A stretch of DNA of 64,000 bases from Mesorhizobium sp. WSM4904 (GTDB taxonomy: Bacteria > Pseudomonadota > Alphaproteobacteria > Rhizobiales > Rhizobiaceae). The notes below the pieces were generated by a model. The model saw only the letters and a list, made by a program, of their open reading frames with translations. It was not told the DNA's origin and did not search any database. The position numbers and the translations under genes were made by a program. Positions 1 to 64,000 of the stretch are shown here, piece after piece (the first letter of the stretch is position 1; each line of letters opens with the position of its first letter). The stretch spans positions 2,365,001 through 2,429,000 of the forward strand of contig NZ_CP121354.1 of the NCBI RefSeq assembly GCF_029674545.1. Direction: 5' to 3'.

Positions 1-240
1 GAAGCGGCCGTTGTCGACCTCATAGACCATGAAACCCGGCCTGTCCGGGCTCGGATAGGCGTAGCGGTCGAGCAATTCGCGCAGATGCGCCGGCGCCGCC
101 TCGTATTTCTCCATTGGGATCAGCCGATCGAAATCGGGATCGAGCCGCCAGATCGAGGCACCCTTCCTGATCGGCTCGGCGGCGAAAACGCCGACGCCTT
201 CGATGGCGCTCTGGGCAACATAGGTTCTGATCAGCAGCAT
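1..240 (-). CDS. SET domain-containing protein, partial (3' end off the window)
   Basis: Only the first 80 codons are present; the reading frame runs off the left edge. It starts at the ATG complementary to 238-240 and opens MLLIRTYVAQSAIEGVGVFA. The IEGVGVFA stretch is the usual N-terminal signature of bacterial SET proteins, and VYEVDNGRF near the edge fits the next conserved block. SET proteins are S-adenosylmethionine-dependent lysine methyltransferases; the target here is unknown. The catalytic NHS and C-terminal tyrosine motifs lie outside the window, so activity cannot be judged. The upstream sequence has only a weak GGGA ribosome site. Confidence 0.75.
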   Translation of the reverse strand, partial: MLLIRTYVAQSAIEGVGVFAAEPIRKGASIWRLDPDFDRLIPMEKYEAAPAHLRELLDRYAYPSPDRPGFMVYEVDNGRF

Positions 241-348
241 CGGTCCCGTCCGTCTTCGACGAGAAAACGGAATCGTCAAACCGCGCAGAAATGCAAGGCC
301 GCTTCACGACATTTTCGGCTGGTGGGCAACCCATGCCCACCAATCCCT

Positions 349-1107
349 TCACGTCCGGTTGATCGATACTCCGCCATCGGCAAACAACGCCGTGCCAGTG
401 GTGAAGCTCGAAGCGTCAGAAGCGAGATAAAGCGCCGAGCGGGCGATCTCTTCCGGCTGCGCCATGCGCTTCAGCGCGTGGATGCCCTCGACGAAGGCGC
501 GGGCCTCGGGCGTGGTGGTTGTGGCACCGGGCGTGTCCGTTCCGCCGGGCAGCAGCGCGTTGACGCGCAGCCCCTTCGGTCCGTATTCGGCGGCCAGCAC
601 CTGCGTCAGTCCGATCAGGCCCGCCTTAGCCGCGGCGTAGGCCGCCATGCCCGGCATGCCGGCCGTGCAGCCGACGAAACTCGAGGTGAAGATCAGCGAG
701 CCGCCGCCGCGCTGCAGCATCGGCGGAATCTGTTGCCGCGCGGCCAGATAGGCGCTGGTCAGGTTTGTGTCTATCGTCTCCCGCCAGCTTGCCGGCGCCA
801 TATCGGGAAGCGGTGCCATCACGCCGACGGAGCCGGCATTGTTGAAGGCGATGTCGAGACCGCCGAACCTTTCGATCGCAAGCTCGACCAGAGCCTTCGC
901 GTGGGCCTCGTCCCTGACGTCGCCGGCAAGTGCTGCCGCAGTGCCGCCGGCTTCCTCGATCTCGCCGACAAGCGCGTCGAGCTCAGTCCGGCGGCGCGCC
1001 GCAACGACGAGGCGGGCGCCCTGTTCGGCGAACAGCCTGGCGGTGGCGCGGCCGATGCCCGAACTGGCGCCGGTGACGATGGCGACCTTGTTGGTGAGCG
1101 CGAACAT
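349..1107 (-). CDS. SDR family NAD(P)-dependent oxidoreductase
   Basis: A 252-residue classical short-chain dehydrogenase. The Rossmann motif TGASSGIG lies at about residues 12-19, NNAG follows near residue 89, and the active-site YAAAK motif is in the expected place near residue 150. The start is the ATG at 1107, 13 bases after a GGAAGGA ribosome site; the frame is open further upstream but that extension is arginine-rich and non-homologous in character. It is divergent from the sarcosine oxidase operon with about 250 bases between them, so it may share control with it. The substrate cannot be read from sequence. Confidence 0.85.
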
Positions 1108-1358
1108 GTCTCTATCATCCTTCCATTGAACCGGTCTTGCCGGCGGTCGGGTGTTTGCTCGCAGATCGGCATTTCGGCAGCCACCCGAAAGCTGACTTGC
1201 AGGTCGGATTGCGGCTGGTCGGGCAGGCGCCGCGAACCTGTGGCGCAAAACGGCAAGCGCCGTCGCAAACAGCGCAAGGATGGCAGCACGGTTTCGCTAG
1301 TGATACACCTCGCGTGACGGGCGGACGACATCCGCGATTTTTGGCGCGAGGCTATAAC

Positions 1359-2612
1359 GTGAAGAAATATTCGGTATTCGCCATTGCCCGCGAGGCGATG
1401 CGCGGCCACAAGGGCTGGGAAGAACAGTGGACTTCGCCCGAGCCGAAGAAGGAATACGACGTCATCATCGTCGGCGCCGGCGGCCACGGCCTGGCGACGG
1501 CCTATTATCTGGCGAGCGAGCACGGCATCACCAATGTCGCGGTGCTGGAGAAGGGCTGGCTCGGCGGCGGCAACACCGGCCGCAACACCACCATCATCCG
1601 CTCCAACTACCTCTATGACGAGAGCGCCGGCATCTACGACCATGCGCTGAAGCTGTGGGACGGGCTCAGCCAGGAGCTCAACTACAACGTCATGTATTCG
1701 GCGCGCGGCGTCATGATGCTTGCGCACAATGTGCATGACGTCCAGGTGTTCAAGCGCCACATCCATGCCAACCGGCTCAACGGCATCGACAATGAATGGC
1801 TGACGCCGGAGCAGGCGAAGGAATTCTGTCCGCCGCTGAACATCGCCAAAGAGGCGCGCTATCCGGTGATGGGCGCGGCCTTGCAGCGCCGCGGCGGCAC
1901 GGCGCGCCACGATGCGGTCGCCTGGGGCTATGCGCGCGGCGCCTCGGCGCGCGGCGTTCACATCATCCAGAACTGCGAGGTCACCGGCATCAAGCGCGCG
2001 GCCAATGGCGCCGTCGCCGGCGTCGAGACGACGCGCGGTTTCATCGGCGCCAAGAAGGTCGGTGTCGTCGCCGCCGGCCATTCCTCCGTCATCATGAACA
2101 TGGCCGGCGTGCGCATGCCACTCGAAAGCTACCCGCTGCAGGCGCTGGTGTCGGAGCCGGTCAAGCCGGTGGTGCCTTGCGTGGTGATGTCGAACACCGT
2201 GCACGCCTATATCTCGCAGTCCGACAAGGGCGAGCTGGTCATCGGCGCCGGCACCGACCAGTATATCTCCTATTCGCAGACCGGCGGCCTGCACATATTG
2301 CAGCACACGCTGGACGCCATCTGCGAGATGTTCCCGATCTTCACGCGCATGAAGATGCTGCGCTCCTGGGGCGGCATCGTCGACGTGACGCCGGACCGTT
2401 CGCCCATCCTGGCGAAGACGCCGGTCAAGGGACTCTATGTCAATTGCGGCTGGGGCACGGGCGGCTTCAAGGCGACGCCTGGTTCGGGCAACGTCTTTGC
2501 CCACACGATCGCCAGGGACGACCCGCACCCGATCAATGCGCCCTTCACGCTCGAGCGGTTCCGCACCGGCCGTCTCATCGACGAGGCGGCTGCGGCGGCG
2601 GTGGCGCACTGA
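1359..2612 (+). CDS. soxB: Sarcosine oxidase subunit beta
   Basis: Beta subunit of heterotetrameric sarcosine oxidase, which demethylates sarcosine to glycine and passes the one-carbon unit to tetrahydrofolate. The 417-residue length matches the family. It carries the FAD-binding VGAGGHG motif at residues 38-44 and a [11 protein letters not shown] segment whose His184 is in the context of the family's covalent-FMN histidine (family knowledge, not proven here). The GTG at 1359 ([12 protein letters not shown]) was chosen because the family begins there; the open frame upstream to 1137 is low-complexity arginine-rich sequence. It is the first gene of the B-D-A-G operon. The C-terminal [14 protein letters not shown] motif is the usual second flavin-binding loop. 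Confidence 0.95.
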
Positions 2613-2646
2613 TGCCGACATTTCCGCTGAGGCTTTGCGATCAACC

Positions 2647-2666
2647 GGCCGGCGCCCGCGCCGGCC
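2647..2666. other. Intercistronic inverted repeat between soxB and soxD
   Basis: GGCCGGCGC, two bases, then GCGCCGGCC: a perfect 9-base inverted repeat in the 80-base gap between soxB and soxD. There is no T run, so it is not a standard terminator. It may stabilise the 3' end of the soxB message. Similar hairpins occur in other operon gaps of this window. Confidence 0.6.
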
Positions 2667-2692
2667 ATGGCGAATTGTAGGATCGACCGAAA

Positions 2693-2989
2693 ATGCTTCT
2701 CATCCGCTGTCCCTATTGCGAGGAAGAGCGCCCGGAACTCGAATTCCGCAATGCCGGCGAGGCGCATATCGCGCGCCCGACCAACATTGCCGCCGAGAGC
2801 GAAGACGATTTCGAGAAATTCTTCTTCATCCGCTCGAACCCGAAAGGCGTCACCTATGAGCGCTGGCGGCACATCCATGGCTGCGCGCGCTTCTTCAACG
2901 CCGTGCGCGACACCGTCACCGACAAGTTCGTCATGACCTACAAGGCCGGCGAGCCGAAGCCTGCGAAGCTGCCTGGAGCCTCGAAATGA
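2693..2989 (+). CDS. soxD: Sarcosine oxidase subunit delta
   Basis: A 98-residue delta subunit. It begins MLLIRCPYCEEERPELEF; the CPYC pair and later HIHGCARFF supply the zinc-site cysteines and histidine expected of SoxD. It ends with the usual tail that leads into the alpha subunit. The stop overlaps the soxA start by four bases (ATGA at 2986-2989), which indicates translational coupling. It acts as a small structural, zinc-binding subunit of the cytoplasmic enzyme complex. Confidence 0.95.
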   Translation: MLLIRCPYCEEERPELEFRNAGEAHIARPTNIAAESEDDFEKFFFIRSNPKGVTYERWRHIHGCARFFNAVRDTVTDKFVMTYKAGEPKPAKLPGASK

Positions 2990-5900
2990 ACGCCGCGTTC
3001 CGCATTCCCGGCGCCGGGCGCCTCAGCCAGGCGAAGACCGCGTCCTTCAGCTTCGACGATAGGTCCTATACCGGTATCGAGGGCGATACGCTGGCCTCGG
3101 CGCTGCTCGCCAACGGCGTGCATCTGGTCGGCCGTTCCTTCAAATATCACCGGCCGCGCGGCTTCCTGTCGGCCGGCGCGGAAGAGCCGAACGCGCTGGT
3201 TCAGGTCGTGCGCGACGACGCGCGCAAGACGCCGAATGTGCGGGCGACCGTGCAGGAGCTCTATGACGGACTGACAGCCCATTCGCAGAACCGCTGGCCT
3301 TCGCTGGCCTTCGACGTCGGCGCGGTCAATGACCTTGCCTCGCCGATGTTCTCGGCAGGCTTCTACTACAAGACCTTCATGTGGCCGAAATCGGCCTGGA
3401 AGAGCCTCTACGAGCCGCAGATCCGCTCGGCCGCCGGCCTTGGCGTTTCTCCGGACCGACCGGACCCCGACCACTATGCGGCGCGCTATGCGCATTGCGA
3501 CGTGCTGGTGCTGGGCGGCGGTGTCGCCGGTATCGCCGCGGCGCTCGCCGCCGCCGAAACCGGCGTGCGGGTCATCCTCGCCGACGAGCAGGCCGAATTC
3601 GGCGGCAGCCTGCGCTTCGAGAGCGGAGCCAAGATCGACGGCGAGAATGGTTTTGCCTGGGCGCAAGCCGCGATCGCGAGACTCAAGGCCATGGACAACG
3701 TCCGCGTGCTGCCGCGCACGACTGCCTTTGGGTATTATGCGCAGAACTTCGTCGGCCTGGTCGAGCGGGTCAGCGACCATCTCAAGAGCCCCGGCCGCGA
3801 GCTGGCGCGCGAGCGCCTGTGGCAGGTCCGCGCCAAGCGCGTGGTGCTGGCAACCGGCGCCATCGAGCGGCACATGGTGTTCGCCAACAACGACCGTCCG
3901 GGTGTCATGCTGGCATCGGCCGCGCGCACTTACCTCAACCACTATGGCGTCGCGGTCGGCAGGAATGTCGGCGTCTATACGGCCAACGACTCGGCTTACG
4001 CGGCAGCGATCGACCTGAAGAAAGCCGGCATCAATATCGCCGCGATCGTCGACCTGCGCGACAACCCGTCGGGGGCGGTGATCGACGAGGCGAGAAGACT
4101 CGGCATAGAGATCAATTTCGGCCGCGCGGTGGTCAGCGCCGGCGGCAAGCTGCGCGTCTCCTCGATGACCGTGCAGCCGAAGAATGGCGGCGGCGAGCGC
4201 ACCATCGCGGTCGATGCCATCCTGATGTCGGCCGGCTGGACGCCGTCGGTACATCTTTTCTCGCAGTCGCGCGGCAAGGTCGCCTTCAACGAGGAGACGC
4301 GGCGCTTCGTGCCGGGAACCTATGCGCAGGACTGCGTCTCGGTCGGCGCCTGCAACGGAACGGACGGGCTGGACGCAACGGTCGACGAGGCCTACGCGGC
4401 CGGCGCCAAAGCGGCGAAGGAGGCCGGCGTCAAGGATTCCAGCGTCAAGACGGGCAAGGGCGCCAAGCCCAAGGTCGATGCCAGCGAGAGCTGGTCGCGC
4501 GGCATGCTGGGCGCCGCCCCCGGCGCCGGACCGGGCACCACGGTCAAGGCTTTCGTCGATTTCCAGAACGACGTCACCGCCAAGGACATCCGCCAGGCGG
4601 TGCATGAAGGCATGCACTCGATCGAGCACGTCAAGCGCTTCACCACCAACGGCATGGCGACCGACCAGGGCAAGACCTCGAACATGCACGGCCTGGCGAT
4701 CGCGGCCGAAACGCTTGGCAAACCGATCCCGCAGGTCGGTCTCACCACCTTCCGCGCGCCCTATACGCCGGTGACGTTCGGCTCGATCGTCGGCCACGCG
4801 CGCGGCGCCTTGTTCGACCCGACGCGTCGGACCGCGACCCATGGCTGGGCGGCGGCGCATGGCGCCGTCTTCGAGGATGTCGGCCAGTGGAAACGCGCCT
4901 GGTATTTCCCCAAGGCCGGCGAGGACATGCACGCCGCCGTCAACCGCGAATGCGTGACGGTACGCAAGGCGGCCGGCCTGTTCGACGCCTCGACGCTCGG
5001 CAAGATCGAGGTGGTCGGGCCGGATGCGGCGAAGTTCATGGAGCTGCTTTACACCAATCCGTGGGAGAAGCTGGAGCCCGGCCGCTGCCGCTACGGCATC
5101 ATGCTGCGCGAGGACGGCTTCATCTATGACGACGGCGTCGTCGGCAGGCTGGCGCCGGACCGCTTCCATGTGACGACGACGACCGGCGGCGCGCCGCGCG
5201 TCATGCACCACATGGAGGACTACCTCCAGACCGAGTTCCCGCATCTCAATGTCTGGCTGACCTCGATCACCGAGCAATGGGCGGTGATCGCGGTGCAGGG
5301 ACCGAAATCCCGCGAGATCATCGCGCCGCTGGTCGAAGGCATCGACATGTCGGACGAAGCGCTGCCGCATATGTCGGTGCGCGAGGGCAAGATCTGCGGC
5401 GTGCCGACGAGGCTGTTCCGCATGTCCTTCACCGGCGAGCGCGGCTTCGAGGTCAACGTGCCGGCCGACTATGGCGAGGCCGTCTGGGAAGCGCTGTGGG
5501 CCGAAGGCCAGAAGCATGGCGCCACTGCCTACGGCACCGAAACGATGCACGTGCTGCGCGCCGAGAAGGGCTACATCATCGTCGGCCAGGACACCGACGG
5601 CACGGTGACGCCGAACGACGCCGGGCTCGACTGGGCGGTCGGCAAGAAGAAGACCGACTTCGTCGGCATCCGCGGCATGATGCGCTCGGACCTCGTCGCC
5701 AATGGCCGCAAGCAACTCGTCGGCCTGAAGACCAAGGACCCGAAGGTCGTGCTGGAAGAGGGCGCGCAGATCGTGGCTGATCCGAAACAGGCGATCCCCA
5801 TGAAGATGATCGGCCACGTCACCTCCAGCTACTGGTCGGAGAATTGCGGGTGCTCGATCGCGCTGGCGCTCGTCGCCGGCGGCCGCGACCGCCTCGGGCA

Positions 5901-5994
5901 GACGCTCTACGTGCCGATGCCGAACGGCACGATCGAGGTGCAGGTGACGGGCATGGTGTTCGTCGACGAGAAGGGAGAACGCCTCAATGGCTAA
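2986..5994 (+). CDS. soxA: Sarcosine oxidase subunit alpha
   Basis: A 1002-residue alpha subunit of full family length. Residues 15-95 form the ferredoxin-like N-terminal domain (RSFKYHRPRGFLSAG). A dinucleotide-binding motif GGGVAG lies near residue 175, within the NAD+/FAD-type central region. Residues from about 600 to the end form a GcvT-type folate-binding domain, which takes up the formaldehyde-level carbon from sarcosine to give 5,10-methylene-tetrahydrofolate. The start overlaps soxD by four bases and the end overlaps soxG by eight. A very long open frame on the opposite strand (2938-6453) is a GC-rich shadow of this gene. Confidence 0.95.
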   Translation: MNAAFRIPGAGRLSQAKTASFSFDDRSYTGIEGDTLASALLANGVHLVGRSFKYHRPRGFLSAGAEEPNALVQVVRDDARKTPNVRATVQELYDGLTAHSQNRWPSLAFDVGAVNDLASPMFSAGFYYKTFMWPKSAWKSLYEPQIRSAAGLGVSPDRPDPDHYAARYAHCDVLVLGGGVAGIAAALAAAETGVRVILADEQAEFGGSLRFESGAKIDGENGFAWAQAAIARLKAMDNVRVLPRTTAFGYYAQNFVGLVERVSDHLKSPGRELARERLWQVRAKRVVLATGAIERHMVFANNDRPGVMLASAARTYLNHYGVAVGRNVGVYTANDSAYAAAIDLKKAGINIAAIVDLRDNPSGAVIDEARRLGIEINFGRAVVSAGGKLRVSSMTVQPKNGGGERTIAVDAILMSAGWTPSVHLFSQSRGKVAFNEETRRFVPGTYAQDCVSVGACNGTDGLDATVDEAYAAGAKAAKEAGVKDSSVKTGKGAKPKVDASESWSRGMLGAAPGAGPGTTVKAFVDFQNDVTAKDIRQAVHEGMHSIEHVKRFTTNGMATDQGKTSNMHGLAIAAETLGKPIPQVGLTTFRAPYTPVTFGSIVGHARGALFDPTRRTATHGWAAAHGAVFEDVGQWKRAWYFPKAGEDMHAAVNRECVTVRKAAGLFDASTLGKIEVVGPDAAKFMELLYTNPWEKLEPGRCRYGIMLREDGFIYDDGVVGRLAPDRFHVTTTTGGAPRVMHHMEDYLQTEFPHLNVWLTSITEQWAVIAVQGPKSREIIAPLVEGIDMSDEALPHMSVREGKICGVPTRLFRMSFTGERGFEVNVPADYGEAVWEALWAEGQKHGATAYGTETMHVLRAEKGYIIVGQDTDGTVTPNDAGLDWAVGKKKTDFVGIRGMMRSDLVANGRKQLVGLKTKDPKVVLEEGAQIVADPKQAIPMKMIGHVTSSYWSENCGCSIALALVAGGRDRLGQTLYVPMPNGTIEVQVTGMVFVDEKGERLNG

Positions 5995-6571
5995 GGCTGC
6001 CGCCAAGATAAAAGCCGCCGAGGCTTCAGCTTCCGTCGAGCGGCGTCCGGCACTTGCGGGCCGCGCTCTGGAGGCGCCGGGCGTCAAGGTCGAGATCCTG
6101 CCGCCGGCCGAACGCATCTCGCTGCGCGCGCCGGAAGCTTCGCTCGCCGCGCTCTCCAAGGCGCTGGGCGTGACGCTGCCGGCGAAGCCGAAAAGCTCGG
6201 CCACCAAGGGCGGGCGCACCGCGCTATGGCTCGGGCCGGACGAGTGGCTGATCATCGACGAGGCCGGCAAGGATCCGCTGGCCGACTGCGCCAAGCTGTC
6301 GGCGCTGCATTCGGCGGTCGGCATCTCGCATCGCAATGTCGCGATCTCGGTCACCGGGCCAGCCGCCGCCGTGACGGTCAATTCCGGTTGCCCGCAGGAC
6401 CTGTCGCTCGAAGCCTTCCCGGTCGGGGCGGCGTCGCGCACCATCCTCGGCAAGTCCGAGATCGTGCTGCTGCGTACCGGCGCGGACGCATTCCGCGTGG
6501 AGTGCTGGCGTTCCTTCTCGGACTATGTCTTTACTTTGCTGTCGGAAGCGGCGAGCGACGCTGCGAACTGA
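5987..6571 (+). CDS. soxG: Sarcosine oxidase subunit gamma
   Basis: A 194-residue gamma subunit, the last gene of the sox operon, overlapping soxA by eight bases. Its first 25 residues are alanine- and lysine-rich; the family core follows, with LWLGPDEWLIIDE near residue 80 and a C-terminal VECWRSFSDYVFTLL. The fold is related to GcvT. Its identity rests mainly on position and the conserved WLGPDEWL block. Confidence 0.93.
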   Translation: MAKAAAKIKAAEASASVERRPALAGRALEAPGVKVEILPPAERISLRAPEASLAALSKALGVTLPAKPKSSATKGGRTALWLGPDEWLIIDEAGKDPLADCAKLSALHSAVGISHRNVAISVTGPAAAVTVNSGCPQDLSLEAFPVGAASRTILGKSEIVLLRTGADAFRVECWRSFSDYVFTLLSEAASDAAN

Positions 6572-6579
6572 GTACATGA

Positions 6580-6858
<279 letters not shown>

Positions 6859-6899
6859 AAACGTGCCGGCAAAGACATAGGGTACGACCGGATTACCTT

Positions 6900-6942
6900 G
6901 GAAACGAAAACGGGCGGCCAAGTGCCGCCCGTTTTCGTTTCC
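6900..6942. terminator. Bidirectional Rho-independent terminator
   Basis: A perfect 19-base inverted repeat with a five-base loop: the left arm is 6900-6918 and the right arm is 6924-6942. The GC core (CGGGCGGC) is flanked by A-rich and T-rich arms, so it reads as a terminator in both directions. It sits exactly between two convergent genes. Confidence 0.92.
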
Positions 6943-6961
6943 AATTTTGCGTTTGCCGCGT

Positions 6962-7198
6962 TCAAAGGCCGGGCAGGAACCACGGGTTCACGTCCATGCC
7001 GAGCCGCGGGCCCTTGGTGGTCTGGGTCTTGCTGGCGTCGGCCTTTTCGACCGAGCCGGTGGCGGTGCAGTCGAGCGTCACATTGGTATGGGTCTGAGCG
7101 CAGGCGGCCGGGGCGTGCTTGGCCGGCTGGCTCGCGCCGGCAAAAGCGGCGCCCGAGAAAGCCAGCACGGCAGCGAGAGCGAGGACTGTCTTTTTCAT
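6962..7198 (-). CDS. Small secreted/periplasmic hypothetical protein (78 aa)
   Basis: Starts at the ATG at 7198 with a clear signal peptide, MKKTVLALAAVLAFSGAAFA, predicted to be cut after AFA. The mature part of about 58 residues contains two cysteines (AACAQ and LDCTA) that could form a disulphide in the periplasm. The ribosome site is GGAG/GACGGAAG. No family was recognised. The promoter region upstream carries a cluster of CGTA/TACG palindromes, also seen at the TetR gene promoter, which suggests control by that regulator. Confidence 0.7.
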   Translation of the reverse strand: MKKTVLALAAVLAFSGAAFAGASQPAKHAPAACAQTHTNVTLDCTATGSVEKADASKTQTTKGPRLGMDVNPWFLPGL

Positions 7199-7218
7199 CT
7201 TCCGTCTCCAGTCAATTC

Positions 7219-7290
7219 CGTACATGTACGACACGACGTACATATACGGTTAACGGAAGCTGAATACAAGGAGAAGTTTTGTACGTGTAC
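7219..7290 (-). promoter_or_regulatory. Cluster of CGTA-N4-TACG palindromes (candidate TetR operators)
   Basis: Three related elements lie upstream of the 78-residue secreted protein gene: CGTACATGTACG (7219-7230, a perfect palindrome), CGTACATATACG (7237-7248) and TTGTACGTGTACGACAA (7280-7296 region, arms TTGT/ACAA). On the minus strand TTGTAT, a 17-base spacer and TATATG could form the promoter, with the second palindrome on the -10. A related CGTACAGCGTAT occurs in the TetR promoter. The link to the TetR protein is inference. Confidence 0.5.
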
Positions 7291-7367
7291 GACAAATTTT
7301 CTTGAACGTAGGAATTCGCCTTCGCGAATCAAGCGATCGGATGGGCAAAACGGTCAAAGATGGCCGG

Positions 7368-8012
7368 TCAGCAGTGGACGGGTGTTTCGGTGAGCGGGGG
7401 TATGTCCTGCGCCGACAATGAAGCCAACATGAAGTCGCACATCCGCTTCACATAGGCCTGGGGATCGCCGAACGGATAGAAGGGAAAGGTGATCAGCAGC
7501 GAGATCGTGCCGTGGCCGACGGTCCACAGCATAGTGGCGATGGCGCGTGGGTCGCCCTTGAGCTTGCCGGCGGCGACACAAGCTTCGACCCTTTTGATCA
7601 GCACTTTCATCGCCGGGTTGCCCTCTTCCATGTCCTCGTAGCTGCGACCTTCCGGCAGCCGAGTCTTCTCGGTCATGAAGACGGTGCGGTACTCATTGGG
7701 GTTGCCGAGCCCGAAGGCGGCATACTCGGTCATCACCGCCCGCAGCGCCTCAACGGGATCGTCGGAGGGATGTTCCTCGATGCGCCGGGCCAGCGTTTCG
7801 AAGGCGTCCTCGGCGAGCGCGAACAGGATGTCCTGCTTGTCGGCGAAGTAGGAATAGACAGACATCGGCGCGTAGCCGACCCGCTTGGCCAGCTTGCGGA
7901 TGGTAAGCCCTTCGTAGCCCTCTTCCTGGACAAGCTTGTGGGCCGCGTCGACCAGTTCGGAGCGAAGCTCAGCTTTCTGTTTCTCGCGGCGCTTCTGAAC
8001 GCTCAGCGTCAA
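7368..8012 (-). CDS. TetR/AcrR family transcriptional regulator
   Basis: A 214-residue TetR protein. The N-terminal helix-turn-helix spans about residues 15-62 (LTIRKLAKRVGYAPMSVYSYF is the recognition region). The C-terminal ligand domain resembles the WHG/TetR_C_33 type. The likely start is a TTG at 8012, because no in-frame ATG precedes the DNA-binding domain. A good promoter lies about 35 bases upstream. It is oriented away from the acyl-CoA-type cluster to its right but in the same direction as its leftmost genes, so it is a plausible regulator of that cluster and of the small secreted gene. The effector is unknown. Confidence 0.9.
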   Translation of the reverse strand: MTLSVQKRREKQKAELRSELVDAAHKLVQEEGYEGLTIRKLAKRVGYAPMSVYSYFADKQDILFALAEDAFETLARRIEEHPSDDPVEALRAVMTEYAAFGLGNPNEYRTVFMTEKTRLPEGRSYEDMEEGNPAMKVLIKRVEACVAAGKLKGDPRAIATMLWTVGHGTISLLITFPFYPFGDPQAYVKRMCDFMLASLSAQDIPPLTETPVHC

Positions 8013-8047
8013 TGTCCGCCTGCCTTTGTCGTTGGTTGCCTTACGAA

Positions 8048-8076
8048 ATTATATACGCTGTACGGAAACGGACAAG
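8048..8076 (-). promoter_or_regulatory. Promoter of the TetR gene with operator-like spacer
   Basis: On the minus strand: -35 TTGTCC (complement of 8070-8075), 16 bases, -10 TATAAT (complement of 8048-8053), a full consensus -10. The spacer holds CGTACAGCGTAT, related to the palindromes at 7219-7248, so a repressor bound there would block its own promoter. Confidence 0.6.
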
Positions 8077-8150
8077 GGAGCGGCTTGGTTCCGCAAGGTA
8101 CGGCCTAACGCTTTGTTCCAACTCAATTCCGGGGAAAGCCGTTACCTGAA

Positions 8151-8927
8151 CTAGATCGCGCCGATGCCGCCGTCGAGCGCCAGCGCGTGGCCGGTCATGA
8201 AGGAATTGGCGGGGTCGGCGAGATAAAGGATGCCGGTCACGATCTCGTCCACTTCGCCGACGCGCTTCATCGGCACGCCGCGCGTGAGCTCGGCAAGCGC
8301 TTCGGCTTCCGGCGCGCCGGTGGAGCGCACGAAGCCGTCGACCATCGCCGTCCTGGTATGCGCCGGGGAGACCGCGTTGATGCGTATCCCCTTGGTGGCG
8401 TATTCGACCGCCGCGGAGCGCGTCAGCCCGACGACGCCATGCTTGGCGGCGGCGTAGACCGACAATTTCGGCGCGCCGGAGAGACCGGCGACCGAGGCGA
8501 CGTTGACGATGGCGCCGCCCTTGCCGCTTTCCCTGAATTGCCGCTCCATCTGTGGAATCTGGTGCTTCATGGCGTAGAAGACGCCGAGCAGGTCGACCTC
8601 AAGCACCCGGCGCGCTTCTTCCGACGTCACCAGCGGCAGGCGCACGAAGGCGTGCACGATCCCAGCGTTGTTGACGGCAATGTCCAGCCGGCCGAATTTC
8701 TCCACGGCGAGCTTCACCAGATCCTCCGAGAGCTTCTCGTCGGCAATGTTGCCGGCAAGGAACGCGGTTTCGGCGCCAAGTGTCGCCGCGAAATCGCCCA
8801 GTGCCGCTTCGTCGAGATCGGAAAGAACCAGCCGCGCACCCTCGGCGGCGAAGGCTTTGGCCGCGCCGCGGCCGAGGCCGCCGGTCGCACCGGTTATCAG
8901 CACCGTGGCTCCATCGAATCTGCCCAT
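8151..8927 (-). CDS. SDR family oxidoreductase
   Basis: A 258-residue short-chain dehydrogenase. TGATGGLG lies at about residues 11-18, NNAG near residue 88, and the catalytic YAAAK motif near residue 155. The start ATG at 8927 follows GGGGAG. It is the last gene of a leftward run that also holds a phosphotransferase-fold protein and a MaoC hydratase. In such acyl-CoA clusters SDRs commonly oxidise 3-hydroxyacyl intermediates, but the substrate here is not established. Confidence 0.87.
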   Translation of the reverse strand: MGRFDGATVLITGATGGLGRGAAKAFAAEGARLVLSDLDEAALGDFAATLGAETAFLAGNIADEKLSEDLVKLAVEKFGRLDIAVNNAGIVHAFVRLPLVTSEEARRVLEVDLLGVFYAMKHQIPQMERQFRESGKGGAIVNVASVAGLSGAPKLSVYAAAKHGVVGLTRSAAVEYATKGIRINAVSPAHTRTAMVDGFVRSTGAPEAEALAELTRGVPMKRVGEVDEIVTGILYLADPANSFMTGHALALDGGIGAI

Positions 8928-8944
8928 CGCTCAACTCCCCGTAT

Positions 8945-9997
8945 TCAAATCCGCCCGTCGATCAGGTCCACCGCGAGCGCGGCGAGCAGCTTCACCGCCT
9001 CGCCATAGGTCTTGGCCTTTTCCGGATTGGAGGCATTGCCGTCCAGCGCACGGCGGTAGACACCCTGGCAGATCGCCGCCAGCCGGAAGAAGGAGAAGGC
9101 GAGGAAGAATGTCCAGTTGCCTATGCCGTCGATGCTGCGCCGCCGGCAATAGGCGGCCACATAGGCTTCCTCGGAAGGCAGACCGAGCACAGCGCGGTCG
9201 ACGCCGCCGAGGCCGCGAAAGCCGGAGGCATGCGGCAGCCGCCACTGCATGCATTGATAAGCGAGGTCGGCGAAGGGATGGCCGAGCGTCGACAGTTCCC
9301 AGTCGAGCACGGCGATGACCTTAGGCTCGTCCTTGGCGAAGATCATGTTGTCCAGCCGGTAGTCGCCATGCACCAGCGAGACCCGGCCGTCGTCGGCCGG
9401 CATATGCGTCTCCAGCCAGGCGATCAGCCGGTCCATGTCGGCGATCTCTTCCGTTTCGGAGGCGCGGTACTGGCTGGTCCAGCGCGCGAACTGGCGCTCG
9501 AAATAGCTGCCGGGCTTGCCGAAATCGCCAAGCCCCACGGCCGCGATATCGACGTCGTGCAGGGCGGCGAGCGTCGCGTTCATGGCGTCGTAGATCGCCG
9601 CGCGCTCGTCATTGCTGGATGTGTCGGGGCCGGATGCGTCCGGCAAGGACGGATCCCAGAAGATGCGGCCATCGAGGAATTCCATGACATAGAACATGCG
9701 GCCGATCGGCGAGTCCTCGCCGGACAGGTGCAGCATGCGCGGCACCGGCACGGCGGTCGAGCTGAGCGCCTGCATGACCCGGAACTCGCGGTCGACCTGA
9801 TGCGCCGACTTCAGCAACTGTCCCGGCGGTTTGGCGCGCAGCACGTAGCGGCCGCTCGCGGCGGTCAGCAGATAGGTTGGGTTCGACTGTCCGGACTTGA
9901 ACTTGTCGACCGCCGAAAGCCCGGCAAAGCCCGGAATATGCGCCTCGAGGTAAGGCGCAAGCGCTGTTTGATCTAAGACGTTGCTGTCGCCGCTCAT
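8945..9997 (-). CDS. APH-family phosphotransferase (ACAD10/11-like)
   Basis: A 350-residue aminoglycoside-phosphotransferase-fold protein. It has the Brenner-type catalytic loop LVHGDYRLDNMIF and the metal-binding block VIAVLDWELSTLGHP. The GHPFADLAYQ continuation is characteristic of the subgroup that travels with acyl-CoA dehydrogenases; in eukaryotes this domain is fused to them (ACAD10/11) and phosphorylates 4-hydroxyacyl-CoAs. The start ATG overlaps the stop of the upstream MaoC gene (ATGA, 9994-9997). A role in hydroxyacyl-CoA breakdown with the nearby dehydrogenase is inferred from context; it is probably not a drug-resistance gene. Confidence 0.85.
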   Translation of the reverse strand: MSGDSNVLDQTALAPYLEAHIPGFAGLSAVDKFKSGQSNPTYLLTAASGRYVLRAKPPGQLLKSAHQVDREFRVMQALSSTAVPVPRMLHLSGEDSPIGRMFYVMEFLDGRIFWDPSLPDASGPDTSSNDERAAIYDAMNATLAALHDVDIAAVGLGDFGKPGSYFERQFARWTSQYRASETEEIADMDRLIAWLETHMPADDGRVSLVHGDYRLDNMIFAKDEPKVIAVLDWELSTLGHPFADLAYQCMQWRLPHASGFRGLGGVDRAVLGLPSEEAYVAAYCRRRSIDGIGNWTFFLAFSFFRLAAICQGVYRRALDGNASNPEKAKTYGEAVKLLAALAVDLIDGRI

Positions 9998-10473
9998 GCG
10001 GTCTCGGGCTGGCGCTCGATCAGCGTCAGGGTCAGCCAGCGCGCGGTCAGCGCCGGCTTCTTCGATCCTTCGATCTCGATGGTCACGTCATGCGCCGTCT
10101 GGACCCAGCCGGAAGGCCGCACCTTGACGTCGGCCAGCACGAAGTGCGTGCGGATGCGCGAGCCGGTCTTGACCGGCGCCAGGAAGCGCAGCGTGTCGAA
10201 GCCGTGATTGACGCCCATCTTGGTGTTTTCGATCGGCGGCATGGTCTCGAAGGTCATGGCCGACAGCAGCGACAGTGACAGGAAGCCATGCGCGATGGTG
10301 CCGCCGAACGGCGTCTCACGCGCGGCGCGCTCCGGATCGCAATGGATGAACTGATGGTCGTCGGTGGCGTCGGCGAACTGGTCGATCATGCGCTGCGTCA
10401 CCGTTCGCCAGGGCGACACGCCGACTTCGTTGCCGACGCTGGCCAGAAGCGTATCGAGACTGATCGGTTCCAC
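9994..10473 (-). CDS. MaoC family (R)-specific enoyl-CoA hydratase
   Basis: A 159-residue hot-dog-fold hydratase. The hydratase-2 signature is present as DATDDHQFIHCDPERA, giving the catalytic Asp and His, followed by GTIAHGFLSLSLLS. It starts at a GTG at 10473 behind GGAGG. It hydrates trans-2-enoyl-CoA to (R)-3-hydroxyacyl-CoA in the cytoplasm. It is translationally coupled to the APH-like gene. The chain length of the substrate is unknown. Confidence 0.9.
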   Translation of the reverse strand: MEPISLDTLLASVGNEVGVSPWRTVTQRMIDQFADATDDHQFIHCDPERAARETPFGGTIAHGFLSLSLLSAMTFETMPPIENTKMGVNHGFDTLRFLAPVKTGSRIRTHFVLADVKVRPSGWVQTAHDVTIEIEGSKKPALTARWLTLTLIERQPETA

Positions 10474-10512
10474 GCTAATGTCCTCCGCACCCCCGCCCGG
10501 ATAACGAGCGTA

Positions 10513-11328
10513 TCATTCCTTGAACAACGTCATTCCATGCTGCACCGACTGGCCGCCGTCGATCGGCAGGATGGCGCCGGTGACATAGCTTCCGGCACGG
10601 CTGCACAAATAGAGCGTTGCGCCGGCAATGTCATCCGCCACGCCGATGCGGCCGAGCGGAACATGGTTACCGACATGTTTCGCCTGCTCCGCGGTGGCGG
10701 TGGCAAAGGCCGTCATCCGGCTCTGGAAGGGGCCGGGGGCGAAGGCATTGACCGTGATGCGGCGGGCGGCGAACTCGATCGCCAGCGTGCGCGTCAGGTG
10801 ATGCACGGCGGCCTTGGAGGCGGTGTAGGAATAGGCGTCGTCGGCCAGCGGCTGGGTGCCCATCACCGAGCCAAGATTGATCACGCGGGCCGGATCCTCG
10901 TCGCTTGCGGCGGCGTCGAGCAACGGCAGAAGCTCCCGCGTGAGATGGAAGACCGCGGTGACATTGACGCCGAAGACCTTGGCCCAGGCGTGGTAGGGAA
11001 ACTCCTCCAGCGGCGCGCCCCAGGAAATGCCGGCATTGTTGACCAGGATGTGCAGCCGGTCCGTGCGCACCTTCACCTCGGCGACCAAAGCGGCGATGCC
11101 CGCTTCGCTGGACACGTCGCCGGCAAAGCCCTCGGCCCGGCCGTCGCCGCCCTGCGCATTGAGCTCGCTGGCGACCCGGATGCAGTCCTCGCCCTTGCGC
11201 GAGGCGATCATCACGGTGGCGCCGGCCCGCACCAGCCCGGTCGCGACCATCCGGCCGATGCCGGTTGCGGCGCCGGTCACCAGCGCTGTCTTGCCGGCGA
11301 CCGAGAACAGCCTGTCCAGATAGCTCAT
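10513..11328 (-). CDS. SDR family oxidoreductase
   Basis: A 271-residue short-chain dehydrogenase starting at the ATG at 11328, just after GGGAGGAATTAGG. It contains TGAATGIG near residue 18, NNAG near residue 99 and the active-site YTASKAA. The C-terminus GAILPIDGGQSVQHG is typical of 3-oxoacyl reductase-like members. It lies 39 bases upstream of the MaoC gene on the same strand and is divergent from the acyl-CoA dehydrogenase, so both arms of the cluster can be fired from the 11329-11444 gap. Confidence 0.87.
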   Translation of the reverse strand: MSYLDRLFSVAGKTALVTGAATGIGRMVATGLVRAGATVMIASRKGEDCIRVASELNAQGGDGRAEGFAGDVSSEAGIAALVAEVKVRTDRLHILVNNAGISWGAPLEEFPYHAWAKVFGVNVTAVFHLTRELLPLLDAAASDEDPARVINLGSVMGTQPLADDAYSYTASKAAVHHLTRTLAIEFAARRITVNAFAPGPFQSRMTAFATATAEQAKHVGNHVPLGRIGVADDIAGATLYLCSRAGSYVTGAILPIDGGQSVQHGMTLFKE

Positions 11329-11444
11329 CCTAATTCCTCCCACGTGCCTCGTCCCGGCCGGAAACCGAAGGACTCGCGTTGACAACGCTAGCCGAAGTAC
11401 GGTCATCCTTGCCACGGGTAAAGACTTCGAAAGGGCCGGAACCG

Positions 11445-12686
11445 ATGGCGGACATGAATCTCGGCATGAGCGAGCGGCTGAAGCCGATCCACCAGAGCGT
11501 GGCCGCGATGGTGCGCGACGAGATCGCGCCGCTTGGCGAGGCGTTTCTCGCCGAGGTCGGCAAGGGCGGCGACCGTTGGGCCTACACGGCCAGACAGACC
11601 GAGATCCTCGAAGGGCTGAAGAAGACGGCGCGGGAGCGCGGCCTGTGGAATTTCTGGCTTACCGATTCAAAGCGCGGCTACGGCCTGTCGACTGTCGAAT
11701 ATGCCTATCTGGCGGAAGAGATGGGAAAAGCCCATCTCGGCGCCGAGACCTTCAACTGCTCGGCGCCCGACACCGGCAACATGGAAGTGCTGGAGCGCTA
11801 CGGCTCGGAAGAGCATAAGCGGCAATGGCTGGAGCCGCTGCTCGATGGGAAAATCCGCTCGGCCTATCTGATGACCGAGCCCGACGTCGCCTCATCGGAC
11901 GCCACCAACATTTCGATGCGCTGCGAGCGGCGCGGCGATGATTATGTGCTCAACGGCGAGAAATGGTGGGCGTCCGGCGCCGGCGACCCGCGCTGCGCCA
12001 TCTACATCGTCATGGTCAGAACCGGCTCGGACGAAGAGCCGCAGCATCGCCGGCATTCGATGATCCTGGTGCCGGCGGACAGCAAGGGCGTCACCAAGTT
12101 GCGACCGATGCAGGTCTATGGCGACGACGATGCGCCGCATGGCCATATGCATCTCAGGTTCGAGGATGTGCGGGTTCCGGTGGCGAACCTGATCCTCGGC
12201 GAGGGCAGGGGCTTCGAGATCGCGCAGGGGCGGCTGGGGCCTGGCCGCATCCATCACTGCATGCGCGCCATCGGCCAGGCCGAGATGGCGCTGGAGATGC
12301 TGTGCCAGCGTTCCGTGCGGCGCGAGGCCTTCGGCCAGTCGCTGGCGAAGCTCGGCGCCAATTTCGACATCATCGCCGAGTGCCGCATGGAGATCGAGAT
12401 GGCGCGGCTGCTCTGTCTCAAGGCGGCATGGATGATCGACCAGGGCGATCCGCGCGCCGCCGCGCCCTGGATCAGCCAGATCAAGGTGGTAGCACCCCGC
12501 GTCGCGCTGAAAGTCACCGACGAGGCGGTGCAGATGTTCGGCGCGCAAGGCATCAGCCAGGACACTCCGCTCGCCCGCTCGTGGACACATCTGAGAACAT
12601 TGCGGCTCGCTGACGGGCCGGACGCCGTGCACCGGCGCCAGGTGGCGCGCGCCGAGCTCAGGAAATATACGCAGGAAAAGGTCTGA
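11445..12686 (+). CDS. Acyl-CoA dehydrogenase
   Basis: A 413-residue FAD-dependent acyl-CoA dehydrogenase that introduces a trans-2 double bond into an acyl-CoA. Family blocks are visible in order: YLMTEPDVASSDATNI in the middle domain, the NGEKWWASGA block, then ARQ-like helices with VRREAFGQSLAKLG and a C-terminal MFGAQGISQDTPLA. It resembles the ACAD10/11-like group, which matches the adjacent APH-fold gene. The start ATG at 11445 follows AAAGGG; an earlier start at 11379 is possible. It forms a two-gene unit with the next oxidoreductase. Confidence 0.9.
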   Translation: MADMNLGMSERLKPIHQSVAAMVRDEIAPLGEAFLAEVGKGGDRWAYTARQTEILEGLKKTARERGLWNFWLTDSKRGYGLSTVEYAYLAEEMGKAHLGAETFNCSAPDTGNMEVLERYGSEEHKRQWLEPLLDGKIRSAYLMTEPDVASSDATNISMRCERRGDDYVLNGEKWWASGAGDPRCAIYIVMVRTGSDEEPQHRRHSMILVPADSKGVTKLRPMQVYGDDDAPHGHMHLRFEDVRVPVANLILGEGRGFEIAQGRLGPGRIHHCMRAIGQAEMALEMLCQRSVRREAFGQSLAKLGANFDIIAECRMEIEMARLLCLKAAWMIDQGDPRAAAPWISQIKVVAPRVALKVTDEAVQMFGAQGISQDTPLARSWTHLRTLRLADGPDAVHRRQVARAELRKYTQEKV

Positions 12687-12691
12687 CCGCC

Positions 12692-13729
12692 ATGGCGCTT
12701 GCGTCGGAAATGAAGGCCTTGCTGCTCGTCGGCGACGGCTATACCAAGACACCTTCGGCCGGCGCGCTGGAGGCGATGGAGCCTTATCTCCGACCGGGCA
12801 GCATCGCCGTGCCCGAACCCGGCCCGACACAGGCGCTGATCAAGGTTGGCCTCGCCTCGATCAACCCGTCCGACATCGCCTTCATCAAGGGGCAATACGG
12901 CCAGCCGCGCGTGAAGGGGCGGCCGGCGGGCTTCGAGGGCGTCGGTATCGTCGTGACGACAGGCGATGACCCGTATGCAAAGAGCCTCGAAGGAAAGCGC
13001 GTCGCCTTCGCCACCGGCGTGTCGAACTGGGGCTCGTGGGCCGACTATGCGGTGGCGGAGGCTGCGTCCTGCGTTCCGTTGCTCGACACGGTTCGCGACG
13101 AGGACGCCGCGGCGATGATCGTCAATCCGCTGACCGCGCTCGCCATGTTCGACATCGTCAGAGAGGAAGGCGAGAAGGCCTTCGTCATGACCGCCGGCGC
13201 CAGCCAGCTCTGCAAGCTGATCACTGGGCTAGCGAAGGAGGAAGGTTTTCGGCCGATCGTCACCGTGCGCCGCGAAGAGCAGATCCCGTTGCTGAAAGGG
13301 CTCGGTGCCGCGCATGTGCTCAACGAAAAGGCGGCGGATTTCGAAGCTGCGCTGCGCGAGGTGATGAAGACCGAGCAGCCGCGCATCTTCCTGGACGCGG
13401 TGACCGGACCGCTGGCCTCGGCCATCTTCTACGCCATGCCGAAGCGCTCGCGCTGGATCGTCTATGGTAGGCTCGACGCCGAGCCGACGGTGATCCGCGA
13501 GCCCGGCCAGTTGATCTTCCAGCACAAGCGCGTCGAAGGCTTCTGGCTGGCCGAATGGATGCGAGCGTTTCGCGACCGGCTCGGCCCGGCGGTGCTGGAG
13601 GCGCAGAAGCGCTTTTCCGACGGACGCTGGTTAACCGACGTGACGGCGGTGGTGCCGCTGGACGAAGCTATGACCAGGCTGCCGGCCGAGTTGGCCAAGC
13701 CGAATGGCAAGGTGTTCATAAGGCCTTAG
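12692..13729 (+). CDS. MDR family oxidoreductase (quinone oxidoreductase-like)
   Basis: A 345-residue medium-chain dehydrogenase/reductase. The N-terminal GroES-like domain has INPSDIAFIKGQYG and GFEGVGIVV. The zinc-ligand GHE motif and the structural-zinc cysteines are absent, so it belongs with the zinc-free quinone oxidoreductase/crotonyl reductase-like branch. The cofactor loop reads MTAGASQLCKLI. It begins five bases after the acyl-CoA dehydrogenase stop. The hydride acceptor and substrate are unknown; an enoyl reductase role would suit the context. Confidence 0.82.
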   Translation: MALASEMKALLLVGDGYTKTPSAGALEAMEPYLRPGSIAVPEPGPTQALIKVGLASINPSDIAFIKGQYGQPRVKGRPAGFEGVGIVVTTGDDPYAKSLEGKRVAFATGVSNWGSWADYAVAEAASCVPLLDTVRDEDAAAMIVNPLTALAMFDIVREEGEKAFVMTAGASQLCKLITGLAKEEGFRPIVTVRREEQIPLLKGLGAAHVLNEKAADFEAALREVMKTEQPRIFLDAVTGPLASAIFYAMPKRSRWIVYGRLDAEPTVIREPGQLIFQHKRVEGFWLAEWMRAFRDRLGPAVLEAQKRFSDGRWLTDVTAVVPLDEAMTRLPAELAKPNGKVFIRP

Positions 13730-13830
13730 AGCGTTTCATCGTTTCACGGAAACGCTGAACCACTCTAACTATTTGTTTTTAGGCAATTCCGGACGGAAAA
13801 CCGCTACACACTTTTCCTGGAATTGCTCTA
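13728..13830. repeat. Rhizobial intergenic repeat, full copy
   Basis: Two nested inverted repeats: AGCGTTTC (13730-13737) with GAAACGCT (13749-13756), and GCAATTCC (13783-13790) with GGAATTGC (13819-13826). This matches a repeat type often seen between genes in Rhizobiales. Shorter relatives occur at 29971-30007 and 38887-38925. It fills the gap between two convergent genes. Confidence 0.75.
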
Positions 13831-13843
13831 GGCCAACACCTGT

Positions 13844-14674
13844 TCACCGCAGGCTTTCCAGGTCGCGGATGCGCTTGGCGCCGGCGGCTTCGAGCTGTCT
13901 CGTGACGGCGCCGATCAGCGTTTCGGCGACGACGAAGAGCGCGGCCGACGAATCCCAGGCCGACGGCACGGCGGTACGCCCGGCAATCACATGGCGGGCG
14001 AAGCGGGCGATCGGCGACAGCCACTGGTCGGTGAAAAGCACGATCTGCACGCCGCGCTGGTGCGCCTTCTCGGCAAAGCGGACGAGGCTTTCCTGGTAGC
14101 GCCTGATGTCGAAGATCACCAGCACGTCGCGCTTGCCCATGTCGATCAGCCGGTCGCGCCAGATGCTCTCCTGGCCGGCGAGGTGGTAGACATCCGGCTG
14201 GATGATGGCGAGATGGGCGGCCATGTAGCGCGCCAGCGGATCGGTGAAGCGGCCGCCGATCAGGAAGGTCTTGCCGCGCCGCTCGGCAAGCCTTGTGGCG
14301 ATGTCGGCCAGTTGCTTGTCGGAGAGGTGCCGGAATGTCTCGCGCATGTTTTCCAGCGTCGCCTCCAGCATCGGCGAAACCGCGCCGCCGTTGGCGGGCG
14401 ACGCCGGGTTGAGGGTGCGCGACGCCGGAGACTGCAATTGCGCCGCCAGCTCATCCTGCAGCGCCGACTGGAATTCGGGATAGTTCTGAAAGCCCAGTCT
14501 CGCGACGAAACGCAGGATCGTCGGCGAGGATACGCCGGCCGCGGCCGAGAACTCGGCGACCGTCTTCAGCCCGGTCAGCGGATAGTTGGCGATCAGCGTC
14601 TGCGCGGCGCGGCGCTCGCCGGCGGGCATTGTCCCGATGCGGTCCGAGATCAGTTCGGCAATGCTGGAAATCAT
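13844..14674 (-). CDS. RpiR/MurR family transcriptional regulator
   Basis: A 276-residue regulator with an N-terminal HTH_6 domain (about residues 1-75, including TVAEFSAAAGVSSPTILRF) and a C-terminal SIS domain (about residues 125-260, with FLIGGRFTDPLA). The SIS domain usually binds a phosphorylated sugar, but in rhizobia such regulators also control amine and amino-acid catabolism. The ATG at 14674 is preferred, after GGGGGAAAACC; a TTG at 14731 is an alternative. It is divergent from the amidohydrolase-permease-ligase operon, its likely target. Confidence 0.88.
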   Translation of the reverse strand: MISSIAELISDRIGTMPAGERRAAQTLIANYPLTGLKTVAEFSAAAGVSSPTILRFVARLGFQNYPEFQSALQDELAAQLQSPASRTLNPASPANGGAVSPMLEATLENMRETFRHLSDKQLADIATRLAERRGKTFLIGGRFTDPLARYMAAHLAIIQPDVYHLAGQESIWRDRLIDMGKRDVLVIFDIRRYQESLVRFAEKAHQRGVQIVLFTDQWLSPIARFARHVIAGRTAVPSAWDSSAALFVVAETLIGAVTRQLEAAGAKRIRDLESLR

Positions 14675-14724
14675 GGTTTTCCCCCGCCCGTTGGCCCGGT
14701 CGCCGCCGTTTTCCGAATTGGCGT

Positions 14725-14756
14725 TTGACAAAGCCGGGCAAAGTGTATGAAATCAT
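14725..14756 (+). promoter_or_regulatory. Candidate promoter and operator of the gamma-glutamyl-type operon
   Basis: TTGACA at 14725-14730 is followed at short spacing by TATGAA (14746-14751). The palindrome ATGAAATCAT (14747-14756) overlaps the -10 and is a plausible operator for the divergent RpiR regulator. The first gene starts at 14821, leaving a leader of about 60 bases. The spacing of 15 is on the short side, so this is tentative. Confidence 0.4.
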
Positions 14757-14820
14757 CCACAGGGACGCAATGAGGCAAAATACGTAACATAAGATACAGC
14801 GCTCCCCAGGGGACGGCAGT

Positions 14821-15639
14821 ATGGAGAAAGCACGGCACGCCAGCCTTGCACCGTCGGAGACCGTGAGGGTGACCAACCTTGGCGGCTCCAGCCCCTTCGT
14901 CTTCACCTGCGACCACGCCTCGAACTTCCTGCCCTCCGAATTCGGCACGCTCGGCCTGCCCGTCGAGGACCTCTCCCGCCACATCGCCTGGGATCCCGGC
15001 GCGCTGCCCGTCGCCGGCCGCATGGCCGAGGCGCTCGATGCCACGCTGGTCGAGACCTGCGTCTCGCGTCTCGTCATCGACTGCAACCGGCCGCTCGACG
15101 CGCCGGACCTCGTGCCGCCGGTCAGCGAAACGACGGCCATCCCGGGCAATACCGGTCTTTCCGAAAGGGATCGCGCGGCGCGGGTCGACCTGGCGTGGCG
15201 TCCGTTCCATGACACGGTTGCACAAATCATCGAGCGACGGCTGGCGCACGGCCAGGAGACGCGCCTTGTGTCGGTGCACTCCTTCACGCCGGTCTACAAG
15301 GGCAGAAGCCGGCCCTGGCATATCGGCATCATCCATGATGACGACCGCAGGCTGGCGGCGCCGCTGATATCGGCGCTCAAGCGGCTCTCCGGCGTCACCG
15401 TCGGCGTCAACGAACCCTATTCGCCGGCCGACCGCGTCTATTTCACGCTGGAACGGCACGCGCGCTCGCGCGGCCTAGCCTGCGCGATGATCGAAATCCG
15501 CAACGACGAGATCTCCGGCGAGACCGGGCAGCGGAAATGGGCGGATCTGCTCACAGGCATATTTTCGAATCTGGAGCCCGAGGAGGCCAGGGGCTCCCGA
15601 CAACGCGTAATGGGAAAGTCAGTACAGTCGGCCAGCTAA
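14821..15639 (+). CDS. N-formylglutamate amidohydrolase family protein
   Basis: A 272-residue member of the FGase family of zinc-dependent amidohydrolases. Visible blocks are FTCDHASNFLP near the N-terminus, LVSVHSFTPVYKG in the middle and CAMIEIRNDEI near the end. The classical enzyme hydrolyses N-formyl-L-glutamate in histidine breakdown, but no hut genes are nearby. With a glutamine-synthetase-like ligase downstream, hydrolysis of a gamma-glutamyl amide is a reasonable alternative (inference). A paralogue lies at 60672. The stop is 21 bases before the permease gene. Confidence 0.85.
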   Translation: MEKARHASLAPSETVRVTNLGGSSPFVFTCDHASNFLPSEFGTLGLPVEDLSRHIAWDPGALPVAGRMAEALDATLVETCVSRLVIDCNRPLDAPDLVPPVSETTAIPGNTGLSERDRAARVDLAWRPFHDTVAQIIERRLAHGQETRLVSVHSFTPVYKGRSRPWHIGIIHDDDRRLAAPLISALKRLSGVTVGVNEPYSPADRVYFTLERHARSRGLACAMIEIRNDEISGETGQRKWADLLTGIFSNLEPEEARGSRQRVMGKSVQSAS

Positions 15640-15660
15640 GAACCAACAGGGGACTTCCAA

Positions 15661-17217
15661 ATGACAACAAACGACTATACCGAAGTCGACAAAGCGGAGG
15701 ACATGAAGGTCCTCCACAACATGGGCTACGCCCAGGAACTGGAGCGGCGCCTCAGCCGCTTCTCGAATTTCGCGGTTTCCTTCTCGATCATCTGCATCCT
15801 GTCCGGCGGCATCAATTCGCTGGCGCAGGCAACGTCGGGCGCCGGCGGCATCGGCATCGGCATCGGCTGGCTGGTCGGCTGCTTCATCTCGCTCACCTTC
15901 GCGGTCGCCATGTCGCAGATCAGCTCGGCCTATCCGACGGCCGGCGGCCTCTATCACTGGGGCTCGATCCTCGGCAATCGCGGCACCGGCTGGGTGACGG
16001 CCTGGCTCAACCTGCTCGGCCTGATCACCGTGCTCGGCGCCATCAATGTCGGCACCTGGACATTCTTCCTCGGCGCCTTCGGGCCTGCGCTCGGGATCGA
16101 GGGCACGCTGACCAACCAGATGATCTTCCTGGTCATCATCACCGGCGCCCAGGCGCTGATCAACCACCTCGGCATCAAGCTGACGGCGAAGCTCACCGAC
16201 TTCTCGGGCTACCTCATCTTCTTCGGCTCGATCCTGATTGCGATCGTCTGCCTGCTCTCCGCCGAGACCTGGGATTTCAGCCGTCTCTTCACCTTCCACA
16301 ACTACTCCGGCGACGCCGGCGCAGGTGTGTGGCCATCGGTGTCGAACGCCTGGGTGTTCGCGCTCGGTCTGCTGCTGCCGATCTACACGATCACCGGCTA
16401 CGACGCCTCGGCGCATACCTCGGAGGAAACCATCAAGGCGGCCTCGTCGGTGCCGCGCGCGATGGTGATGTCGGTCATCTGGTCGACGCTGTTCGGCTAT
16501 CTGTTCCTGGTTGCCTTCGTGCTGATGATCCCGAACATGGACGACGCGGCCAAGCAGGGCTGGAACGTGTTCTTCTGGGCCTTCGACCAGCGCGTCAGCC
16601 CCGGCGTCAAGGAGTTCATCTACCTCATCGTCTTCCTCGCGCAGCTCTTGTGCGGCCTCGCCACCGTCACGTCGGCCTCGCGCATGATCTTCGCCTTCTC
16701 GCGTGACGGCGGCCTGCCGGGCTCGTCGGCGCTCGCCAAGGTGAGCCCGACCCACCGCACCCCCGTGGCGGCGATCTGGACGGCCTCGATCCTGTCGGTG
16801 CTGTTCGTCTGGGGCTCGTCGGTGGTTTCGGTCGCCGGCACTTCGGCCTACACGATCGTTGTGTCCTGCACCGTCATCTTCCTGTTCCTCTCCTTCATCG
16901 TACCGATCGTGCTCGGCATGCTGGCCTGGGGAACGCCGAAATGGGACAAGATGGGGCCGTGGAACATGGGCCGCGGCCTGTTCATGCTCTTTGGCTTCCT
17001 GTCGATCGTGTCGATGATCCTGATCTTCGTCATCGGTGTCCAGCCGCCGAACGACTGGGCGCTCTACATCACCGTCGGCTTCTTCATCCTGACGGCGATC
17101 GTCTGGTTCGCCTTCGAGCGTAACCGCTTCCAGGGCCCGCCGCTGGGCGACATCATCGCGGCGCGCCAGGCAGCGATCAAGGCGGCGGAGCAGGCGGTCG
17201 GCGAAACCGGCCACTGA
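15661..17217 (+). CDS. APC superfamily amino acid/amine permease
   Basis: A 518-residue inner-membrane transporter with about 12 hydrophobic helices. The first helices read FAVSFSIICILSGGINSLAQ, a hallmark of the amino acid/choline (ACT) branch of the APC superfamily, and a middle segment has ITGYDASAHTSEETI, the conserved loop of this branch. Substrates of the branch include GABA, choline and other amines. Placed between the amidohydrolase and the ligase, it probably imports the compound that the operon degrades. Substrate not determined. Confidence 0.9.
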   Translation: MTTNDYTEVDKAEDMKVLHNMGYAQELERRLSRFSNFAVSFSIICILSGGINSLAQATSGAGGIGIGIGWLVGCFISLTFAVAMSQISSAYPTAGGLYHWGSILGNRGTGWVTAWLNLLGLITVLGAINVGTWTFFLGAFGPALGIEGTLTNQMIFLVIITGAQALINHLGIKLTAKLTDFSGYLIFFGSILIAIVCLLSAETWDFSRLFTFHNYSGDAGAGVWPSVSNAWVFALGLLLPIYTITGYDASAHTSEETIKAASSVPRAMVMSVIWSTLFGYLFLVAFVLMIPNMDDAAKQGWNVFFWAFDQRVSPGVKEFIYLIVFLAQLLCGLATVTSASRMIFAFSRDGGLPGSSALAKVSPTHRTPVAAIWTASILSVLFVWGSSVVSVAGTSAYTIVVSCTVIFLFLSFIVPIVLGMLAWGTPKWDKMGPWNMGRGLFMLFGFLSIVSMILIFVIGVQPPNDWALYITVGFFILTAIVWFAFERNRFQGPPLGDIIAARQAAIKAAEQAVGETGH

Positions 17218-17231
17218 TATCAGTGTCATGG

Positions 17232-17258
17232 CCATGGCCGGCATCGTGCCGGCCATGG
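17232..17258. other. Intercistronic hairpin between permease and ligase genes
   Basis: CCATGGCCGGC, five bases, then GCCGGCCATGG: a perfect 11-base stem in the 81-base gap. The sequence after it is pyrimidine-rich but lacks a solid T run. It may attenuate transcription or protect the permease message. Confidence 0.6.
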
Positions 17259-17298
17259 TTCCTCCCTTTCAATCGACAAGTGTTGGAGCGCCAAAGGA

Positions 17299-18669
17299 AT
17301 GGCCGGGAATTTCTCGTTCGATCAGTTGAAGGAAGCGGTCTCGAAGGGCGAGATCGACACCGTGCTGGCCTGCATCGTCGACATGCAGGGCCGGCTGGCG
17401 GGAAAGCGCTTCCTGGCCCAGTATTTCGTCGATTCAGCGCATGGCGAGACGCATGGCTGCAATTATCTGCTGGCCTGCGACATCGATATGGAGCCGGTGC
17501 CCGGATACAAGGCGGCGAGCTGGTCGAAGGGCTATGGCGACTTCGTCATGAAGCCCGACCTTTCGACGCTGCGGCGCATCCCCTGGCTGGAAAAGACGGC
17601 GCTGGTCATCTGCGACGTGCTCGACCACCATAACCATGACGACCTCGCTCACTCGCCGCGCGCCATCCTGAAGAAACAGGTCAAGCGTCTCAAGGAGCGC
17701 GGCTATATCGGCTACTTCGCCTCCGAGCTCGAATTCTACCTGTTCAACGAGACCTACGATTCGGCCCGCAAGAAGCACTGGCAGGGCCTCGATTCCGCTT
17801 CGCCCTATATCGGCGACTACCAGATCGGCGTCACCACCAAGGAAGAAGGCGTCATGCGCCGGCTTCGCAACGAGATGGAGGCGGCCGGCATCCCGATCGA
17901 GAATTCCAAGGGCGAGTGGGGCCCGGGCCAGGAAGAGATCAATGTGCGCTATGCCGAGGCGCTCGAGATGGCCGACCGCCACGTCATCCTGAAGAACGGC
18001 GCCAAGGAGATCGCCGATTCCGAAGGCAAGGCCATTTCCTTCATGGCCAAGTACAATTACGGACTGGCCGGCAATTCCAGCCACATCCACAATTCGCTGT
18101 GGAGCGACGACGGCAAGACGCCGCTGTTCTTCGACAAAAGCGCGGAATGGACGCTGTCGAGCCTCGGACAGCAATGGGCGGCCGGCCAGCTCAAATACGC
18201 CAAGGAGCTCACCTGGTTCCTTGCGCCCTACATCAATTCCTACAAGCGCTTCCAGGCAGGTACCTTCGCGCCGACCAAGATCATGTGGAGCGAGGACAAC
18301 CGCACCGCGGGCTTCCGCCTCTGCGGCGAGGGCACCAAGGGCATCCGCATGGAGTGCCGCATCGGCGGCGCCGACCTCAATCCCTATCTCGCCTTCGCGG
18401 CGCTGATCGCGTCCGGCCTTGCCGGCATCGACGAGAAGCTGGAACTGCAGAAGCCGTTCGTCGGCGATGCCTATCAAGCCTCGCAACTGCCCGAAATCCC
18501 GAAGACGCTGCGGGACGCCACCGAGACGCTGGCGACCTCCGCTATGCTGAAGCAGGCCTTCGGCGAGGACGTGGTCGAGCACTACGTGCACACCGCCCGC
18601 TGGGAGCAGTTCGAATACGACCGCCGCATCACGGATTGGGAACTGCACCGAGGCTTCGAGCGATATTGA
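17299..18669 (+). CDS. Glutamine synthetase family protein (gamma-glutamyl ligase)
   Basis: A 456-residue GS-fold enzyme. It shows the family blocks ASELEFYLFNE (metal-binding Glu), AGNSSHIHNSLW (ATP/glutamate site), and MECRIGGADLNPYLAFAALI. It lacks the adenylylation-loop context of the main GlnA and sits in a catabolic operon, so it more likely joins glutamate to an amine, as do PuuA (putrescine), IpuC (isopropylamine) and the ethanolamine ligase of Streptomyces. The start ATG follows AAAGG. The exact amine cannot be read from sequence. Confidence 0.87.
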   Translation: MAGNFSFDQLKEAVSKGEIDTVLACIVDMQGRLAGKRFLAQYFVDSAHGETHGCNYLLACDIDMEPVPGYKAASWSKGYGDFVMKPDLSTLRRIPWLEKTALVICDVLDHHNHDDLAHSPRAILKKQVKRLKERGYIGYFASELEFYLFNETYDSARKKHWQGLDSASPYIGDYQIGVTTKEEGVMRRLRNEMEAAGIPIENSKGEWGPGQEEINVRYAEALEMADRHVILKNGAKEIADSEGKAISFMAKYNYGLAGNSSHIHNSLWSDDGKTPLFFDKSAEWTLSSLGQQWAAGQLKYAKELTWFLAPYINSYKRFQAGTFAPTKIMWSEDNRTAGFRLCGEGTKGIRMECRIGGADLNPYLAFAALIASGLAGIDEKLELQKPFVGDAYQASQLPEIPKTLRDATETLATSAMLKQAFGEDVVEHYVHTARWEQFEYDRRITDWELHRGFERY

Positions 18670-18674
18670 CGATG

Positions 18675-18714
18675 TTGCTATTTTCGCAATATGTTGCGAT
18701 TATAGTACCGCAAC
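18675..18714 (+). promoter_or_regulatory. Antitoxin promoter with TTGC/GCAA operators, probably leaderless
   Basis: A -10 TATAGT (18701-18706) ends eight bases before the antitoxin ATG, so the transcript would be nearly leaderless, and no ribosome site is present. Two inverted repeats overlap it: TTGC-N7-GCAA (18675-18689) and TTGCG-N10-CGCAA (18694-18713). These suit autoregulation by the XRE antitoxin. Confidence 0.5.
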
Positions 18715-19173
18715 ATGGAGGCGACGTTGTCGGAAGGCAGAGATGGTGTCGACAAGGCATGGTTCGTGAACAAGATGAAGGAGCGCAATCTGACGGTGCG
18801 CAGCATGGCCGGCCGTATGGGCATGCACTACAGCGCGCTGTCGCGAACCCTCAGCGGCGAACGGCGTATGCAAGTCGATGAGATACGCAAGATTGCTGAA
18901 ATTTTCGATCAGCCGGTGAGCGAGATATTGGTCCATCTGGGTTCCTCAGGCGCCCCGGTGGACGCCAAGCCTCGCGCCGCGCAGGAAAGCAGGCCGGGTT
19001 TCGCGGAGGGGCATATGGATTTCAACGATACTGACGCGAACGAAGACTATATCGTGCCGCCTCCGGGTGCAGACCCTTTGTTTGGGTGCATGGCCGGAAC
19101 GCTGAAACTGCTTCCCGATATTGACTACACCGCCCCCGCGGATCCCGACTGGGGCAAAGTGTATGACAGATGA
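18715..19173 (+). CDS. XRE-type antitoxin with toxin-neutralising tail
   Basis: A 152-residue protein with an N-terminal XRE helix-turn-helix (about residues 16-70; LTVRSMAGRMGMHYSALSR) and a charged linker. The C-terminus, PLFGCMAGTLKLLPDIDY, resembles the toxin-binding end of Phd/VapB antitoxins, which wraps the PIN toxin groove. It overlaps the PIN gene by 11 bases. This is a hybrid design: XRE DNA binding joined to a Phd-like neutralising peptide. Together they form a type II toxin-antitoxin pair lying inside an unrelated catabolic operon. Confidence 0.85.
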   Translation: MEATLSEGRDGVDKAWFVNKMKERNLTVRSMAGRMGMHYSALSRTLSGERRMQVDEIRKIAEIFDQPVSEILVHLGSSGAPVDAKPRAAQESRPGFAEGHMDFNDTDANEDYIVPPPGADPLFGCMAGTLKLLPDIDYTAPADPDWGKVYDR

Positions 19174-19582
19174 CGGGTTGCTGCTTGATACATGCTTCGT
19201 GCTTTGGTCGTCGGCGCGGCAGCCGGTCACGAGAACGGCGATTGAAGCGGTGAACCGCGCACGAAAAAATACCGGTGCGATCGCTGTCTCGGTCATGTCA
19301 GCGTGGGAAATCGGAATGCTGGTCTCGAAAGGCAGGCTGCCCTCCATCAGGACTCCGGAGCGCTGGTTCGAAGAGTTCGTCGAGGCGGCGGCCGTTACAG
19401 TGGAAGGCGTCACTGCGCGCATTCTTGTTGCTGCGTCCCATCTTCCGGGCGCCGTGCACAACGATCCCGTCGACCGGATACTCATCGCCACTGCGCGGGA
19501 GCGCGATCTGACAATCATAACGCGAGACCGGGCCATTCTGGCTTATGCCGCCCAAGGCCACGTTCGCGCGATCGCCTGCTAA
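19163..19582 (+). CDS. PIN-domain toxin (VapC family)
   Basis: A 139-residue PIN-domain ribonuclease. All four acidic residues of the family are visible: Asp9 (LLLDT), Glu49 (SAWEIG), Asp104 (DPVDRILIATA) and Asp122 (ITRDRAIL). VapC toxins cut specific RNAs, often initiator tRNA, when the antitoxin is lost. The start ATG at 19163 lies inside the end of the antitoxin gene, so translation is coupled. The stop is 21 bases before the aldehyde dehydrogenase start, so the toxin gene and the catabolic genes may be read on one message. Confidence 0.9.
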   Translation: MTDDGLLLDTCFVLWSSARQPVTRTAIEAVNRARKNTGAIAVSVMSAWEIGMLVSKGRLPSIRTPERWFEEFVEAAAVTVEGVTARILVAASHLPGAVHNDPVDRILIATARERDLTIITRDRAILAYAAQGHVRAIAC

Positions 19583-19603
19583 GACACAACCGGAGACGTT
19601 TAA

Positions 19604-20989
19604 TTGGAAACCGTAAAACTCAAATCCCCCATCGACGGCTCGATCTATGCCGAGCGGCCGGTCGCGAGCGACCAAGCGATCAACGCAGCGGTCGAGCGCG
19701 CCAAGGCGGCGCAGGAAAAGTGGGCCGAGATGCCGGTCGTCGAGCGCGGCAAATACATGCTGGCGATGCTTGAGGCACTGGTTGCGATGACCGACGAGAT
19801 CGTGCCGGAGATCGCCTGGCAGATGGGACGGCCGGTGCGCTATGGCGGCGAGTTCGGCGGCGTCAAGGAACGCACCAACTACATGGTCGAGATCGCGGAA
19901 GCTGCGTTGAAGCCGGTCATGGCCTCCAATCCGAAGGAGGGCTTCCGCCGCTATGTGAAGAAGGTGCCGCTCGGCGTCGTGCTGGTGATCGCGCCGTGGA
20001 ACTATCCCTATCTCACAGCGGTCAACACCATCGTACCCGCACTGATGGCCGGTAGCGCCGTTATCCTCAAGCATGCGGCGCAGACGCTGCTGGTCGGCGA
20101 GCGCTTCCAACAGGCCTTCGACAAGGTGGGCCTGCCCAAGGGCCTGTTCCAGAATCTGGTCATGAACCACAGCCGGACCGAGAGGCTGCTCGGCTCCGGT
20201 AAGATCGACCATGTCAACTTCACCGGTTCGGTCGGCGGCGGCCGCGCCATCGAGAAGGCTGCGGCCGGCACCTTCATGACGCTCGGCCTCGAGCTCGGCG
20301 GCAAGGACCCCGCCTATGTGCTGCCCGACGCCAAGATGGACCATGCGGTCGCCAATCTGGTCGACGGCGCCTTCTACAATTCCGGCCAGTGCTGCTGTGG
20401 CATCGAGCGCGTCTATGTGCACGAGAAGGTCTATGACGAGTTCGTCGAGGGCTTCATCGCCGAGACCAAGAACTATGTCGTCGGCAATCCGCTGGAGCAG
20501 GCCACCACGATGGGGCCGATGGCGCAGGCGCGCTTCGCCGACCTGATCCGCGAGCAGAAGGCCGAGGCGCTGCGCAAGGGCGCCAGGGCGCACATCAACA
20601 TGAAGGTCGAGAACGACAGAGCGGGCTCGCCCTATCTGGCGCCGGAAGTGCTGACCAATGTCGACCACCAGATGAGCGTCATGCGCGAGGAAAGTTTCGG
20701 GCCGATCGTCGGCATCATGAAGGTGCGCGACGACGAGGAGGCGATCGCGCTGATGAACGACAGCCCCTATGGGCTGACGGCTTCGATCTGGACGCGCGAC
20801 ACCGAGCGCGCGGTGGCGATCGGCGACCGTGTCGAGACCGGCACCGTGTTCATGAACCGCTGCGACTATCTCGATCCGGCGCTGGTCTGGACCGGCGTCA
20901 AGGACACCGGCAAGGGCGCCGCGCTCTCGGCCATCGGCTACGACAATCTGACCCGGCCGAAATCCTACCACCTGCGTGAAGCGATCTGA
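19604..20989 (+). CDS. Aldehyde dehydrogenase family protein
   Basis: A 461-residue NAD(P)+-dependent aldehyde dehydrogenase starting at a TTG behind GGAGA. It has APWNYPY in the cofactor region, FTGSVGGGR, LELGGKDPAYV (catalytic Glu) and NSGQCCCGIERV (catalytic Cys). It belongs to the semialdehyde-type branch. With the alcohol dehydrogenase downstream and the gamma-glutamyl ligase upstream it could oxidise a gamma-glutamyl-aminoaldehyde to the acid. Its operon partners are separated from it upstream by the toxin-antitoxin pair. Confidence 0.9.
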   Translation: METVKLKSPIDGSIYAERPVASDQAINAAVERAKAAQEKWAEMPVVERGKYMLAMLEALVAMTDEIVPEIAWQMGRPVRYGGEFGGVKERTNYMVEIAEAALKPVMASNPKEGFRRYVKKVPLGVVLVIAPWNYPYLTAVNTIVPALMAGSAVILKHAAQTLLVGERFQQAFDKVGLPKGLFQNLVMNHSRTERLLGSGKIDHVNFTGSVGGGRAIEKAAAGTFMTLGLELGGKDPAYVLPDAKMDHAVANLVDGAFYNSGQCCCGIERVYVHEKVYDEFVEGFIAETKNYVVGNPLEQATTMGPMAQARFADLIREQKAEALRKGARAHINMKVENDRAGSPYLAPEVLTNVDHQMSVMREESFGPIVGIMKVRDDEEAIALMNDSPYGLTASIWTRDTERAVAIGDRVETGTVFMNRCDYLDPALVWTGVKDTGKGAALSAIGYDNLTRPKSYHLREAI

Positions 20990-21006
20990 TTTTCGAAAGA
21001 CAATCC

Positions 21007-22179
21007 ATGTCCAAGCTGATCTCCAAATGGAACTACCCCACCACCGTCCGCTTCGGCGCCGGCCGCATCAGGGAACTGCCGGATGCGCTGACGGCGGCCG
21101 GCATCAAGCGGCCGCTTTTCGTCACCGATCCTGGCCTGGCGAAACTTCCGGTCGTCGCCTCCACGCTGAAGATTCTCGACGACGCCAAGGTCCCCTATGG
21201 CGTGTTTTCCGAGGTGAAGCCGAATCCGGTCGAGTCCAACCTCACCGCAGGCATCGCGGTGTTCAAGAAGGGCAAGCATGACGGCGTCATCGCCTTCGGC
21301 GGCGGCTCGGCGCTCGACCTCGGCAAGCTGATCGCCTTCCAGGCCGGACAGACGCGCCCGGTGTGGGATTTCGAGGACATCGGCGACTGGTGGACCAGAG
21401 CCAATTCCGACGCGATCGCGTCGATCATCGCGGTGCCGACCACGGCGGGCACCGGGTCCGAGGTGGGGCGCGCGGGCGTCATCACCAATGAGGCGACCCA
21501 CACCAAGAAGGTCATCTTCCATCCGAAACTTTTGCCGGCGATCGTGATTGCCGATCCGGAACTGTCGGTCGGCATGCCGCCCTTCATCACCGCCGGCACC
21601 GGCATGGATGCGCTCGCCCACTGCCTCGAAGCCTATTGCGCGCCGGGCTATCATCCGATGGCCGACGGCATCGCGGTGGAAGGCATCCGCCTGGTGTTCG
21701 AGAATCTGCCCAAGGCCTTCGCCAACGGCAAGGATCTAGTCGCCCGCGCCCATATGATGAGCGCCGCGGCGATGGGCGCGGCCGCCTTCCAAAAGGGGCT
21801 GGGGGCCATCCACTCGCTGTCGCATCCGATCGGCGCGCTCTACGACACCCACCACGGCATGACCAACGCCGTGTTCATGCCCTATGTGCTCGCCTTCAAC
21901 CGCGAGGCGATCGAGGACCGCATTGCGCGGCTCGCCGCCTATTGCGGCATCAAGGGCGGTTTCGACGGTTTCGCCAAGGCGATCATCAAGCTGCGCAAGG
22001 AACTCAAGGTGCCGCACGCGCTGCCCGGCCTGATCAAGGGCCTCGACATGGACAAGAAGCGCAAGGCGTTGATCGCCGACATGGCGGTGGTCGATCCGAC
22101 CGCCGGCGGCAATCCCGTCAAGCTCACCAAGAAGGCGGCGCTGACGCTGCTCGATAATGCCATCGCCGGGTCGGTGTGA
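21007..22179 (+). CDS. Iron-containing alcohol dehydrogenase
   Basis: A 390-residue type III (iron-dependent) alcohol dehydrogenase. The nucleotide loop GGGSALDLGK lies near residue 100, the PTTAGTGSEVG block near 145, and the metal-binding histidines are in MDALAHCLEAY, AIHSLSHPIGALYDTHHG. It begins 17 bases after the aldehyde dehydrogenase stop. In the proposed pathway it would oxidise a hydroxyl group to an aldehyde before the aldehyde dehydrogenase step. The substrate is inferred only from neighbours. Confidence 0.9.
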   Translation: MSKLISKWNYPTTVRFGAGRIRELPDALTAAGIKRPLFVTDPGLAKLPVVASTLKILDDAKVPYGVFSEVKPNPVESNLTAGIAVFKKGKHDGVIAFGGGSALDLGKLIAFQAGQTRPVWDFEDIGDWWTRANSDAIASIIAVPTTAGTGSEVGRAGVITNEATHTKKVIFHPKLLPAIVIADPELSVGMPPFITAGTGMDALAHCLEAYCAPGYHPMADGIAVEGIRLVFENLPKAFANGKDLVARAHMMSAAAMGAAAFQKGLGAIHSLSHPIGALYDTHHGMTNAVFMPYVLAFNREAIEDRIARLAAYCGIKGGFDGFAKAIIKLRKELKVPHALPGLIKGLDMDKKRKALIADMAVVDPTAGGNPVKLTKKAALTLLDNAIAGSV

Positions 22180-22336
22180 AGCGGGTACCGACGGTGAAAG
22201 TTGATCTGGAAACGAGGGGAAAGGAAGGGGAACAGGGCAAGGGACAAGTCGGATAATGGTTAGCCGGAAAAAGAGTCGCGAGGCGATTGCTACAACCGGT
22301 TAAAAAGAGTTTACTTTTTCGTACTGCGGGGTGCCG

Positions 22337-22365
22337 GTTTCACAAAGGTTTCATCTGGCTGTCAC
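22337..22365 (+). promoter_or_regulatory. Pho-box-like triple direct repeat
   Basis: Three 7-base units spaced exactly 11 bases apart: GTTTCAC (22337), GTTTCAT (22348) and CTGTCAC (22359). The PhoB consensus is two CTGTCAT units separated by four bases, so spacing and most positions fit. It lies about 60 bases before the binding-protein gene of an ABC importer. Control by phosphate starvation is inferred. Confidence 0.5.
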
Positions 22366-22422
22366 ACGAAAACGATACCGCATCGCAGGCGTCCAATGGC
22401 GTCAGTTCAACGGAGAGAACAA

Positions 22423-23529
22423 ATGTTGAAATTCACGGGGAAAGTGCTTTCCCTTTCGGCCGCGGCGCTCTTCGCGTCGACGGTGATTTCGTCCGCGGCT
22501 TCGCTGGACGATCTCGCCAAGGCGGCCAAGGCGGAGGGCGAACTCACGGTCATCGCGCTGCCGCATGACTGGTGCGGCTACGGAGCGGTCATCGACGCTT
22601 TCAAGGCTAAGTATCCGGACATCAAGATCAATGAGCTCAACCCCGACGCCGGTTCGGGCGACGAGGTCGAGGCGATCAAGGCCAACAAGGACAACAAAGG
22701 CCCGCAGGCGCCCGACGTCATCGACGTCGGCCTGTCGTTCGGCCCGTCCGCAAAGAAGGACGGCCTGATCCAGGCTTACAAAGTGTCGACCTGGGATTCG
22801 ATCCCGGACAGCGCCAAGGATGCCGAAGGCTACTGGACCGGCGACTATTACGGCGTGCTGTCCTTCCTGGTGAACAAGGATCTCGTGAAGGAAGCGCCGG
22901 CTGACTGGGCCGACCTTTTGAAGTCGGACTATGCCAACACCGTCGCGCTCGCCGGTGATCCGCGTGCCTCGAACCAGGCCATCCAAGCGGTCTACGCCGC
23001 CGGCCTTTCCGGCGGCGCGGCCGCGGGCGATGCTGCCGGCACCGCCGGCCTCGATTTCTTCAAGAAGCTCAACGCCGCCGGCAATTTCGTGCCGGTCATC
23101 GGCAAGCCGGCGACGCTGGCCCAGGGCCAGACTCCGATCCTGGTCACCTGGGACTACAATGCGCTTGCCGGCCGCGACACGCTGAAGGGCAACCCGCCGG
23201 TGGATGTCGTCGTGCCGAAGACCGGCGTCGTCGCCGGCGTCTACGTGCAGGCGATCAGCGCCTTCGCGCCGCATCCGAACGCCGCCAAGCTCTGGCTCGA
23301 GTACCTCTACTCCGACGAGGGCCAGATCGGCTGGCTGAAGGGCTATTGCCATCCGATCCGCTTCAACGACCTCGCCAAGAACGGCAAGCTGCCAGCCGAC
23401 GTGATGGCCAAGCTGCCGCCGGCTGAAGCTTACGCGTCGGCCGTCTTCCCGACGCTCGACGAGCAGGGCAAGGCGAAGGAAGCGATCACCAAGAACTGGG
23501 ACGCCGTTGTTGGCGCCAACGTCAAGTAA
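22423..23529 (+). CDS. ABC transporter substrate-binding protein
   Basis: A 368-residue periplasmic binding protein with a signal peptide (about residues 1-26, ending VISSAA). The mature protein starts SLDDLAKAAKAEGELTVIAL, typical of the Fe3+/thiamine/aminoethylphosphonate/polyamine-related cluster D proteins. The ATG at 22423 follows GGAGAG. It is the first gene of a four-gene importer operon with a Pho-box-like repeat upstream, which points to a phosphorus-containing ligand such as an organophosphonate or phosphate ester rather than iron; this is inference. Confidence 0.88.
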   Translation: MLKFTGKVLSLSAAALFASTVISSAASLDDLAKAAKAEGELTVIALPHDWCGYGAVIDAFKAKYPDIKINELNPDAGSGDEVEAIKANKDNKGPQAPDVIDVGLSFGPSAKKDGLIQAYKVSTWDSIPDSAKDAEGYWTGDYYGVLSFLVNKDLVKEAPADWADLLKSDYANTVALAGDPRASNQAIQAVYAAGLSGGAAAGDAAGTAGLDFFKKLNAAGNFVPVIGKPATLAQGQTPILVTWDYNALAGRDTLKGNPPVDVVVPKTGVVAGVYVQAISAFAPHPNAAKLWLEYLYSDEGQIGWLKGYCHPIRFNDLAKNGKLPADVMAKLPPAEAYASAVFPTLDEQGKAKEAITKNWDAVVGANVK

Positions 23530-23541
23530 GTTGTAGAAATG

Positions 23542-23567
23542 TCCGGGCGGCCTCGAGGCCGCCCGGA
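23542..23567. other. Perfect 26-bp palindrome after the binding-protein gene
   Basis: The strand reads the same as its complement across all 26 bases, centred on CTCGAG. Its place right after the first gene of an ABC operon is typical for hairpins that keep binding protein in excess over permease by stabilising the upstream message or stopping part of transcription. Confidence 0.75.
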
Positions 23568-23592
23568 ACCCTTCGAAGACGGTAGCCGGCGC

Positions 23593-24507
23593 ATGACCGA
23601 CCTCTCGCTCTCCAATCAAGCCATCGCGGGAAAGACCGCGCCGCCCAGCGAGGCGCGCGCGTTGCGGCTGCCGACGCAATGGATCGGCGTTGCGCCCTTC
23701 TTCATCTTCGCCGTCATGTTCCTGATCCTGCCTACGCTCTACCTGATGCTGGGCGCGTTCCAGAACGAGGCGGGCGAGTTCACGCTTGAAAATCTTATCG
23801 CTCTGTCGGAGCCAAATATCGTTGCCGCCTACTGGATCTCGATCAAGGTCAGCCTGGCTTCGGCGCTGATCGGAGCGTTTGCCGGCCTCGCCATCGCCGT
23901 CGCAATCGTGCGCGGCGGCCTACCCAACTGGATCAGGTCGGCCACACTCACCTTTTCCGGGGTGGCCTCCAATTTCGCCGGCGTCCCCCTGGCCTTTGCC
24001 TTCCTCGCCACGCTCGGCCGTCTCGGTCTCGCCACGGTGATCCTGAACACCTTGTTCGCGCTCAACATCTACGCGCATGGCTTCAACATCCTGTCGTTCT
24101 GGGGCCTGACGCTGACCTACGTCTATTTTCAGATCCCATTGATGGTGGTGATCATCGTGCCGGCGATCGACGGGCTGAAGAAGGAATGGGGCGAGGCGGC
24201 CGCGACGCTTGGCGCGACCACCGCCCAATATTGGCGCATGGTGGTCATCCCGGTGATCTGGCCGAGCTTCCTCGGCACCGTCATCCTGCTCTTCGCCAAT
24301 GCTTTCGGAGCGATCGCCACTGCTTACGCGCTGACCGGCTCGTCGCTCAATATCGTGCCCATCCTGCTCTACGCGCAGATACGCGGCGACGTTCTTCACA
24401 ATGCACATCTCGGCTATGCGATCGCCTTCGGGATGATCGTCATCACCGGCCTCGCCAATGTCTTCTACATCTGGTTCCGGACGCGCTCGGAGAGGTGGCT
24501 GAAATGA
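23593..24507 (+). CDS. ABC transporter permease
   Basis: A 304-residue inner-membrane permease of the BPD_transp_1 type with about six helices. The EAA loop appears as EWGEAAATLGATTAQYWRMV near residue 200, where it contacts the ATPase. The ATG at 23593 was chosen because the frame before it is encoded by the palindrome region; the ribosome site is weak. It overlaps the next permease by four bases. Confidence 0.88.
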   Translation: MTDLSLSNQAIAGKTAPPSEARALRLPTQWIGVAPFFIFAVMFLILPTLYLMLGAFQNEAGEFTLENLIALSEPNIVAAYWISIKVSLASALIGAFAGLAIAVAIVRGGLPNWIRSATLTFSGVASNFAGVPLAFAFLATLGRLGLATVILNTLFALNIYAHGFNILSFWGLTLTYVYFQIPLMVVIIVPAIDGLKKEWGEAAATLGATTAQYWRMVVIPVIWPSFLGTVILLFANAFGAIATAYALTGSSLNIVPILLYAQIRGDVLHNAHLGYAIAFGMIVITGLANVFYIWFRTRSERWLK

Positions 24508-25295
24508 AGACCGGACGCTTCTGGGCCTGGGTCGTTTTCATCCTTGGCGCGGCCTATTTCTTCATTCCGCTGATCGCGACCGTGGAATTTTCCATGCGCA
24601 TGCGTCGCGGCGCCTATTCCTTCGACGCCTACCAGATCGTGCTGGGCGACGCCCGCTTCCAGGCGACATTCATGTATTCCGTGGTTGCCGCCATATTCAC
24701 CATCATCCTCGGCGTGCTGGTGGTGGTGCCGGCGGCCTATTGGATCCGGCTGCGCCTGCCGCAGATCAGGCCGCTCGTCGAGTTCATCACGTTGCTGCCG
24801 CTGGTCATCCCGGCAATCGTCATCGTGTTCGGCTATATCAGGATGTACGGCTCGAATTCGCCGCTGCCGTTCCTGGCAAACGACACGGCCACCAACGCTC
24901 TGCTGGTGATCGGCTATGCGACGTTGTCGCTGCCTTATATGTACCGGGCGGTGGATACAGGCCTTCGCACCATCGACGTGCGCACGCTGACGGAAGCGGC
25001 GCAGATCCTCGGGGCGGGCTGGTCCACGATCATCACTCGGGTGATCCTGCCAAATGTGCTGATCGCTGTGCTTTCCGGGGCCTTTCTGACCTTCGCCATC
25101 GTCATCGGCGAATTCACGATGGCGAGCCTGCTCAACCGGCCGGCCTTCGGCCCGTATCTGCAGAATATCGGCGCCAACCGCGCCTATGAGCCGGCGGCGC
25201 TCGCCATTATCGCTTTCGCCATCACCTGGGGCTGCATGTCGCTGATCCAGATCCTTTCGCGTTTCGCGCCGAAATCGGCGAATCGCCCGAACTGA
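24504..25295 (+). CDS. ABC transporter permease
   Basis: A 263-residue second permease starting at the ATG that overlaps the previous stop (ATGA, 24504-24507). It has six predicted helices and an EAA loop TLTEAAQILGAGWSTII near residue 165. The long open frame upstream of the start belongs to a shadow frame of the first permease. It pairs with the first permease as a heterodimer in the importer. Confidence 0.9.
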   Translation: MKTGRFWAWVVFILGAAYFFIPLIATVEFSMRMRRGAYSFDAYQIVLGDARFQATFMYSVVAAIFTIILGVLVVVPAAYWIRLRLPQIRPLVEFITLLPLVIPAIVIVFGYIRMYGSNSPLPFLANDTATNALLVIGYATLSLPYMYRAVDTGLRTIDVRTLTEAAQILGAGWSTIITRVILPNVLIAVLSGAFLTFAIVIGEFTMASLLNRPAFGPYLQNIGANRAYEPAALAIIAFAITWGCMSLIQILSRFAPKSANRPN

Positions 25296-25306
25296 AAGTC
25301 AAAGCC

Positions 25307-26371
25307 ATGGCTGAGCCGTTCCTCTCCATCCAGCACGTGCGAAAATCCTTCGGCGCCACGACGGTGGTCGAAGACTTCAATCTCGATGTCGAAAGCGGAG
25401 AATTCGTCTCTTTCCTCGGCCCGTCCGGCTGCGGCAAGACGACGGTGCTGCGCATGGTCGCCGGCTTCGAGGAACCGTCGGCCGGCAAGATCGTCGTCGG
25501 CGGCAAGGACATCACCAGGCTGAAGCCAAATCAACGCAATGTCGGCATGGTGTTCCAGGCCTATGCGCTGTTCCCGAATCTGACGGTGGCGCAGAACATT
25601 GCCTTCGGCCTGAAGGTGGCCGGCATGCCGAAGGCCGATGCCGACAAGCGCGTCGCCGAGATGCTCGACATCATCAAGCTGCCGCAGATGGGCGACCGCT
25701 ATCCTTATCAGCTCTCCGGCGGCCAGCAGCAACGCATTGCGTTGGCGCGGGCGATCGCCCCGAAGCCCAAGCTGCTTCTGCTAGACGAGCCGCTGTCGGC
25801 GCTCGACGCCAAGGTGCGCATTTCGCTGCGCGAGGAAATCCGCTCGATCCAGAAGAAGCTCGGCATCACCACCATCTTCGTGACGCACGACCAGGAAGAG
25901 GCACTGTCGATCTCGGACCGCATCGCCGTCATGTATGGCGGCAAGGCCGAGCAGGTCGGCACGCCGTTCGAGATCTACAACCGGCCGGCGACCAAATTCG
26001 TCGCCAATTTCGTCGGCACGCTGAACGTGCTGGAAGGCAAGGTCACCGACGCCGCCTCGGGCAGGGTTCAGGTGAACACGCAGGAGGTCTCGCTCAAGGG
26101 CAAACTGAACGGCTCGAAGTCCGGCGACACGCTGTCGCTTGCGCTGCGGCCGGAAGCGATCTCGCTGGGCCGGCAGCCGGGCCACGACACCAGCCTGTCG
26201 GGCGAGATAGCCGAAGTGCATTTCCTCGGCTCGGTGATCCGGGTGCGCGTCGGCATCGGCGGCAACACGGTGTCGCTCGACACCTTCAACAACTCCGCGA
26301 CGCCGCCCCCCGTCGTCGGCGAGAAGGCGGACATCTCCTTCTCGTCGGGCGACATGCTGGTGTTGCATTAG
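25307..26371 (+). CDS. ABC transporter ATP-binding protein
   Basis: A 354-residue ATPase of the PotA/FbpC type. Walker A is GPSGCGKTT (about residues 40-48), the signature is LSGGQQQRIALARA, Walker B is LLLLDEPLSALD, and the switch histidine is in FVTHDQEEA. A C-terminal TOBE domain follows (about residues 280-350). It completes the SBP-permease-permease-ATPase importer. Just after it comes an intergenic region with a heptanucleotide repeat. Confidence 0.93.
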   Translation: MAEPFLSIQHVRKSFGATTVVEDFNLDVESGEFVSFLGPSGCGKTTVLRMVAGFEEPSAGKIVVGGKDITRLKPNQRNVGMVFQAYALFPNLTVAQNIAFGLKVAGMPKADADKRVAEMLDIIKLPQMGDRYPYQLSGGQQQRIALARAIAPKPKLLLLDEPLSALDAKVRISLREEIRSIQKKLGITTIFVTHDQEEALSISDRIAVMYGGKAEQVGTPFEIYNRPATKFVANFVGTLNVLEGKVTDAASGRVQVNTQEVSLKGKLNGSKSGDTLSLALRPEAISLGRQPGHDTSLSGEIAEVHFLGSVIRVRVGIGGNTVSLDTFNNSATPPPVVGEKADISFSSGDMLVLH

Positions 26372-26378
26372 GGAAAGA

Positions 26379-26498
26379 GTGAATGGTCAATGGTGAATGG
26401 CAATCGGCGAAGAGAGCACTTTACGTGCTCGAATTCTTATGATGACGCCCATTCACCATTCACCATTCACCATTCACCATTCACCATTCACCATTCAC
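26379..26498. repeat. ATTCACC heptanucleotide tandem repeat with inverted upstream copies
   Basis: The unit ATTCACC is repeated almost seven times without error at 26451-26498. Two complementary units, GTGAATGG, lie upstream at 26379-26386 and 26393-26400, so transcripts can fold the two regions together. It lies between the ABC ATPase gene and the antiporter start at 26541. Unit number could vary by slippage and alter the antiporter leader; that effect is inference. Confidence 0.85.
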
Positions 26499-26540
26499 TT
26501 TTGCAGTGCCAAACGCCTGGTTCCATCGCTACGATAAGCC

Positions 26541-28094
26541 ATGGCGCTGTTCGAAGTCACCTTGATCCTGCTGCTGATTGCCGTCGTGCTGACGGCGCTG
26601 TCACGCTGGCTGGAGGTGCCTTATCCCTCGCTTCTGGCCCTGGCCGGGGCGGGGCTCGCCTTCCTGCCCGGCGCTCCGATGATCGAGATCGACCCGGAAT
26701 TGGCGCTGGCGCTGTTCATCGCGCCGGTGCTTCTCGATGCCGCCTATGACACGTCGCTGCGCGATCTCAAGCGCTACCGGCTGTCGCTGGTGCTCTTGGC
26801 GCTCGGCGCCGTCGTCTTCACCACCGTGGTCGTCGCCTTCGTCGGCTGGAAGATGGCCGGCCTGCCGATCGCGGCGGCGATCGCGCTCGGCGCCATCGTC
26901 GCCCCACCGGACGCCGTGGCGGCGAGCGCCGTGCTCAATCAGTTCAAGGTGCCGCACCGGCTCACCGCCATCCTGCAGGGCGAGAGCCTGCTCAACGACG
27001 CCACGGCGCTGCTGATCTACCGGATCGCGGTTTCGGCCGCCATCGGCTCGGTCATGCTGAGGGACGCAGTGCCTGTGGTTCTCTTGTCGACGATTGGCAG
27101 CGTTGCCGCCGGCTATCTGTTCGGCCGCATCTCGCTGTTGGCGCTGACGCGCATCGAGGATGCGGCAAGCAGCACCGTGGTGCAGTTCGCCGGAACGTTC
27201 GCCGTCTGGATCATCGCCGACAGGATCGGCCTCTCCGCCATCATCACCATCGTCGTCTATGCCATCACCATCGCACGCACCGGCCCACGCCGCATGACGG
27301 CGAGACGCCGCGTCAGCACCTATTCGGTCTGGGAGTCGGCGGTGTTCGTGCTCAACGTGCTGGCTTTCGTGCTGATGGGCCTGCAGGCACGGTCGATTGT
27401 CGGCCGGCTCTCCGGCGACGGGCAGGGCGACGCTTTCCTCTTCGCCGCAACCGTGCTCGCCGCCGTTATCGTGGCGCGTCTCGTCTGGGTGCTGGCCTAT
27501 GTCGCCATCATGAGACGATTTGCCCGCTTCGACAGCGAGGAGCAAAGGCGGGATGCGCCGACGTTTCGCGGCGCGGTGCTCGTCGGCTGGTGCGGCATGC
27601 GCGGGCTGGTGACGCTGGTCGCGGCTATTGCCTTGCCGGCCGGCTTTCCCGGCCGCGACCCGATCGTGCTTGCCGCCTTCGCGGTCGTGCTCGGCACGCT
27701 GGTGCTGCAAGGCGTCAGCCTGAAGCCTTTGCTGCGCCGGCTCAATTTCGAGCGGGATACGACGGTGGATCGCGAGGTGGCGCAGGCGCGTGTCGCCATC
27801 ATGCAGGCCGCGCTCGACGTGCTGAGCCGCAAGACGACGGCCGCCGCGGCGGTAGTGCGCGAGCAGTACGAGGCTCAGCGCTTGATCGCGGAAAATCCGG
27901 AGGACGCCCAGGCTGCGACCGAATACGACCGGCTGCGCCTCTATGCCATCAACCGTCAGCGCGACACGCTCGAGGAGCTGCGGCGTAACGGCACGATCGG
28001 CGACGAGGCCTATCACCGGCTGGAAGAAGAGATCGACTGGGCCGAGCTGGCCGCGTCGCCGGCGGGACGGTTCCAGCCGCTGACCACTTATTAA
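26541..28094 (+). CDS. Na+/H+ antiporter (CPA1 family)
   Basis: A 517-residue monovalent cation/proton antiporter with about 11-12 hydrophobic helices up to residue 400. The ion-site helix reads GAIVAPPDAVAASAVL and is followed by GESLLNDATALLIY, both diagnostic of NhaP/NhaK-like CPA1 exchangers. The C-terminal 115 residues are charged and cytoplasmic. It exports Na+ (or K+/Li+) in exchange for protons at the inner membrane. The start ATG at 26541 has only a poor ribosome site. Confidence 0.92.
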   Translation: MALFEVTLILLLIAVVLTALSRWLEVPYPSLLALAGAGLAFLPGAPMIEIDPELALALFIAPVLLDAAYDTSLRDLKRYRLSLVLLALGAVVFTTVVVAFVGWKMAGLPIAAAIALGAIVAPPDAVAASAVLNQFKVPHRLTAILQGESLLNDATALLIYRIAVSAAIGSVMLRDAVPVVLLSTIGSVAAGYLFGRISLLALTRIEDAASSTVVQFAGTFAVWIIADRIGLSAIITIVVYAITIARTGPRRMTARRRVSTYSVWESAVFVLNVLAFVLMGLQARSIVGRLSGDGQGDAFLFAATVLAAVIVARLVWVLAYVAIMRRFARFDSEEQRRDAPTFRGAVLVGWCGMRGLVTLVAAIALPAGFPGRDPIVLAAFAVVLGTLVLQGVSLKPLLRRLNFERDTTVDREVAQARVAIMQAALDVLSRKTTAAAAVVREQYEAQRLIAENPEDAQAATEYDRLRLYAINRQRDTLEELRRNGTIGDEAYHRLEEEIDWAELAASPAGRFQPLTTY

Positions 28095-28201
28095 GGGGCG
28101 GCTCGGGGTACTGGCTGGACCATCCCGAGCGTCGTCGCGGTCCATTGCCACGCCATCGCCGAGACGCTACTGGCGTGGCCATATATTAAGCCGGTTCATC
28201 A

Positions 28202-29119
28202 ATGAAGCTGATCAGCTACAACATCCAGTACGGCTATGGCACCGACGGGCGCTACGATCTCACGCGCTGCGCGAAGCTGATTGACGGAGCCGACATCATA
28301 GCCTTGCAGGAAGTGGAGCGGCACTGGCAGCGCAGCAATGGCGAAGATCAGCCGGAAATGCTCTCGCGGCTGCTGCCCGACTATCATTGGGTCTATGGTC
28401 CGGCATTCGACATGGATGCCAGCGAAAGGCGCGACGGCCGTGTCGTGAACCGCAGGCGCCAGTTCGGCACGATGGTGCTGTCGAAGCTGCCGATCGTCTG
28501 GTCGCGACTGCACGCGTTGCCGCTGCGCCGCACGCTGAGGCCGCTCAATACCCGCAATGCCGCACTGGAATGCATGATCCGCACGCCGGCGGGACCGGTG
28601 CGGTTCTTTTCGCTGCACCTTGCGCATATCGCTGCGGAGGAGCGGCTGGAACAGATCGACTATCTGCTTGGCGAGCATCGGCGCGCGCCATCCGACGGTG
28701 GTCCGTGGAGCGGCGCCGACGATGAGGCGCAGCGCAACTGGAGCAATGGCGAGCCGGAGCCTGAAAGCCCGCTGGCCGCGATCTGGCTCGGCGATTTCAA
28801 CATGGAACCGGGAAGCACCGAGTACCGACGCATAGTCGGCGGCACGCCTTATCACCGCGGGGCGGCCTATATCGACGGGTTCGTCGATGCCGCCGCTGTC
28901 GCCAGCGAGCCGGTGCCGGATTTCCACACGCATGAAAAGATCATCGACGGCAGGCTGGCGAAGCGCCGGCTCGACCATTGCTTCGTCGGCGGCATGCTGG
29001 CCGAGCGGGTGCGTAGGGTGAGCGCCGACATCGGCGAGGTCGCTTCCGACCATTTCCCGCTGCGGGTCGATATCGATCTGGAGACGCCAGGCATTGCCTC
29101 GGGCCTGGCGGGCAGGTGA
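28202..29119 (+). CDS. Endonuclease/exonuclease/phosphatase family protein
   Basis: A 305-residue EEP-fold hydrolase. All expected motifs can be read: MKLISYNIQYG (Asn), IIALQEVERHW (Glu), FSLHLAH, IWLGDFNMEPGS (Asp and Asn) and a C-terminal SDHFPLRVDI (Asp-His). There is no signal peptide. Members cut nucleic acids or phosphoester head groups; the substrate is unknown. The ATG at 28202 is preceded by a 107-base gap. A phosphoesterase role would suit the Pho-box-like site upstream of the importer, but it is not certain that they share a message. Confidence 0.87.
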   Translation: MKLISYNIQYGYGTDGRYDLTRCAKLIDGADIIALQEVERHWQRSNGEDQPEMLSRLLPDYHWVYGPAFDMDASERRDGRVVNRRRQFGTMVLSKLPIVWSRLHALPLRRTLRPLNTRNAALECMIRTPAGPVRFFSLHLAHIAAEERLEQIDYLLGEHRRAPSDGGPWSGADDEAQRNWSNGEPEPESPLAAIWLGDFNMEPGSTEYRRIVGGTPYHRGAAYIDGFVDAAAVASEPVPDFHTHEKIIDGRLAKRRLDHCFVGGMLAERVRRVSADIGEVASDHFPLRVDIDLETPGIASGLAGR

Positions 29120-29126
29120 ACCGCGC

Positions 29127-29972
29127 ATGACGCTGTTCGTTTTCCTCGCGGTGCTCACGGCGGCTGCCATGCATGCGATCTGGAACGCGCTGGTCAAGGT
29201 GCATCTCGACCGCTTCCTGTCGATCACGCTGATGACGCTCGGCATGGGGTTCGCGGCGCTGTTGGCGCTCCCTTTCGTCGAGGTGCCGAGGGCCGAAGTA
29301 TGGCCATTCATTCTGGCGTCGGTGTTCTTCCACATGGGCTACCGGACCTTCCTGATCGGCGCCTACAAGGCCGGCGATTTCGCGCAGACTTATCCGCTGG
29401 CGCGCGGCACGGCGCCGCTCTTGTCCGCGCTCGGCGGCATCGTCCTGCTTGGAGAGGTGCCGGCGCCGCTCGCCATCTTCGGCATCGTGCTTCTGTCGGC
29501 CGGCACGCTGGTGATGTCGTTTCGTGGCGGCATGCATCTCGAGCGGTTCAATCCTCGCGCGGTCAGTCTCGCGCTCGGCACCTCGATCTTCATCGCCAGC
29601 TACACGCTCTCCGACGGCAGCGGGGCGCGGCTTGCGGCGACCGCGCAAAGCTATGCGGCCTGGCTGTTCGTCTGTGACGCGCTCTGGGCCTTGGTGTTGT
29701 GCGTCGCCTTTCGCGGGCCGCAGTCGCTGCCTGTGCTGGCGCGCGACTGGAAGGCGGGTCTTTTCACCGGCGTGCTCAGCGGCGCCGCCTACTGGATCGT
29801 GATGTGGGCGATGACCAAGGCGCCGATCGCCTCGGTCGCGTCGCTGCGCGAGACCTCGATCCTGTTCGCCATGGTGATCTCGGTGCTGGCGCTGGGCGAG
29901 AAGATGACGGCCTGGCGCGCCGCGGCCGCGCTCGGCATCGTCGCGGGCGTCGTCGCTCTCAGGCTGGGTTAG
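29127..29972 (+). CDS. DMT/EamA family transporter
   Basis: A 281-residue membrane protein with about ten helices in two EamA halves; the second half starts near residue 145. The ATG at 29127 is seven bases after the EEP gene stop, so they are probably co-transcribed. DMT carriers usually export small metabolites across the inner membrane. The substrate is unknown. Confidence 0.85.
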   Translation: MTLFVFLAVLTAAAMHAIWNALVKVHLDRFLSITLMTLGMGFAALLALPFVEVPRAEVWPFILASVFFHMGYRTFLIGAYKAGDFAQTYPLARGTAPLLSALGGIVLLGEVPAPLAIFGIVLLSAGTLVMSFRGGMHLERFNPRAVSLALGTSIFIASYTLSDGSGARLAATAQSYAAWLFVCDALWALVLCVAFRGPQSLPVLARDWKAGLFTGVLSGAAYWIVMWAMTKAPIASVASLRETSILFAMVISVLALGEKMTAWRAAAALGIVAGVVALRLG

Positions 29973-30007
29973 AGCAATTCCTGGAAAAGCCCTGTAACGG
30001 TTTCTCG
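29971..30007. repeat. Rhizobial intergenic repeat, half copy
   Basis: AGAGCAATTCCTGGAAAAGC followed by a GTAACGGTTT-like end is the reverse complement of the second half of the repeat at 13728-13830. It lies between two convergent genes and may help to end transcription. Confidence 0.6.
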
Positions 30008-31225
30008 TCAACCGAACACGGTCATCACCTCGCCGCGCTTCTCGGGGCTGAAGCGGATGACGACGATGATGCAGACGGCGACCACGCCGGCAAACAGCGC
30101 CAGCGCATGGCCGTAGCTGCTTCCGGGCGCCTCGGCGATACCTGCCTGATAGGGACCGCCATAGGACGCGGCGAGGTTGCCGGCCTGATAAATGAAGCCG
30201 GGCAGGGTCGCGCGTACCGAACCGGGCGACAGTTCGTTGAGATGTACCGGGATGACGCCCCAGGCGCCTTGCACCGCCACCTGCATGACAAAGGCGCCGA
30301 TCGCCAGCATGAAAGGCGTCGTCGTATAGGCCCAGAGCGGAATTGCCGGCAAAGCGATCACGCAGGCGAGCGTGATGGCGTTGATGCGGCCAATCTTCTC
30401 CGACAGGGCGCCGAATGCCAGGCCGCCGGCAATGGCGCCGATATTGGCGACGATGGTGATCCAACTCACCGTGTGCGGATCAAAGCCATGCTCCTTCCTC
30501 AGGAAGGTCGGGTAGAGATCCTGCGTGCCGTGGCTGAAGAAATTGAAGAACATCATCAGCACCACCGCATAGAGCGCGATGCCCCAATGCCTCCGCAGCG
30601 TTTCGAGGAGGCCCGGCCGCACCTGGGCGCGGCCTTCGACGAAAGCCGGCGATTCCGGCACATGCGAGCGGATGAAGAGCACGATCAGCGCCGGCACGAA
30701 GCTGAGCAGGAACATGGCGCGCCAGCCGATGGTGAAGTCGCCGATCTTCTGTCCGTAGAGCAGCCCGTACACCACCGCCGCCAGCAAATAGCCGGCCGGA
30801 TAACCGCATTGCAGGATGCCGGAGACCATGCCGCGGGCGCTCGGCGGAATGGACTCCATGGCAAGCGAACTGCCCAGCCCCCATTCGCCGCCCATGGCGA
30901 TCCCGAACAAGGCGCGTAGGGCCAGGAATATGCCGAGATTGGGCGCGAAAGCGGCGAGCGCGCCGATCACCGAATAGCTGACGATGTTCAGCATCAGCAT
31001 GGGCTTGCGCCCATATTTGTCGGCAAGCATGCCGAAGACGAACGCACCGATGAAGCGCGTCGCGAGCGTCAGGAACAGAGCTTTGGAGACCGCCGGGACG
31101 TCGGTCTTGAATTCAGCGGCAATATCGACGAGCAGGAATGTCAGAAGGAAGAAATCAAAAGCGTCCAGTGTCCAGCCCAGAAAAGATGCGACGACGGTCT
31201 TCTTCTGCTCTGCGGTGAGGCTCAA
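30008..31225 (-). CDS. MFS transporter (sugar acid/aromatic acid:H+ symporter type)
   Basis: A 405-residue, 12-helix major facilitator. It has the SHS-type N-terminus WTLDAFDFFLLTF, the loop motif GMLADKYGRKPML and a second-half relative, GALSEKIGRI. An ATG exists at 31243, but an AAAGGAG ribosome site falls inside codons 2-4 of that start and lies seven bases before the TTG at 31225, so the TTG is preferred. It is the last gene of a long leftward catabolic run, 89 bases after the Dabb gene. The substrate may be an organic acid linked to the pathway. Confidence 0.87.
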   Translation of the reverse strand: MSLTAEQKKTVVASFLGWTLDAFDFFLLTFLLVDIAAEFKTDVPAVSKALFLTLATRFIGAFVFGMLADKYGRKPMLMLNIVSYSVIGALAAFAPNLGIFLALRALFGIAMGGEWGLGSSLAMESIPPSARGMVSGILQCGYPAGYLLAAVVYGLLYGQKIGDFTIGWRAMFLLSFVPALIVLFIRSHVPESPAFVEGRAQVRPGLLETLRRHWGIALYAVVLMMFFNFFSHGTQDLYPTFLRKEHGFDPHTVSWITIVANIGAIAGGLAFGALSEKIGRINAITLACVIALPAIPLWAYTTTPFMLAIGAFVMQVAVQGAWGVIPVHLNELSPGSVRATLPGFIYQAGNLAASYGGPYQAGIAEAPGSSYGHALALFAGVVAVCIIVVIRFSPEKRGEVMTVFG

Positions 31226-31314
31226 GGCGTTTCTCCTTTGCACCCCCAGGGGACGATATGTTCCATGCGGTGCAAAAGAGAACGGTCGTTTGCCGGTTTT
31301 CGGTCAACCAGCGG

Positions 31315-31632
31315 TCACATTTCCGTAAACTCGAGGTCGAAGACCAGCAGCCCGTCGGTGCCGCCGTCGAGCGCGGCAACCAGGCGAGCGCCGGCACGCT
31401 GGTGCGCTTCGTGGAGCAGATAGGCGTCGCGGGCAGCGGCATCGCGGAAATCGATGGTGAAACCATGCGTGAGGCCGCGCGCGAAGGGCTCCGGGCTGAC
31501 ATTGGCGCTGAAATGTACGCCGCCCATGCCGTCGATGACGGAGCGCAGCGCTTCGAGATCGGCATGGATCGCGGCGCGCTCGGCGGCGGGGACGTCGTCG
31601 CGGAAGCGGACAAGGACGCAGTGGCGGATCAT
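31315..31632 (-). CDS. Dabb family (stress-responsive alpha/beta barrel) protein
   Basis: A 105-residue dimeric alpha/beta-barrel protein starting MIRHCVLVRFRDDVP. The IRHCVLVRF strand and the THGFTIDFRDAAARDAYLLH block are typical of the Dabb family (PF07876). Members range from stress proteins to small enzymes in aromatic and terpenoid pathways. It starts ten bases after the GMC gene stop, so it is probably part of the same operon. No catalytic role can be assigned. Confidence 0.82.
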   Translation of the reverse strand: MIRHCVLVRFRDDVPAAERAAIHADLEALRSVIDGMGGVHFSANVSPEPFARGLTHGFTIDFRDAAARDAYLLHEAHQRAGARLVAALDGGTDGLLVFDLEFTEM

Positions 31633-31642
31633 CGTTCTTCCT

Positions 31643-33271
31643 TCAGGCCGCCCGGTTGCCCTTGAACACGGCCGGCGGCAGCGGCTCGCGGCCAAGGATC
31701 AGGTCGGCGCCCTTTTCGCCGACCATGATCGTCGGCGCATTGGTATTGGAGGAGGGGACACGCGGCATCACCGAGGCGTCGCAGACTCGCAGGCCTTCTA
31801 TGCCACGCAGCCTGAGATCTGGCGAGACCACCGCCATTTCATCATGACCCATGCGGCAGGTGCCGACCGGATGGTGGTCGGTCTTCGAGGTTCGGCAGGC
31901 ATAGTCGAAGAGGTCGGCGTCGCTTTGCAGGGCAGGGCCGGGCAGCACTTCGCGCAGCACGTAGGGGGCAAGCGCCTTCTGGCGCATGATCTCGCGCGCC
32001 AGCCGCAGGCCCTTGATCGACATGTCGCGGTCGTACGGATCGGACCAGTAGTTCGGGTCGATCAGCGGGTGGTCGGCCGGATCGGCGCTCTTCAGCCGCA
32101 CCGTGCCGCGCGAGCGCGGCCGCAGGAAGGCGGAGTTGAGCGTCACGCCGGGGTTCTTCAGCTTCTCGACGCCGGCCTCGATGCCGGAGCCGAGGCCGAG
32201 ATGAAACTGGATGTCGGGCGAGGCGGCGGTCGGGTCGGCATACCAGAAGCCACCGGTCTCGAAGAGGCTGGAGGCCACCGGCCCCTTCTTCAAAAGCAGA
32301 TATTGCAGACCCGCCCATAGCGTGCGGTGCAGCTTGGCGTAGTTGTCATAGGTGTGGTCGCCGGTGCATTCGGCGATCACGAACAGGTCGAGATGGTCCT
32401 GCATGTTGGAGCCGACGCCCGGCAGGTCGTGGACAGGGGTCACGCCGACCGACTTCAGGTGATCGGCCGGTCCGATGCCGGACTGCATCAGGAGCTTCGG
32501 CGAGCCGATGGACCCGGAGGAGACGATTACCTCGCGTTCGGCGCGCAATATGGTCTTCTCGCCGCCCGGCTTGTCGACGATCTCGACGCCGCTGGCGCGG
32601 CCCTTCTCGATGACGACGCGGGTGACGAGCACGTCGGTCCTGACCGTCAGATTCTTGCGAGCGCGGATCGGCTTCAGATAGGCGACAGAAGCGGAGGAGC
32701 GCCGCGCGTCCTTCTGGGTGAGCTGGTAGTAACCGACGCCCTCTTGGGCAGCGCCGTTGAAATCCGGGTTGAAGGGCATGCCCATCTCCTGGCCGGCGCG
32801 GAAATAGGCCTCGCAGATCGGCAGCGGCGAGATCGGGTTGGAGACGCCGAGCGGGCCTTGGTCGCCATGGAAATCGTTGGCGAAGCGCTGGTTGTTCTCG
32901 GCGCGCTTGAAATAGGGAAGCACGTCGCGATAGCCCCAGCCGGCGAGCCCTTCTTCCTTCTCCCAGGCGTCATAGTCGCGGGCATTGCCGCGCGTGTAGA
33001 TCTGGGCGTTGATCGACGAGCCGCCGCCCACCACCTTGGCCTGGGTGTACCAGAAGACGCGATCCTTCATGTTCTTCTGCGGCACGGTCGACCAGCCCCA
33101 GGAGGCGATGCCCTTGGTCATCTTGGCGAAACCCGCCGGCATGTGGATCAGCGGATGCCAATCCTTGCCGCCGGCTTCCAAAAGCAGCACGGAATGGGAA
33201 GGATCCTCGCTCAGCCGGTTGGCCAGCACGCAGCCGGCCGGACCGGCGCCAACAATGATATAGTCAGCCAT
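31643..33271 (-). CDS. GMC family FAD-dependent oxidoreductase (choline dehydrogenase-like)
   Basis: A 542-residue flavoenzyme. The FAD loop is YIIVGAGPAGCVLANRL at the N-terminus, the GMC signature 1 region contains GGSSINAQIYTRGN, and the C-terminus carries HHPVGTCRMG and NTNAPTIMVGE, which supply the active-site His and Asn. It oxidises a primary alcohol, often to an aldehyde, as in choline or alkanol dehydrogenases. The second ATG at 33271 fits the ribosome site and the FAD loop best. It lies 12 bases after the SDR gene. Confidence 0.9.
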   Translation of the reverse strand: MADYIIVGAGPAGCVLANRLSEDPSHSVLLLEAGGKDWHPLIHMPAGFAKMTKGIASWGWSTVPQKNMKDRVFWYTQAKVVGGGSSINAQIYTRGNARDYDAWEKEEGLAGWGYRDVLPYFKRAENNQRFANDFHGDQGPLGVSNPISPLPICEAYFRAGQEMGMPFNPDFNGAAQEGVGYYQLTQKDARRSSASVAYLKPIRARKNLTVRTDVLVTRVVIEKGRASGVEIVDKPGGEKTILRAEREVIVSSGSIGSPKLLMQSGIGPADHLKSVGVTPVHDLPGVGSNMQDHLDLFVIAECTGDHTYDNYAKLHRTLWAGLQYLLLKKGPVASSLFETGGFWYADPTAASPDIQFHLGLGSGIEAGVEKLKNPGVTLNSAFLRPRSRGTVRLKSADPADHPLIDPNYWSDPYDRDMSIKGLRLAREIMRQKALAPYVLREVLPGPALQSDADLFDYACRTSKTDHHPVGTCRMGHDEMAVVSPDLRLRGIEGLRVCDASVMPRVPSSNTNAPTIMVGEKGADLILGREPLPPAVFKGNRAA

Positions 33272-33283
33272 TGTTCCACTCAC

Positions 33284-34045
33284 TCACAAGCGAGGCACGG
33301 AAAGCGCGCCGTCGACATCGATCACCGACCCGGTCGAAAAGCCGAATTTTCCGCTGGCCAGCGCTGCCACCACCGCCCCGATATCGGCGGCCTCGCCCCA
33401 GCGTTTGGCCGGCACCAGGCCGCTATCGATCAGCGCGTCATATTTGGCGGAGACGCCCGCGGTCATGTCGGTGCGGATGATGCCAGGCCGAACCTCGAAC
33501 ACGCCGATGTTTTCCGCGGCGAGCCGCAGCGCGAGGTTCTTGACCCACATCGACAGACCGGCCTTGGACATGCAGTAATCCGCGCGCTCCGGCGAAGCCA
33601 TCGTCGCGCTGACCGAGGTGATGGTGATGATCGATCTGGTCGAGCCGGCAGGCGTCGCAAGCATGGCTTTGGCGACCGCCTGGCTGAGGAACACCGTGCC
33701 GCGCAGGTTGACGGCAAGAGCGCGGTCGAAATTCTCCGGCTTCAGCTCCAGAAGATCGCCGCGCAGCACTGCGCCAATGCCGGCGTTGTTGACCAGGCAG
33801 TCGATGCTGCCGAAGGCGTCGATCGCGGTCTCGACAAGTTCGGCGTGGCCAGCGAGATCGGCAATATCGCATTGGGCGTAAGCGAACTTCGCGCCGCGCG
33901 CGGCGATGTTCTCGGCAAGCGCATCGGCCGGCTTCTTGGCAAGGTCGGCGACGAGGATGTCGAAGCCGGCGTCGGCCAACGCCTCGGCACAGGCAAGCCC
34001 GATGCCGCGCGCGCCGCCGGTGACTATGGCCGCCGGGCGGGTCAT
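33284..34045 (-). CDS. SDR family oxidoreductase (3-ketoacyl reductase-like)
   Basis: A 253-residue short-chain dehydrogenase with TGGARGIG (about residues 8-15), NNAG, and a catalytic YCMSKAG motif. The C-terminus GSVIDVDGAL is in the position of the usual GxxxxVDGG block. It lies between the two GMC genes in the leftward operon. The substrate is unknown; FabG-like members often act on hydroxyl groups of sugars or acyl chains. Confidence 0.87.
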   Translation of the reverse strand: MTRPAAIVTGGARGIGLACAEALADAGFDILVADLAKKPADALAENIAARGAKFAYAQCDIADLAGHAELVETAIDAFGSIDCLVNNAGIGAVLRGDLLELKPENFDRALAVNLRGTVFLSQAVAKAMLATPAGSTRSIITITSVSATMASPERADYCMSKAGLSMWVKNLALRLAAENIGVFEVRPGIIRTDMTAGVSAKYDALIDSGLVPAKRWGEAADIGAVVAALASGKFGFSTGSVIDVDGALSVPRL

Positions 34046-34087
34046 TTGAAGCCAGCCTTTCGGATGTCGGCGCTGCCCCTCACCCTT

Positions 34088-34195
34088 ACCCTCTCCCCGT
34101 GAAGGACGGGGAGAGGGGGATCTCCGGCGTTACGGCCAACTCCCTTCTCCCCGTCCTTCACGGGGAGAAGGTGCCGGCAGGCGGATGAGGGGCGG
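34088..34195. repeat. Pair of mirrored CTCTCCCCGT hairpins
   Basis: The first hairpin is CTCTCCCCGT-gaagg-ACGGGGAGAG (34091-34115); the second is CCTTCTCCCCGT-ccttc-ACGGGGAGAAGG (34143-34171). They are inverted copies of each other, so each arm can pair within or between units. The flanks (cctcaccctt, gcggatgagggg) are also inverted. This type is widespread between genes in Mesorhizobium and its relatives. It sits inside the catabolic operon, between an SDR and a GMC gene. Confidence 0.8.
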
Positions 34196-34205
34196 CGCCG
34201 GCCTG

Positions 34206-35720
34206 TCATGCCGCAAGCTCCGTCTTGCGGATGTGGTCGGCGACGCGCAGCGCCTGGGCCGCGATCGACAGTGCCGGATTGACCGCGGCCGAAGTCGGCA
34301 GGAAGCTGGCGTCGACGACGAACAGGTTGTTGTGGTCGAAGGCACGGCAGAACGGGTCGAGCGGTGACGTTGCAGGGTCATTGCCCATTTTCACCGTTCC
34401 GCACTGGTGCGAGGGTGTGCGCTTGTCGAAGGGCCGCGACAGCACGATCGGATAGCCGCAGGCGCGGAAATTCTCGCGCATCACCTTGGTCAGGCCCTCG
34501 AGGGACTGCATGTTGGAGCGCCGCCACTGCATGACGATCTCCTTGCCGTCGACCATGATGCGGCTTTCGGGATCGGGCAGATCCTCGCACATCAGGTACC
34601 AGTCGACGGCGTGGCCGGCCATGAAGTCGAGCGCGAATTTCGGCGCCAGCTTCACATTGGCCCTCAACATATTGCCGTCGATCTTGCCGAGCAGTTGCAC
34701 ATTGCCGAGCGGCTTGCCGCCCTTGCCGTCCGACAGATAGTAGTCGTTGAGCATCAGCGTCTTCTGGTAGACGGCATCGTTGCGGCGGCGCGGGTCGATC
34801 GCGAGCATCGCGCTCGAATTGTGGTTCATGAAGTTGCGCCCGACCTGGTCGGAGCTGTTGGCGAGGCCCTTGCCGCCTGCCTTGCCATTGCCGGTGGAAG
34901 GCGAGCGCAGCAGGATGACGGCGGAATTGACCGCGCCAGCCGACAGGATGACCAGCTTCGGCGACAGCGTCTTTTGCGAACCGTTCTGGGTATAGTGGAT
35001 GGCCACGATGGACTTTCCGTCGGGCGAGGCCTCGAGCCAGTCGACATGGGCGCTGGTCTCGAGGCGGATGTTCTTGTCAGTGAGCGCCGCCGTCAGAGGT
35101 CCGGTCTGGGCGTCGATCTTGCCCTGGCCGGTGTTGGGGAAAGCATCCCAGCCGGTCTTGCCTTCCTTCAGCCAGGCTTCGATGTCGACACCCAGCGGCA
35201 GCGAGGCCGGATGCAGGCCAAGGCTCTTCAGTTCGGCACGGGCGCGCGCGATCGACGGCTCGTCGGGCACCGGCTTGAAAGCGTAAGGGATCGAGTGGAA
35301 CGGCTCGGTCGGGTCCTCGCCCAGCGTTCCGCGCACGCGAAAAAGCTGCTCGGCCTTCGAGTACCAGGGCTCGAACTCCTCATAGGAAAACGGCCAGGCG
35401 GGAGAGATGCCGCCGAAATGCTCGAGCTCGGAGAAATCCTCCTTGCGGTAACGGATGAGCACGGCGCCGAAGAATTTCGAATTGCCGCCGACATAATAGT
35501 AGTTGCCGGGGTTGAAGGCGGCTCCTCCGGCCTCGCGCCACATCTCCTTCGGCCGATAGTGCTCGTCAACGAAGATCGACCGCGTCGAGCGCGCATGCGG
35601 CGTCGCCGGCATCGGTTCGCCGCGCTCCAGGATCACGATCGAGGCGCCGCTGCCGGCCAAGCCGGAGGCGATCGTGGCGCCGCCGATGCCGGAGCCGATG
35701 ATGACGATATCCGGGTTCAT
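34206..35720 (-). CDS. GMC family oxidoreductase (sugar/polyol oxidase-like)
   Basis: A 504-residue flavoenzyme distinct from the GMC protein downstream. It has the FAD loop VIIGSGIGGATIASGLA, a YYYVGGNSKFFGAVLIRYRK block typical of the pyranose oxidase/gluconate dehydrogenase-like branch, and the C-terminal pair SHQCGTVKMG (His) and AAVNPALSIAAQ (Asn). There is no signal peptide. It begins five bases after the ABC ATPase gene, so a role in oxidising the imported sugar-like compound is a fair inference. Confidence 0.88.
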   Translation of the reverse strand: MNPDIVIIGSGIGGATIASGLAGSGASIVILERGEPMPATPHARSTRSIFVDEHYRPKEMWREAGGAAFNPGNYYYVGGNSKFFGAVLIRYRKEDFSELEHFGGISPAWPFSYEEFEPWYSKAEQLFRVRGTLGEDPTEPFHSIPYAFKPVPDEPSIARARAELKSLGLHPASLPLGVDIEAWLKEGKTGWDAFPNTGQGKIDAQTGPLTAALTDKNIRLETSAHVDWLEASPDGKSIVAIHYTQNGSQKTLSPKLVILSAGAVNSAVILLRSPSTGNGKAGGKGLANSSDQVGRNFMNHNSSAMLAIDPRRRNDAVYQKTLMLNDYYLSDGKGGKPLGNVQLLGKIDGNMLRANVKLAPKFALDFMAGHAVDWYLMCEDLPDPESRIMVDGKEIVMQWRRSNMQSLEGLTKVMRENFRACGYPIVLSRPFDKRTPSHQCGTVKMGNDPATSPLDPFCRAFDHNNLFVVDASFLPTSAAVNPALSIAAQALRVADHIRKTELAA

Positions 35721-35725
35721 GGCCG

Positions 35726-36841
35726 TCAGAGAATGCGCTTCTCGGTCGCCGGGTCGAAGAACACCGCCTTGCTGAGGTTGAAGGCCAGCGGCGTGCTGGT
35801 GCCGGGCTGGATCCTCGCATCGGCGCGCAGCCGCGCCACCACGCCCTTGCCGCCGAGATTGGTGACCGCGAAAGTATCCGATCCCGCCGGCTCTACCACT
35901 TCGATGTGGCAGTCGGCGGTGGCGATCTCGGACCCGTTGCGTTCCGCCCCTTCCGGGTCGGTCAGCGCTTCCGGGCGGACGCCGAAGATGACCGGCTTGT
36001 CCTTGAAGGCCGCAAGGCCGGCCGGCGCGCCGGGAAGCGACAGCGTGATCGGCTGGCGCGCCTCGCGATCGAGCACGACGGCCAACCCGCTGCCATTGGC
36101 GCCGATCTTGGCCGGGATCAGGTTCATCGCCGGCGAGCCCATGAAGTCGGCGACGAACACGTTGGTGGGGTTGTTGTAGACTTCGGCCGGCGTGCCGAAC
36201 TGCTGCACCTCGCCGTCGCGCATGACGGCGATCTTGGTCGCCAGCGTCATCGCCTCGATCTGGTCGTGGGTGACGTAGACGATCGTCGTGCCGGTCGTGG
36301 CGTGCAGGCGCTTGATTTCGATGCGCATGTCGACGCGCAGCTTGGCGTCGAGGTTGGAGAGCGGCTCGTCGAACAGAAAGAGTTTCGGATCGCGCACCAG
36401 CGCACGGCCCATGGCGACGCGCTGGCGCTGGCCGCCGGAGAGCTGGCTGGGCTTGCGCTGCAGGAGGTGGCCGATCTGCAGGATCTTGGCCACCTTGTCG
36501 ATCGCCGCCTGCCGTTCCGCCGCCGGCACGCCGCGCATCTCCATGCCGAAGGCGATGTTTCCAGCCACCGTCATGTTCGGATAGAGCGCGTAGCTCTGGA
36601 AGACCATGGCGATGTCGCGCTTCGAGGGATGCAGATCGTTGATCGCGCGCCCGTCGACGCGGATCTGGCCCTCGGTGATGTTCTCCAGGCCGGCGATGGT
36701 GTTGAGCAGCGTGGACTTGCCGCAGCCTGACGGACCGACCAGCACGAGGAAGCCGCCCTTTTCGAGCTCGACATTGATGCCCTTCAGGATCTCGACATTC
36801 CCGAAGCGCTTCTTCAGCCCATCAATTTCCAAAAAAGCCAT
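35726..36841 (-). CDS. Sugar ABC transporter ATP-binding protein (UgpC/MsmK-like)
   Basis: A 371-residue ATPase. Walker A is GPSGCGKST (about residues 36-44), the signature LSGGQRQRVAMGRA, Walker B FLFDEPLSNLDA and the switch YVTHDQIEA. A TOBE_2 domain fills residues 240-370. The ATG at 36841 opens with MAFLEIDGLKKRFG; the longer frame upstream is a shadow of the permease gene. It energises the CUT1-type importer encoded by the next three genes upstream. Confidence 0.93.
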   Translation of the reverse strand: MAFLEIDGLKKRFGNVEILKGINVELEKGGFLVLVGPSGCGKSTLLNTIAGLENITEGQIRVDGRAINDLHPSKRDIAMVFQSYALYPNMTVAGNIAFGMEMRGVPAAERQAAIDKVAKILQIGHLLQRKPSQLSGGQRQRVAMGRALVRDPKLFLFDEPLSNLDAKLRVDMRIEIKRLHATTGTTIVYVTHDQIEAMTLATKIAVMRDGEVQQFGTPAEVYNNPTNVFVADFMGSPAMNLIPAKIGANGSGLAVVLDREARQPITLSLPGAPAGLAAFKDKPVIFGVRPEALTDPEGAERNGSEIATADCHIEVVEPAGSDTFAVTNLGGKGVVARLRADARIQPGTSTPLAFNLSKAVFFDPATEKRIL

Positions 36842-36864
36842 GGTCGTTCCTTCAAGAAAGAGGG

Positions 36865-37809
36865 TCAGCCCTTGACCGCGCCCGCCATCAGCCCGCGCAC
36901 GAAATAGCGGCCGGCGACGACGTAGACGATCAGGGTGGGGAGTGCTGCGATCATCGCCGCCGCCATGTTGACGTTGTATTCGACGACGCCGGTCGAGGTG
37001 TTGACGACATTGTTCAGCGCCACCGTCATCGGCATCACGTCGCCGGTGCCGGCATAGGCCGAGGCGAACAGGAAGTCGTTCCAGATGTTGGTGAACTGGT
37101 AGATGACGGTGACGACGAAGATCGGCATCGAGTTGGGCAGCATGATGCGGCGGAAGATCTGGAAGAAGGAGGCGCCGTCGACCTGCGCCGCCTTGATCAG
37201 TTCGGTCGGGAAGGCCTCGTAGTAGTTGCGGAAGAACAGCGTGGTGAAGCCGAGGCCATAGACCACATGGACGAAGACCAGGTTCACCGTCGAATTGCCG
37301 AGGCCGAAGTTGAACCCGGTCGCGTTCCGCAGGCTGGCGCCGAAGCGGCCGATGCTGCCGAGAATCGTCGCCATCGGCAAAAGCACCGACTGGAACGGGA
37401 TGAAGCAGGCGAACAGCATCATCGCGAAGACCAGCGTGTGGCCGCGGAAGCGCCATTTGGTCAGCACATAGCCGTTGAGCGCGCCGAGCAGCGTGGAGAT
37501 CAGCACCGCCGGCACCACCATCTTGATGGAGTTCCAGAAGTAACCCTTGATGCCGGCGCAGGTAAGGCCGACGCAGGTCTGGCCCCAGGCCTTGAACCAC
37601 GGCTCGATTGTGGGCGACTGCGGCAGCGCCAGCATGTTGCCGTTCTGGATCTCGTCCATGGTCTTGAACGAGGTGACCAGCATGACGAAGAGCGGCATCA
37701 GATAGAATAGCGCGAACAGCGCGAGCAGACCGTAGACGACGATGCGGTTTATCGTCCTGGCGCTGACGCCGCTCGAGGCCTGGCGGGCCGGTGAGGCAAC
37801 AGTGCTCAT
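36865..37809 (-). CDS. Carbohydrate ABC transporter permease (MalG-like)
   Basis: A 314-residue permease with six helices and the EAA loop ELIKAAQVDGASFFQIF. The start overlaps the upstream permease stop by four bases (ATGA). It has an unusual periplasmic segment with two cysteines (GQTCVGLTCAG), which could form a disulphide. It is the second permease of the CUT1 importer. Confidence 0.9.
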   Translation of the reverse strand: MSTVASPARQASSGVSARTINRIVVYGLLALFALFYLMPLFVMLVTSFKTMDEIQNGNMLALPQSPTIEPWFKAWGQTCVGLTCAGIKGYFWNSIKMVVPAVLISTLLGALNGYVLTKWRFRGHTLVFAMMLFACFIPFQSVLLPMATILGSIGRFGASLRNATGFNFGLGNSTVNLVFVHVVYGLGFTTLFFRNYYEAFPTELIKAAQVDGASFFQIFRRIMLPNSMPIFVVTVIYQFTNIWNDFLFASAYAGTGDVMPMTVALNNVVNTSTGVVEYNVNMAAAMIAALPTLIVYVVAGRYFVRGLMAGAVKG

Positions 37810-38765
37810 CGCGGCTTCTCCCTGAGCTCGGAATAGAGGTAAGGCACGATGATCGCTGTCAGCGTCATCAGCATGATCACCGCGCTGGCCGAGCCGACCG
37901 CCATCTCGTTGCGCTTGAAGGTGAACTCATACATGAAGTTGGATGGCAGCCAGGCCGAGCCGCCCGGGCCGCCGCTGGTCAGCGCCACGACCAGGTCGTA
38001 GGACTTGATGGCGAGGTGGGCGAGCACGATGAAGGCCGAGAGGAACACCGGCCGCAGAAGCGGAATGACGATGCGGCGGTAGAGCTGGAAGGTGGAGGCG
38101 CCGTCGATCTGCGCAGCCTTCATGATCTCGCCGTCGATGCCGCGCAAACCGGCCAGGAACATCGCCATGATGAAGCCGGAAGCCTGCCAGACGCCGGCGA
38201 TCACCACCGTGTAGATGACGAAATCCTTGTTCTTGATCCAGTCGAAATGGAAGCTCGTCCAGCCCCATTGATGCAGCGTCTGCTCGAGGCCGAGGCCGGG
38301 GTCGAGGAACCATTTCCAGGCGACGCCGGTGACGATGAAAGACAGTGCCATCGGGTAGAGGTAGATCGGCCGCAGCATGCCTTCGCCGCGGATCTTCTGG
38401 TCGAGCAGGATGGCCAGGAACAGGCCGAGCGCCAGGCAGATCAGGATATAGAGGAAGCCGAAAATGCCCATGTTGGTGATCGAGGTGTACCAGCTCGACG
38501 GCGGGTCGCTCTCGAAGGTCCAGCGCCACAGCCGCTGATAGGCGCGGGCGCCGGTTATGGCATAGGACGGGAAGGTCTTGGAGTTGGTGAACGACAGATA
38601 GATCGTCCACAGGATGAAGCCATAGACGAACACGATCGTCGCCGCGAAGCTCGGCGCAAGAACGATCTTCGGCAACAGATCCTGCAGCCGCGAGCGGACG
38701 GTCGCGTCAGGGCGGGCGTCATGCTCCGGTGTCAGCTTGATTTGGGTTTCGGCGACTGTGCTCAT
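37806..38765 (-). CDS. Carbohydrate ABC transporter permease (MalF-like)
   Basis: A 319-residue permease with six main helices and an EAA loop EIMKAAQIDGASTFQLY. The ATG at 38765 (MSTVAETQIK) is preferred to an earlier start in arginine-rich sequence. It pairs with the overlapping MalG-like gene. A hairpin and a repeat lie between it and the binding-protein gene. Confidence 0.9.
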   Translation of the reverse strand: MSTVAETQIKLTPEHDARPDATVRSRLQDLLPKIVLAPSFAATIVFVYGFILWTIYLSFTNSKTFPSYAITGARAYQRLWRWTFESDPPSSWYTSITNMGIFGFLYILICLALGLFLAILLDQKIRGEGMLRPIYLYPMALSFIVTGVAWKWFLDPGLGLEQTLHQWGWTSFHFDWIKNKDFVIYTVVIAGVWQASGFIMAMFLAGLRGIDGEIMKAAQIDGASTFQLYRRIVIPLLRPVFLSAFIVLAHLAIKSYDLVVALTSGGPGGSAWLPSNFMYEFTFKRNEMAVGSASAVIMLMTLTAIIVPYLYSELREKPR

Positions 38766-38848
38766 CGGCTCATCCAGTACCGGTTGGTCGGGAGCTCTCC
38801 GGCGCGAAGCGCGCCAGGATGCATCCCGCACCGTTTGTGACAGGGGAC

Positions 38849-38870
38849 CTCCCCCGCCGAAGCGGGGGAG
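38849..38870. other. Intercistronic hairpin after the sugar-binding protein gene
   Basis: CTCCCCCGC, loop CGAA, GCGGGGGAG: a 9-base GC stem, extended by outer ACAGG/CCTGT pairs. It lies downstream of the binding-protein gene and before the permease gene on the minus strand, the usual place for a hairpin that raises the binding-protein level. Confidence 0.65.
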
Positions 38871-38886
38871 ACCTGTTGGTTTGTTC

Positions 38887-38925
38887 GCGCAATTCCGGAC
38901 GGAAAACCGCTTCCTGGAATTGCGC
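38887..38925. repeat. Rhizobial intergenic repeat, short copy
   Basis: GCGCAATTCC (38887-38896) and GGAATTGCGC (38916-38925) flank CGGAAAACCGC. This is a shortened version of the second inverted repeat at 13783-13826. It lies next to the hairpin at 38849-38870 in the same operon gap. Confidence 0.65.
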
Positions 38926-38937
38926 CGGCGAAAAGCC

Positions 38938-40191
38938 TTACTTGGCGTCGTCGATCGCCTTGACCAGCTCGGTCACGGCCTCGTCCGAGCTCTTGATCTG
39001 CCCATGGACGAACTTCGAGATGACGTCCTTGTATGCGTTGGCAACCGCCGGGGGCGCGCCGTAGCCCTGGGCGAGCGAGCCGAACAGCGTGCCGCCCTCA
39101 TTGGCCTTCTTCAGGTCGGCGATGCCCTTCTTGCCGCAGGCGTCGAAGTCGGTGTCAGGCACGTCGGTGCGGGCAGGAACCGAGCCCTTCACGACGTTGA
39201 AGGCAGACTGGAAGCTCTTCGACAGGGTGGCGGTGGCCAGAGCGACCTGGGCGGCCTTGCGGTCGTCCGGAACGTTGAACATGCCGAACATGTCGGAGTT
39301 GTAGATCACCGAGCCGTCGGTGCCCGGGAAGCGGTAGCAGAGAAAGTCGGTGCCCGGGGTCTTTTTGGCGGCGTGGAACTCGCCCTTGGCCCAGTCGCCC
39401 ATGACCTGAACCAGCGCGTCGCCCTTGATGACCATGGCGGTGGCGAGGTTCCAGTCGCGGCCCGAGAAGTTCGGATCTACATAGGTGACGAGCTTGGCGA
39501 GGTTGTCGAACGACTTCTTCATCGTGTCGGACTTGAGCGACTCCTCATCGAGGTCGTTCATCGCCTTCTTGTAGAACTCCGGTCCGCCGGTCGACAGCAC
39601 GACGGAGTCGAACATGGTGGCTTCCTGCCAGTTCTGACCGCCGAGCGCCAACGGGATAACGCCCGCGGCCTTCGCCTTGTCGAGGAGGGCGATGAAGTCG
39701 TCGAAGGTCTTCGGCTCGGTGCCGCCGATCTTGTCCATCACCGCCTTGTTGATCCACAGCCAGTTGACGGAGTGGACGTTGACCGGAGCCGCGACCCACT
39801 TGCCGTCATAGACGGAGAACTTCTGCAGGGCGGCGGGAACCGATTTGTCCCAGCCTTCCTTCTGGGCCGTCTCGGTCAGGTCGCCCATGACGCCGGCGGC
39901 GGCATAGTCGAGCACGGTGTAGCCCAGCATCTGCGAGGCGGTCGGATAGTTGCCGGCCGCAACCATCGCCTTCAGCGCGGTCATGGCGGCGTCGCCGCCG
40001 CCGCCGGCCACCGGCACGTCCTTCCAGGCATAGCCTTCCTTGGCCAGATCCTGCTTCAGCACGTTCAGAGCGGCCGCTTCGCCGCCCGACGTCCACCAAT
40101 GCAGCATCTGCACTTCCTTGACGTCCGCGGCATGCGCCGAGAACGCAAAGCTCGTCGCAAGAGCCGTTCCGATAAGCAGTTTGCGCAACAT
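38938..40191 (-). CDS. Sugar ABC transporter substrate-binding protein
   Basis: A 417-residue periplasmic protein with a signal peptide ending AFSAHA (about residue 21). The mature start [20 protein letters not shown] and the following [16 protein letters not shown] resemble the glucose/mannose-type binding proteins of CUT1 importers. The ATG at 40191 follows GGGAGG. It is the first transporter gene of the operon and is followed by a hairpin. A monosaccharide or a derivative is the most likely ligand. Confidence 0.9.
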
Positions 40192-40250
40192 TTACTACCT
40201 CCCTTGTTGCAGTCACATAACCGGCGGGGTGACCGCCGGGGTCTCCCAAC

Positions 40251-41762
40251 TCAGCCGACCCACCAACCGGTGCGCTGGCCGCGATGAAACTGGATGGTCT
40301 TTTCCTCGGTATAGTCCTCGACGGCGCGTTTGCCGAGTTCGCGTCCGAGACCGGACTGCTTGTAGCCGCCGAAGGGCAGTTCGGGATAACCTTCCATGAA
40401 CGTATTTACCCAAACCGTCCCCGAACGCACTCCGCGCGCCACCGACATGCATGTGTCGATGCTGGCGCTCCACACACCCGCAGACAGACCATAGGGCGTG
40501 TTGTTGGCGATGTGCAATGCCTTTTCAATCGTTTCAAATGTGAGGACGGACAGCACCGGCCCGAATACTTCCTCGCGGGCGATGGCCATGTCCTCGGTGA
40601 CGCCCCGCACGATGGTCGGATCGAGATACTGGCCGGCATTGGAGGCGAGCTGTCCGCCGCCGCTGAAGACGCTGCCGCCGTCGGTTTTCGCTGCCGTCAC
40701 ATAGCCGGCTACTTTTTCCATATGGTCGGCGGAGATCATGGCGCCGACCTTGGTGCGGTCGTCAAGCGGGTCGCCGACTTTCACCTTCTCGGCCAGCGCC
40801 TTGACGGTCCTGAGGAAGTCATCGGCGATCGCTTCATGCACGATCAGCCGGCTGCCGGCATTGCAGCATTCGCCGGCATTGAAGAAGCCGCCGAACACCG
40901 CCGCATCCGCCGCCGCCTCGAGGTCGGCGTCGGGGAAGACGATCTGGCCGTTCTTGCCGCCGAGTTCCATCGACACCTTCTTCAGCGAGTTCGAGGCCGC
41001 CGCCATGGTCATCTTGCCGACGCGGGTCGAGCCGGTGAAGGACACCATCTCGACCAGCGGATGGCTGACCATCGGCGCGCCGACATCAGCGCCGAAGCCG
41101 GCGAGGATGTTGACGACGCCGGCCGGCAGCCCGGCCTCCAGCAGGATGTCGCCGAGCACGAAGGTCGAGGCCGAGGTCATCTCGCTCGGCTTCACCACCG
41201 CCGTGCAGCCGGCGGCGAGCGCGAAGGGCAGTTTCTGGCTGATGATCAGGAAGGGGAAATTCCATGGCGTGATGATCGAGACGACGCCGATCGGTTCGCG
41301 CAGCACCACGCCCAGCATATCGTCGCCGAGATTGGCGTAGCTCTCGCCATGCAGCGTGCGGGCAAGCGAGGCGGCGTAGCGCCAGATGTCGACCGCACCG
41401 CCGATCTCGCCGCGCGCCTGCGCGATCGGCTTGCCGGATTCCAGCGCGTCAAGCCGCGCGATCTCCTCCAGCCGGGTCTCGATCAGGTCGGCCGCCTTGA
41501 GCAGCACGGCCGCGCGCTCGGCAGCCTTCATGCGCGGCCAGGGACCTGTCTCGAAGGCCCGGTGCGCGGCCTGCACGGCCGCCTCGACCTCCGCGGCGCC
41601 CGCCTGGGCGTAGCGCGACACGGCAAAACCGTGGCCGGGGCTCATGCGCTCGATGGTGCGGCCGTCGCGGGCGTCGACATGGCTGCCGTCGATCAGAAGC
41701 TTGTAGGCCTTCGGCGCCTGGGACGCCTCGGCCGGCATGGAAATCTTGAGTGGTGCGTTCAT
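40251..41762 (-). CDS. Aldehyde dehydrogenase family protein (betaine aldehyde-type)
   Basis: A 503-residue NAD(P)+-dependent aldehyde dehydrogenase. It shows TPWNFPFLI, FTGSTRVGK, MELGGKNGQIV (catalytic Glu) and NAGECCNAGSR (catalytic Cys). It could oxidise the aldehyde made by either GMC enzyme of the operon. It starts ten bases after the enoyl-CoA hydratase stop. Confidence 0.92.
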   Translation of the reverse strand: MNAPLKISMPAEASQAPKAYKLLIDGSHVDARDGRTIERMSPGHGFAVSRYAQAGAAEVEAAVQAAHRAFETGPWPRMKAAERAAVLLKAADLIETRLEEIARLDALESGKPIAQARGEIGGAVDIWRYAASLARTLHGESYANLGDDMLGVVLREPIGVVSIITPWNFPFLIISQKLPFALAAGCTAVVKPSEMTSASTFVLGDILLEAGLPAGVVNILAGFGADVGAPMVSHPLVEMVSFTGSTRVGKMTMAAASNSLKKVSMELGGKNGQIVFPDADLEAAADAAVFGGFFNAGECCNAGSRLIVHEAIADDFLRTVKALAEKVKVGDPLDDRTKVGAMISADHMEKVAGYVTAAKTDGGSVFSGGGQLASNAGQYLDPTIVRGVTEDMAIAREEVFGPVLSVLTFETIEKALHIANNTPYGLSAGVWSASIDTCMSVARGVRSGTVWVNTFMEGYPELPFGGYKQSGLGRELGKRAVEDYTEEKTIQFHRGQRTGWWVG

Positions 41763-41772
41763 GGTGCTTTCT

Positions 41773-42541
41773 CTAGGATCTCGAAAAGGCCGGCTTCCGC
41801 TTGGCCTTGAAGGCGCCGACGCCGGCTTTCAGGTCGCCGGTGAGCGCAATGAAGCCGCTGGCCAGCGCCTCGGTCGCCGCGGCATTCTCCTCGCCCTCGG
41901 CGACGCCGATCATCAGCTTGGCGGCCTCGGTCGCCAGCGGGCCGCGTTCGGCGATTTTTTCGGCCCAGGCCCAGGCATCCTCCAACGCCTTGCCGGTCTC
42001 GACGACGCGGTCGACGATGCCAAGCGCGAGCGCATCGGCTGCCAGAAAAATCTCGCCGCCGAGCGCCATGCGCCGCACCGCCTGCGCGCCGAAGCGGCGC
42101 ACGGCGCGCTGGGTGCCGGACCAGCCGGGGACCACGCCGATCGAAGTCTCGGGGAAGCCGAGCTTCACTTGCGTCTCGGCGACGCGGAAGTCACAGGCCG
42201 CTGCGAGCTCCAGCCCGCCGCCCAGCGCATGGCCGGAGAGCACCGCGATGGTCGGCTGCCTAAGCCGCGCCAGCCGGTCGAAGACGCGGTGGCCGAAGCG
42301 GACCCATTGCACCTGGAAATCGGCGGCACTCAACTGTGCCCAGGCCTCGACGTCGCCGCCGGCGCAGAAGCCCTTGCCTTCGCCGCGGATGAGCACGACG
42401 CGGACGCCTTCGGCCAGTTCCGCCTCGCCAAGTGCGGCTTCGAGCGCGCGCAGCATCGGGATGTCGAGCGCATTGAACTTTTCCGGACGACGCAGCGTGA
42501 CGATGCCGACGGCGCCGTCTTGCTCGAAAGTGACGAGGCGT

Positions 42542-42549
<8 letters not shown>
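41773..42549 (-). CDS. Enoyl-CoA hydratase/isomerase family protein
   Basis: A 258-residue crotonase-fold protein. The oxyanion-hole segments are GKGFCAGGDVEAW near residue 62 and ALGGGLELAAACDFRVA near residue 105, followed by PETSIGVVPGWSGTQR, where a catalytic Glu is normally found. The ATG at 42549 overlaps the end of the CoA-transferase gene by eight bases. The reaction could be hydration, isomerisation or hydrolysis of an acyl-CoA made by that transferase. Confidence 0.87.
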
Positions 42550-46205
<3,656 letters not shown>

Positions 46206-46241
46206 ATCCGTGACTTCCTCCGCGTCGATATCGAGATCTAT

Positions 46242-46277
46242 TGGAACGTTCTAAACACCTCGGCAATCTGGAGTCAA
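46242..46277 (-). promoter_or_regulatory. LacI-operon promoter and operator 1
   Basis: On the minus strand: -35 TTGACT (complement of 46272-46277), 18 bases, -10 TAGAAC (46248-46253). The operator TGGAACGTTCTA (46242-46253) covers the -10. It differs by one base from the perfect palindrome at 46396-46407. Confidence 0.65.
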
Positions 46278-46386
46278 TCGGGATTCTCGTGAAATTCGGA
46301 AAAATTGATGGATGCCCCCGTAATGCAAGGGTCTTACACTGAAATTCGACATTGAATCGCTTCAGCCGGCAGAACCATAAAGATCC

Positions 46387-46415
46387 TTGATTTATTGGAA
46401 CGTTCCATCTATAGC
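46387..46415 (+). promoter_or_regulatory. DUF993 promoter and operator 2
   Basis: TTGATT (46387-46392), a 17-base spacer, then TATAGC (46410-46415). The perfect palindrome TGGAACGTTCCA (46396-46407) fills the spacer, so a bound repressor would exclude RNA polymerase. The gene starts 20 bases downstream behind AAAGGGAGA. Confidence 0.72.
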
Positions 46416-46435
46416 TGCCGCAAAGGGAGACTTCC

Positions 46436-47590
46436 ATGGACATCATCCTGCCTGCGGAGAATGGCGACCGCGTCAGCTACAGGCTGGTCGGTCAGCCGGT
46501 AGAGCCCGTCATCGGCGCGGATTTCCCGCGCATCGCCTATGCCGCGGCCCATGTCGTCGCCAATCCATTCGCCATGACCGATCCCTGGTCTCAGGCTGCG
46601 GTCGACTGGGACAAGACCATGGCCTTTCGCCATCATCTGTGGCGGCTCGGTTTCCGCATCGCGGAAGCCATGGACACTTCGCAGCGCGGCATGGGTTTCG
46701 ACTGGGCGAGCGCGAAGGAACTGATCCGGCGCTCGATCGCCGAGGCACACACGGTGAAGGGCGCCGATCTCGCTTCGGGCGCCGGCACCGACCACCTGGC
46801 GCCCTCGGCGGCAAAGTCGCTCGACGACGTGATCCGCGCCTATGAGGAGCAGTTCGCGTTCATCGAGGGCGAGGGCGGCAAGGCGATCATGATGGCGAGC
46901 CGCGCGCTGGCGGCGGTGGCCAAGGGGCCGGACGACTATGCGCGCGTCTACGACCGCATCCTCAGCCAAGCTTCCGGCAAGGTCATCCTGCACTGGCTCG
47001 GCGACATGTTCGACTCGGCGCTGAAAGGCTATTGGGGAAGCGACGATTTCGAGTCCGCGCTCGATACGGTCGTCGCCATCATCGAGCGGCATGCCGACAA
47101 GGTCGAAGGCATAAAGATATCGCTGCTCGACGCCGGCAAGGAGGTACGGCTGCGCGACCGCCTGCCCGAGGGCGTGGTGATGTTCACCGGCGACGATTTC
47201 AACTATCCGGAACTGATCGCCGGCGACGGCAAGAAGCATTCGCATGCGCTGCTCGGCATCTTCGACGCCATCGCGCCGGTTGCCAACGCCGCGCTGGCGA
47301 AGCTCGGCGCAGGAGACCGGGCCAGCTATGACGCGCTGATGGCGCCAACCGTGCCGCTGTCGCGGAAAATCTTCGAGGCACCGACCGAATATTATAAGGC
47401 CGGCATCGTCTTCATGGCGTGGCTGAACGACCACCAGGATCATTTCGCCATGGTCGGCGGCATGCAGTCGGCGCGCGGCATATGCCACTACGCCGACATC
47501 TTTCGCCTGGCCGATCAGGCCGGATTGCTGGCCGATCCCGAGCGCGCCATCACCAGGATGAAAGCCCTCTGCTCGGTCGCGGGCGTTTGA
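46436..47590 (+). CDS. DUF993 family protein (dihydrodipicolinate synthase-related)
   Basis: A 384-residue protein that I match to the DUF993 family by its overall pattern, including IAYAAAHVVANPF near residue 34, GKVILHWLGDMFD near residue 180 and VEGIKISLLDAGKE near residue 222. The family is predicted to adopt a TIM-barrel aldolase fold related to dihydrodipicolinate synthase, and the lysine in GIKIS is at a plausible Schiff-base position (inference). It is expressed divergently from the LacI operon and shares its operator, so it is probably an enzyme of the same pathway, perhaps a retro-aldol or dehydratase step. Confidence 0.8.
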   Translation: MDIILPAENGDRVSYRLVGQPVEPVIGADFPRIAYAAAHVVANPFAMTDPWSQAAVDWDKTMAFRHHLWRLGFRIAEAMDTSQRGMGFDWASAKELIRRSIAEAHTVKGADLASGAGTDHLAPSAAKSLDDVIRAYEEQFAFIEGEGGKAIMMASRALAAVAKGPDDYARVYDRILSQASGKVILHWLGDMFDSALKGYWGSDDFESALDTVVAIIERHADKVEGIKISLLDAGKEVRLRDRLPEGVVMFTGDDFNYPELIAGDGKKHSHALLGIFDAIAPVANAALAKLGAGDRASYDALMAPTVPLSRKIFEAPTEYYKAGIVFMAWLNDHQDHFAMVGGMQSARGICHYADIFRLADQAGLLADPERAITRMKALCSVAGV

Positions 47591-47621
47591 ATCAGGCAGT
47601 CCTATCTTCTACGCGATGGCA

Positions 47622-47903
47622 TCAGCCGCGCTCGACAGTGGAAGGCTGTCCTGGAGCGGCGAAAGAAATCAGGGCCGGCGCCATATCGAGCTCGAACGGG
47701 ATCGTGTGAAAACTCTGACCGCGGCTTTGCAGCAGGTCGACGATGCGCGCTTCCTCGTCAGGGTCGACGATCCGGTTGACGATCCAGAATTTCTCGCAGT
47801 CCGGGAGTTCAGGTTCATTGTCCAGGACGAACCGGACATTGTCGTGTGACTGGCCCTTCCTGTGCCGTGGCTCCAAGTCATTGCCGATGATGCGGACGAG
47901 CAT
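47622..47903 (-). pseudogene. N-terminal fragment of a glycosyltransferase-like protein
   Basis: A 93-residue open frame starting at the ATG at 47903 after AAGGA. It opens MLVRIIGNDLEPRHRKGQ and continues NVRFVLDNEPELPDCEKFWI with VNRIVDPDEE, a pattern I associate with the start of larger glycosyltransferase-like proteins in rhizobia. The similarity stops near HTIPFEL, and the tail is of different character and ends right beside the DUF993 gene. It looks like a 3'-truncated remnant. Recognition of the family is from memory and is moderate at best. Confidence 0.4.
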
Positions 47904-48358
47904 GAAGCTGTCCTTCGCGGGGCGGGTTGCGAGGTCTCATAAGCTCACGGGCGGCGTCGACGCGCTGCCGCGCCAGACGATCGCGGGCGGCTTGCTTTGC
48001 CGCCCGTTCGCGTATCCGGGCAAGGGTGGCAAGCGGCGCGCTCGCGCGTTTGAGTTCGCGATAGACGCGCAACCAGACCACTCATGTGCCCAGACTTGCG
48101 GCTGGACATCGCAGTCCGCGTGCGATTGCCGGCGGACGGAAGAGCGGAGTCTCTATTGGAATTAGGACAATCCTCCCGAAATCGGCTCTGCGTGCCTGTT
48201 ATTCGGATTGTGTCACAGTTCTATTCAATCGATGCGCTCAAACAGATAGGCAAGGACGCTTGCCCCGCTACGACCGGCACTCCTCCGGTTCGCTAGACAA
48301 GCGCCCGGCTCCACGCTTAGCTGCCAGGGCAGTTCAGATCATCAGGGAGCGCTTCAGC
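47904..48358. other. Gene-poor gap
   Basis: About 450 bases without a convincing gene. A 67-codon minus-strand frame (47878-48081, GTG start, very arginine-rich) overlaps the fragment to its left but has no clear ribosome site. A plus-strand frame running into the DUF1330 gene has no coding character before 48359. No RNA gene or repeat was recognised. Confidence 0.5.
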
Positions 48359-48652
48359 GTGAAGGGATACTGGCTCATCGTCGGAACCGAGATTTCGGAC
48401 CAGGAAGCGCAGGCGGAATACGGCCGGCTCTGGAAGCCGATCGGCGAAAAATACCAGGCGCGAACCAACACGACGAAGCAGCCGCCGCTGCTTGTCGAGG
48501 CGCGCGATGCCAAGCGCATGGTGCTTGTGGAGTTTCCGTCGCTGGAGATCGCCAAGGCCTGCTACGCCGACCCGGCCTATGAAGAAGCCATGCGCTTCGC
48601 GCTCAAGGCGTCGAGTCGCGTGCTGGTGATGTTCGAAGGGGACCTCGGGTAG
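48359..48652 (+). CDS. DUF1330 domain-containing protein
   Basis: A 97-residue protein starting at a GTG at 48359, with GGGAG upstream. It opens KGYWLIVGTEISDQEAQAEY and has LVEFPSLEIAKACYADPAYEEA, the usual DUF1330 (ferredoxin-like dimeric alpha/beta) pattern. The long frame before the GTG is not coding in character. The function is unknown; the family fold is shared with EthD and Dabb proteins. Confidence 0.82.
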   Translation: MKGYWLIVGTEISDQEAQAEYGRLWKPIGEKYQARTNTTKQPPLLVEARDAKRMVLVEFPSLEIAKACYADPAYEEAMRFALKASSRVLVMFEGDLG

Positions 48653-48742
48653 CCGGCGGGCGTAGCGCCACTGGAGAACCGCTAACTTGCGCTCGATCCG
48701 AGACGGCCATCGCCATGGCCGTCCGCAACAATTCAAGGGACG

Positions 48743-49411
48743 TCAAAAGCGGTAGTTTAGGCTCAGAGAAACCGTATGGGTGCTGGGCTTGACGAACGTT
48801 GGGCCAACCAACGCACTGTCGTCCTCGAAATTATGGTCCGAGAAATGCGCGTAGGCGTAATCAACGCCAACAACCCATTTGTCATTGAGCGCGTAATCTG
48901 CGCCAACACCGATCGTCCAGCCGGTATAAGTCCGGTCAAACTTGGTATCCCCAAAACCGAGAATGCTATATCCGGTATCGTGCAGGTGCAGGAAGGCCAC
49001 GCCGCCCTTAACGTAGGGGAGGAAGTTGCCCATCGCATATCCGGCCCTCGCGACGATATCGCCTTGCCAATCGGCAGCGGTCTCGAACGTTTCACCGTCG
49101 ATCGTCGGCACTGTCTTCTTGTTGAACACCGCAACCAGACGAGCCTCCGCTCCGAGAACGAAATTGTTGTCGAATTGATACTGGTAGCCTACTTGGCCGC
49201 CAATCGATGCCGATGTGCTATCGCCATCATATCCGGTGGGATCATAATTCGGGATCGTCACATCGCCCTTGAGGAAATTGACGCCGGCCACCGCGCCAAT
49301 ATAGGCGCCTGTCCAATTGTAGGACGTGGGCTCGACTGACAATGCATCCGCAGCAAAGGCTGACGAACAAAACCCAACAAGCATTGCCGACGTGAGTAGA
49401 ACCTTCCCCAT
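48743..49411 (-). CDS. Outer membrane beta-barrel protein (Omp25/31-like)
   Basis: A 222-residue protein with a signal peptide (MGKVLLTSAMLVGFCSSAFA, residues 1-20) and a mature eight-stranded barrel. The first strand WTGAYIGAVAGVNF, alternating hydrophobic strands such as WTIGVGADYALNDKWVVGVDYAY, and the terminal SLSLNYRF ending in Phe are typical of the small rhizobial/Brucella Omp25-Omp31 group. An earlier ATG at 49438 is possible but would precede the signal peptide with charged residues. It is a core gene just outside the island. Confidence 0.9.
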   Translation of the reverse strand: MGKVLLTSAMLVGFCSSAFAADALSVEPTSYNWTGAYIGAVAGVNFLKGDVTIPNYDPTGYDGDSTSASIGGQVGYQYQFDNNFVLGAEARLVAVFNKKTVPTIDGETFETAADWQGDIVARAGYAMGNFLPYVKGGVAFLHLHDTGYSILGFGDTKFDRTYTGWTIGVGADYALNDKWVVGVDYAYAHFSDHNFEDDSALVGPTFVKPSTHTVSLSLNYRF

Positions 49412-49561
49412 AACTCGCCTGTCGCTCCGATCCGCCATTGCACCTAAGAGTTTGATAGCATGGTTTTCAGGAGTTGCGCTGTAACACAGCGGCAACAGTG
49501 GCGCTGGATGAGGCGTGGCGAGAGATTGCTTCCGACACCGCGAGCAAGGTTCGGACCCTAC

Positions 49562-49588
49562 AAAAACCCGCAAGCCGGAGCCAGCGGG
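49562..49588 (-). terminator. Rho-independent terminator (original tRNA-Val terminator)
   Basis: On the minus strand CCCGC, a 12-base loop region containing extra pairs, GCGGG, then five T residues. It faces the displaced tRNA 3' end at 49734-49803 and was probably the terminator of the tRNA-Val transcript before the island inserted. Confidence 0.6.
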
Positions 49589-49733
49589 TGATAGGTTGGC
49601 TTTGTCTCGCCCCCGTAGGGAGCTAGCGAACTATAATGGCGCAGCAAGCCGCGTGCACTTTCGCTCATTCCAAGACGTCGCCTGCCCACGCCGCCGCTTG
49701 CGCCAGGCAGTGGCGGAAACCGCTGAGTTATTG

Positions 49734-49803
49734 GAAGGATGGTGGGCGTGACAAGGATTGAACTTGTGACCCCTGCAATGTCAATGCAGTGCTCTCCCGC
49801 TGA
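49734..49803. repeat. Distal attachment site: displaced 3' end of tRNA-Val
   Basis: These 70 bases are identical to 59847-59916. They contain the 3' 64 bases of tRNA-Val(GAC) including CCA, but continue with GAAGTCGCC-type unrelated sequence instead of the tRNA 5' end. It marks the far end of the integrated island. Open frames reading through it on the plus strand are spurious. Confidence 0.95.
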
Positions 49804-50164
49804 AGTCGCCTTCGCTCCTATTGAAAGACTGAATAAATTCAGCTGCTTACGCAGTCTACGATCTTTCCTAGCTACACGCAATCCCAAGCAAAGAGGAAGG
49901 TCTCCGGCCTTCGGTGTGACCGGAGTGTGACCAACATTGAGAACTTTACACAGCGCTTTAAGTGAGAACGTACATGAGATCGCCACACAGCCCTTCCTTT
50001 CCGGGTTGGAAACTTCCTTGAGGCCGGGGGCGACAGGTGACAGGCCCCGGGGGTATCCATGTGTATGTACCGACGACGTGGGCGCCAGTTTTGCAATCTG
50101 TAAACTTCTAGCTTGAACGCCCTATCGGGGGGCAGTCCGTTGTTTGGGTTTAGACAGACGTTCC
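49804..50164. other. Island left end, non-coding
   Basis: About 360 bases without a gene. It contains GTGTGACCGGAGTGTGACCA near 49914-49933, nearly repeated as GTGACCAGAGTGTGACCA near 59761-59778 at the other end; these are candidate integrase arm sites. A CCGGGG/CCCCGG stem lies at 50024-50050, after the polymerase-like gene stop, without a T run. Confidence 0.6.
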
Positions 50165-51838
50165 TCAGGCCACAAACCGGTCCCACAGGCGTTTCGCTGA
50201 ATCAAGCAACCAATTCCCACCAGAGTACGCTGTTCCGGCGCTGGGACCTATCTCTGGAATTGGCTCGTCAGGTGCGTTGCCTGTCCGGTCACCCAGTCTG
50301 ATCTCAGTGTTCTTCCCTGAAGAATCTGTTTTGGCATGACCAAGCAGCTTCTCCCTCAGACGGTAGCCCTCGTATTCAGGTGCCTCCCGCTTTGCCAGGA
50401 AGAGCTTCATGCCAAGGCTATGTCGTTCGTCTCCGTGTAGCTCTTCCTGATCCGCCAGCAGGTCGTCAAAGAGGCTTCTTGAGTGTTTCAAGGATATCGT
50501 CCAGCCTCCCATTCTCTGCCGGTAGGCGTCTAGCATCGTAGCGGATAGTTCGTCGGCATAGCCCTCAGTTACGATGAAGCTGTCATGAACGGGAAGGACT
50601 GGAACCCCTGTGTCCATCATCGTCATGATCACGTCTTCCGCAATGTCAGAATCCTGCCGTTGAAGCCGAATGCCTTCTCCAGAGCGGAAGAACTTTGCAA
50701 TTGGTTTGTGCTTCGCAAGGACCGCTTCCTGTAGGTCCTTCCATGACACGCCCTCTGGTAGCTTCGACCTGAGAGGAGCTTCGATGTGTCCCTGAGCGTT
50801 GATCATCTTAAGGGTAGTAGTTTTCACAAGGTCACGAAACTCCTGCCCGAAGCCATCGAGAATGTATGCGTCACCTTCAAGCTGTTGGCCCACCTTCGCG
50901 TAGAGCATTGCCAACTGCATGTTGGAGAAATCGACCTCGACAGTGGGCATGCCGTTGATCGTTATGAAACGACGATACGCCTTCGGAACATTCTGCCAAA
51001 ATCCACCATAGAAGCGTCCACCCTGATCAAACCTTCTGTAATTGAAGATACGATGCAGGCTCTTCCCGGAAACTAGATCTATTAGGGGGGACGCCGAGCT
51101 GGGCCTACCGAATTCATCGAAGCCGGATTTTGTTTGGTCCGCTAGGGAAGCCATCTCCTTCTCGGAGACGAAGAGATTTAGACGGATGTCTGATATGAAT
51201 GAATTGTACCTGTGCAAGGAGGCCTCCATGGCCAGAGTTTCAGTCGTATGCTGAAATTCCTCGAATTCGCTCCCGTCCTTTGACGATCCTTTTCGGAGGC
51301 GAATTATTGGGAGATTGGCTCTATCGAAAGCTATGTCCCGTATGGCAATGTATTTATTAGTCTCAAATGTGTTCCTATTAATGGGTATGTATTCATTACA
51401 TATAGATTTATTTATATAGTCATCAATTGACGTAATTAATGAATCCGATGCCATTACTATGGTTGTATATCCTTTTCCTAGCTCTACACCGAAGTTCCCT
51501 CCTCGTTTATAAGCTAGCGATGGAGTGGAACCTGTCAGATAGTCAACAACCTTGCGAACGGCTCGAATGCCAAGTTGATATGGGTTGAATTGCCCTTTCT
51601 TATAGCCATTGTTGCCGAGATAAATCTGCACACAACGTGATGGATGTAAGGCGTGGGCTCTGAGAAGATTAAATAATATGACGCTGAGAGCCGTTTTAAC
51701 GTTCTCGACCGCGTCTTTCTTTCGTCGCTTTCCGGCTTTTGCTACTATGCTCTCAGCAATGGGCCAAAGATATGGATCGAACAAGGAAGACAGCTTCTGA
51801 GAGCGATCTAGTCTCGGGCAGTTGCGGTCATAGATCAT
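50165..51838 (-). CDS. Divergent single-subunit (family A-like) polymerase-type protein
   Basis: A 557-residue protein of no named family that I recognise. Three spaced motifs match the palm and fingers of single-subunit A-family polymerases: motif A EVDFSNMQLAML (Asp303), a motif B-like RDLVKTTTLKMINAQG (Arg335, Lys339, Gly350) and motif C VLPVHDSFIV (His418-Asp419-Ser420). HDS rather than HDE is the form found in T7-like RNA polymerases; the DFSxxQ form of motif A is closer to DNA polymerases. A conserved-looking GGRFYGGFWQNVPKAYRRFI (274-293) precedes motif A. No exonuclease or N-terminal promoter-binding domain is apparent. The ATG at 51838 overlaps the upstream small gene (ATGA). Function is unproven. 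Confidence 0.65.
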   Translation of the reverse strand: MIYDRNCPRLDRSQKLSSLFDPYLWPIAESIVAKAGKRRKKDAVENVKTALSVILFNLLRAHALHPSRCVQIYLGNNGYKKGQFNPYQLGIRAVRKVVDYLTGSTPSLAYKRGGNFGVELGKGYTTIVMASDSLITSIDDYINKSICNEYIPINRNTFETNKYIAIRDIAFDRANLPIIRLRKGSSKDGSEFEEFQHTTETLAMEASLHRYNSFISDIRLNLFVSEKEMASLADQTKSGFDEFGRPSSASPLIDLVSGKSLHRIFNYRRFDQGGRFYGGFWQNVPKAYRRFITINGMPTVEVDFSNMQLAMLYAKVGQQLEGDAYILDGFGQEFRDLVKTTTLKMINAQGHIEAPLRSKLPEGVSWKDLQEAVLAKHKPIAKFFRSGEGIRLQRQDSDIAEDVIMTMMDTGVPVLPVHDSFIVTEGYADELSATMLDAYRQRMGGWTISLKHSRSLFDDLLADQEELHGDERHSLGMKLFLAKREAPEYEGYRLREKLLGHAKTDSSGKNTEIRLGDRTGNAPDEPIPEIGPSAGTAYSGGNWLLDSAKRLWDRFVA

Positions 51839-52056
51839 GACTCTACCCGGGCTGGCAGTTGAGCCAATTGGCCTTTGACCTCAGGAGATACGTCCCCGAC
51901 CTTTTCCCTGATCGCGCGGCATAAACCCGCCTTTGACCTGCAATAGCTCCTTGCCCTCCAAGCTGGCCTTCCGTTGTAAGAACCCTTTCGTTTTTGAAGA
52001 ATCCACTGGATCCCGTCGTTGCAGACTATAATTCTCCATTCAGCGTTTATTCGAAT
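51835..52056 (-). CDS. Small basic protein coupled to the polymerase-like gene; no normal start codon
   Basis: The open frame ends with a TGA that overlaps the polymerase-like ATG, and encodes INAEWRIIVCNDGIQWILQ followed by a basic stretch (WRARSYCRSKAGLCRAIRE). There is no ATG, GTG or TTG before this block. Two explanations exist: an ATT start at 52056, five bases after AAGG, giving 73 residues; or readthrough of the in-frame TAG at 52084-52086 from the small gene upstream (134 codons in total, 51835-52239). The tryptophan-rich core and tight coupling argue that it is a real gene product. Confidence 0.6.
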   Translation of the reverse strand: MRINAEWRIIVCNDGIQWILQKRKGSYNGRPAWRARSYCRSKAGLCRAIREKVGDVSPEVKGQLAQLPARVES

Positions 52057-52083
52057 GACTACCTTAGAGTAATAGTCACTTTT

Positions 52084-52239
52084 CTATTTTTCACCTGAGC
52101 CATCTATATCGGCATTTGTTATTAATTCGATATCCTCCATATTTTTGAAATTTAGCGCAGTTTGCGTGGATCTGATTCCTCTTAAAGTTGAGCGGAAATC
52201 TTCCTTTCCGAATAAGCGGGAAAGAACGAAATGCAGCAT
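52084..52239 (-). CDS. Small protein (51 aa), in frame with the downstream coupled gene
   Basis: A short frame opening MLHFVLSRLFGKEDFRSTLR and ending DIDGSGEK at a TAG. It has a strong ribosome site, AGGAG, six bases before the ATG, set within the palindrome CCTGTTAACAGG (52248-52259). The TAG is in frame with the next coding block, so this may be the first part of one 134-codon gene. No family was recognised. Confidence 0.55.
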   Translation of the reverse strand: MLHFVLSRLFGKEDFRSTLRGIRSTQTALNFKNMEDIELITNADIDGSGEK

Positions 52240-52247
52240 ATTGTTCT

Positions 52248-52259
52248 CCTGTTAACAGG
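52248..52259. promoter_or_regulatory. Palindrome CCTGTTAACAGG over the ribosome site
   Basis: A perfect 12-base palindrome whose right half supplies the AGG of the AGGAG ribosome site used by the 51-residue gene. It could be an operator for the island's XRE protein or an RNA hairpin that hides the ribosome site. Neither role is tested. Confidence 0.45.
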
Positions 52260-52684
52260 CGCATGAGAGATGCTGACGAGCGCTTCGGGTGCTCATCGTC
52301 GTTTTGATTGGGATCGAACGGAGAACGTCACGTGCTTGACTTGCACGGAAACGCTGAAGAACTCAGCTAAAGCGGCTTCACCGCATCCTGTAGATCATCC
52401 CGCTCTAGGCTTTCTAGCCTTCTGCGCTACAGAATTCAGACGATAGATGGGAAGCGCTTTGCCCTGCGCAAGGCAAGCGGTCCAAAATTTTACGCCCGCA
52501 CCGTATAAGCGCCCGTGTTGGCCAGCCGGAGGCGTTCCCATGATATTTTCCACGCCTCGAAACCGTGCCTGAGGCGCCTCGTAGACCGGTCCCGCACTGC
52601 CTTGGAGGGTTCGAGCCTATTTGGATGCGAAGGGTAGGATTGTCCCTCTGTGGGACCGCTCCCAAGGGGAGAGATACGAACGCA
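52260..52684. other. Island gap without a supported gene
   Basis: About 425 bases. It contains a short stretch (cacggaaacgctgaa, 52344-52358) identical to part of the rhizobial repeat at 13728, and tRNA-arm-like stems at 52331-52347 and 52353-52367 that do not complete a tRNA. Minus-strand frames at 52414-52665 and 52617-52817 have poor ribosome sites and no domain character. Confidence 0.5.
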
Positions 52685-52987
52685 TCATTGTAGGTATGGC
52701 AGCCAGAAGGGGGCGAGATATGCGACTAGTGCGGCCGCACCATACGCTACGGCTAGTGTGCCGGCGACCCATGCACAGACAACCAGAACCCGGGCGATAA
52801 AAACGGACAAGCGCCATTGAAACATTTCGTGGCGAGTCAAGGGAATGTTCCAGCCGGGTGGATAGAACAGCTCTTCCTTCTGGGCCTTCTCTGGACGCCT
52901 ATTGCCAATGCGTAGGTATATGCGAATGGGAAAAAATGACCGGCGCGGTTCGGTTTTGTCGTCGCTCATCAATCTATCGTTGCTCAT
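52685..52987 (-). CDS. Small inner-membrane hypothetical protein (100 aa)
   Basis: A 100-residue protein starting MSNDRLMSDDKTEPRR behind GGGAGG. The first 60 residues are polar, with the basic block RIGNRRPEKAQKEE. One or two hydrophobic helices follow (about residues 62-98, including FIARVLVVCAWVAGTLAVAY). It is divergent from the XRE gene. No family was recognised; small membrane proteins of this type can be part of superinfection control or of the element's maintenance, but there is no direct evidence. Confidence 0.65.
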   Translation of the reverse strand: MSNDRLMSDDKTEPRRSFFPIRIYLRIGNRRPEKAQKEELFYPPGWNIPLTRHEMFQWRLSVFIARVLVVCAWVAGTLAVAYGAAALVAYLAPFWLPYLQ

Positions 52988-53079
52988 CGGTTACCCCTCC
53001 CGAGACGCGCGTTGGACGGCAGTTCGCTTTGTTCAATATATCGAGGTGCGAATTTTGAGCAACTGGGTTCGCTTCCGGC

Positions 53080-53307
53080 ATGGACTTGCGGGAAGTGCTT
53101 GCTGCAAATTTGCGTCGGTTGAGGCACCTAAGGGGGCTGTCTCAAGACGATCTTGCGTACGATGCAGGTGTCAGCCGGAGCTACCTCAGTCAGATCGAAA
53201 AGGGCAAATACTACGCAAGCCTAAAGTTCATAGGCAAACTTTCGGTCGTGCTCCAGGTTGAGGCTTGGGAGCTTCTTAAGCCATCAGAGACCAGCCCTAG
53301 GGAGTAG
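53080..53307 (+). CDS. XRE family transcriptional regulator (75 aa)
   Basis: A 75-residue single-domain regulator. The helix-turn-helix occupies residues 5-60, with LSQDDLAYDAGVSRSYLSQI as the DNA-contacting part and a conserved EKGKYYASLKFIGKLS after it. It resembles restriction-controller (C protein) type regulators and those found in rhizobial islands. It diverges from the small membrane protein gene over a 92-base gap, the likely control region. It may regulate the defence operon or the polymerase module. Confidence 0.85.
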   Translation: MDLREVLAANLRRLRHLRGLSQDDLAYDAGVSRSYLSQIEKGKYYASLKFIGKLSVVLQVEAWELLKPSETSPRE

Positions 53308-53394
53308 CAAGGTGAATGACCTAAGCGATCCTGAATGGCTAAGCGCAATCCGGCCATGATGATGCTCTATGAGCTGGCTCATGCTATAGGCCTA

Positions 53395-54627
53395 TTAAGA
53401 GGCTGAGCCCTGAATTATGCGGTCGCCGTACCGCTCTAGTAAAAGACGGATCACGTTAGCGCTTGCGAATGCTGCGTCCCTTTGATGTCCGTCATTCTTG
53501 TGTGGATCAGCGTAGTCACAAACGCCCTTGAGCACGAATGCAACAGGCGCTGGCCTGTCGGCCTGGTAGGCGGCGCTGTAGATAGCGTAGGACTCCATAT
53601 CGATCGCACACGTTTCGCGGTGCTGTGCCTTGATCTCTGCCGTCACCTCCTCATCGGCTATGACGGCGGCACCGGAAGCCATGGGACCGATCGCGACCTT
53701 GAACAATCCCAATTTCTGGTCTGGCGCTTCTAAGGATATTTTCGCAAGGGACGCCCTGTCGGCCTTCAGCTGTTCAACATGGGCGCGTACGATGCTTGGC
53801 GGAACGTGTTGGTATGCTGCGCCGAGGAACTGGGTAGTATTCTTATCCGTAATATACTTGCCGCATTGCCAATCCCACGAGGGGTCAGCCAGGACTACAT
53901 CCCCCAAGTTCACCTTTCCCTTGATACCTGCGCAGATGCCGGCCATCACTAGCACCTTGGGCCTCATGCGATCAATTACGCGGGCTGCGGTCAAAGCAGT
54001 CGGGACCATCCCCATTCGGCCTATCCCAAACGCCATTACCGAATGTGAAACGCCGCCAACTTCAAATCGCCCACGATGTCCAAACGTGACTTCGTCAATC
54101 GGCTCAGCCGCTACAAAAGACCAAGGTAGTCGAAGAACTTCGGAAAGCTCTGGCTCGGCCAGCGCGCAGATGATTGCGACATCAATTCTTGAGTCAGCTG
54201 TAGCCCTGTTCTTTGACTGGGCGATCATATATCGGACGCAATTGACTATTTGTGTATACCACTCGTCGGTTGTTTCATCATAGTCAATGATCGTCCACAT
54301 ATTCTTCCGAAATATATCCGACGCGCCCTCAGCAGCTTCCCTGTCCGCAGATATTCCCACGATCCGTTTAGGTCGCTGTATTTCTTCAGAGTCGCCAATC
54401 TCCATCAATAGTTGAATTGAATTATCAATAGACGCCTCCTGCTCCGGGAAGAATGGAAGTAGGATATCGATTATTAACAGATCATAAGTCGTAAGTTTCA
54501 GACGGTTTATTCCGTCAGACGCGGACGTCACGATGTCGATCGAACCGCGGTCAACACCAACGTCGATCACAGGGGGGAATAGTTTCTCATATTTTCGCGG
54601 ATTGTCGTCGACAATGAGTATCTTCAC
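53395..54627 (-). CDS. dtcC: Detocs effector: receiver domain fused to purine nucleoside phosphorylase domain
   Basis: A 410-residue fusion. Residues 1-135 are a response-regulator receiver (acidic pair Asp7-Asp8, phosphoacceptor Asp54 in LIIDILLP). Residues 148-405 are a PNP/MTA-nucleosidase-like domain with MAGICAGI (228-235), DMESY (343-347) and KGVCDYAD (368-374, catalytic-type Asp371). In the published Detocs system the phosphorylated DtcC cleaves ATP to adenine and ribose triphosphate, which stops phage growth. It starts at a GTG overlapping the dtcB stop (GTGA). The match is by architecture and gene order; ATP as substrate is inferred. Confidence 0.85.
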   Translation of the reverse strand: MKILIVDDNPRKYEKLFPPVIDVGVDRGSIDIVTSASDGINRLKLTTYDLLIIDILLPFFPEQEASIDNSIQLLMEIGDSEEIQRPKRIVGISADREAAEGASDIFRKNMWTIIDYDETTDEWYTQIVNCVRYMIAQSKNRATADSRIDVAIICALAEPELSEVLRLPWSFVAAEPIDEVTFGHRGRFEVGGVSHSVMAFGIGRMGMVPTALTAARVIDRMRPKVLVMAGICAGIKGKVNLGDVVLADPSWDWQCGKYITDKNTTQFLGAAYQHVPPSIVRAHVEQLKADRASLAKISLEAPDQKLGLFKVAIGPMASGAAVIADEEVTAEIKAQHRETCAIDMESYAIYSAAYQADRPAPVAFVLKGVCDYADPHKNDGHQRDAAFASANVIRLLLERYGDRIIQGSAS

Positions 54628-55100
54628 GACTTTTCCCTCCTCAACAAAACGGTTCTAATCAGAGCCACTAGGGGGTCTTTCCAATCATCAAAAGCCGAAT
54701 TGAAATACAAAACCCCCTCGACCATTTCGGGAAACTCTGCCTTCAACTCCGCCTCAAGTTCGCTGATGCCAACGAAGCCAGAGCCTTTCGGGAACGCCTC
54801 GTAGCCGGTAACGACTATGATAGGACACGCTATGCCAGAAAATTTCATATGACGGATGACTTCAATGCCACCGAAGCCTTGCGGCCGTCCTCCTCCTTCG
54901 CGCTCGCCAATATCAAAGGTGGGAAGGGACATGTCCAACAGCAGTACGTCTGGTATGCGCTCGTCAATTATATCAATAGCTGCGGTAACAGAACGGGCAG
55001 TTTCGATACAGGCTGACGGAAAGACCCCCTTCACGTACTGCTCGATGTGGCGCTGCTTAAACGGCTCGTCCTCAACCAACAGGATGACGCAGTCCATCAT
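54624..55100 (-). CDS. dtcB: Detocs stand-alone receiver (DtcB-like)
   Basis: A 158-residue receiver-only protein. The acidic pocket is Glu10-Asp11-Glu12, the phosphoacceptor is Asp56 in LLLDMSLP, and Thr98 in VVTGYEA is the switch residue. The usual lysine before a proline near the C-terminus is not evident; the equivalent segment reads VLYFNSAFDDW. In Detocs, DtcB is thought to absorb stray phosphate from the kinase and so prevent self-toxicity. It lies six bases after dtcA and overlaps dtcC by four. Confidence 0.83.
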   Translation of the reverse strand: MMDCVILLVEDEPFKQRHIEQYVKGVFPSACIETARSVTAAIDIIDERIPDVLLLDMSLPTFDIGEREGGGRPQGFGGIEVIRHMKFSGIACPIIVVTGYEAFPKGSGFVGISELEAELKAEFPEMVEGVLYFNSAFDDWKDPLVALIRTVLLRREKS

Positions 55101-55106
55101 AACAAC

Positions 55107-58100
55107 CTACTCAGCCAACCAAGAGTATTGCACAAACAGACGGAATCTTCTCTCAGGAATGAACCCGAATTCCAACCTTCCCATACTTGATTGTCGAATT
55201 ATCGGCGATAACTTTATAAATCCGGAACCTTCGTCGTTTCTAGATCGTTTACCGGTTGCCCCTTTTTTGATCATCTCCCGGATTTCTTTCATCCGGGCTT
55301 CGTGCTCTTCTATGTTGAGCTTTGGGGACACGCTATTGATAATCTCAATTCGAAGCGCACTCTTATCGCTATTGAGCGAGCAATTGATGCTCACAAGCGG
55401 GTCTGTTAAACCCGCGTTATGCTTGCGCATGTTCCCGAAGGCGACCCATATCGCGTCATTTATAAAAATCAAATCCGACGCGCCAACCACAACATTGTCG
55501 CTTACGTTATAGACAATTCGCGGTTGGAGAACTCGGTTCGACTTCAATGCTGATTCCACTGCCACGTCGATTGCTACTCGCAAGGTGAAGCGGTGCTTTG
55601 AAGTTTCTGTTTCAGGACGCTCAAACCAGGCCTCCGTCTCTCCTAACGCCGCCTGTAGTTCGGTTGTCGCTTGGGAGATTGACAAGCTGAACTCCTGAAA
55701 GGCCGAGTCGTGTAAAACCAAATTCCCGATGTCGATCCGCAGCTTGTTCAGGGCCTCTGAAAGGCCCATCTTCAGATCCTCGGAAATGATTCTCTTAGCG
55801 GTCTCCAGACTTCCGGCCAGTACGCCCCAGAAAATGGCAAAAACCGTCCGCAGGAAATCGTCGATAGTCTCATCGCTCCTGGATAGCGCGCGGGTGACCA
55901 CTAGGAGCGGTGACGAAATCACGATGTCAAAGATGCCATCGGGTTTTTCTGCTGATCGAGCATGGAACCGCCGGTCCTTGATGTCGTTTAGTTTCTCATC
56001 GAAGAATTTTGAGAAAGCTTGAAAATGTTCGTCGATCCGGCGGTTGTCCGATAGCGGCGTTAGGCGACCTAGCCAATATGCATTCGGGTTGTAATTTGAA
56101 TGCCCTGTTGCACGGGTGGTAATTATATGACGGACCTCAAGGGGATCACGCACCCTTCCTACAAACGATTGATGCCGTATACGTTTGCTCACATAGTAAT
56201 CGAGCCCATATGACGAATTATGCAGAAATTCCTCTTTAATCTCTCCAACCAGAGCTATCAAAAGGCCGTCGGCCTCCCCAACCGGAGTGAAGACTAGCTC
56301 ACGAGAGACCTTCCCGGACTGAGATATTTCCTTAAGAAGCTGATCATACATGTCGCCATCGTCAACATCGATGTCGTTGAGATCGCGATAACGAAGAAAC
56401 ATTTGTCCTAGAGAACTTTTAGCCCATCGACCTATCGAGTCTGTATCAACATAAATACGATTCCTGTCGATGATCTCCAAGCCTTCATTGATTCGCATTC
56501 GGTGAGTGATACTAAATATCTCGCCATCGTATTGAGCAATATTCTTCTCATCAATAGAAGCAAGCACGCCGCAAATCGCTTGTCTCTCAACCATCACCTC
56601 TTTCGAATTTTGAAATAAGCCAGAGACGTCGATAGTGCTTGGTACGCAAACGTACCATAAAAAGTAAATCAATATGTCCAACGGGTATTCGCTAACGTGG
56701 TCAGCTACAGCAGACGGCTTTTTCCACGTTGTCGATTTTAGGAAGCGCGATGTTGCAAACCTCAAAATGGAGGCATGCAAATCGCTGTTGGAAATCTTGT
56801 GAAGATAAAAGATGGCTACGATCGTTTGCATCGTAAGCCCTAGTGCTCGATAGTCGGAAAATTGATACGCTCCAATGGCTTCTACAATCTGCTTTGGGGG
56901 CACTGATCCGGGTGCGATGGCCTCATTTGCAATAAGCTCTATGAGGGCTGTGCGATCACCCATGCCATATCGGCACCTGAACAGCAGCGCATCTGCAAAG
57001 TGTCGGATGGAGCCGGGAACATCCTGGCTATTGACCGTCGTCACTAGACAGTCGCTAGCCGCGTCGTGCTCCTGAAGCTTCTCTAGCCAAAAAGATTGCG
57101 CCCAACTGGACGTTATCGGATTGAGGAGCTTTGAATCGCTCGTTAAACCTGTATCTAAGATGCGCCAGGCGGCGGTCGTGGGACCGGCTTGTGTTGAAAG
57201 TCCCTCGCTTTGGAGAGTGACACTCTCGGGTCCCAACACTTCCGAATTCAGATCCACCAGATGTAATGCCGGTTGTGCCGTTATTGACTTTGTCTTCATC
57301 TCGGAAATGAAATCGCAGATCCCTTTGAATGGTGCCAAGCCAGAGAGGTTCAAAGCGATGCGCTCAGCGTCAGTCCCTTCCGAAGACGCAAGAAATCCGT
57401 TGATGAATGACGCGGATAAAGCCTTCGCAAAACTCAAAGCCCCCGCCTTGCGCCGAATGAACCGTCTATTTGGCAAAGATAGCGCCAGCGCGGCGTAGAT
57501 AATTTGCCAAGGATCGCTAGCGCCAAACGTCTCCCGAAGGGCAGCTCGCGGGGCATTCTCCGGGGCTGTCCCGAATAGGATATCACCTATTTGTGATTCT
57601 CGTGTCTCAAATTGGCTAGTGTCAACCTTCAGGCCAAGGGCAAGACGAACCTTTTCTAGGCGGTAGTCATGGACTTTAAGTAAATCGACAGCAGAGGCGA
57701 TATGCATCATCTGCTTTTTGTCGAACGACAAACGAATTGATTCTTGGATATACGATATGAAAGTCTCATATATATCGATGATGGGGCCTTTCTGCTCCAT
57801 CATTAGTATTTTAGACACCTCTTTAGGATCCTCTGGCCATTCGTTAAATAGATGAAACCGAGTGTATGCTGATAATTGTGCGGTTACAAGTTTATCAAAC
57901 CTCTTATCAACCTCACTTCTGAATGCGGATATAGACGTTCTGTCCTCATTGCGGACACTAATATAGTAAGCTACGTACTGCAAAAATCCACGTCGATGTT
58001 GCCGTCTAATATTTGCTACGTATCTCTTATGACCTTCCAGGCCATTGTGTAGATGTTCAAGCGCAATTCTAAGCTTAGTTGACCACAACGAATCGCCAAT

Positions 58101-58598
58101 AAGATTGCTGATTTCATCGACGGCCTGGATCGCTTGGCCTATTTCACTCGTCATTACAAATCTAGTAGCAATGTTTTTTCGGCGAACAAAGTCATCGACA
58201 GCTTTTCGCTCGAGATTTATTCTTGAGACCAGCCATAGTAATTCTTTTCTAAGTGCAATTCTGGGACCGCCGGGGCGATGGTGCAAATAGTCTGTATTAA
58301 TTGGCTTGTTGAAAAAAGACGGTGTCTTGAGGCGAATGTAGTTGTTGGCCCAGTCGAGAAAGTGCGAGAAGTCGCTTTCTCGCAAAAACTTTCGCGCCTC
58401 CAAATAGCAGTCGTTTATCGCTATTCGATAGTAACGAAGATCTTCCTCAGGATTTGGAGGTTTTTTAAGCTCTTTCTTGCCGGTTTTGTACCGGGTCTTG
58501 CCAACATAATCAGAGACAGCTCCGCGGATGCGATTCTGCATCTCTGCCATGCCATTATATGCCATTCGAATTTGCTCTGAGTCGAGAAATGATTGCAC
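55107..58598 (-). CDS. dtcA: Detocs sensor kinase-like protein (DtcA-like)
   Basis: A 1163-residue cytoplasmic protein. The N-terminal 700 residues are helical with no recognised domain, suited to sensing phage. A segment YYVSKRIRHQSFVGRVRDPL (801-820) contains a conserved-looking RIRH (His809) that may be the phosphoacceptor. The C-terminus is a degenerate HATPase: an N-box-like FGNMRKHNAG (1054-1063) and a G-box-like DEGSGFIKL (1122-1130). It starts at a GTG without a good ribosome site; an ATG at residue 12 is an alternative. With the two receiver genes it forms a compact three-gene operon. Confidence 0.8.
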   Translation of the reverse strand: MQSFLDSEQIRMAYNGMAEMQNRIRGAVSDYVGKTRYKTGKKELKKPPNPEEDLRYYRIAINDCYLEARKFLRESDFSHFLDWANNYIRLKTPSFFNKPINTDYLHHRPGGPRIALRKELLWLVSRINLERKAVDDFVRRKNIATRFVMTSEIGQAIQAVDEISNLIGDSLWSTKLRIALEHLHNGLEGHKRYVANIRRQHRRGFLQYVAYYISVRNEDRTSISAFRSEVDKRFDKLVTAQLSAYTRFHLFNEWPEDPKEVSKILMMEQKGPIIDIYETFISYIQESIRLSFDKKQMMHIASAVDLLKVHDYRLEKVRLALGLKVDTSQFETRESQIGDILFGTAPENAPRAALRETFGASDPWQIIYAALALSLPNRRFIRRKAGALSFAKALSASFINGFLASSEGTDAERIALNLSGLAPFKGICDFISEMKTKSITAQPALHLVDLNSEVLGPESVTLQSEGLSTQAGPTTAAWRILDTGLTSDSKLLNPITSSWAQSFWLEKLQEHDAASDCLVTTVNSQDVPGSIRHFADALLFRCRYGMGDRTALIELIANEAIAPGSVPPKQIVEAIGAYQFSDYRALGLTMQTIVAIFYLHKISNSDLHASILRFATSRFLKSTTWKKPSAVADHVSEYPLDILIYFLWYVCVPSTIDVSGLFQNSKEVMVERQAICGVLASIDEKNIAQYDGEIFSITHRMRINEGLEIIDRNRIYVDTDSIGRWAKSSLGQMFLRYRDLNDIDVDDGDMYDQLLKEISQSGKVSRELVFTPVGEADGLLIALVGEIKEEFLHNSSYGLDYYVSKRIRHQSFVGRVRDPLEVRHIITTRATGHSNYNPNAYWLGRLTPLSDNRRIDEHFQAFSKFFDEKLNDIKDRRFHARSAEKPDGIFDIVISSPLLVVTRALSRSDETIDDFLRTVFAIFWGVLAGSLETAKRIISEDLKMGLSEALNKLRIDIGNLVLHDSAFQEFSLSISQATTELQAALGETEAWFERPETETSKHRFTLRVAIDVAVESALKSNRVLQPRIVYNVSDNVVVGASDLIFINDAIWVAFGNMRKHNAGLTDPLVSINCSLNSDKSALRIEIINSVSPKLNIEEHEARMKEIREMIKKGATGKRSRNDEGSGFIKLSPIIRQSSMGRLEFGFIPERRFRLFVQYSWLAE

Positions 58599-58740
58599 TT
58601 TGTTTAGGGCAGATTTGGATCCCCTTCAACACGTCGGTTTATTGCGCGAGTTGAGATGCTGAGACGCGATCAATTTCCCGTCCCATTTAATTGGATGCCG
58701 TCTCTTTGAGCCTATCCAACGCGGCAGGGGTCAGCTCGGT

Positions 58741-59745
58741 TTAATTTAGTTTTTGTGCGAGTTTGCCTCTGTCAGCGTGCGCATATCGCAGCAGCATTCG
58801 AATGTCCCGATGCCCACTGATTGACGCTACCTCTGGTACGGTAAGGCCTTTCTCGAAAAACCGGGAAATCGCCTCATGCCGTAGGTCGTGGAAGTGCAAA
58901 TCGTCAACCTTTGCCCGCTTCGCCAGCTTGTCCCATGCAAGGCGTACTGCAACCGGGGTGATCGGAAAAATACGTGCATTCTGTACTCTGGCCTTGTCGT
59001 TCATCGCGGCAATCCTTGTCTCAAGGATTTCCACCGCCAGCAACGAAAGCGGAATGGTCCTTGAATGACCGTTCTTCGAATCCCGAATGGTTGCCGTGCA
59101 GCGCTCAATGTCCACGTCACGGAACCGCAGGGCAATAATCTCCCCCCTTCTCATGGCCGTTTCCAGCGCCAGCCTAACGATTGGGATCAGCAGGGGGTTT
59201 CTTGTCTTTCGCCCTGCTTCCAGTAGCTTTGCGAACTCGCCTTCCCTTAGCCGTCTATCCCTCTTGTTATCCGTGACCTTCAAGGCAAGGTCGGTAAGTG
59301 GATTGCTGCGGAGGGGGAGATTCCAATCCAGCCTTGCGATCTCAAACATGTTGCTGAGCGGAGCGATTTGGCGCTTTAGCGATTTTGTTGTGATCGTTTT
59401 CAGCCGCTCGTCTCGATAGGTGGCAAAGTCGGCTGTTGTCAGTTCCGAGAGACGCTTTTTGCAAATCTTGTGCCGCAGGAAGGCTTCGAGAACGATCCTC
59501 TCGATTTCGGCCCCTTTCTTAACGGGCACGATTTCGTCAATATATCGCTGGACAAGCTTGGCGAGGGTGATCCTCTCCAATTCCTTTCTGTCAGGTCCAA
59601 GCTCTGCCCTGTCTGCCAGTCTCTCTTGGTGCCTTGCCCATTCCTTGGCGTCTGCAAGGAGTGTGAATGTTTTGGTTGAGGGGGCAACGCCCGTCCTGCG
59701 AACCTGCACCTGGTATTTGTTGCGGTGCTTCCGAATTGTGGCCAT
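58741..59745 (-). CDS. int: Tyrosine-type site-specific integrase
   Basis: A 334-residue phage-type integrase. The N-terminal arm-binding part (1-60) opens MATIRKHRNKYQVQVRR, a core-binding SAM-like domain follows (60-150), and the catalytic domain shows Arg199 (AMRRGE), Lys224 (DSKNGHSRTI), His286 and Arg289 (HFHDLRHEA), His312 (ISGHRD) and Tyr321 (LLRYAHA). All six catalytic residues are present. It lies about 100 bases from the intact tRNA, the standard place for the integrase of a tRNA-targeting island. Confidence 0.95.
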   Translation of the reverse strand: MATIRKHRNKYQVQVRRTGVAPSTKTFTLLADAKEWARHQERLADRAELGPDRKELERITLAKLVQRYIDEIVPVKKGAEIERIVLEAFLRHKICKKRLSELTTADFATYRDERLKTITTKSLKRQIAPLSNMFEIARLDWNLPLRSNPLTDLALKVTDNKRDRRLREGEFAKLLEAGRKTRNPLLIPIVRLALETAMRRGEIIALRFRDVDIERCTATIRDSKNGHSRTIPLSLLAVEILETRIAAMNDKARVQNARIFPITPVAVRLAWDKLAKRAKVDDLHFHDLRHEAISRFFEKGLTVPEVASISGHRDIRMLLRYAHADRGKLAQKLN

Positions 59746-59846
59746 GACGAACCCTTTGCTGTGACCAGAGTGTGACCAGCAGCCAAATCCAGGGTCTTTC
59801 GATGGAGTTTCTTGTGATAGCTAACCTTTTGAAAACGCTATCAGAA

Positions 59847-59916
59847 GAAGGATGGTGGGCGTGACAAGGATTGAACTTGTGACCCCTGCAATGTCAATGC
59901 AGTGCTCTCCCGCTGA
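59847..59916. repeat. Proximal attachment site (right 70-bp repeat)
   Basis: Identical to 49734-49803 over 70 bases; the match ends six bases inside the D-arm side of the tRNA (CGCTGA). This copy, brought by the element, restores the 3' part of the functional tRNA. Confidence 0.95.
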
Positions 59917-59927
59917 GCTACACGCCC
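59853..59927 (-). tRNA. tRNA-Val(GAC)
   Basis: A 75-base tRNA on the minus strand, from G at 59927 to the encoded CCA at 59855-59853. The acceptor stem is GGGCGTG/CACGCCC, the D stem GCTC/GAGC, the anticodon stem CTGCA/TGCAG with loop TTGACAT (anticodon GAC), and the T arm ACAAG-TTCAATC-CTTGT. All stems pair. It is the integration target of the island. Confidence 0.96.
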
Positions 59928-60026
59928 ATCCGAAGCCGCGCATACACCATTTTTGGTCCGGCGCGTCAATAGCGGGAATAAGAAAAGAAAGCTCCGTTTT
60001 GCCGCAGCGGCGGGAGGCCGATGCCC

Positions 60027-60128
60027 GAAGCGCGTCGCGTCGAAAAGGATTTCGAGCGACGCGCCTCAGGTCTCTGTTTCATGCATGTCGTATCCCAAAA
60101 CCGCGGCACGCTTTTGGGCGACATGCAT
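60027..60128. repeat. Rhizobial intergenic repeat of the ATGCATGTCG type
   Basis: Two inverted repeats: GCGCGTCGC (60030-60038) with GCGACGCGC (60056-60064), and ATGCATGTCG (60081-60090) with CGACATGCAT (60119-60128), the latter enclosing CCCAAAA/CTTTTGGG. This element is common between genes in Rhizobiales. It lies between the tRNA and cpdR. Confidence 0.75.
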
Positions 60129-60143
60129 TGGCCGGAAAATCTC

Positions 60144-60506
60144 TCAGGCGGCCTGCAACATCTTCTCGACCTCGTTGACGAGGTCGCGCAGGTGGAACGG
60201 CTTCGACAGCACCTTGGCGTCCTTGGGCGCCTTGGAATCCGGATTGAGCGCGACGGCGGCAAAGCCGGTGATGAACATCACCTTGAGGTCCGGATCGATC
60301 TCGGTGGCGCGGCGGGCAAGCTCGATGCCGTCCATCTCCGGCATGACGATGTCGGTCAGAAGCAGCGAGAAAGGCTCCTCGCGCAGCCGCTCATAGGCGC
60401 TGGCGCCATTGTCGAAATCGCTTACCTGGTAACCGGCTCGTTCGAGCGCCTTGACGAGGAAGCGGCGCATATCGTCGTCGTCTTCCGCCAGCAGAATGCG
60501 TGCCAT
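60144..60506 (-). CDS. cpdR: Response regulator CpdR
   Basis: A 120-residue single receiver domain. The acidic residues are in LLAEDDDDMRRF, the phosphoacceptor Asp is in LLLTDIVMPEMDG, and the lysine is in VLSKPFHLRDLV. The sequence pattern, including FITGFAAVALNPDS, is that of alphaproteobacterial CpdR, which is dephosphorylated in G1 and brings ClpXP to the pole to degrade CtrA and other substrates. An extra ATG at 60509 directly precedes the chosen one. The C-terminus ends LQAA; the last two alanines are important for CpdR turnover in Caulobacter. Confidence 0.92.
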   Translation of the reverse strand: MARILLAEDDDDMRRFLVKALERAGYQVSDFDNGASAYERLREEPFSLLLTDIVMPEMDGIELARRATEIDPDLKVMFITGFAAVALNPDSKAPKDAKVLSKPFHLRDLVNEVEKMLQAA

Positions 60507-60671
60507 CATATCCCGTCCGAATCACCCACCCCAAGCCTGCCGCCGGGCAAGGCCGTTAACCATCCTGTATATGAGGAGGAGACGGTAAACATCAAGTGAA
60601 CGTTGGGTTGGTGCCTACCACCTCGCGCAGCCTTTTGGTGAGGCCGAAATGCTGGACATGCCGGACGCAAG

Positions 60672-61613
60672 ATGGCAGTTTTGCGTAATGATGCAGTGCT
60701 TGATCCTGGTTCGTTCAAATTGAAGACGGCAGCCGAGGATTTTTCGGTCGTACCACCCTTCGAAATCCGATCGGGCGCCGAGCAGCGCGTACCTTTCCTG
60801 TTCAATTCGCCGCATAGCGGCCGCCACTATCCCGAGCGCTTCCTGGCCATGGCGCGGCTCGACCGCAACGCCATTCGCCGGTCGGAGGACTGCTATGTCG
60901 ATGAGCTTTTCGGCGGCGCCGTCGCGCTCGGCGCGCCGATGCTGGCGGCGAACTTCCCGCGCGCCTACCTCGACGTCAACCGCGAGCCATGGGAGCTCGA
61001 TCCGCGCATGTTCGCGGAGCCGGTGCCGTCCTTCTGCAACATCCGTTCGGCCCGCGTCGCGGGCGGCTTGGGCACGGTGCCGAAGCTGGTGGGGGAGGGG
61101 CTCGACATCTATCCCGGGCGCCTGCCTCTGGCCGAGGCCGTGGGACGCATCGAGGCCGTCTACAAGCCGTATCACGAGACGCTGAAGCGGCTATTGACCA
61201 GGACTCACGCCAGGTTCGGCTACGCCGTACTGATCGACTGCCATTCGATGCCGGCCAGCATCCGCGTCGGCGACAATGGCGCGCGGCCGGATTTCATCAT
61301 CGGCGATCGCTTCGGCATTTCAGCGTCCGCGGCTCTGACCGAGACGGCGATCGGCCTGCTCACCGGCATGGGCTACGCGGTCGCGCACAACAAGCCTTAT
61401 GCCGGCGGCTTCATCACCGAGCATTACGGGCGGCCGGCGCGTCATCTCCACGCGCTGCAGATCGAGGTCAATCGCGGACTTTACATGAACGAGCGGACGT
61501 TCCAGAAGTCGGCCGGCTTCGACACGCTGGCCGACAACTTGACGCGGTTTTCGGCCGAGCTGATGTCGATGCCCGACCACAATTTCGTCGACCTGCCGCT
61601 CGCCGCGGAATGA
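60672..61613 (+). CDS. N-formylglutamate amidohydrolase
   Basis: A 313-residue zinc-dependent amidohydrolase. It shows LFNSPHSGRHYP near residue 44, AVLIDCHSMPAS near residue 185 and IEVNRGLYMNE near residue 270, all expected for the FGase family. It is the longer, more classical paralogue of the gene at 14821. In rhizobia this gene commonly lies beside the mmgR-type RNA and a suhB-like gene, as here. It probably releases glutamate and formate from N-formylglutamate. Confidence 0.9.
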   Translation: MAVLRNDAVLDPGSFKLKTAAEDFSVVPPFEIRSGAEQRVPFLFNSPHSGRHYPERFLAMARLDRNAIRRSEDCYVDELFGGAVALGAPMLAANFPRAYLDVNREPWELDPRMFAEPVPSFCNIRSARVAGGLGTVPKLVGEGLDIYPGRLPLAEAVGRIEAVYKPYHETLKRLLTRTHARFGYAVLIDCHSMPASIRVGDNGARPDFIIGDRFGISASAALTETAIGLLTGMGYAVAHNKPYAGGFITEHYGRPARHLHALQIEVNRGLYMNERTFQKSAGFDTLADNLTRFSAELMSMPDHNFVDLPLAAE

Positions 61614-61637
61614 TCGCAACCCGACGTTTCGCGGCTT

Positions 61638-61722
61638 AAAAAAAGACCGCATCGCTTTCACGACACGGTCGAAGTCTAGGGAGGAAACGCCCAAGGAGGG
61701 CATGGACAGGATAAGCTGTCCG
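61638..61722 (-). ncRNA. mmgR: Small RNA of the mmgR (suhB/alpha-r8) type
   Basis: On the minus strand: -35 TTGACA (complement of 61751-61756), 16 bases, -10 TAGTTT (61729-61734). The predicted transcript of about 85 bases starts with a GGACAG/CTGTCC hairpin, then has the unpaired CCUCCCUAG-type anti-ribosome-site stretch, and ends in a 10-pair terminator hairpin (61645-61670) followed by seven T residues (61638-61644). Position next to a suhB-type gene, length and the CU-rich loop match the mmgR family of Rhizobiales. Family assignment is from memory, without an Rfam search. Confidence 0.72.
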
Positions 61723-61914
61723 AGAACAAAACTATTGTGCGATGCACAAATGTCAATCGACTTCGGGCTTTTTTAATTCAATATGATGTGCAAATTCCGT
61801 TTCGACGGCTGAGGTGTGACATTCGGGCAACAAATGCGCGATGCCTGACCGGCCTTTGCGCCTTTGCTCCGGGCAGAAAACGGCGGCCGCCGGCTGCCGC
61901 AAGGGGAGAGTGAG

Positions 61915-62688
61915 TTGGATATCAGCATCGACTTCATGCGGCGCATCGCGCGTGCCGCCGCCGCGGAGACCTTGCCGCGCTTCCGCAGCCAGGGCGCGGT
62001 CGCCAACAAACTGGCGGAAAGCTTCGATCCGGTGACCGAGGCCGACCGCGAGGCCGAGCGGGCGATCCGGGCGCTGATAGCGGCGGAATACCCCGATCAT
62101 GGCATCCTCGGCGAGGAGCATGGCAGCGAAAACCTGTCGAGCCGGCATGTCTGGGTCATCGACCCGATCGACGGCACGCGCGCCTTCATCTCCGGCTTGC
62201 CGGTATGGGGAACGCTTGTCGGGCTGACGGTCGACGGCGATGCCGTCGCCGGCCTGATGTCGCAGCCTTTCACCGGCGAGCTGTTCTATGCCAATGCCTC
62301 CGGTTCGCACTACGAAGGCCCGGGCGGTCCGCGCGAGCTCACGACCCGCAAGACGACGGACCTCTCCAAGGCGACGCTGTTCACCACCACGCCGGCGCTG
62401 TTCAAGGGCGAGGCGCGAAGCCGCTACGACCAGTTCGAGAAGCAGGTGCAACTCGCCCGCTACGGCACGGACTGCTATGCCTTCGCGATGATCGCGGCGG
62501 GAAGCGTCGACATCGTCGCCGATCCGGGCTTGAAACCCTACGACATCGTGGCGCTGATCCCGATCATCGAGAAGGCGGGCGGCGTCGTCACCACCTTCGA
62601 GGGCGGGCCTGCGGAAAACGGCGGCGACATATTGGCGGCGGCGACGCCGGAATTGCACGCCGCGGCGATGGCGGCGCTGCGCGGCTGA
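61915..62688 (+). CDS. Inositol monophosphatase family protein (SuhB/histidinol-phosphatase type)
   Basis: A 257-residue Mg2+-dependent phosphatase. The metal sites are visible: DPVTEADREAER, GILGEEHG (Glu), WVIDPIDGTRAF (Asp-x-x-Asp-Gly-Thr) and a C-terminal DPGLKPYDIVALIPI (Asp). The TTG at 61915 is preferred because AAGGGGAG lies just before it; the frame upstream to 61864 is not family sequence. The substrate may be inositol phosphate or histidinol phosphate; the WGT and GLKPYD details suit the HisN-like branch. Confidence 0.88.
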   Translation: MDISIDFMRRIARAAAAETLPRFRSQGAVANKLAESFDPVTEADREAERAIRALIAAEYPDHGILGEEHGSENLSSRHVWVIDPIDGTRAFISGLPVWGTLVGLTVDGDAVAGLMSQPFTGELFYANASGSHYEGPGGPRELTTRKTTDLSKATLFTTTPALFKGEARSRYDQFEKQVQLARYGTDCYAFAMIAAGSVDIVADPGLKPYDIVALIPIIEKAGGVVTTFEGGPAENGGDILAAATPELHAAAMAALRG

Positions 62689-62750
62689 TCATCCGGCGTG
62701 CCTCAGTGTCTGTGCGCGGTGGAAACCACAGCGCGGAAGGAGCCGCTCTC

Positions 62751-63209
62751 TCAGCTGTCGGCGGGCCGGGCGTCGGTGCGACGCAGGCCCCACAAAATGA
62801 GCGCGAAGGCGGTGAGGCCGGTCGGCGCGGACGAATAACCGACGACCTTGATCACGGCTTCCTGAAACGCGCTCCCGTGGGAGGCTCCAGCCGCCAAAGG
62901 CATCGTCTCGTTGCCGGCTCCCCAGGCGCTGGCGATCACGTAGGCCGCCAGGATGGCCAAGGCCGAATAGATCAGGAGCCAGAACGCGACCCGCGACGTC
63001 GCCGCACCGAGATTGAGCCTGGACCATGTGAGACCCAGCGCCAGCAGGAGAACGCCTTGCAGGGCGCTAAGCGTGTGTGCGGACAGTCCGAGCCGCGGCG
63101 CGGCGAGGTAGGGTATCGCAAACCCTTCGAACGAGGAAAACAAGAGCAGGGCGACGCCAATCTGCAGCAGACGGTGCCCCTGACGTGACAGCGTGCTCGA
63201 TGCGTCCAT
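62751..63209 (-). CDS. Four-helix membrane protein (hydroxylaminobenzene mutase-like)
   Basis: A 152-residue membrane protein with four hydrophobic helices. The second segment, PRLGLSAHTLSALQG, and the following LALGLTWSRLNL resemble the HabA/HabB mutases (PRxxLSAHxxGxxxG). The ATG at 63209 follows GGGAGAG; longer starts to 63257 are possible. Those mutases convert hydroxylaminobenzene to aminophenol, but the similarity is partial, so enzyme function is not assured. It is convergent with the suhB-type gene. Confidence 0.6.
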   Translation of the reverse strand: MDASSTLSRQGHRLLQIGVALLLFSSFEGFAIPYLAAPRLGLSAHTLSALQGVLLLALGLTWSRLNLGAATSRVAFWLLIYSALAILAAYVIASAWGAGNETMPLAAGASHGSAFQEAVIKVVGYSSAPTGLTAFALILWGLRRTDARPADS

Positions 63210-63381
63210 GGCCGTCTCTCCCATCTCCAATTGGCGTCTGACCTCTTTGGGCAGCAACTAGCGCTCGACGGCTGGACGGGAATAAGGCGCCGCGCCGCGC
63301 CGAGGGCATGACGGCGGGCTGGGCCAATCGGGTCGTGAAAACTCGCTCGCTGTCGTGACCCGCGGTGCGCCGGCGAAGCGG

Positions 63382-64000
63382 TCAAACAGCGTCGCCGGTT
63401 CCCGGAATGAACGCATCGAAGGCCGCGAGCAGTTGCTCGCGGAATAGATCCTTCTCCTGCAGTATCTCGTGATGCGCGCCGTCGATCATCAAAAGCGAGC
63501 CGACGCGCAGCCGCCGGGCATAGGATTCCACCGCCTTGGTCGAGACGACCTGGTCGGCGCCGGCCGCGACAATCAGCATCGGCACCTGGATCCTTGCCAT
63601 GAAATCGGGATCGCTGACCGCCTCCGCAGCTTCGGCGGCAGCCTTCAGCCAGCGGATGGTCGGGCCACCGAGCGCGAGCTGCGGCCAAGCCCTGTAGATG
63701 TCGGTGTTGCGCCGATAACGCTCCGGATCGGACGTCACCTTGTTGGTTTCGAAGGGCGTCGGCAATTTCGGGCGCGGCCCCCAGGCGGCATAGAGGCGGC
63801 CGAGGCCCAGCGCGCAGAATACCGCGCAGATGCGCCGCACCGTGGTTATCGAAACCGACAGGTCGGGTACGGCCAGGAAGGGGGCGATCAGCACCATGCG
63901 GCGGACCCGGTTGACCATCGAGGGCGAAGCGAGCAGCGCGATCACCGCTCCGGTCGAGTGGGCGAGAATGTAATAGGGGCCGCGGCAATCCGGCAGCACG
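63382..64000 (-). CDS. Alpha/beta hydrolase (lysophospholipase-like), partial (5' end off the window)
   Basis: The last 206 codons of an alpha/beta hydrolase; the frame runs off the right edge. The nucleophile elbow AHSTGA, the acid in AAGADQVVS and the catalytic His in DGAHHEIL are all present, in the order expected for the serine hydrolase_4/PldB group. The likely role is hydrolysis of monoacyl lipids or other esters in the cytoplasm or at the membrane. The apparent GTG at 63999 is an internal valine codon, not a start. Confidence 0.85.
   Translation of the reverse strand, partial: VLPDCRGPYYILAHSTGAVIALLASPSMVNRVRRMVLIAPFLAVPDLSVSITTVRRICAVFCALGLGRLYAAWGPRPKLPTPFETNKVTSDPERYRRNTDIYRAWPQLALGGPTIRWLKAAAEAAEAVSDPDFMARIQVPMLIVAAGADQVVSTKAVESYARRLRVGSLLMIDGAHHEILQEKDLFREQLLAAFDAFIPGTGDAV

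Follow-up and report, generated by a model that had tools for sequence, protein, structure and literature searches.

Background

TV-Pols, as described by Iyer et al. in 2008 (PMC2579912), are proteins of 400-600 aa with a minimal A-family core. This core comprises an Arg hairpin ahead of the palm, two Asp residues, an Asp and an RxxxK motif in the fingers, and a thumb made of two antiparallel helices, while an all-helical N-terminal domain is confined to a subset. TV-Pols occur in bacterial mobile elements with a lambda-type integrase or a gamma-delta resolvase, at hot spots shared with restriction-modification operons, and were predicted to have both primase and polymerase activity (PMC2579912). 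CcPol of SCC elements was counted among them in the same work. According to excerpts of two studies of CcPol-MP (PMC7581432, PMC10061031), CcPol and its partner MP together synthesise primers de novo, and CcPol retains the equivalents of residues E710 and F762 of DNA polymerase I (Pol I), E710 being the Glu by which Pol I shuts out ribonucleotides. Family A polymerases with a D5 helicase are mentioned in passing in an excerpt of another paper (PMC10853773).

A second group, divPolA2, was first described in Rheinheimera barbaviruses by Yutin et al. in 2024 (PMC11348598). Excerpts of that paper report up to three paralogs in some phages and an N-terminal domain unlike known ones, and suggest roles in repair or RNA synthesis. 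The words "integrase" and "Alphaproteobacteria" do not occur in its main text, and we found the name divPolA2 only in this article and its preprint. For pipolins, the polymerase and the att sites are said to be the sole common features, according to an excerpt (PMC7385651). In the literature since 2018, with most subscription journals outside the search, we found no paper joining family A polymerase, tyrosine recombinase, defense systems and mobile genetic elements.

Here we describe a gene for an A-family-like polymerase in Mesorhizobium sp. WSM4904, within a window of 64,000 nucleotides (contig NZ_CP121354.1, positions 2,365,001 to 2,429,000), together with the elements that carry its relatives. 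The delimitation of these elements is a useful addition; the polymerase group itself is already known, yet biochemically almost untouched, and we know of no measured activity for any close relative.

Methods

A protein search with the polymerase found 281 matches, of which 120 were listed. The alignment used throughout comprises the window protein plus 77 of the 119 other listed relatives (78 rows in all), picked by eye and mostly by coverage. The phage and viral set consisted of 71 ORFs; 70 loci were scanned, with matches in 68. The Pol I profile for the register test was made from 30 sequences, 29 of which were used. A scan of one genome per species yielded 332 places encoding a polymerase relative, and 80 of these were kept as loci; with the window and 17 of 19 further regions (the other two being genomes already included), the total came to 98 loci. 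Integrase and resolvase clusters were named by reading the sequences, with the PF00589 check applied to the window integrase alone. One locus (L010), in which the integrase frame runs past the repeat, was left unscored for integrase position. A census of neighbours beyond the att bounds mixed in host genes and was replaced by an in-element cargo set of 145 proteins (90 aa or longer), drawn from 26 of 28 delimited elements (the window element and L215 were left out).

Results

Active site of the polymerase

The polymerase ORF (Table 1) starts with ATG and has no internal stops, and a 73%-identical relative of the same length covers the entire query in the protein search. The gene is single-copy in its genome, which has one separate, ordinary Pol I besides. 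Invariant in all 78 rows are R263, G273, G274, R275, Y277, R289, D303 (in VEVDFSNMQ), K339 and G389. R335 is kept in 77 rows, with Lys in the remaining one; H418 and D419 (in LPVHDSFIV) are kept in 77 rows each, with one gap each, and S420 and the fingers residue D323 in 76. In the phage and viral copies, D303 is present in 69/69 aligned, and K339 and D419 in 70/70 each. On the evidence of these alignments, the protein is real and its active-site residues are intact.

A first-pass annotation of this DNA had singled out D303, R335, K339 and H418-D419-S420, all of which were found where it placed them, had proposed to follow D303, K339 and D419 through homologues, and had read the order and spacing of the residues as those of motifs A, B and C of A-family polymerases. 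This agrees with the fold match given below and with profile alignment, in which all motifs are in register with Pol I (P 0.0099, or 0.003 after adding phage copies); control profiles (integrase, resolvase and reversed) gave P 0.2 to 0.43. Likeness to Pol I at the sequence level is weak in the profile alignment, and we judge the active-site motifs, from these comparisons, to be more than chance. One residue of the annotation has to be replaced, namely the Gly of its K-x10-G block: G350 is present in 46 of 78 rows, and the conserved residue there is N347 (76 of 78). Motif A takes the form D-[FY]-S-x-M-[QH], with the spacing of DNA polymerases, and this speaks against taking the HDS of motif C as a sign of T7 RNA polymerase. 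In T7-like RNA polymerases motif A has the form D-G-S-x-x-G-x-Q-H.

Profile alignment places Q308 at the position of Pol I E710; of the 78 rows, 41 have Gln here and 35 have His. The equivalent residue in 69 aligned phage copies is His in 61, Gln in 6, and Asn and Glu in one each. The F762 position falls on L343, which is variable (L 30, N 22, F 16 of 78 rows), and the position of the O-helix residue Y766 on N347. The sugar-gate Glu of Pol I (E710) and its O-helix Phe and Tyr (F762, Y766) are absent from the window polymerase. The substitution of the sugar-gate Glu by Gln or His is real in the family, so that either DNA or RNA synthesis may be possible. We infer a looser choice of sugar from this gate only conditionally, because Gln and His are bulky too.

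Fold and family

In structure comparison, the predicted structure of the polymerase matches A-family polymerases, and the palm fold that the first-pass annotation had anticipated is present. The structural alignments begin at residues 167-194 in 49 of 50 rows and at residue 11 in the other, and residues 1-167 lie outside the span of most of them. The model shows this N-terminal part as a mix of alpha and beta, with strands 14-16, 70-72, 109-113 and 126-130 amid helices. Helices 199-216 and 226-234 are candidates for the thumb, strand 273-277 carries R275 (aligned with TGRLS of Pol I), and the fingers helix 332-347 spans R335 and K339. As modelled, the polymerase is an A-family palm and fingers behind a distinct N-terminal part, and part of the A-family thumb is probably there as well.

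No Pfam, NCBIfam or PADLOC model matches the polymerase at E up to 1, and no Pfam family of 3'-5' exonuclease does so anywhere in the 557 aa. PDB sequence searches with the single sequence and with a profile gave best E values of 0.59 and 0.88, both to unrelated proteins. A phage family of unknown function, phrog_4756, matches residues 261-444 at E 3e-45. Membership of the T7-like RNA polymerases and of Pol I was rejected in favour of mere likeness: PF00940 (E up to 1) and PF00476 are absent in the window protein, and each was found in one of 78 rows, at 0.029 and 0.025, respectively.

Phage relatives

At an E cutoff of 1e-5, a tblastn search with the polymerase returned 267 phage records, with Vibrio (135), Rheinheimera (115), Aeromonas (9) and others (8) as hosts, and ICP1 included. 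The phages of Rheinheimera sp. BAL341 account for 115 records and, among the matches listed, align with residues 260-440 at E 3e-6. By sequence homology, the polymerase belongs to the divPolA2 family. Its features and neighbourhood also fit the TV-Pol group of 2008. A TV-Pol element has been placed in the Microcystis phage Ma-LMM01, where the best hmmsearch match (E 0.86) is annotated as DNA polymerase; this match is not significant, and we therefore call the enzyme TV-Pol-like. The label "unassigned" can thus be replaced by these two relationships.

Some viral contigs have two far-apart polymerase copies (L113/L117, L127/L146 and L129/L145). A bacterial contig (L053:9812-17470) has two polymerase genes on opposite strands, flanking an integrase and tRNA-Leu. 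In Aeromonas phage 4L372D (L002:7501-9179), the divPolA2-type gene follows an annotated XRE-type antidote gene; the window element has an XRE-type neighbour too.

A 10.1-kb element in tRNA-Val

What the first-pass annotation called a "defence island" is a single integrative element of 10.1 kb, lying in tRNA-Val between 70-bp att copies spaced 10,113 bp apart (Table 1). In an Rfam search of the region, the tRNA was joined by two matches that fell short of the gathering score, one of them the tRNA-like remnant at 49743-49811 (minus strand). The G+C content is 0.47-0.53 in 50001-60000 versus 0.61-0.68 in 1-48000. From the tRNA inwards, the genes are the tyrosine recombinase, PDC-M60A, B and C, the XRE-type regulator, the 100-aa ORF, the small gene and the polymerase. 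The integrase is one of seven PF00589 matches in the whole genome (6.65 Mb). PDC-M60C matches PF01048 at E 1.3e-21 and PF00072 at just 0.11, and the three PDC-M60 genes make up a complete candidate defence set carried as cargo. In a conspecific genome (G247) with no polymerase match, tRNA-Val continues into the right flank without the element, at 94-98% identity; about 1.8 kb of the left flank adjoining the tRNA is absent or different there as well, which falls short of a clean empty site.

Table 1. Features of the tRNA-Val element (coordinates are those of the window)
Feature	Coordinates	Strand	Evidence or remark
att copy far from the integrase, part of tRNA-Val, 70-bp exact direct repeat	49734..49803		100% to 59847-59916
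A-family-like polymerase, divPolA2 / TV-Pol-like, 557 aa	50165..51838	minus	homologues, motifs, fold
Small gene, ATGA overlap with polymerase start, interrupted	51835..52239	minus	relatives in other loci
100-aa ORF, hydrophobic C-terminal part (by eye)	52685..52987	minus	ORF list
XRE-type helix-turn-helix regulator, 75 aa	53080..53307	plus	named by reading the translation
PDC-M60C, receiver-like start and nucleoside phosphorylase-type domain	53395..54627	minus	PADLOC E 2e-159
PDC-M60B, response-regulator receiver	54624..55100	minus	PADLOC E 5e-63, PF00072 E 1.4e-8
PDC-M60A, 1163 aa	55107..58598	minus	PADLOC E 0
Tyrosine recombinase (integrase), 334 aa	58741..59745	minus	PF00589 at 58771-59253
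att copy inside or touching intact tRNA-Val	59847..59916		70-bp exact repeat
tRNA-Val (gac), integration target	59853..59927	minus	tRNA search

An in-frame TAG at 52084-52086 breaks the small gene upstream of the polymerase. Its relatives in L004, L208 and, as a weaker match, L065 occupy the same place and are uninterrupted. A universal partner gene beside the polymerase was considered and rejected, the coupled small gene having been found in 4 loci only, the window included. In L006, a small-gene relative sits downstream of the polymerase on the other strand.

Near the element ends lies a 29-nt pair (86%) with GTGTGAC motifs, at 49908-49936 and at 59753-59781, the latter just before the integrase start; these are possibly arm-type recombinase sites. 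Two other loci (L008 and L070) have similar end-proximal repeats. A sister element shares a 335-bp segment with the XRE-type gene (52972-53306) at 92% identity, as against about 69% for the polymerase DNA; the segment occurs in 9 of 146 genomes of the genus. In G250, this segment is found beside a related integrase, with no polymerase match.

Related elements in other genomes

A main-cluster integrase is present in 52 of the 80 scanned loci, a resolvase in 19 and either in 55. Where 5 kb was available on both sides (36 loci), an integrase or resolvase was found within 5 kb in 28, anywhere in 34 and not at all in 2. A tRNA gene is present in 51 of the 98 loci, and in 28 of these part of it (16 bp or more) recurs as a direct repeat; an inverted-match control gave 3 tRNAs against these 28. 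The first-pass annotation had suggested such a survey of neighbourhoods, and its outcome is uniform: the tRNA-derived repeats enclose the polymerase gene in 28 of 28 cases, and the integrase frame lies at one end, within 134 bp of the att end, in 27 of the 27 scored. The att repeats measure 16 to 71 bp and the elements 4.2-14.1 kb (median 9.5), in 12 tRNA types, with a resolvase in 12 of the 28. Counting ORFs of at least 70 aa, the smallest element (L076, 4.2 kb) has an integrase, the polymerase, which is its largest gene, and two others, and a 4.8-kb element (L073) has an integrase, the polymerase, a resolvase and four others.

Cargo varies between related elements and is in some cases of restriction type. 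The commonest Pfam families among the 145 cargo proteins are ResIII (6 members), MORN_2 (5) and N6_N4_Mtase (4), and type III methyltransferase models come first in PADLOC (4). When 10 single cargo proteins were compared with PADLOC, 3 matched (MkoA in L018, ThsB/PDC-S60, or ThsB-like, in L007 and a type III methyltransferase in L054) and 7 did not. No origin was identified, and no helicase among the 25 commonest cargo families; the view being limited to those families, some elements may have a helicase. In the closest sister (G166), which uses the same tRNA-Val type with a 67-bp repeat, the polymerase is 62% identical, the integrase is in two pieces 86-90% identical to that of the window, and there is no PDC-M60 match.

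Since the loci were found via the polymerase, every element necessarily contains it, and the integrase provides a view from the other side. The polymerase is sporadic in the genus (19 of 146 genomes), and an integrase match at E 1e-60 or better occurs in 17 of the 146, its own genome included. In 9 other genomes the integrase is at least 58% identical; the polymerase is nearby in 3 (G166, G181 and G268) and absent in 6. Because just 3 of 9 have it, the polymerase is dispensable or replaceable. Three of the 6 without it (L246, L247 and L248) share the tRNA-Val type and a related integrase, next to which lie a 638-667-aa gene and a 235-288-aa gene, with a GTGKT motif in two of the three. Three proteins of polymerase-free sister elements, products of these two kinds of gene among them, gave no useful PDB match.

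Discussion

Three points of the first-pass reading stand: the polymerase is compact and A-family-like, its active site is conserved, and its N-terminal part has no family match. The two framing claims of that reading do not: the protein has described relatives, and in place of a defence island that it might serve as such there is a discrete tRNA-Val element, whose other genes differ between relatives. Going by the predicted structure, the gene quite likely encodes a template-directed polymerase; nothing in the analysis pointed to template-free synthesis, which the first-pass annotation had listed among its options.

We propose, with a probability of roughly 0.6, that the enzyme is the replication or priming polymerase of its element and acts after excision to a circle. 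The integrase would excise the element as a circle, on which the polymerase would then prime, copy, or both, as a prim-pol type enzyme. The small element could thereby be maintained or amplified, perhaps with replication proteins of the host or of a phage. The enzyme would work like TV-Pols, and the elements would resemble pipolins but with an A-family enzyme. In favour of this reading are the analogy with de novo priming by CcPol-MP and with pipolins, the A-family fold with its conserved active site, and the residence in mobile elements, which are sporadic and can be as small as 4.2 kb. Against it count the related integrases with no polymerase nearby, the lack of an identified origin or, among the 25 commonest families, of a helicase, the sugar-gate residues that differ from those of Pol I and CcPol, the weak sequence-level match to Pol I, and the altered left flank in the conspecific genome.

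The enzyme could also be a single-subunit RNA polymerase, transcribing the element or restricted to making RNA primers. We consider this unlikely: the spacing of motif A is that of DNA polymerases, the window protein has no PF00940 match, and the position at which T7-like RNA polymerases have Tyr is the Asn of N347 in 76 of 78 rows. Nor do promoter-length repeats of at least three copies occur in 48000-60400 beyond a 14-nt one, though there is the one 29-nt pair. The polymerase might instead be defence cargo itself, for example active during phage infection, rather than a replication gene. Some host elements do carry defence genes, the polymerase is the largest gene of the smallest element, and with respect to the integrase it is dispensable; yet other defence genes already co-occur with it (the full PDC-M60 set in the window; MkoA, ThsB-like and type III restriction-modification genes in other elements), numerous phages encode it, some of them twice, and it has no PADLOC model match, all of which makes this role rather improbable. 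We give very little weight to a repair or gap-filling polymerase acting at integration or excision, or to a vestigial gene. Repair was suggested for divPolA2 by Yutin et al. (excerpts of PMC11348598), and the gene upstream of the polymerase is interrupted in this strain; against decay, the catalytic residues are kept across the 78 rows and the 69-70 aligned phage copies. Tyrosine recombinases, for their part, need no gap filling.

More tentatively, we put forward a broader picture that we regard as possible though on balance doubtful. Small tRNA-integrating elements, widespread and mainly in Alphaproteobacteria, would be an A-family counterpart of pipolins, possibly phage satellites, that shuttle defence systems. 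Their core would be a tyrosine recombinase with an exchangeable self-priming polymerase, in which the Gln/His gate and the O-helix Asn would allow mixed or RNA primers without a helicase of their own, and tailed phages such as ICP1 would have taken over the enzyme. If the enzyme does prime by itself, the known primases would gain one that is neither DnaG nor AEP and whose sugar gate is altered, and the elements would count as one more means by which anti-phage systems travel between bacteria. The work joins two strands of literature, on TV-Pols of bacterial mobile elements and on divPolA2 of phages, and the 28 delimited elements, one of only 4.2 kb, are a concrete set for studying polymerase-driven maintenance.

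Comparison with known systems

With divPolA2, the window polymerase shares sequence homology, an A-family palm, a similar structural likeness to mitochondrial RNA polymerase and, apparently, an N-terminal part without known match; divPolA2 is encoded in phage genomes, whereas the window polymerase belongs to a bacterial tRNA-integrating element. The features held in common with TV-Pols are a length in the 400-600 aa range, the minimal A-family core, the conserved Arg hairpin, the Asp pair in an RRM-like palm, and the fingers Asp with RxxxK, as well as the neighbourhood, with an integrase or resolvase and restriction-modification genes nearby in a mobile element. The N-terminus that is all-helical in a TV-Pol subset is, however, mixed alpha/beta in our model, and the D5 helicase that goes with TV-Pols was not recognised in the window element.

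CcPol-MP / PolA-SSB and the window polymerase are both A-family enzymes of mobile elements, and a small gene, which in PolA-SSB primases encodes an OB-fold ssDNA-binding protein, adjoins the polymerase in CcPol-MP as one does in some relatives of the window polymerase. In the window element the small gene is upstream and interrupted, unlike in CcPol-MP, and Q308 and L343 stand where CcPol, by the excerpts cited above, has its E710 and F762 equivalents. Pipolins, as far as the excerpt describes them, resemble the window-type elements in having their own polymerase, att repeats, tRNA integration, recombinases and variable cargo with restriction-modification parts; their enzyme is the B-family piPolB, whereas the window-type elements have an A-family fold. 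PICMI phage satellites, according to an excerpt (PMC10803314), are likewise small islands that combine an integrase with the replication gene prim and with accessory genes for defence, but belong to Vibrionaceae and have a putative primase where the window element has its polymerase. Phage-satellite behaviour may be possible for the window-type elements.
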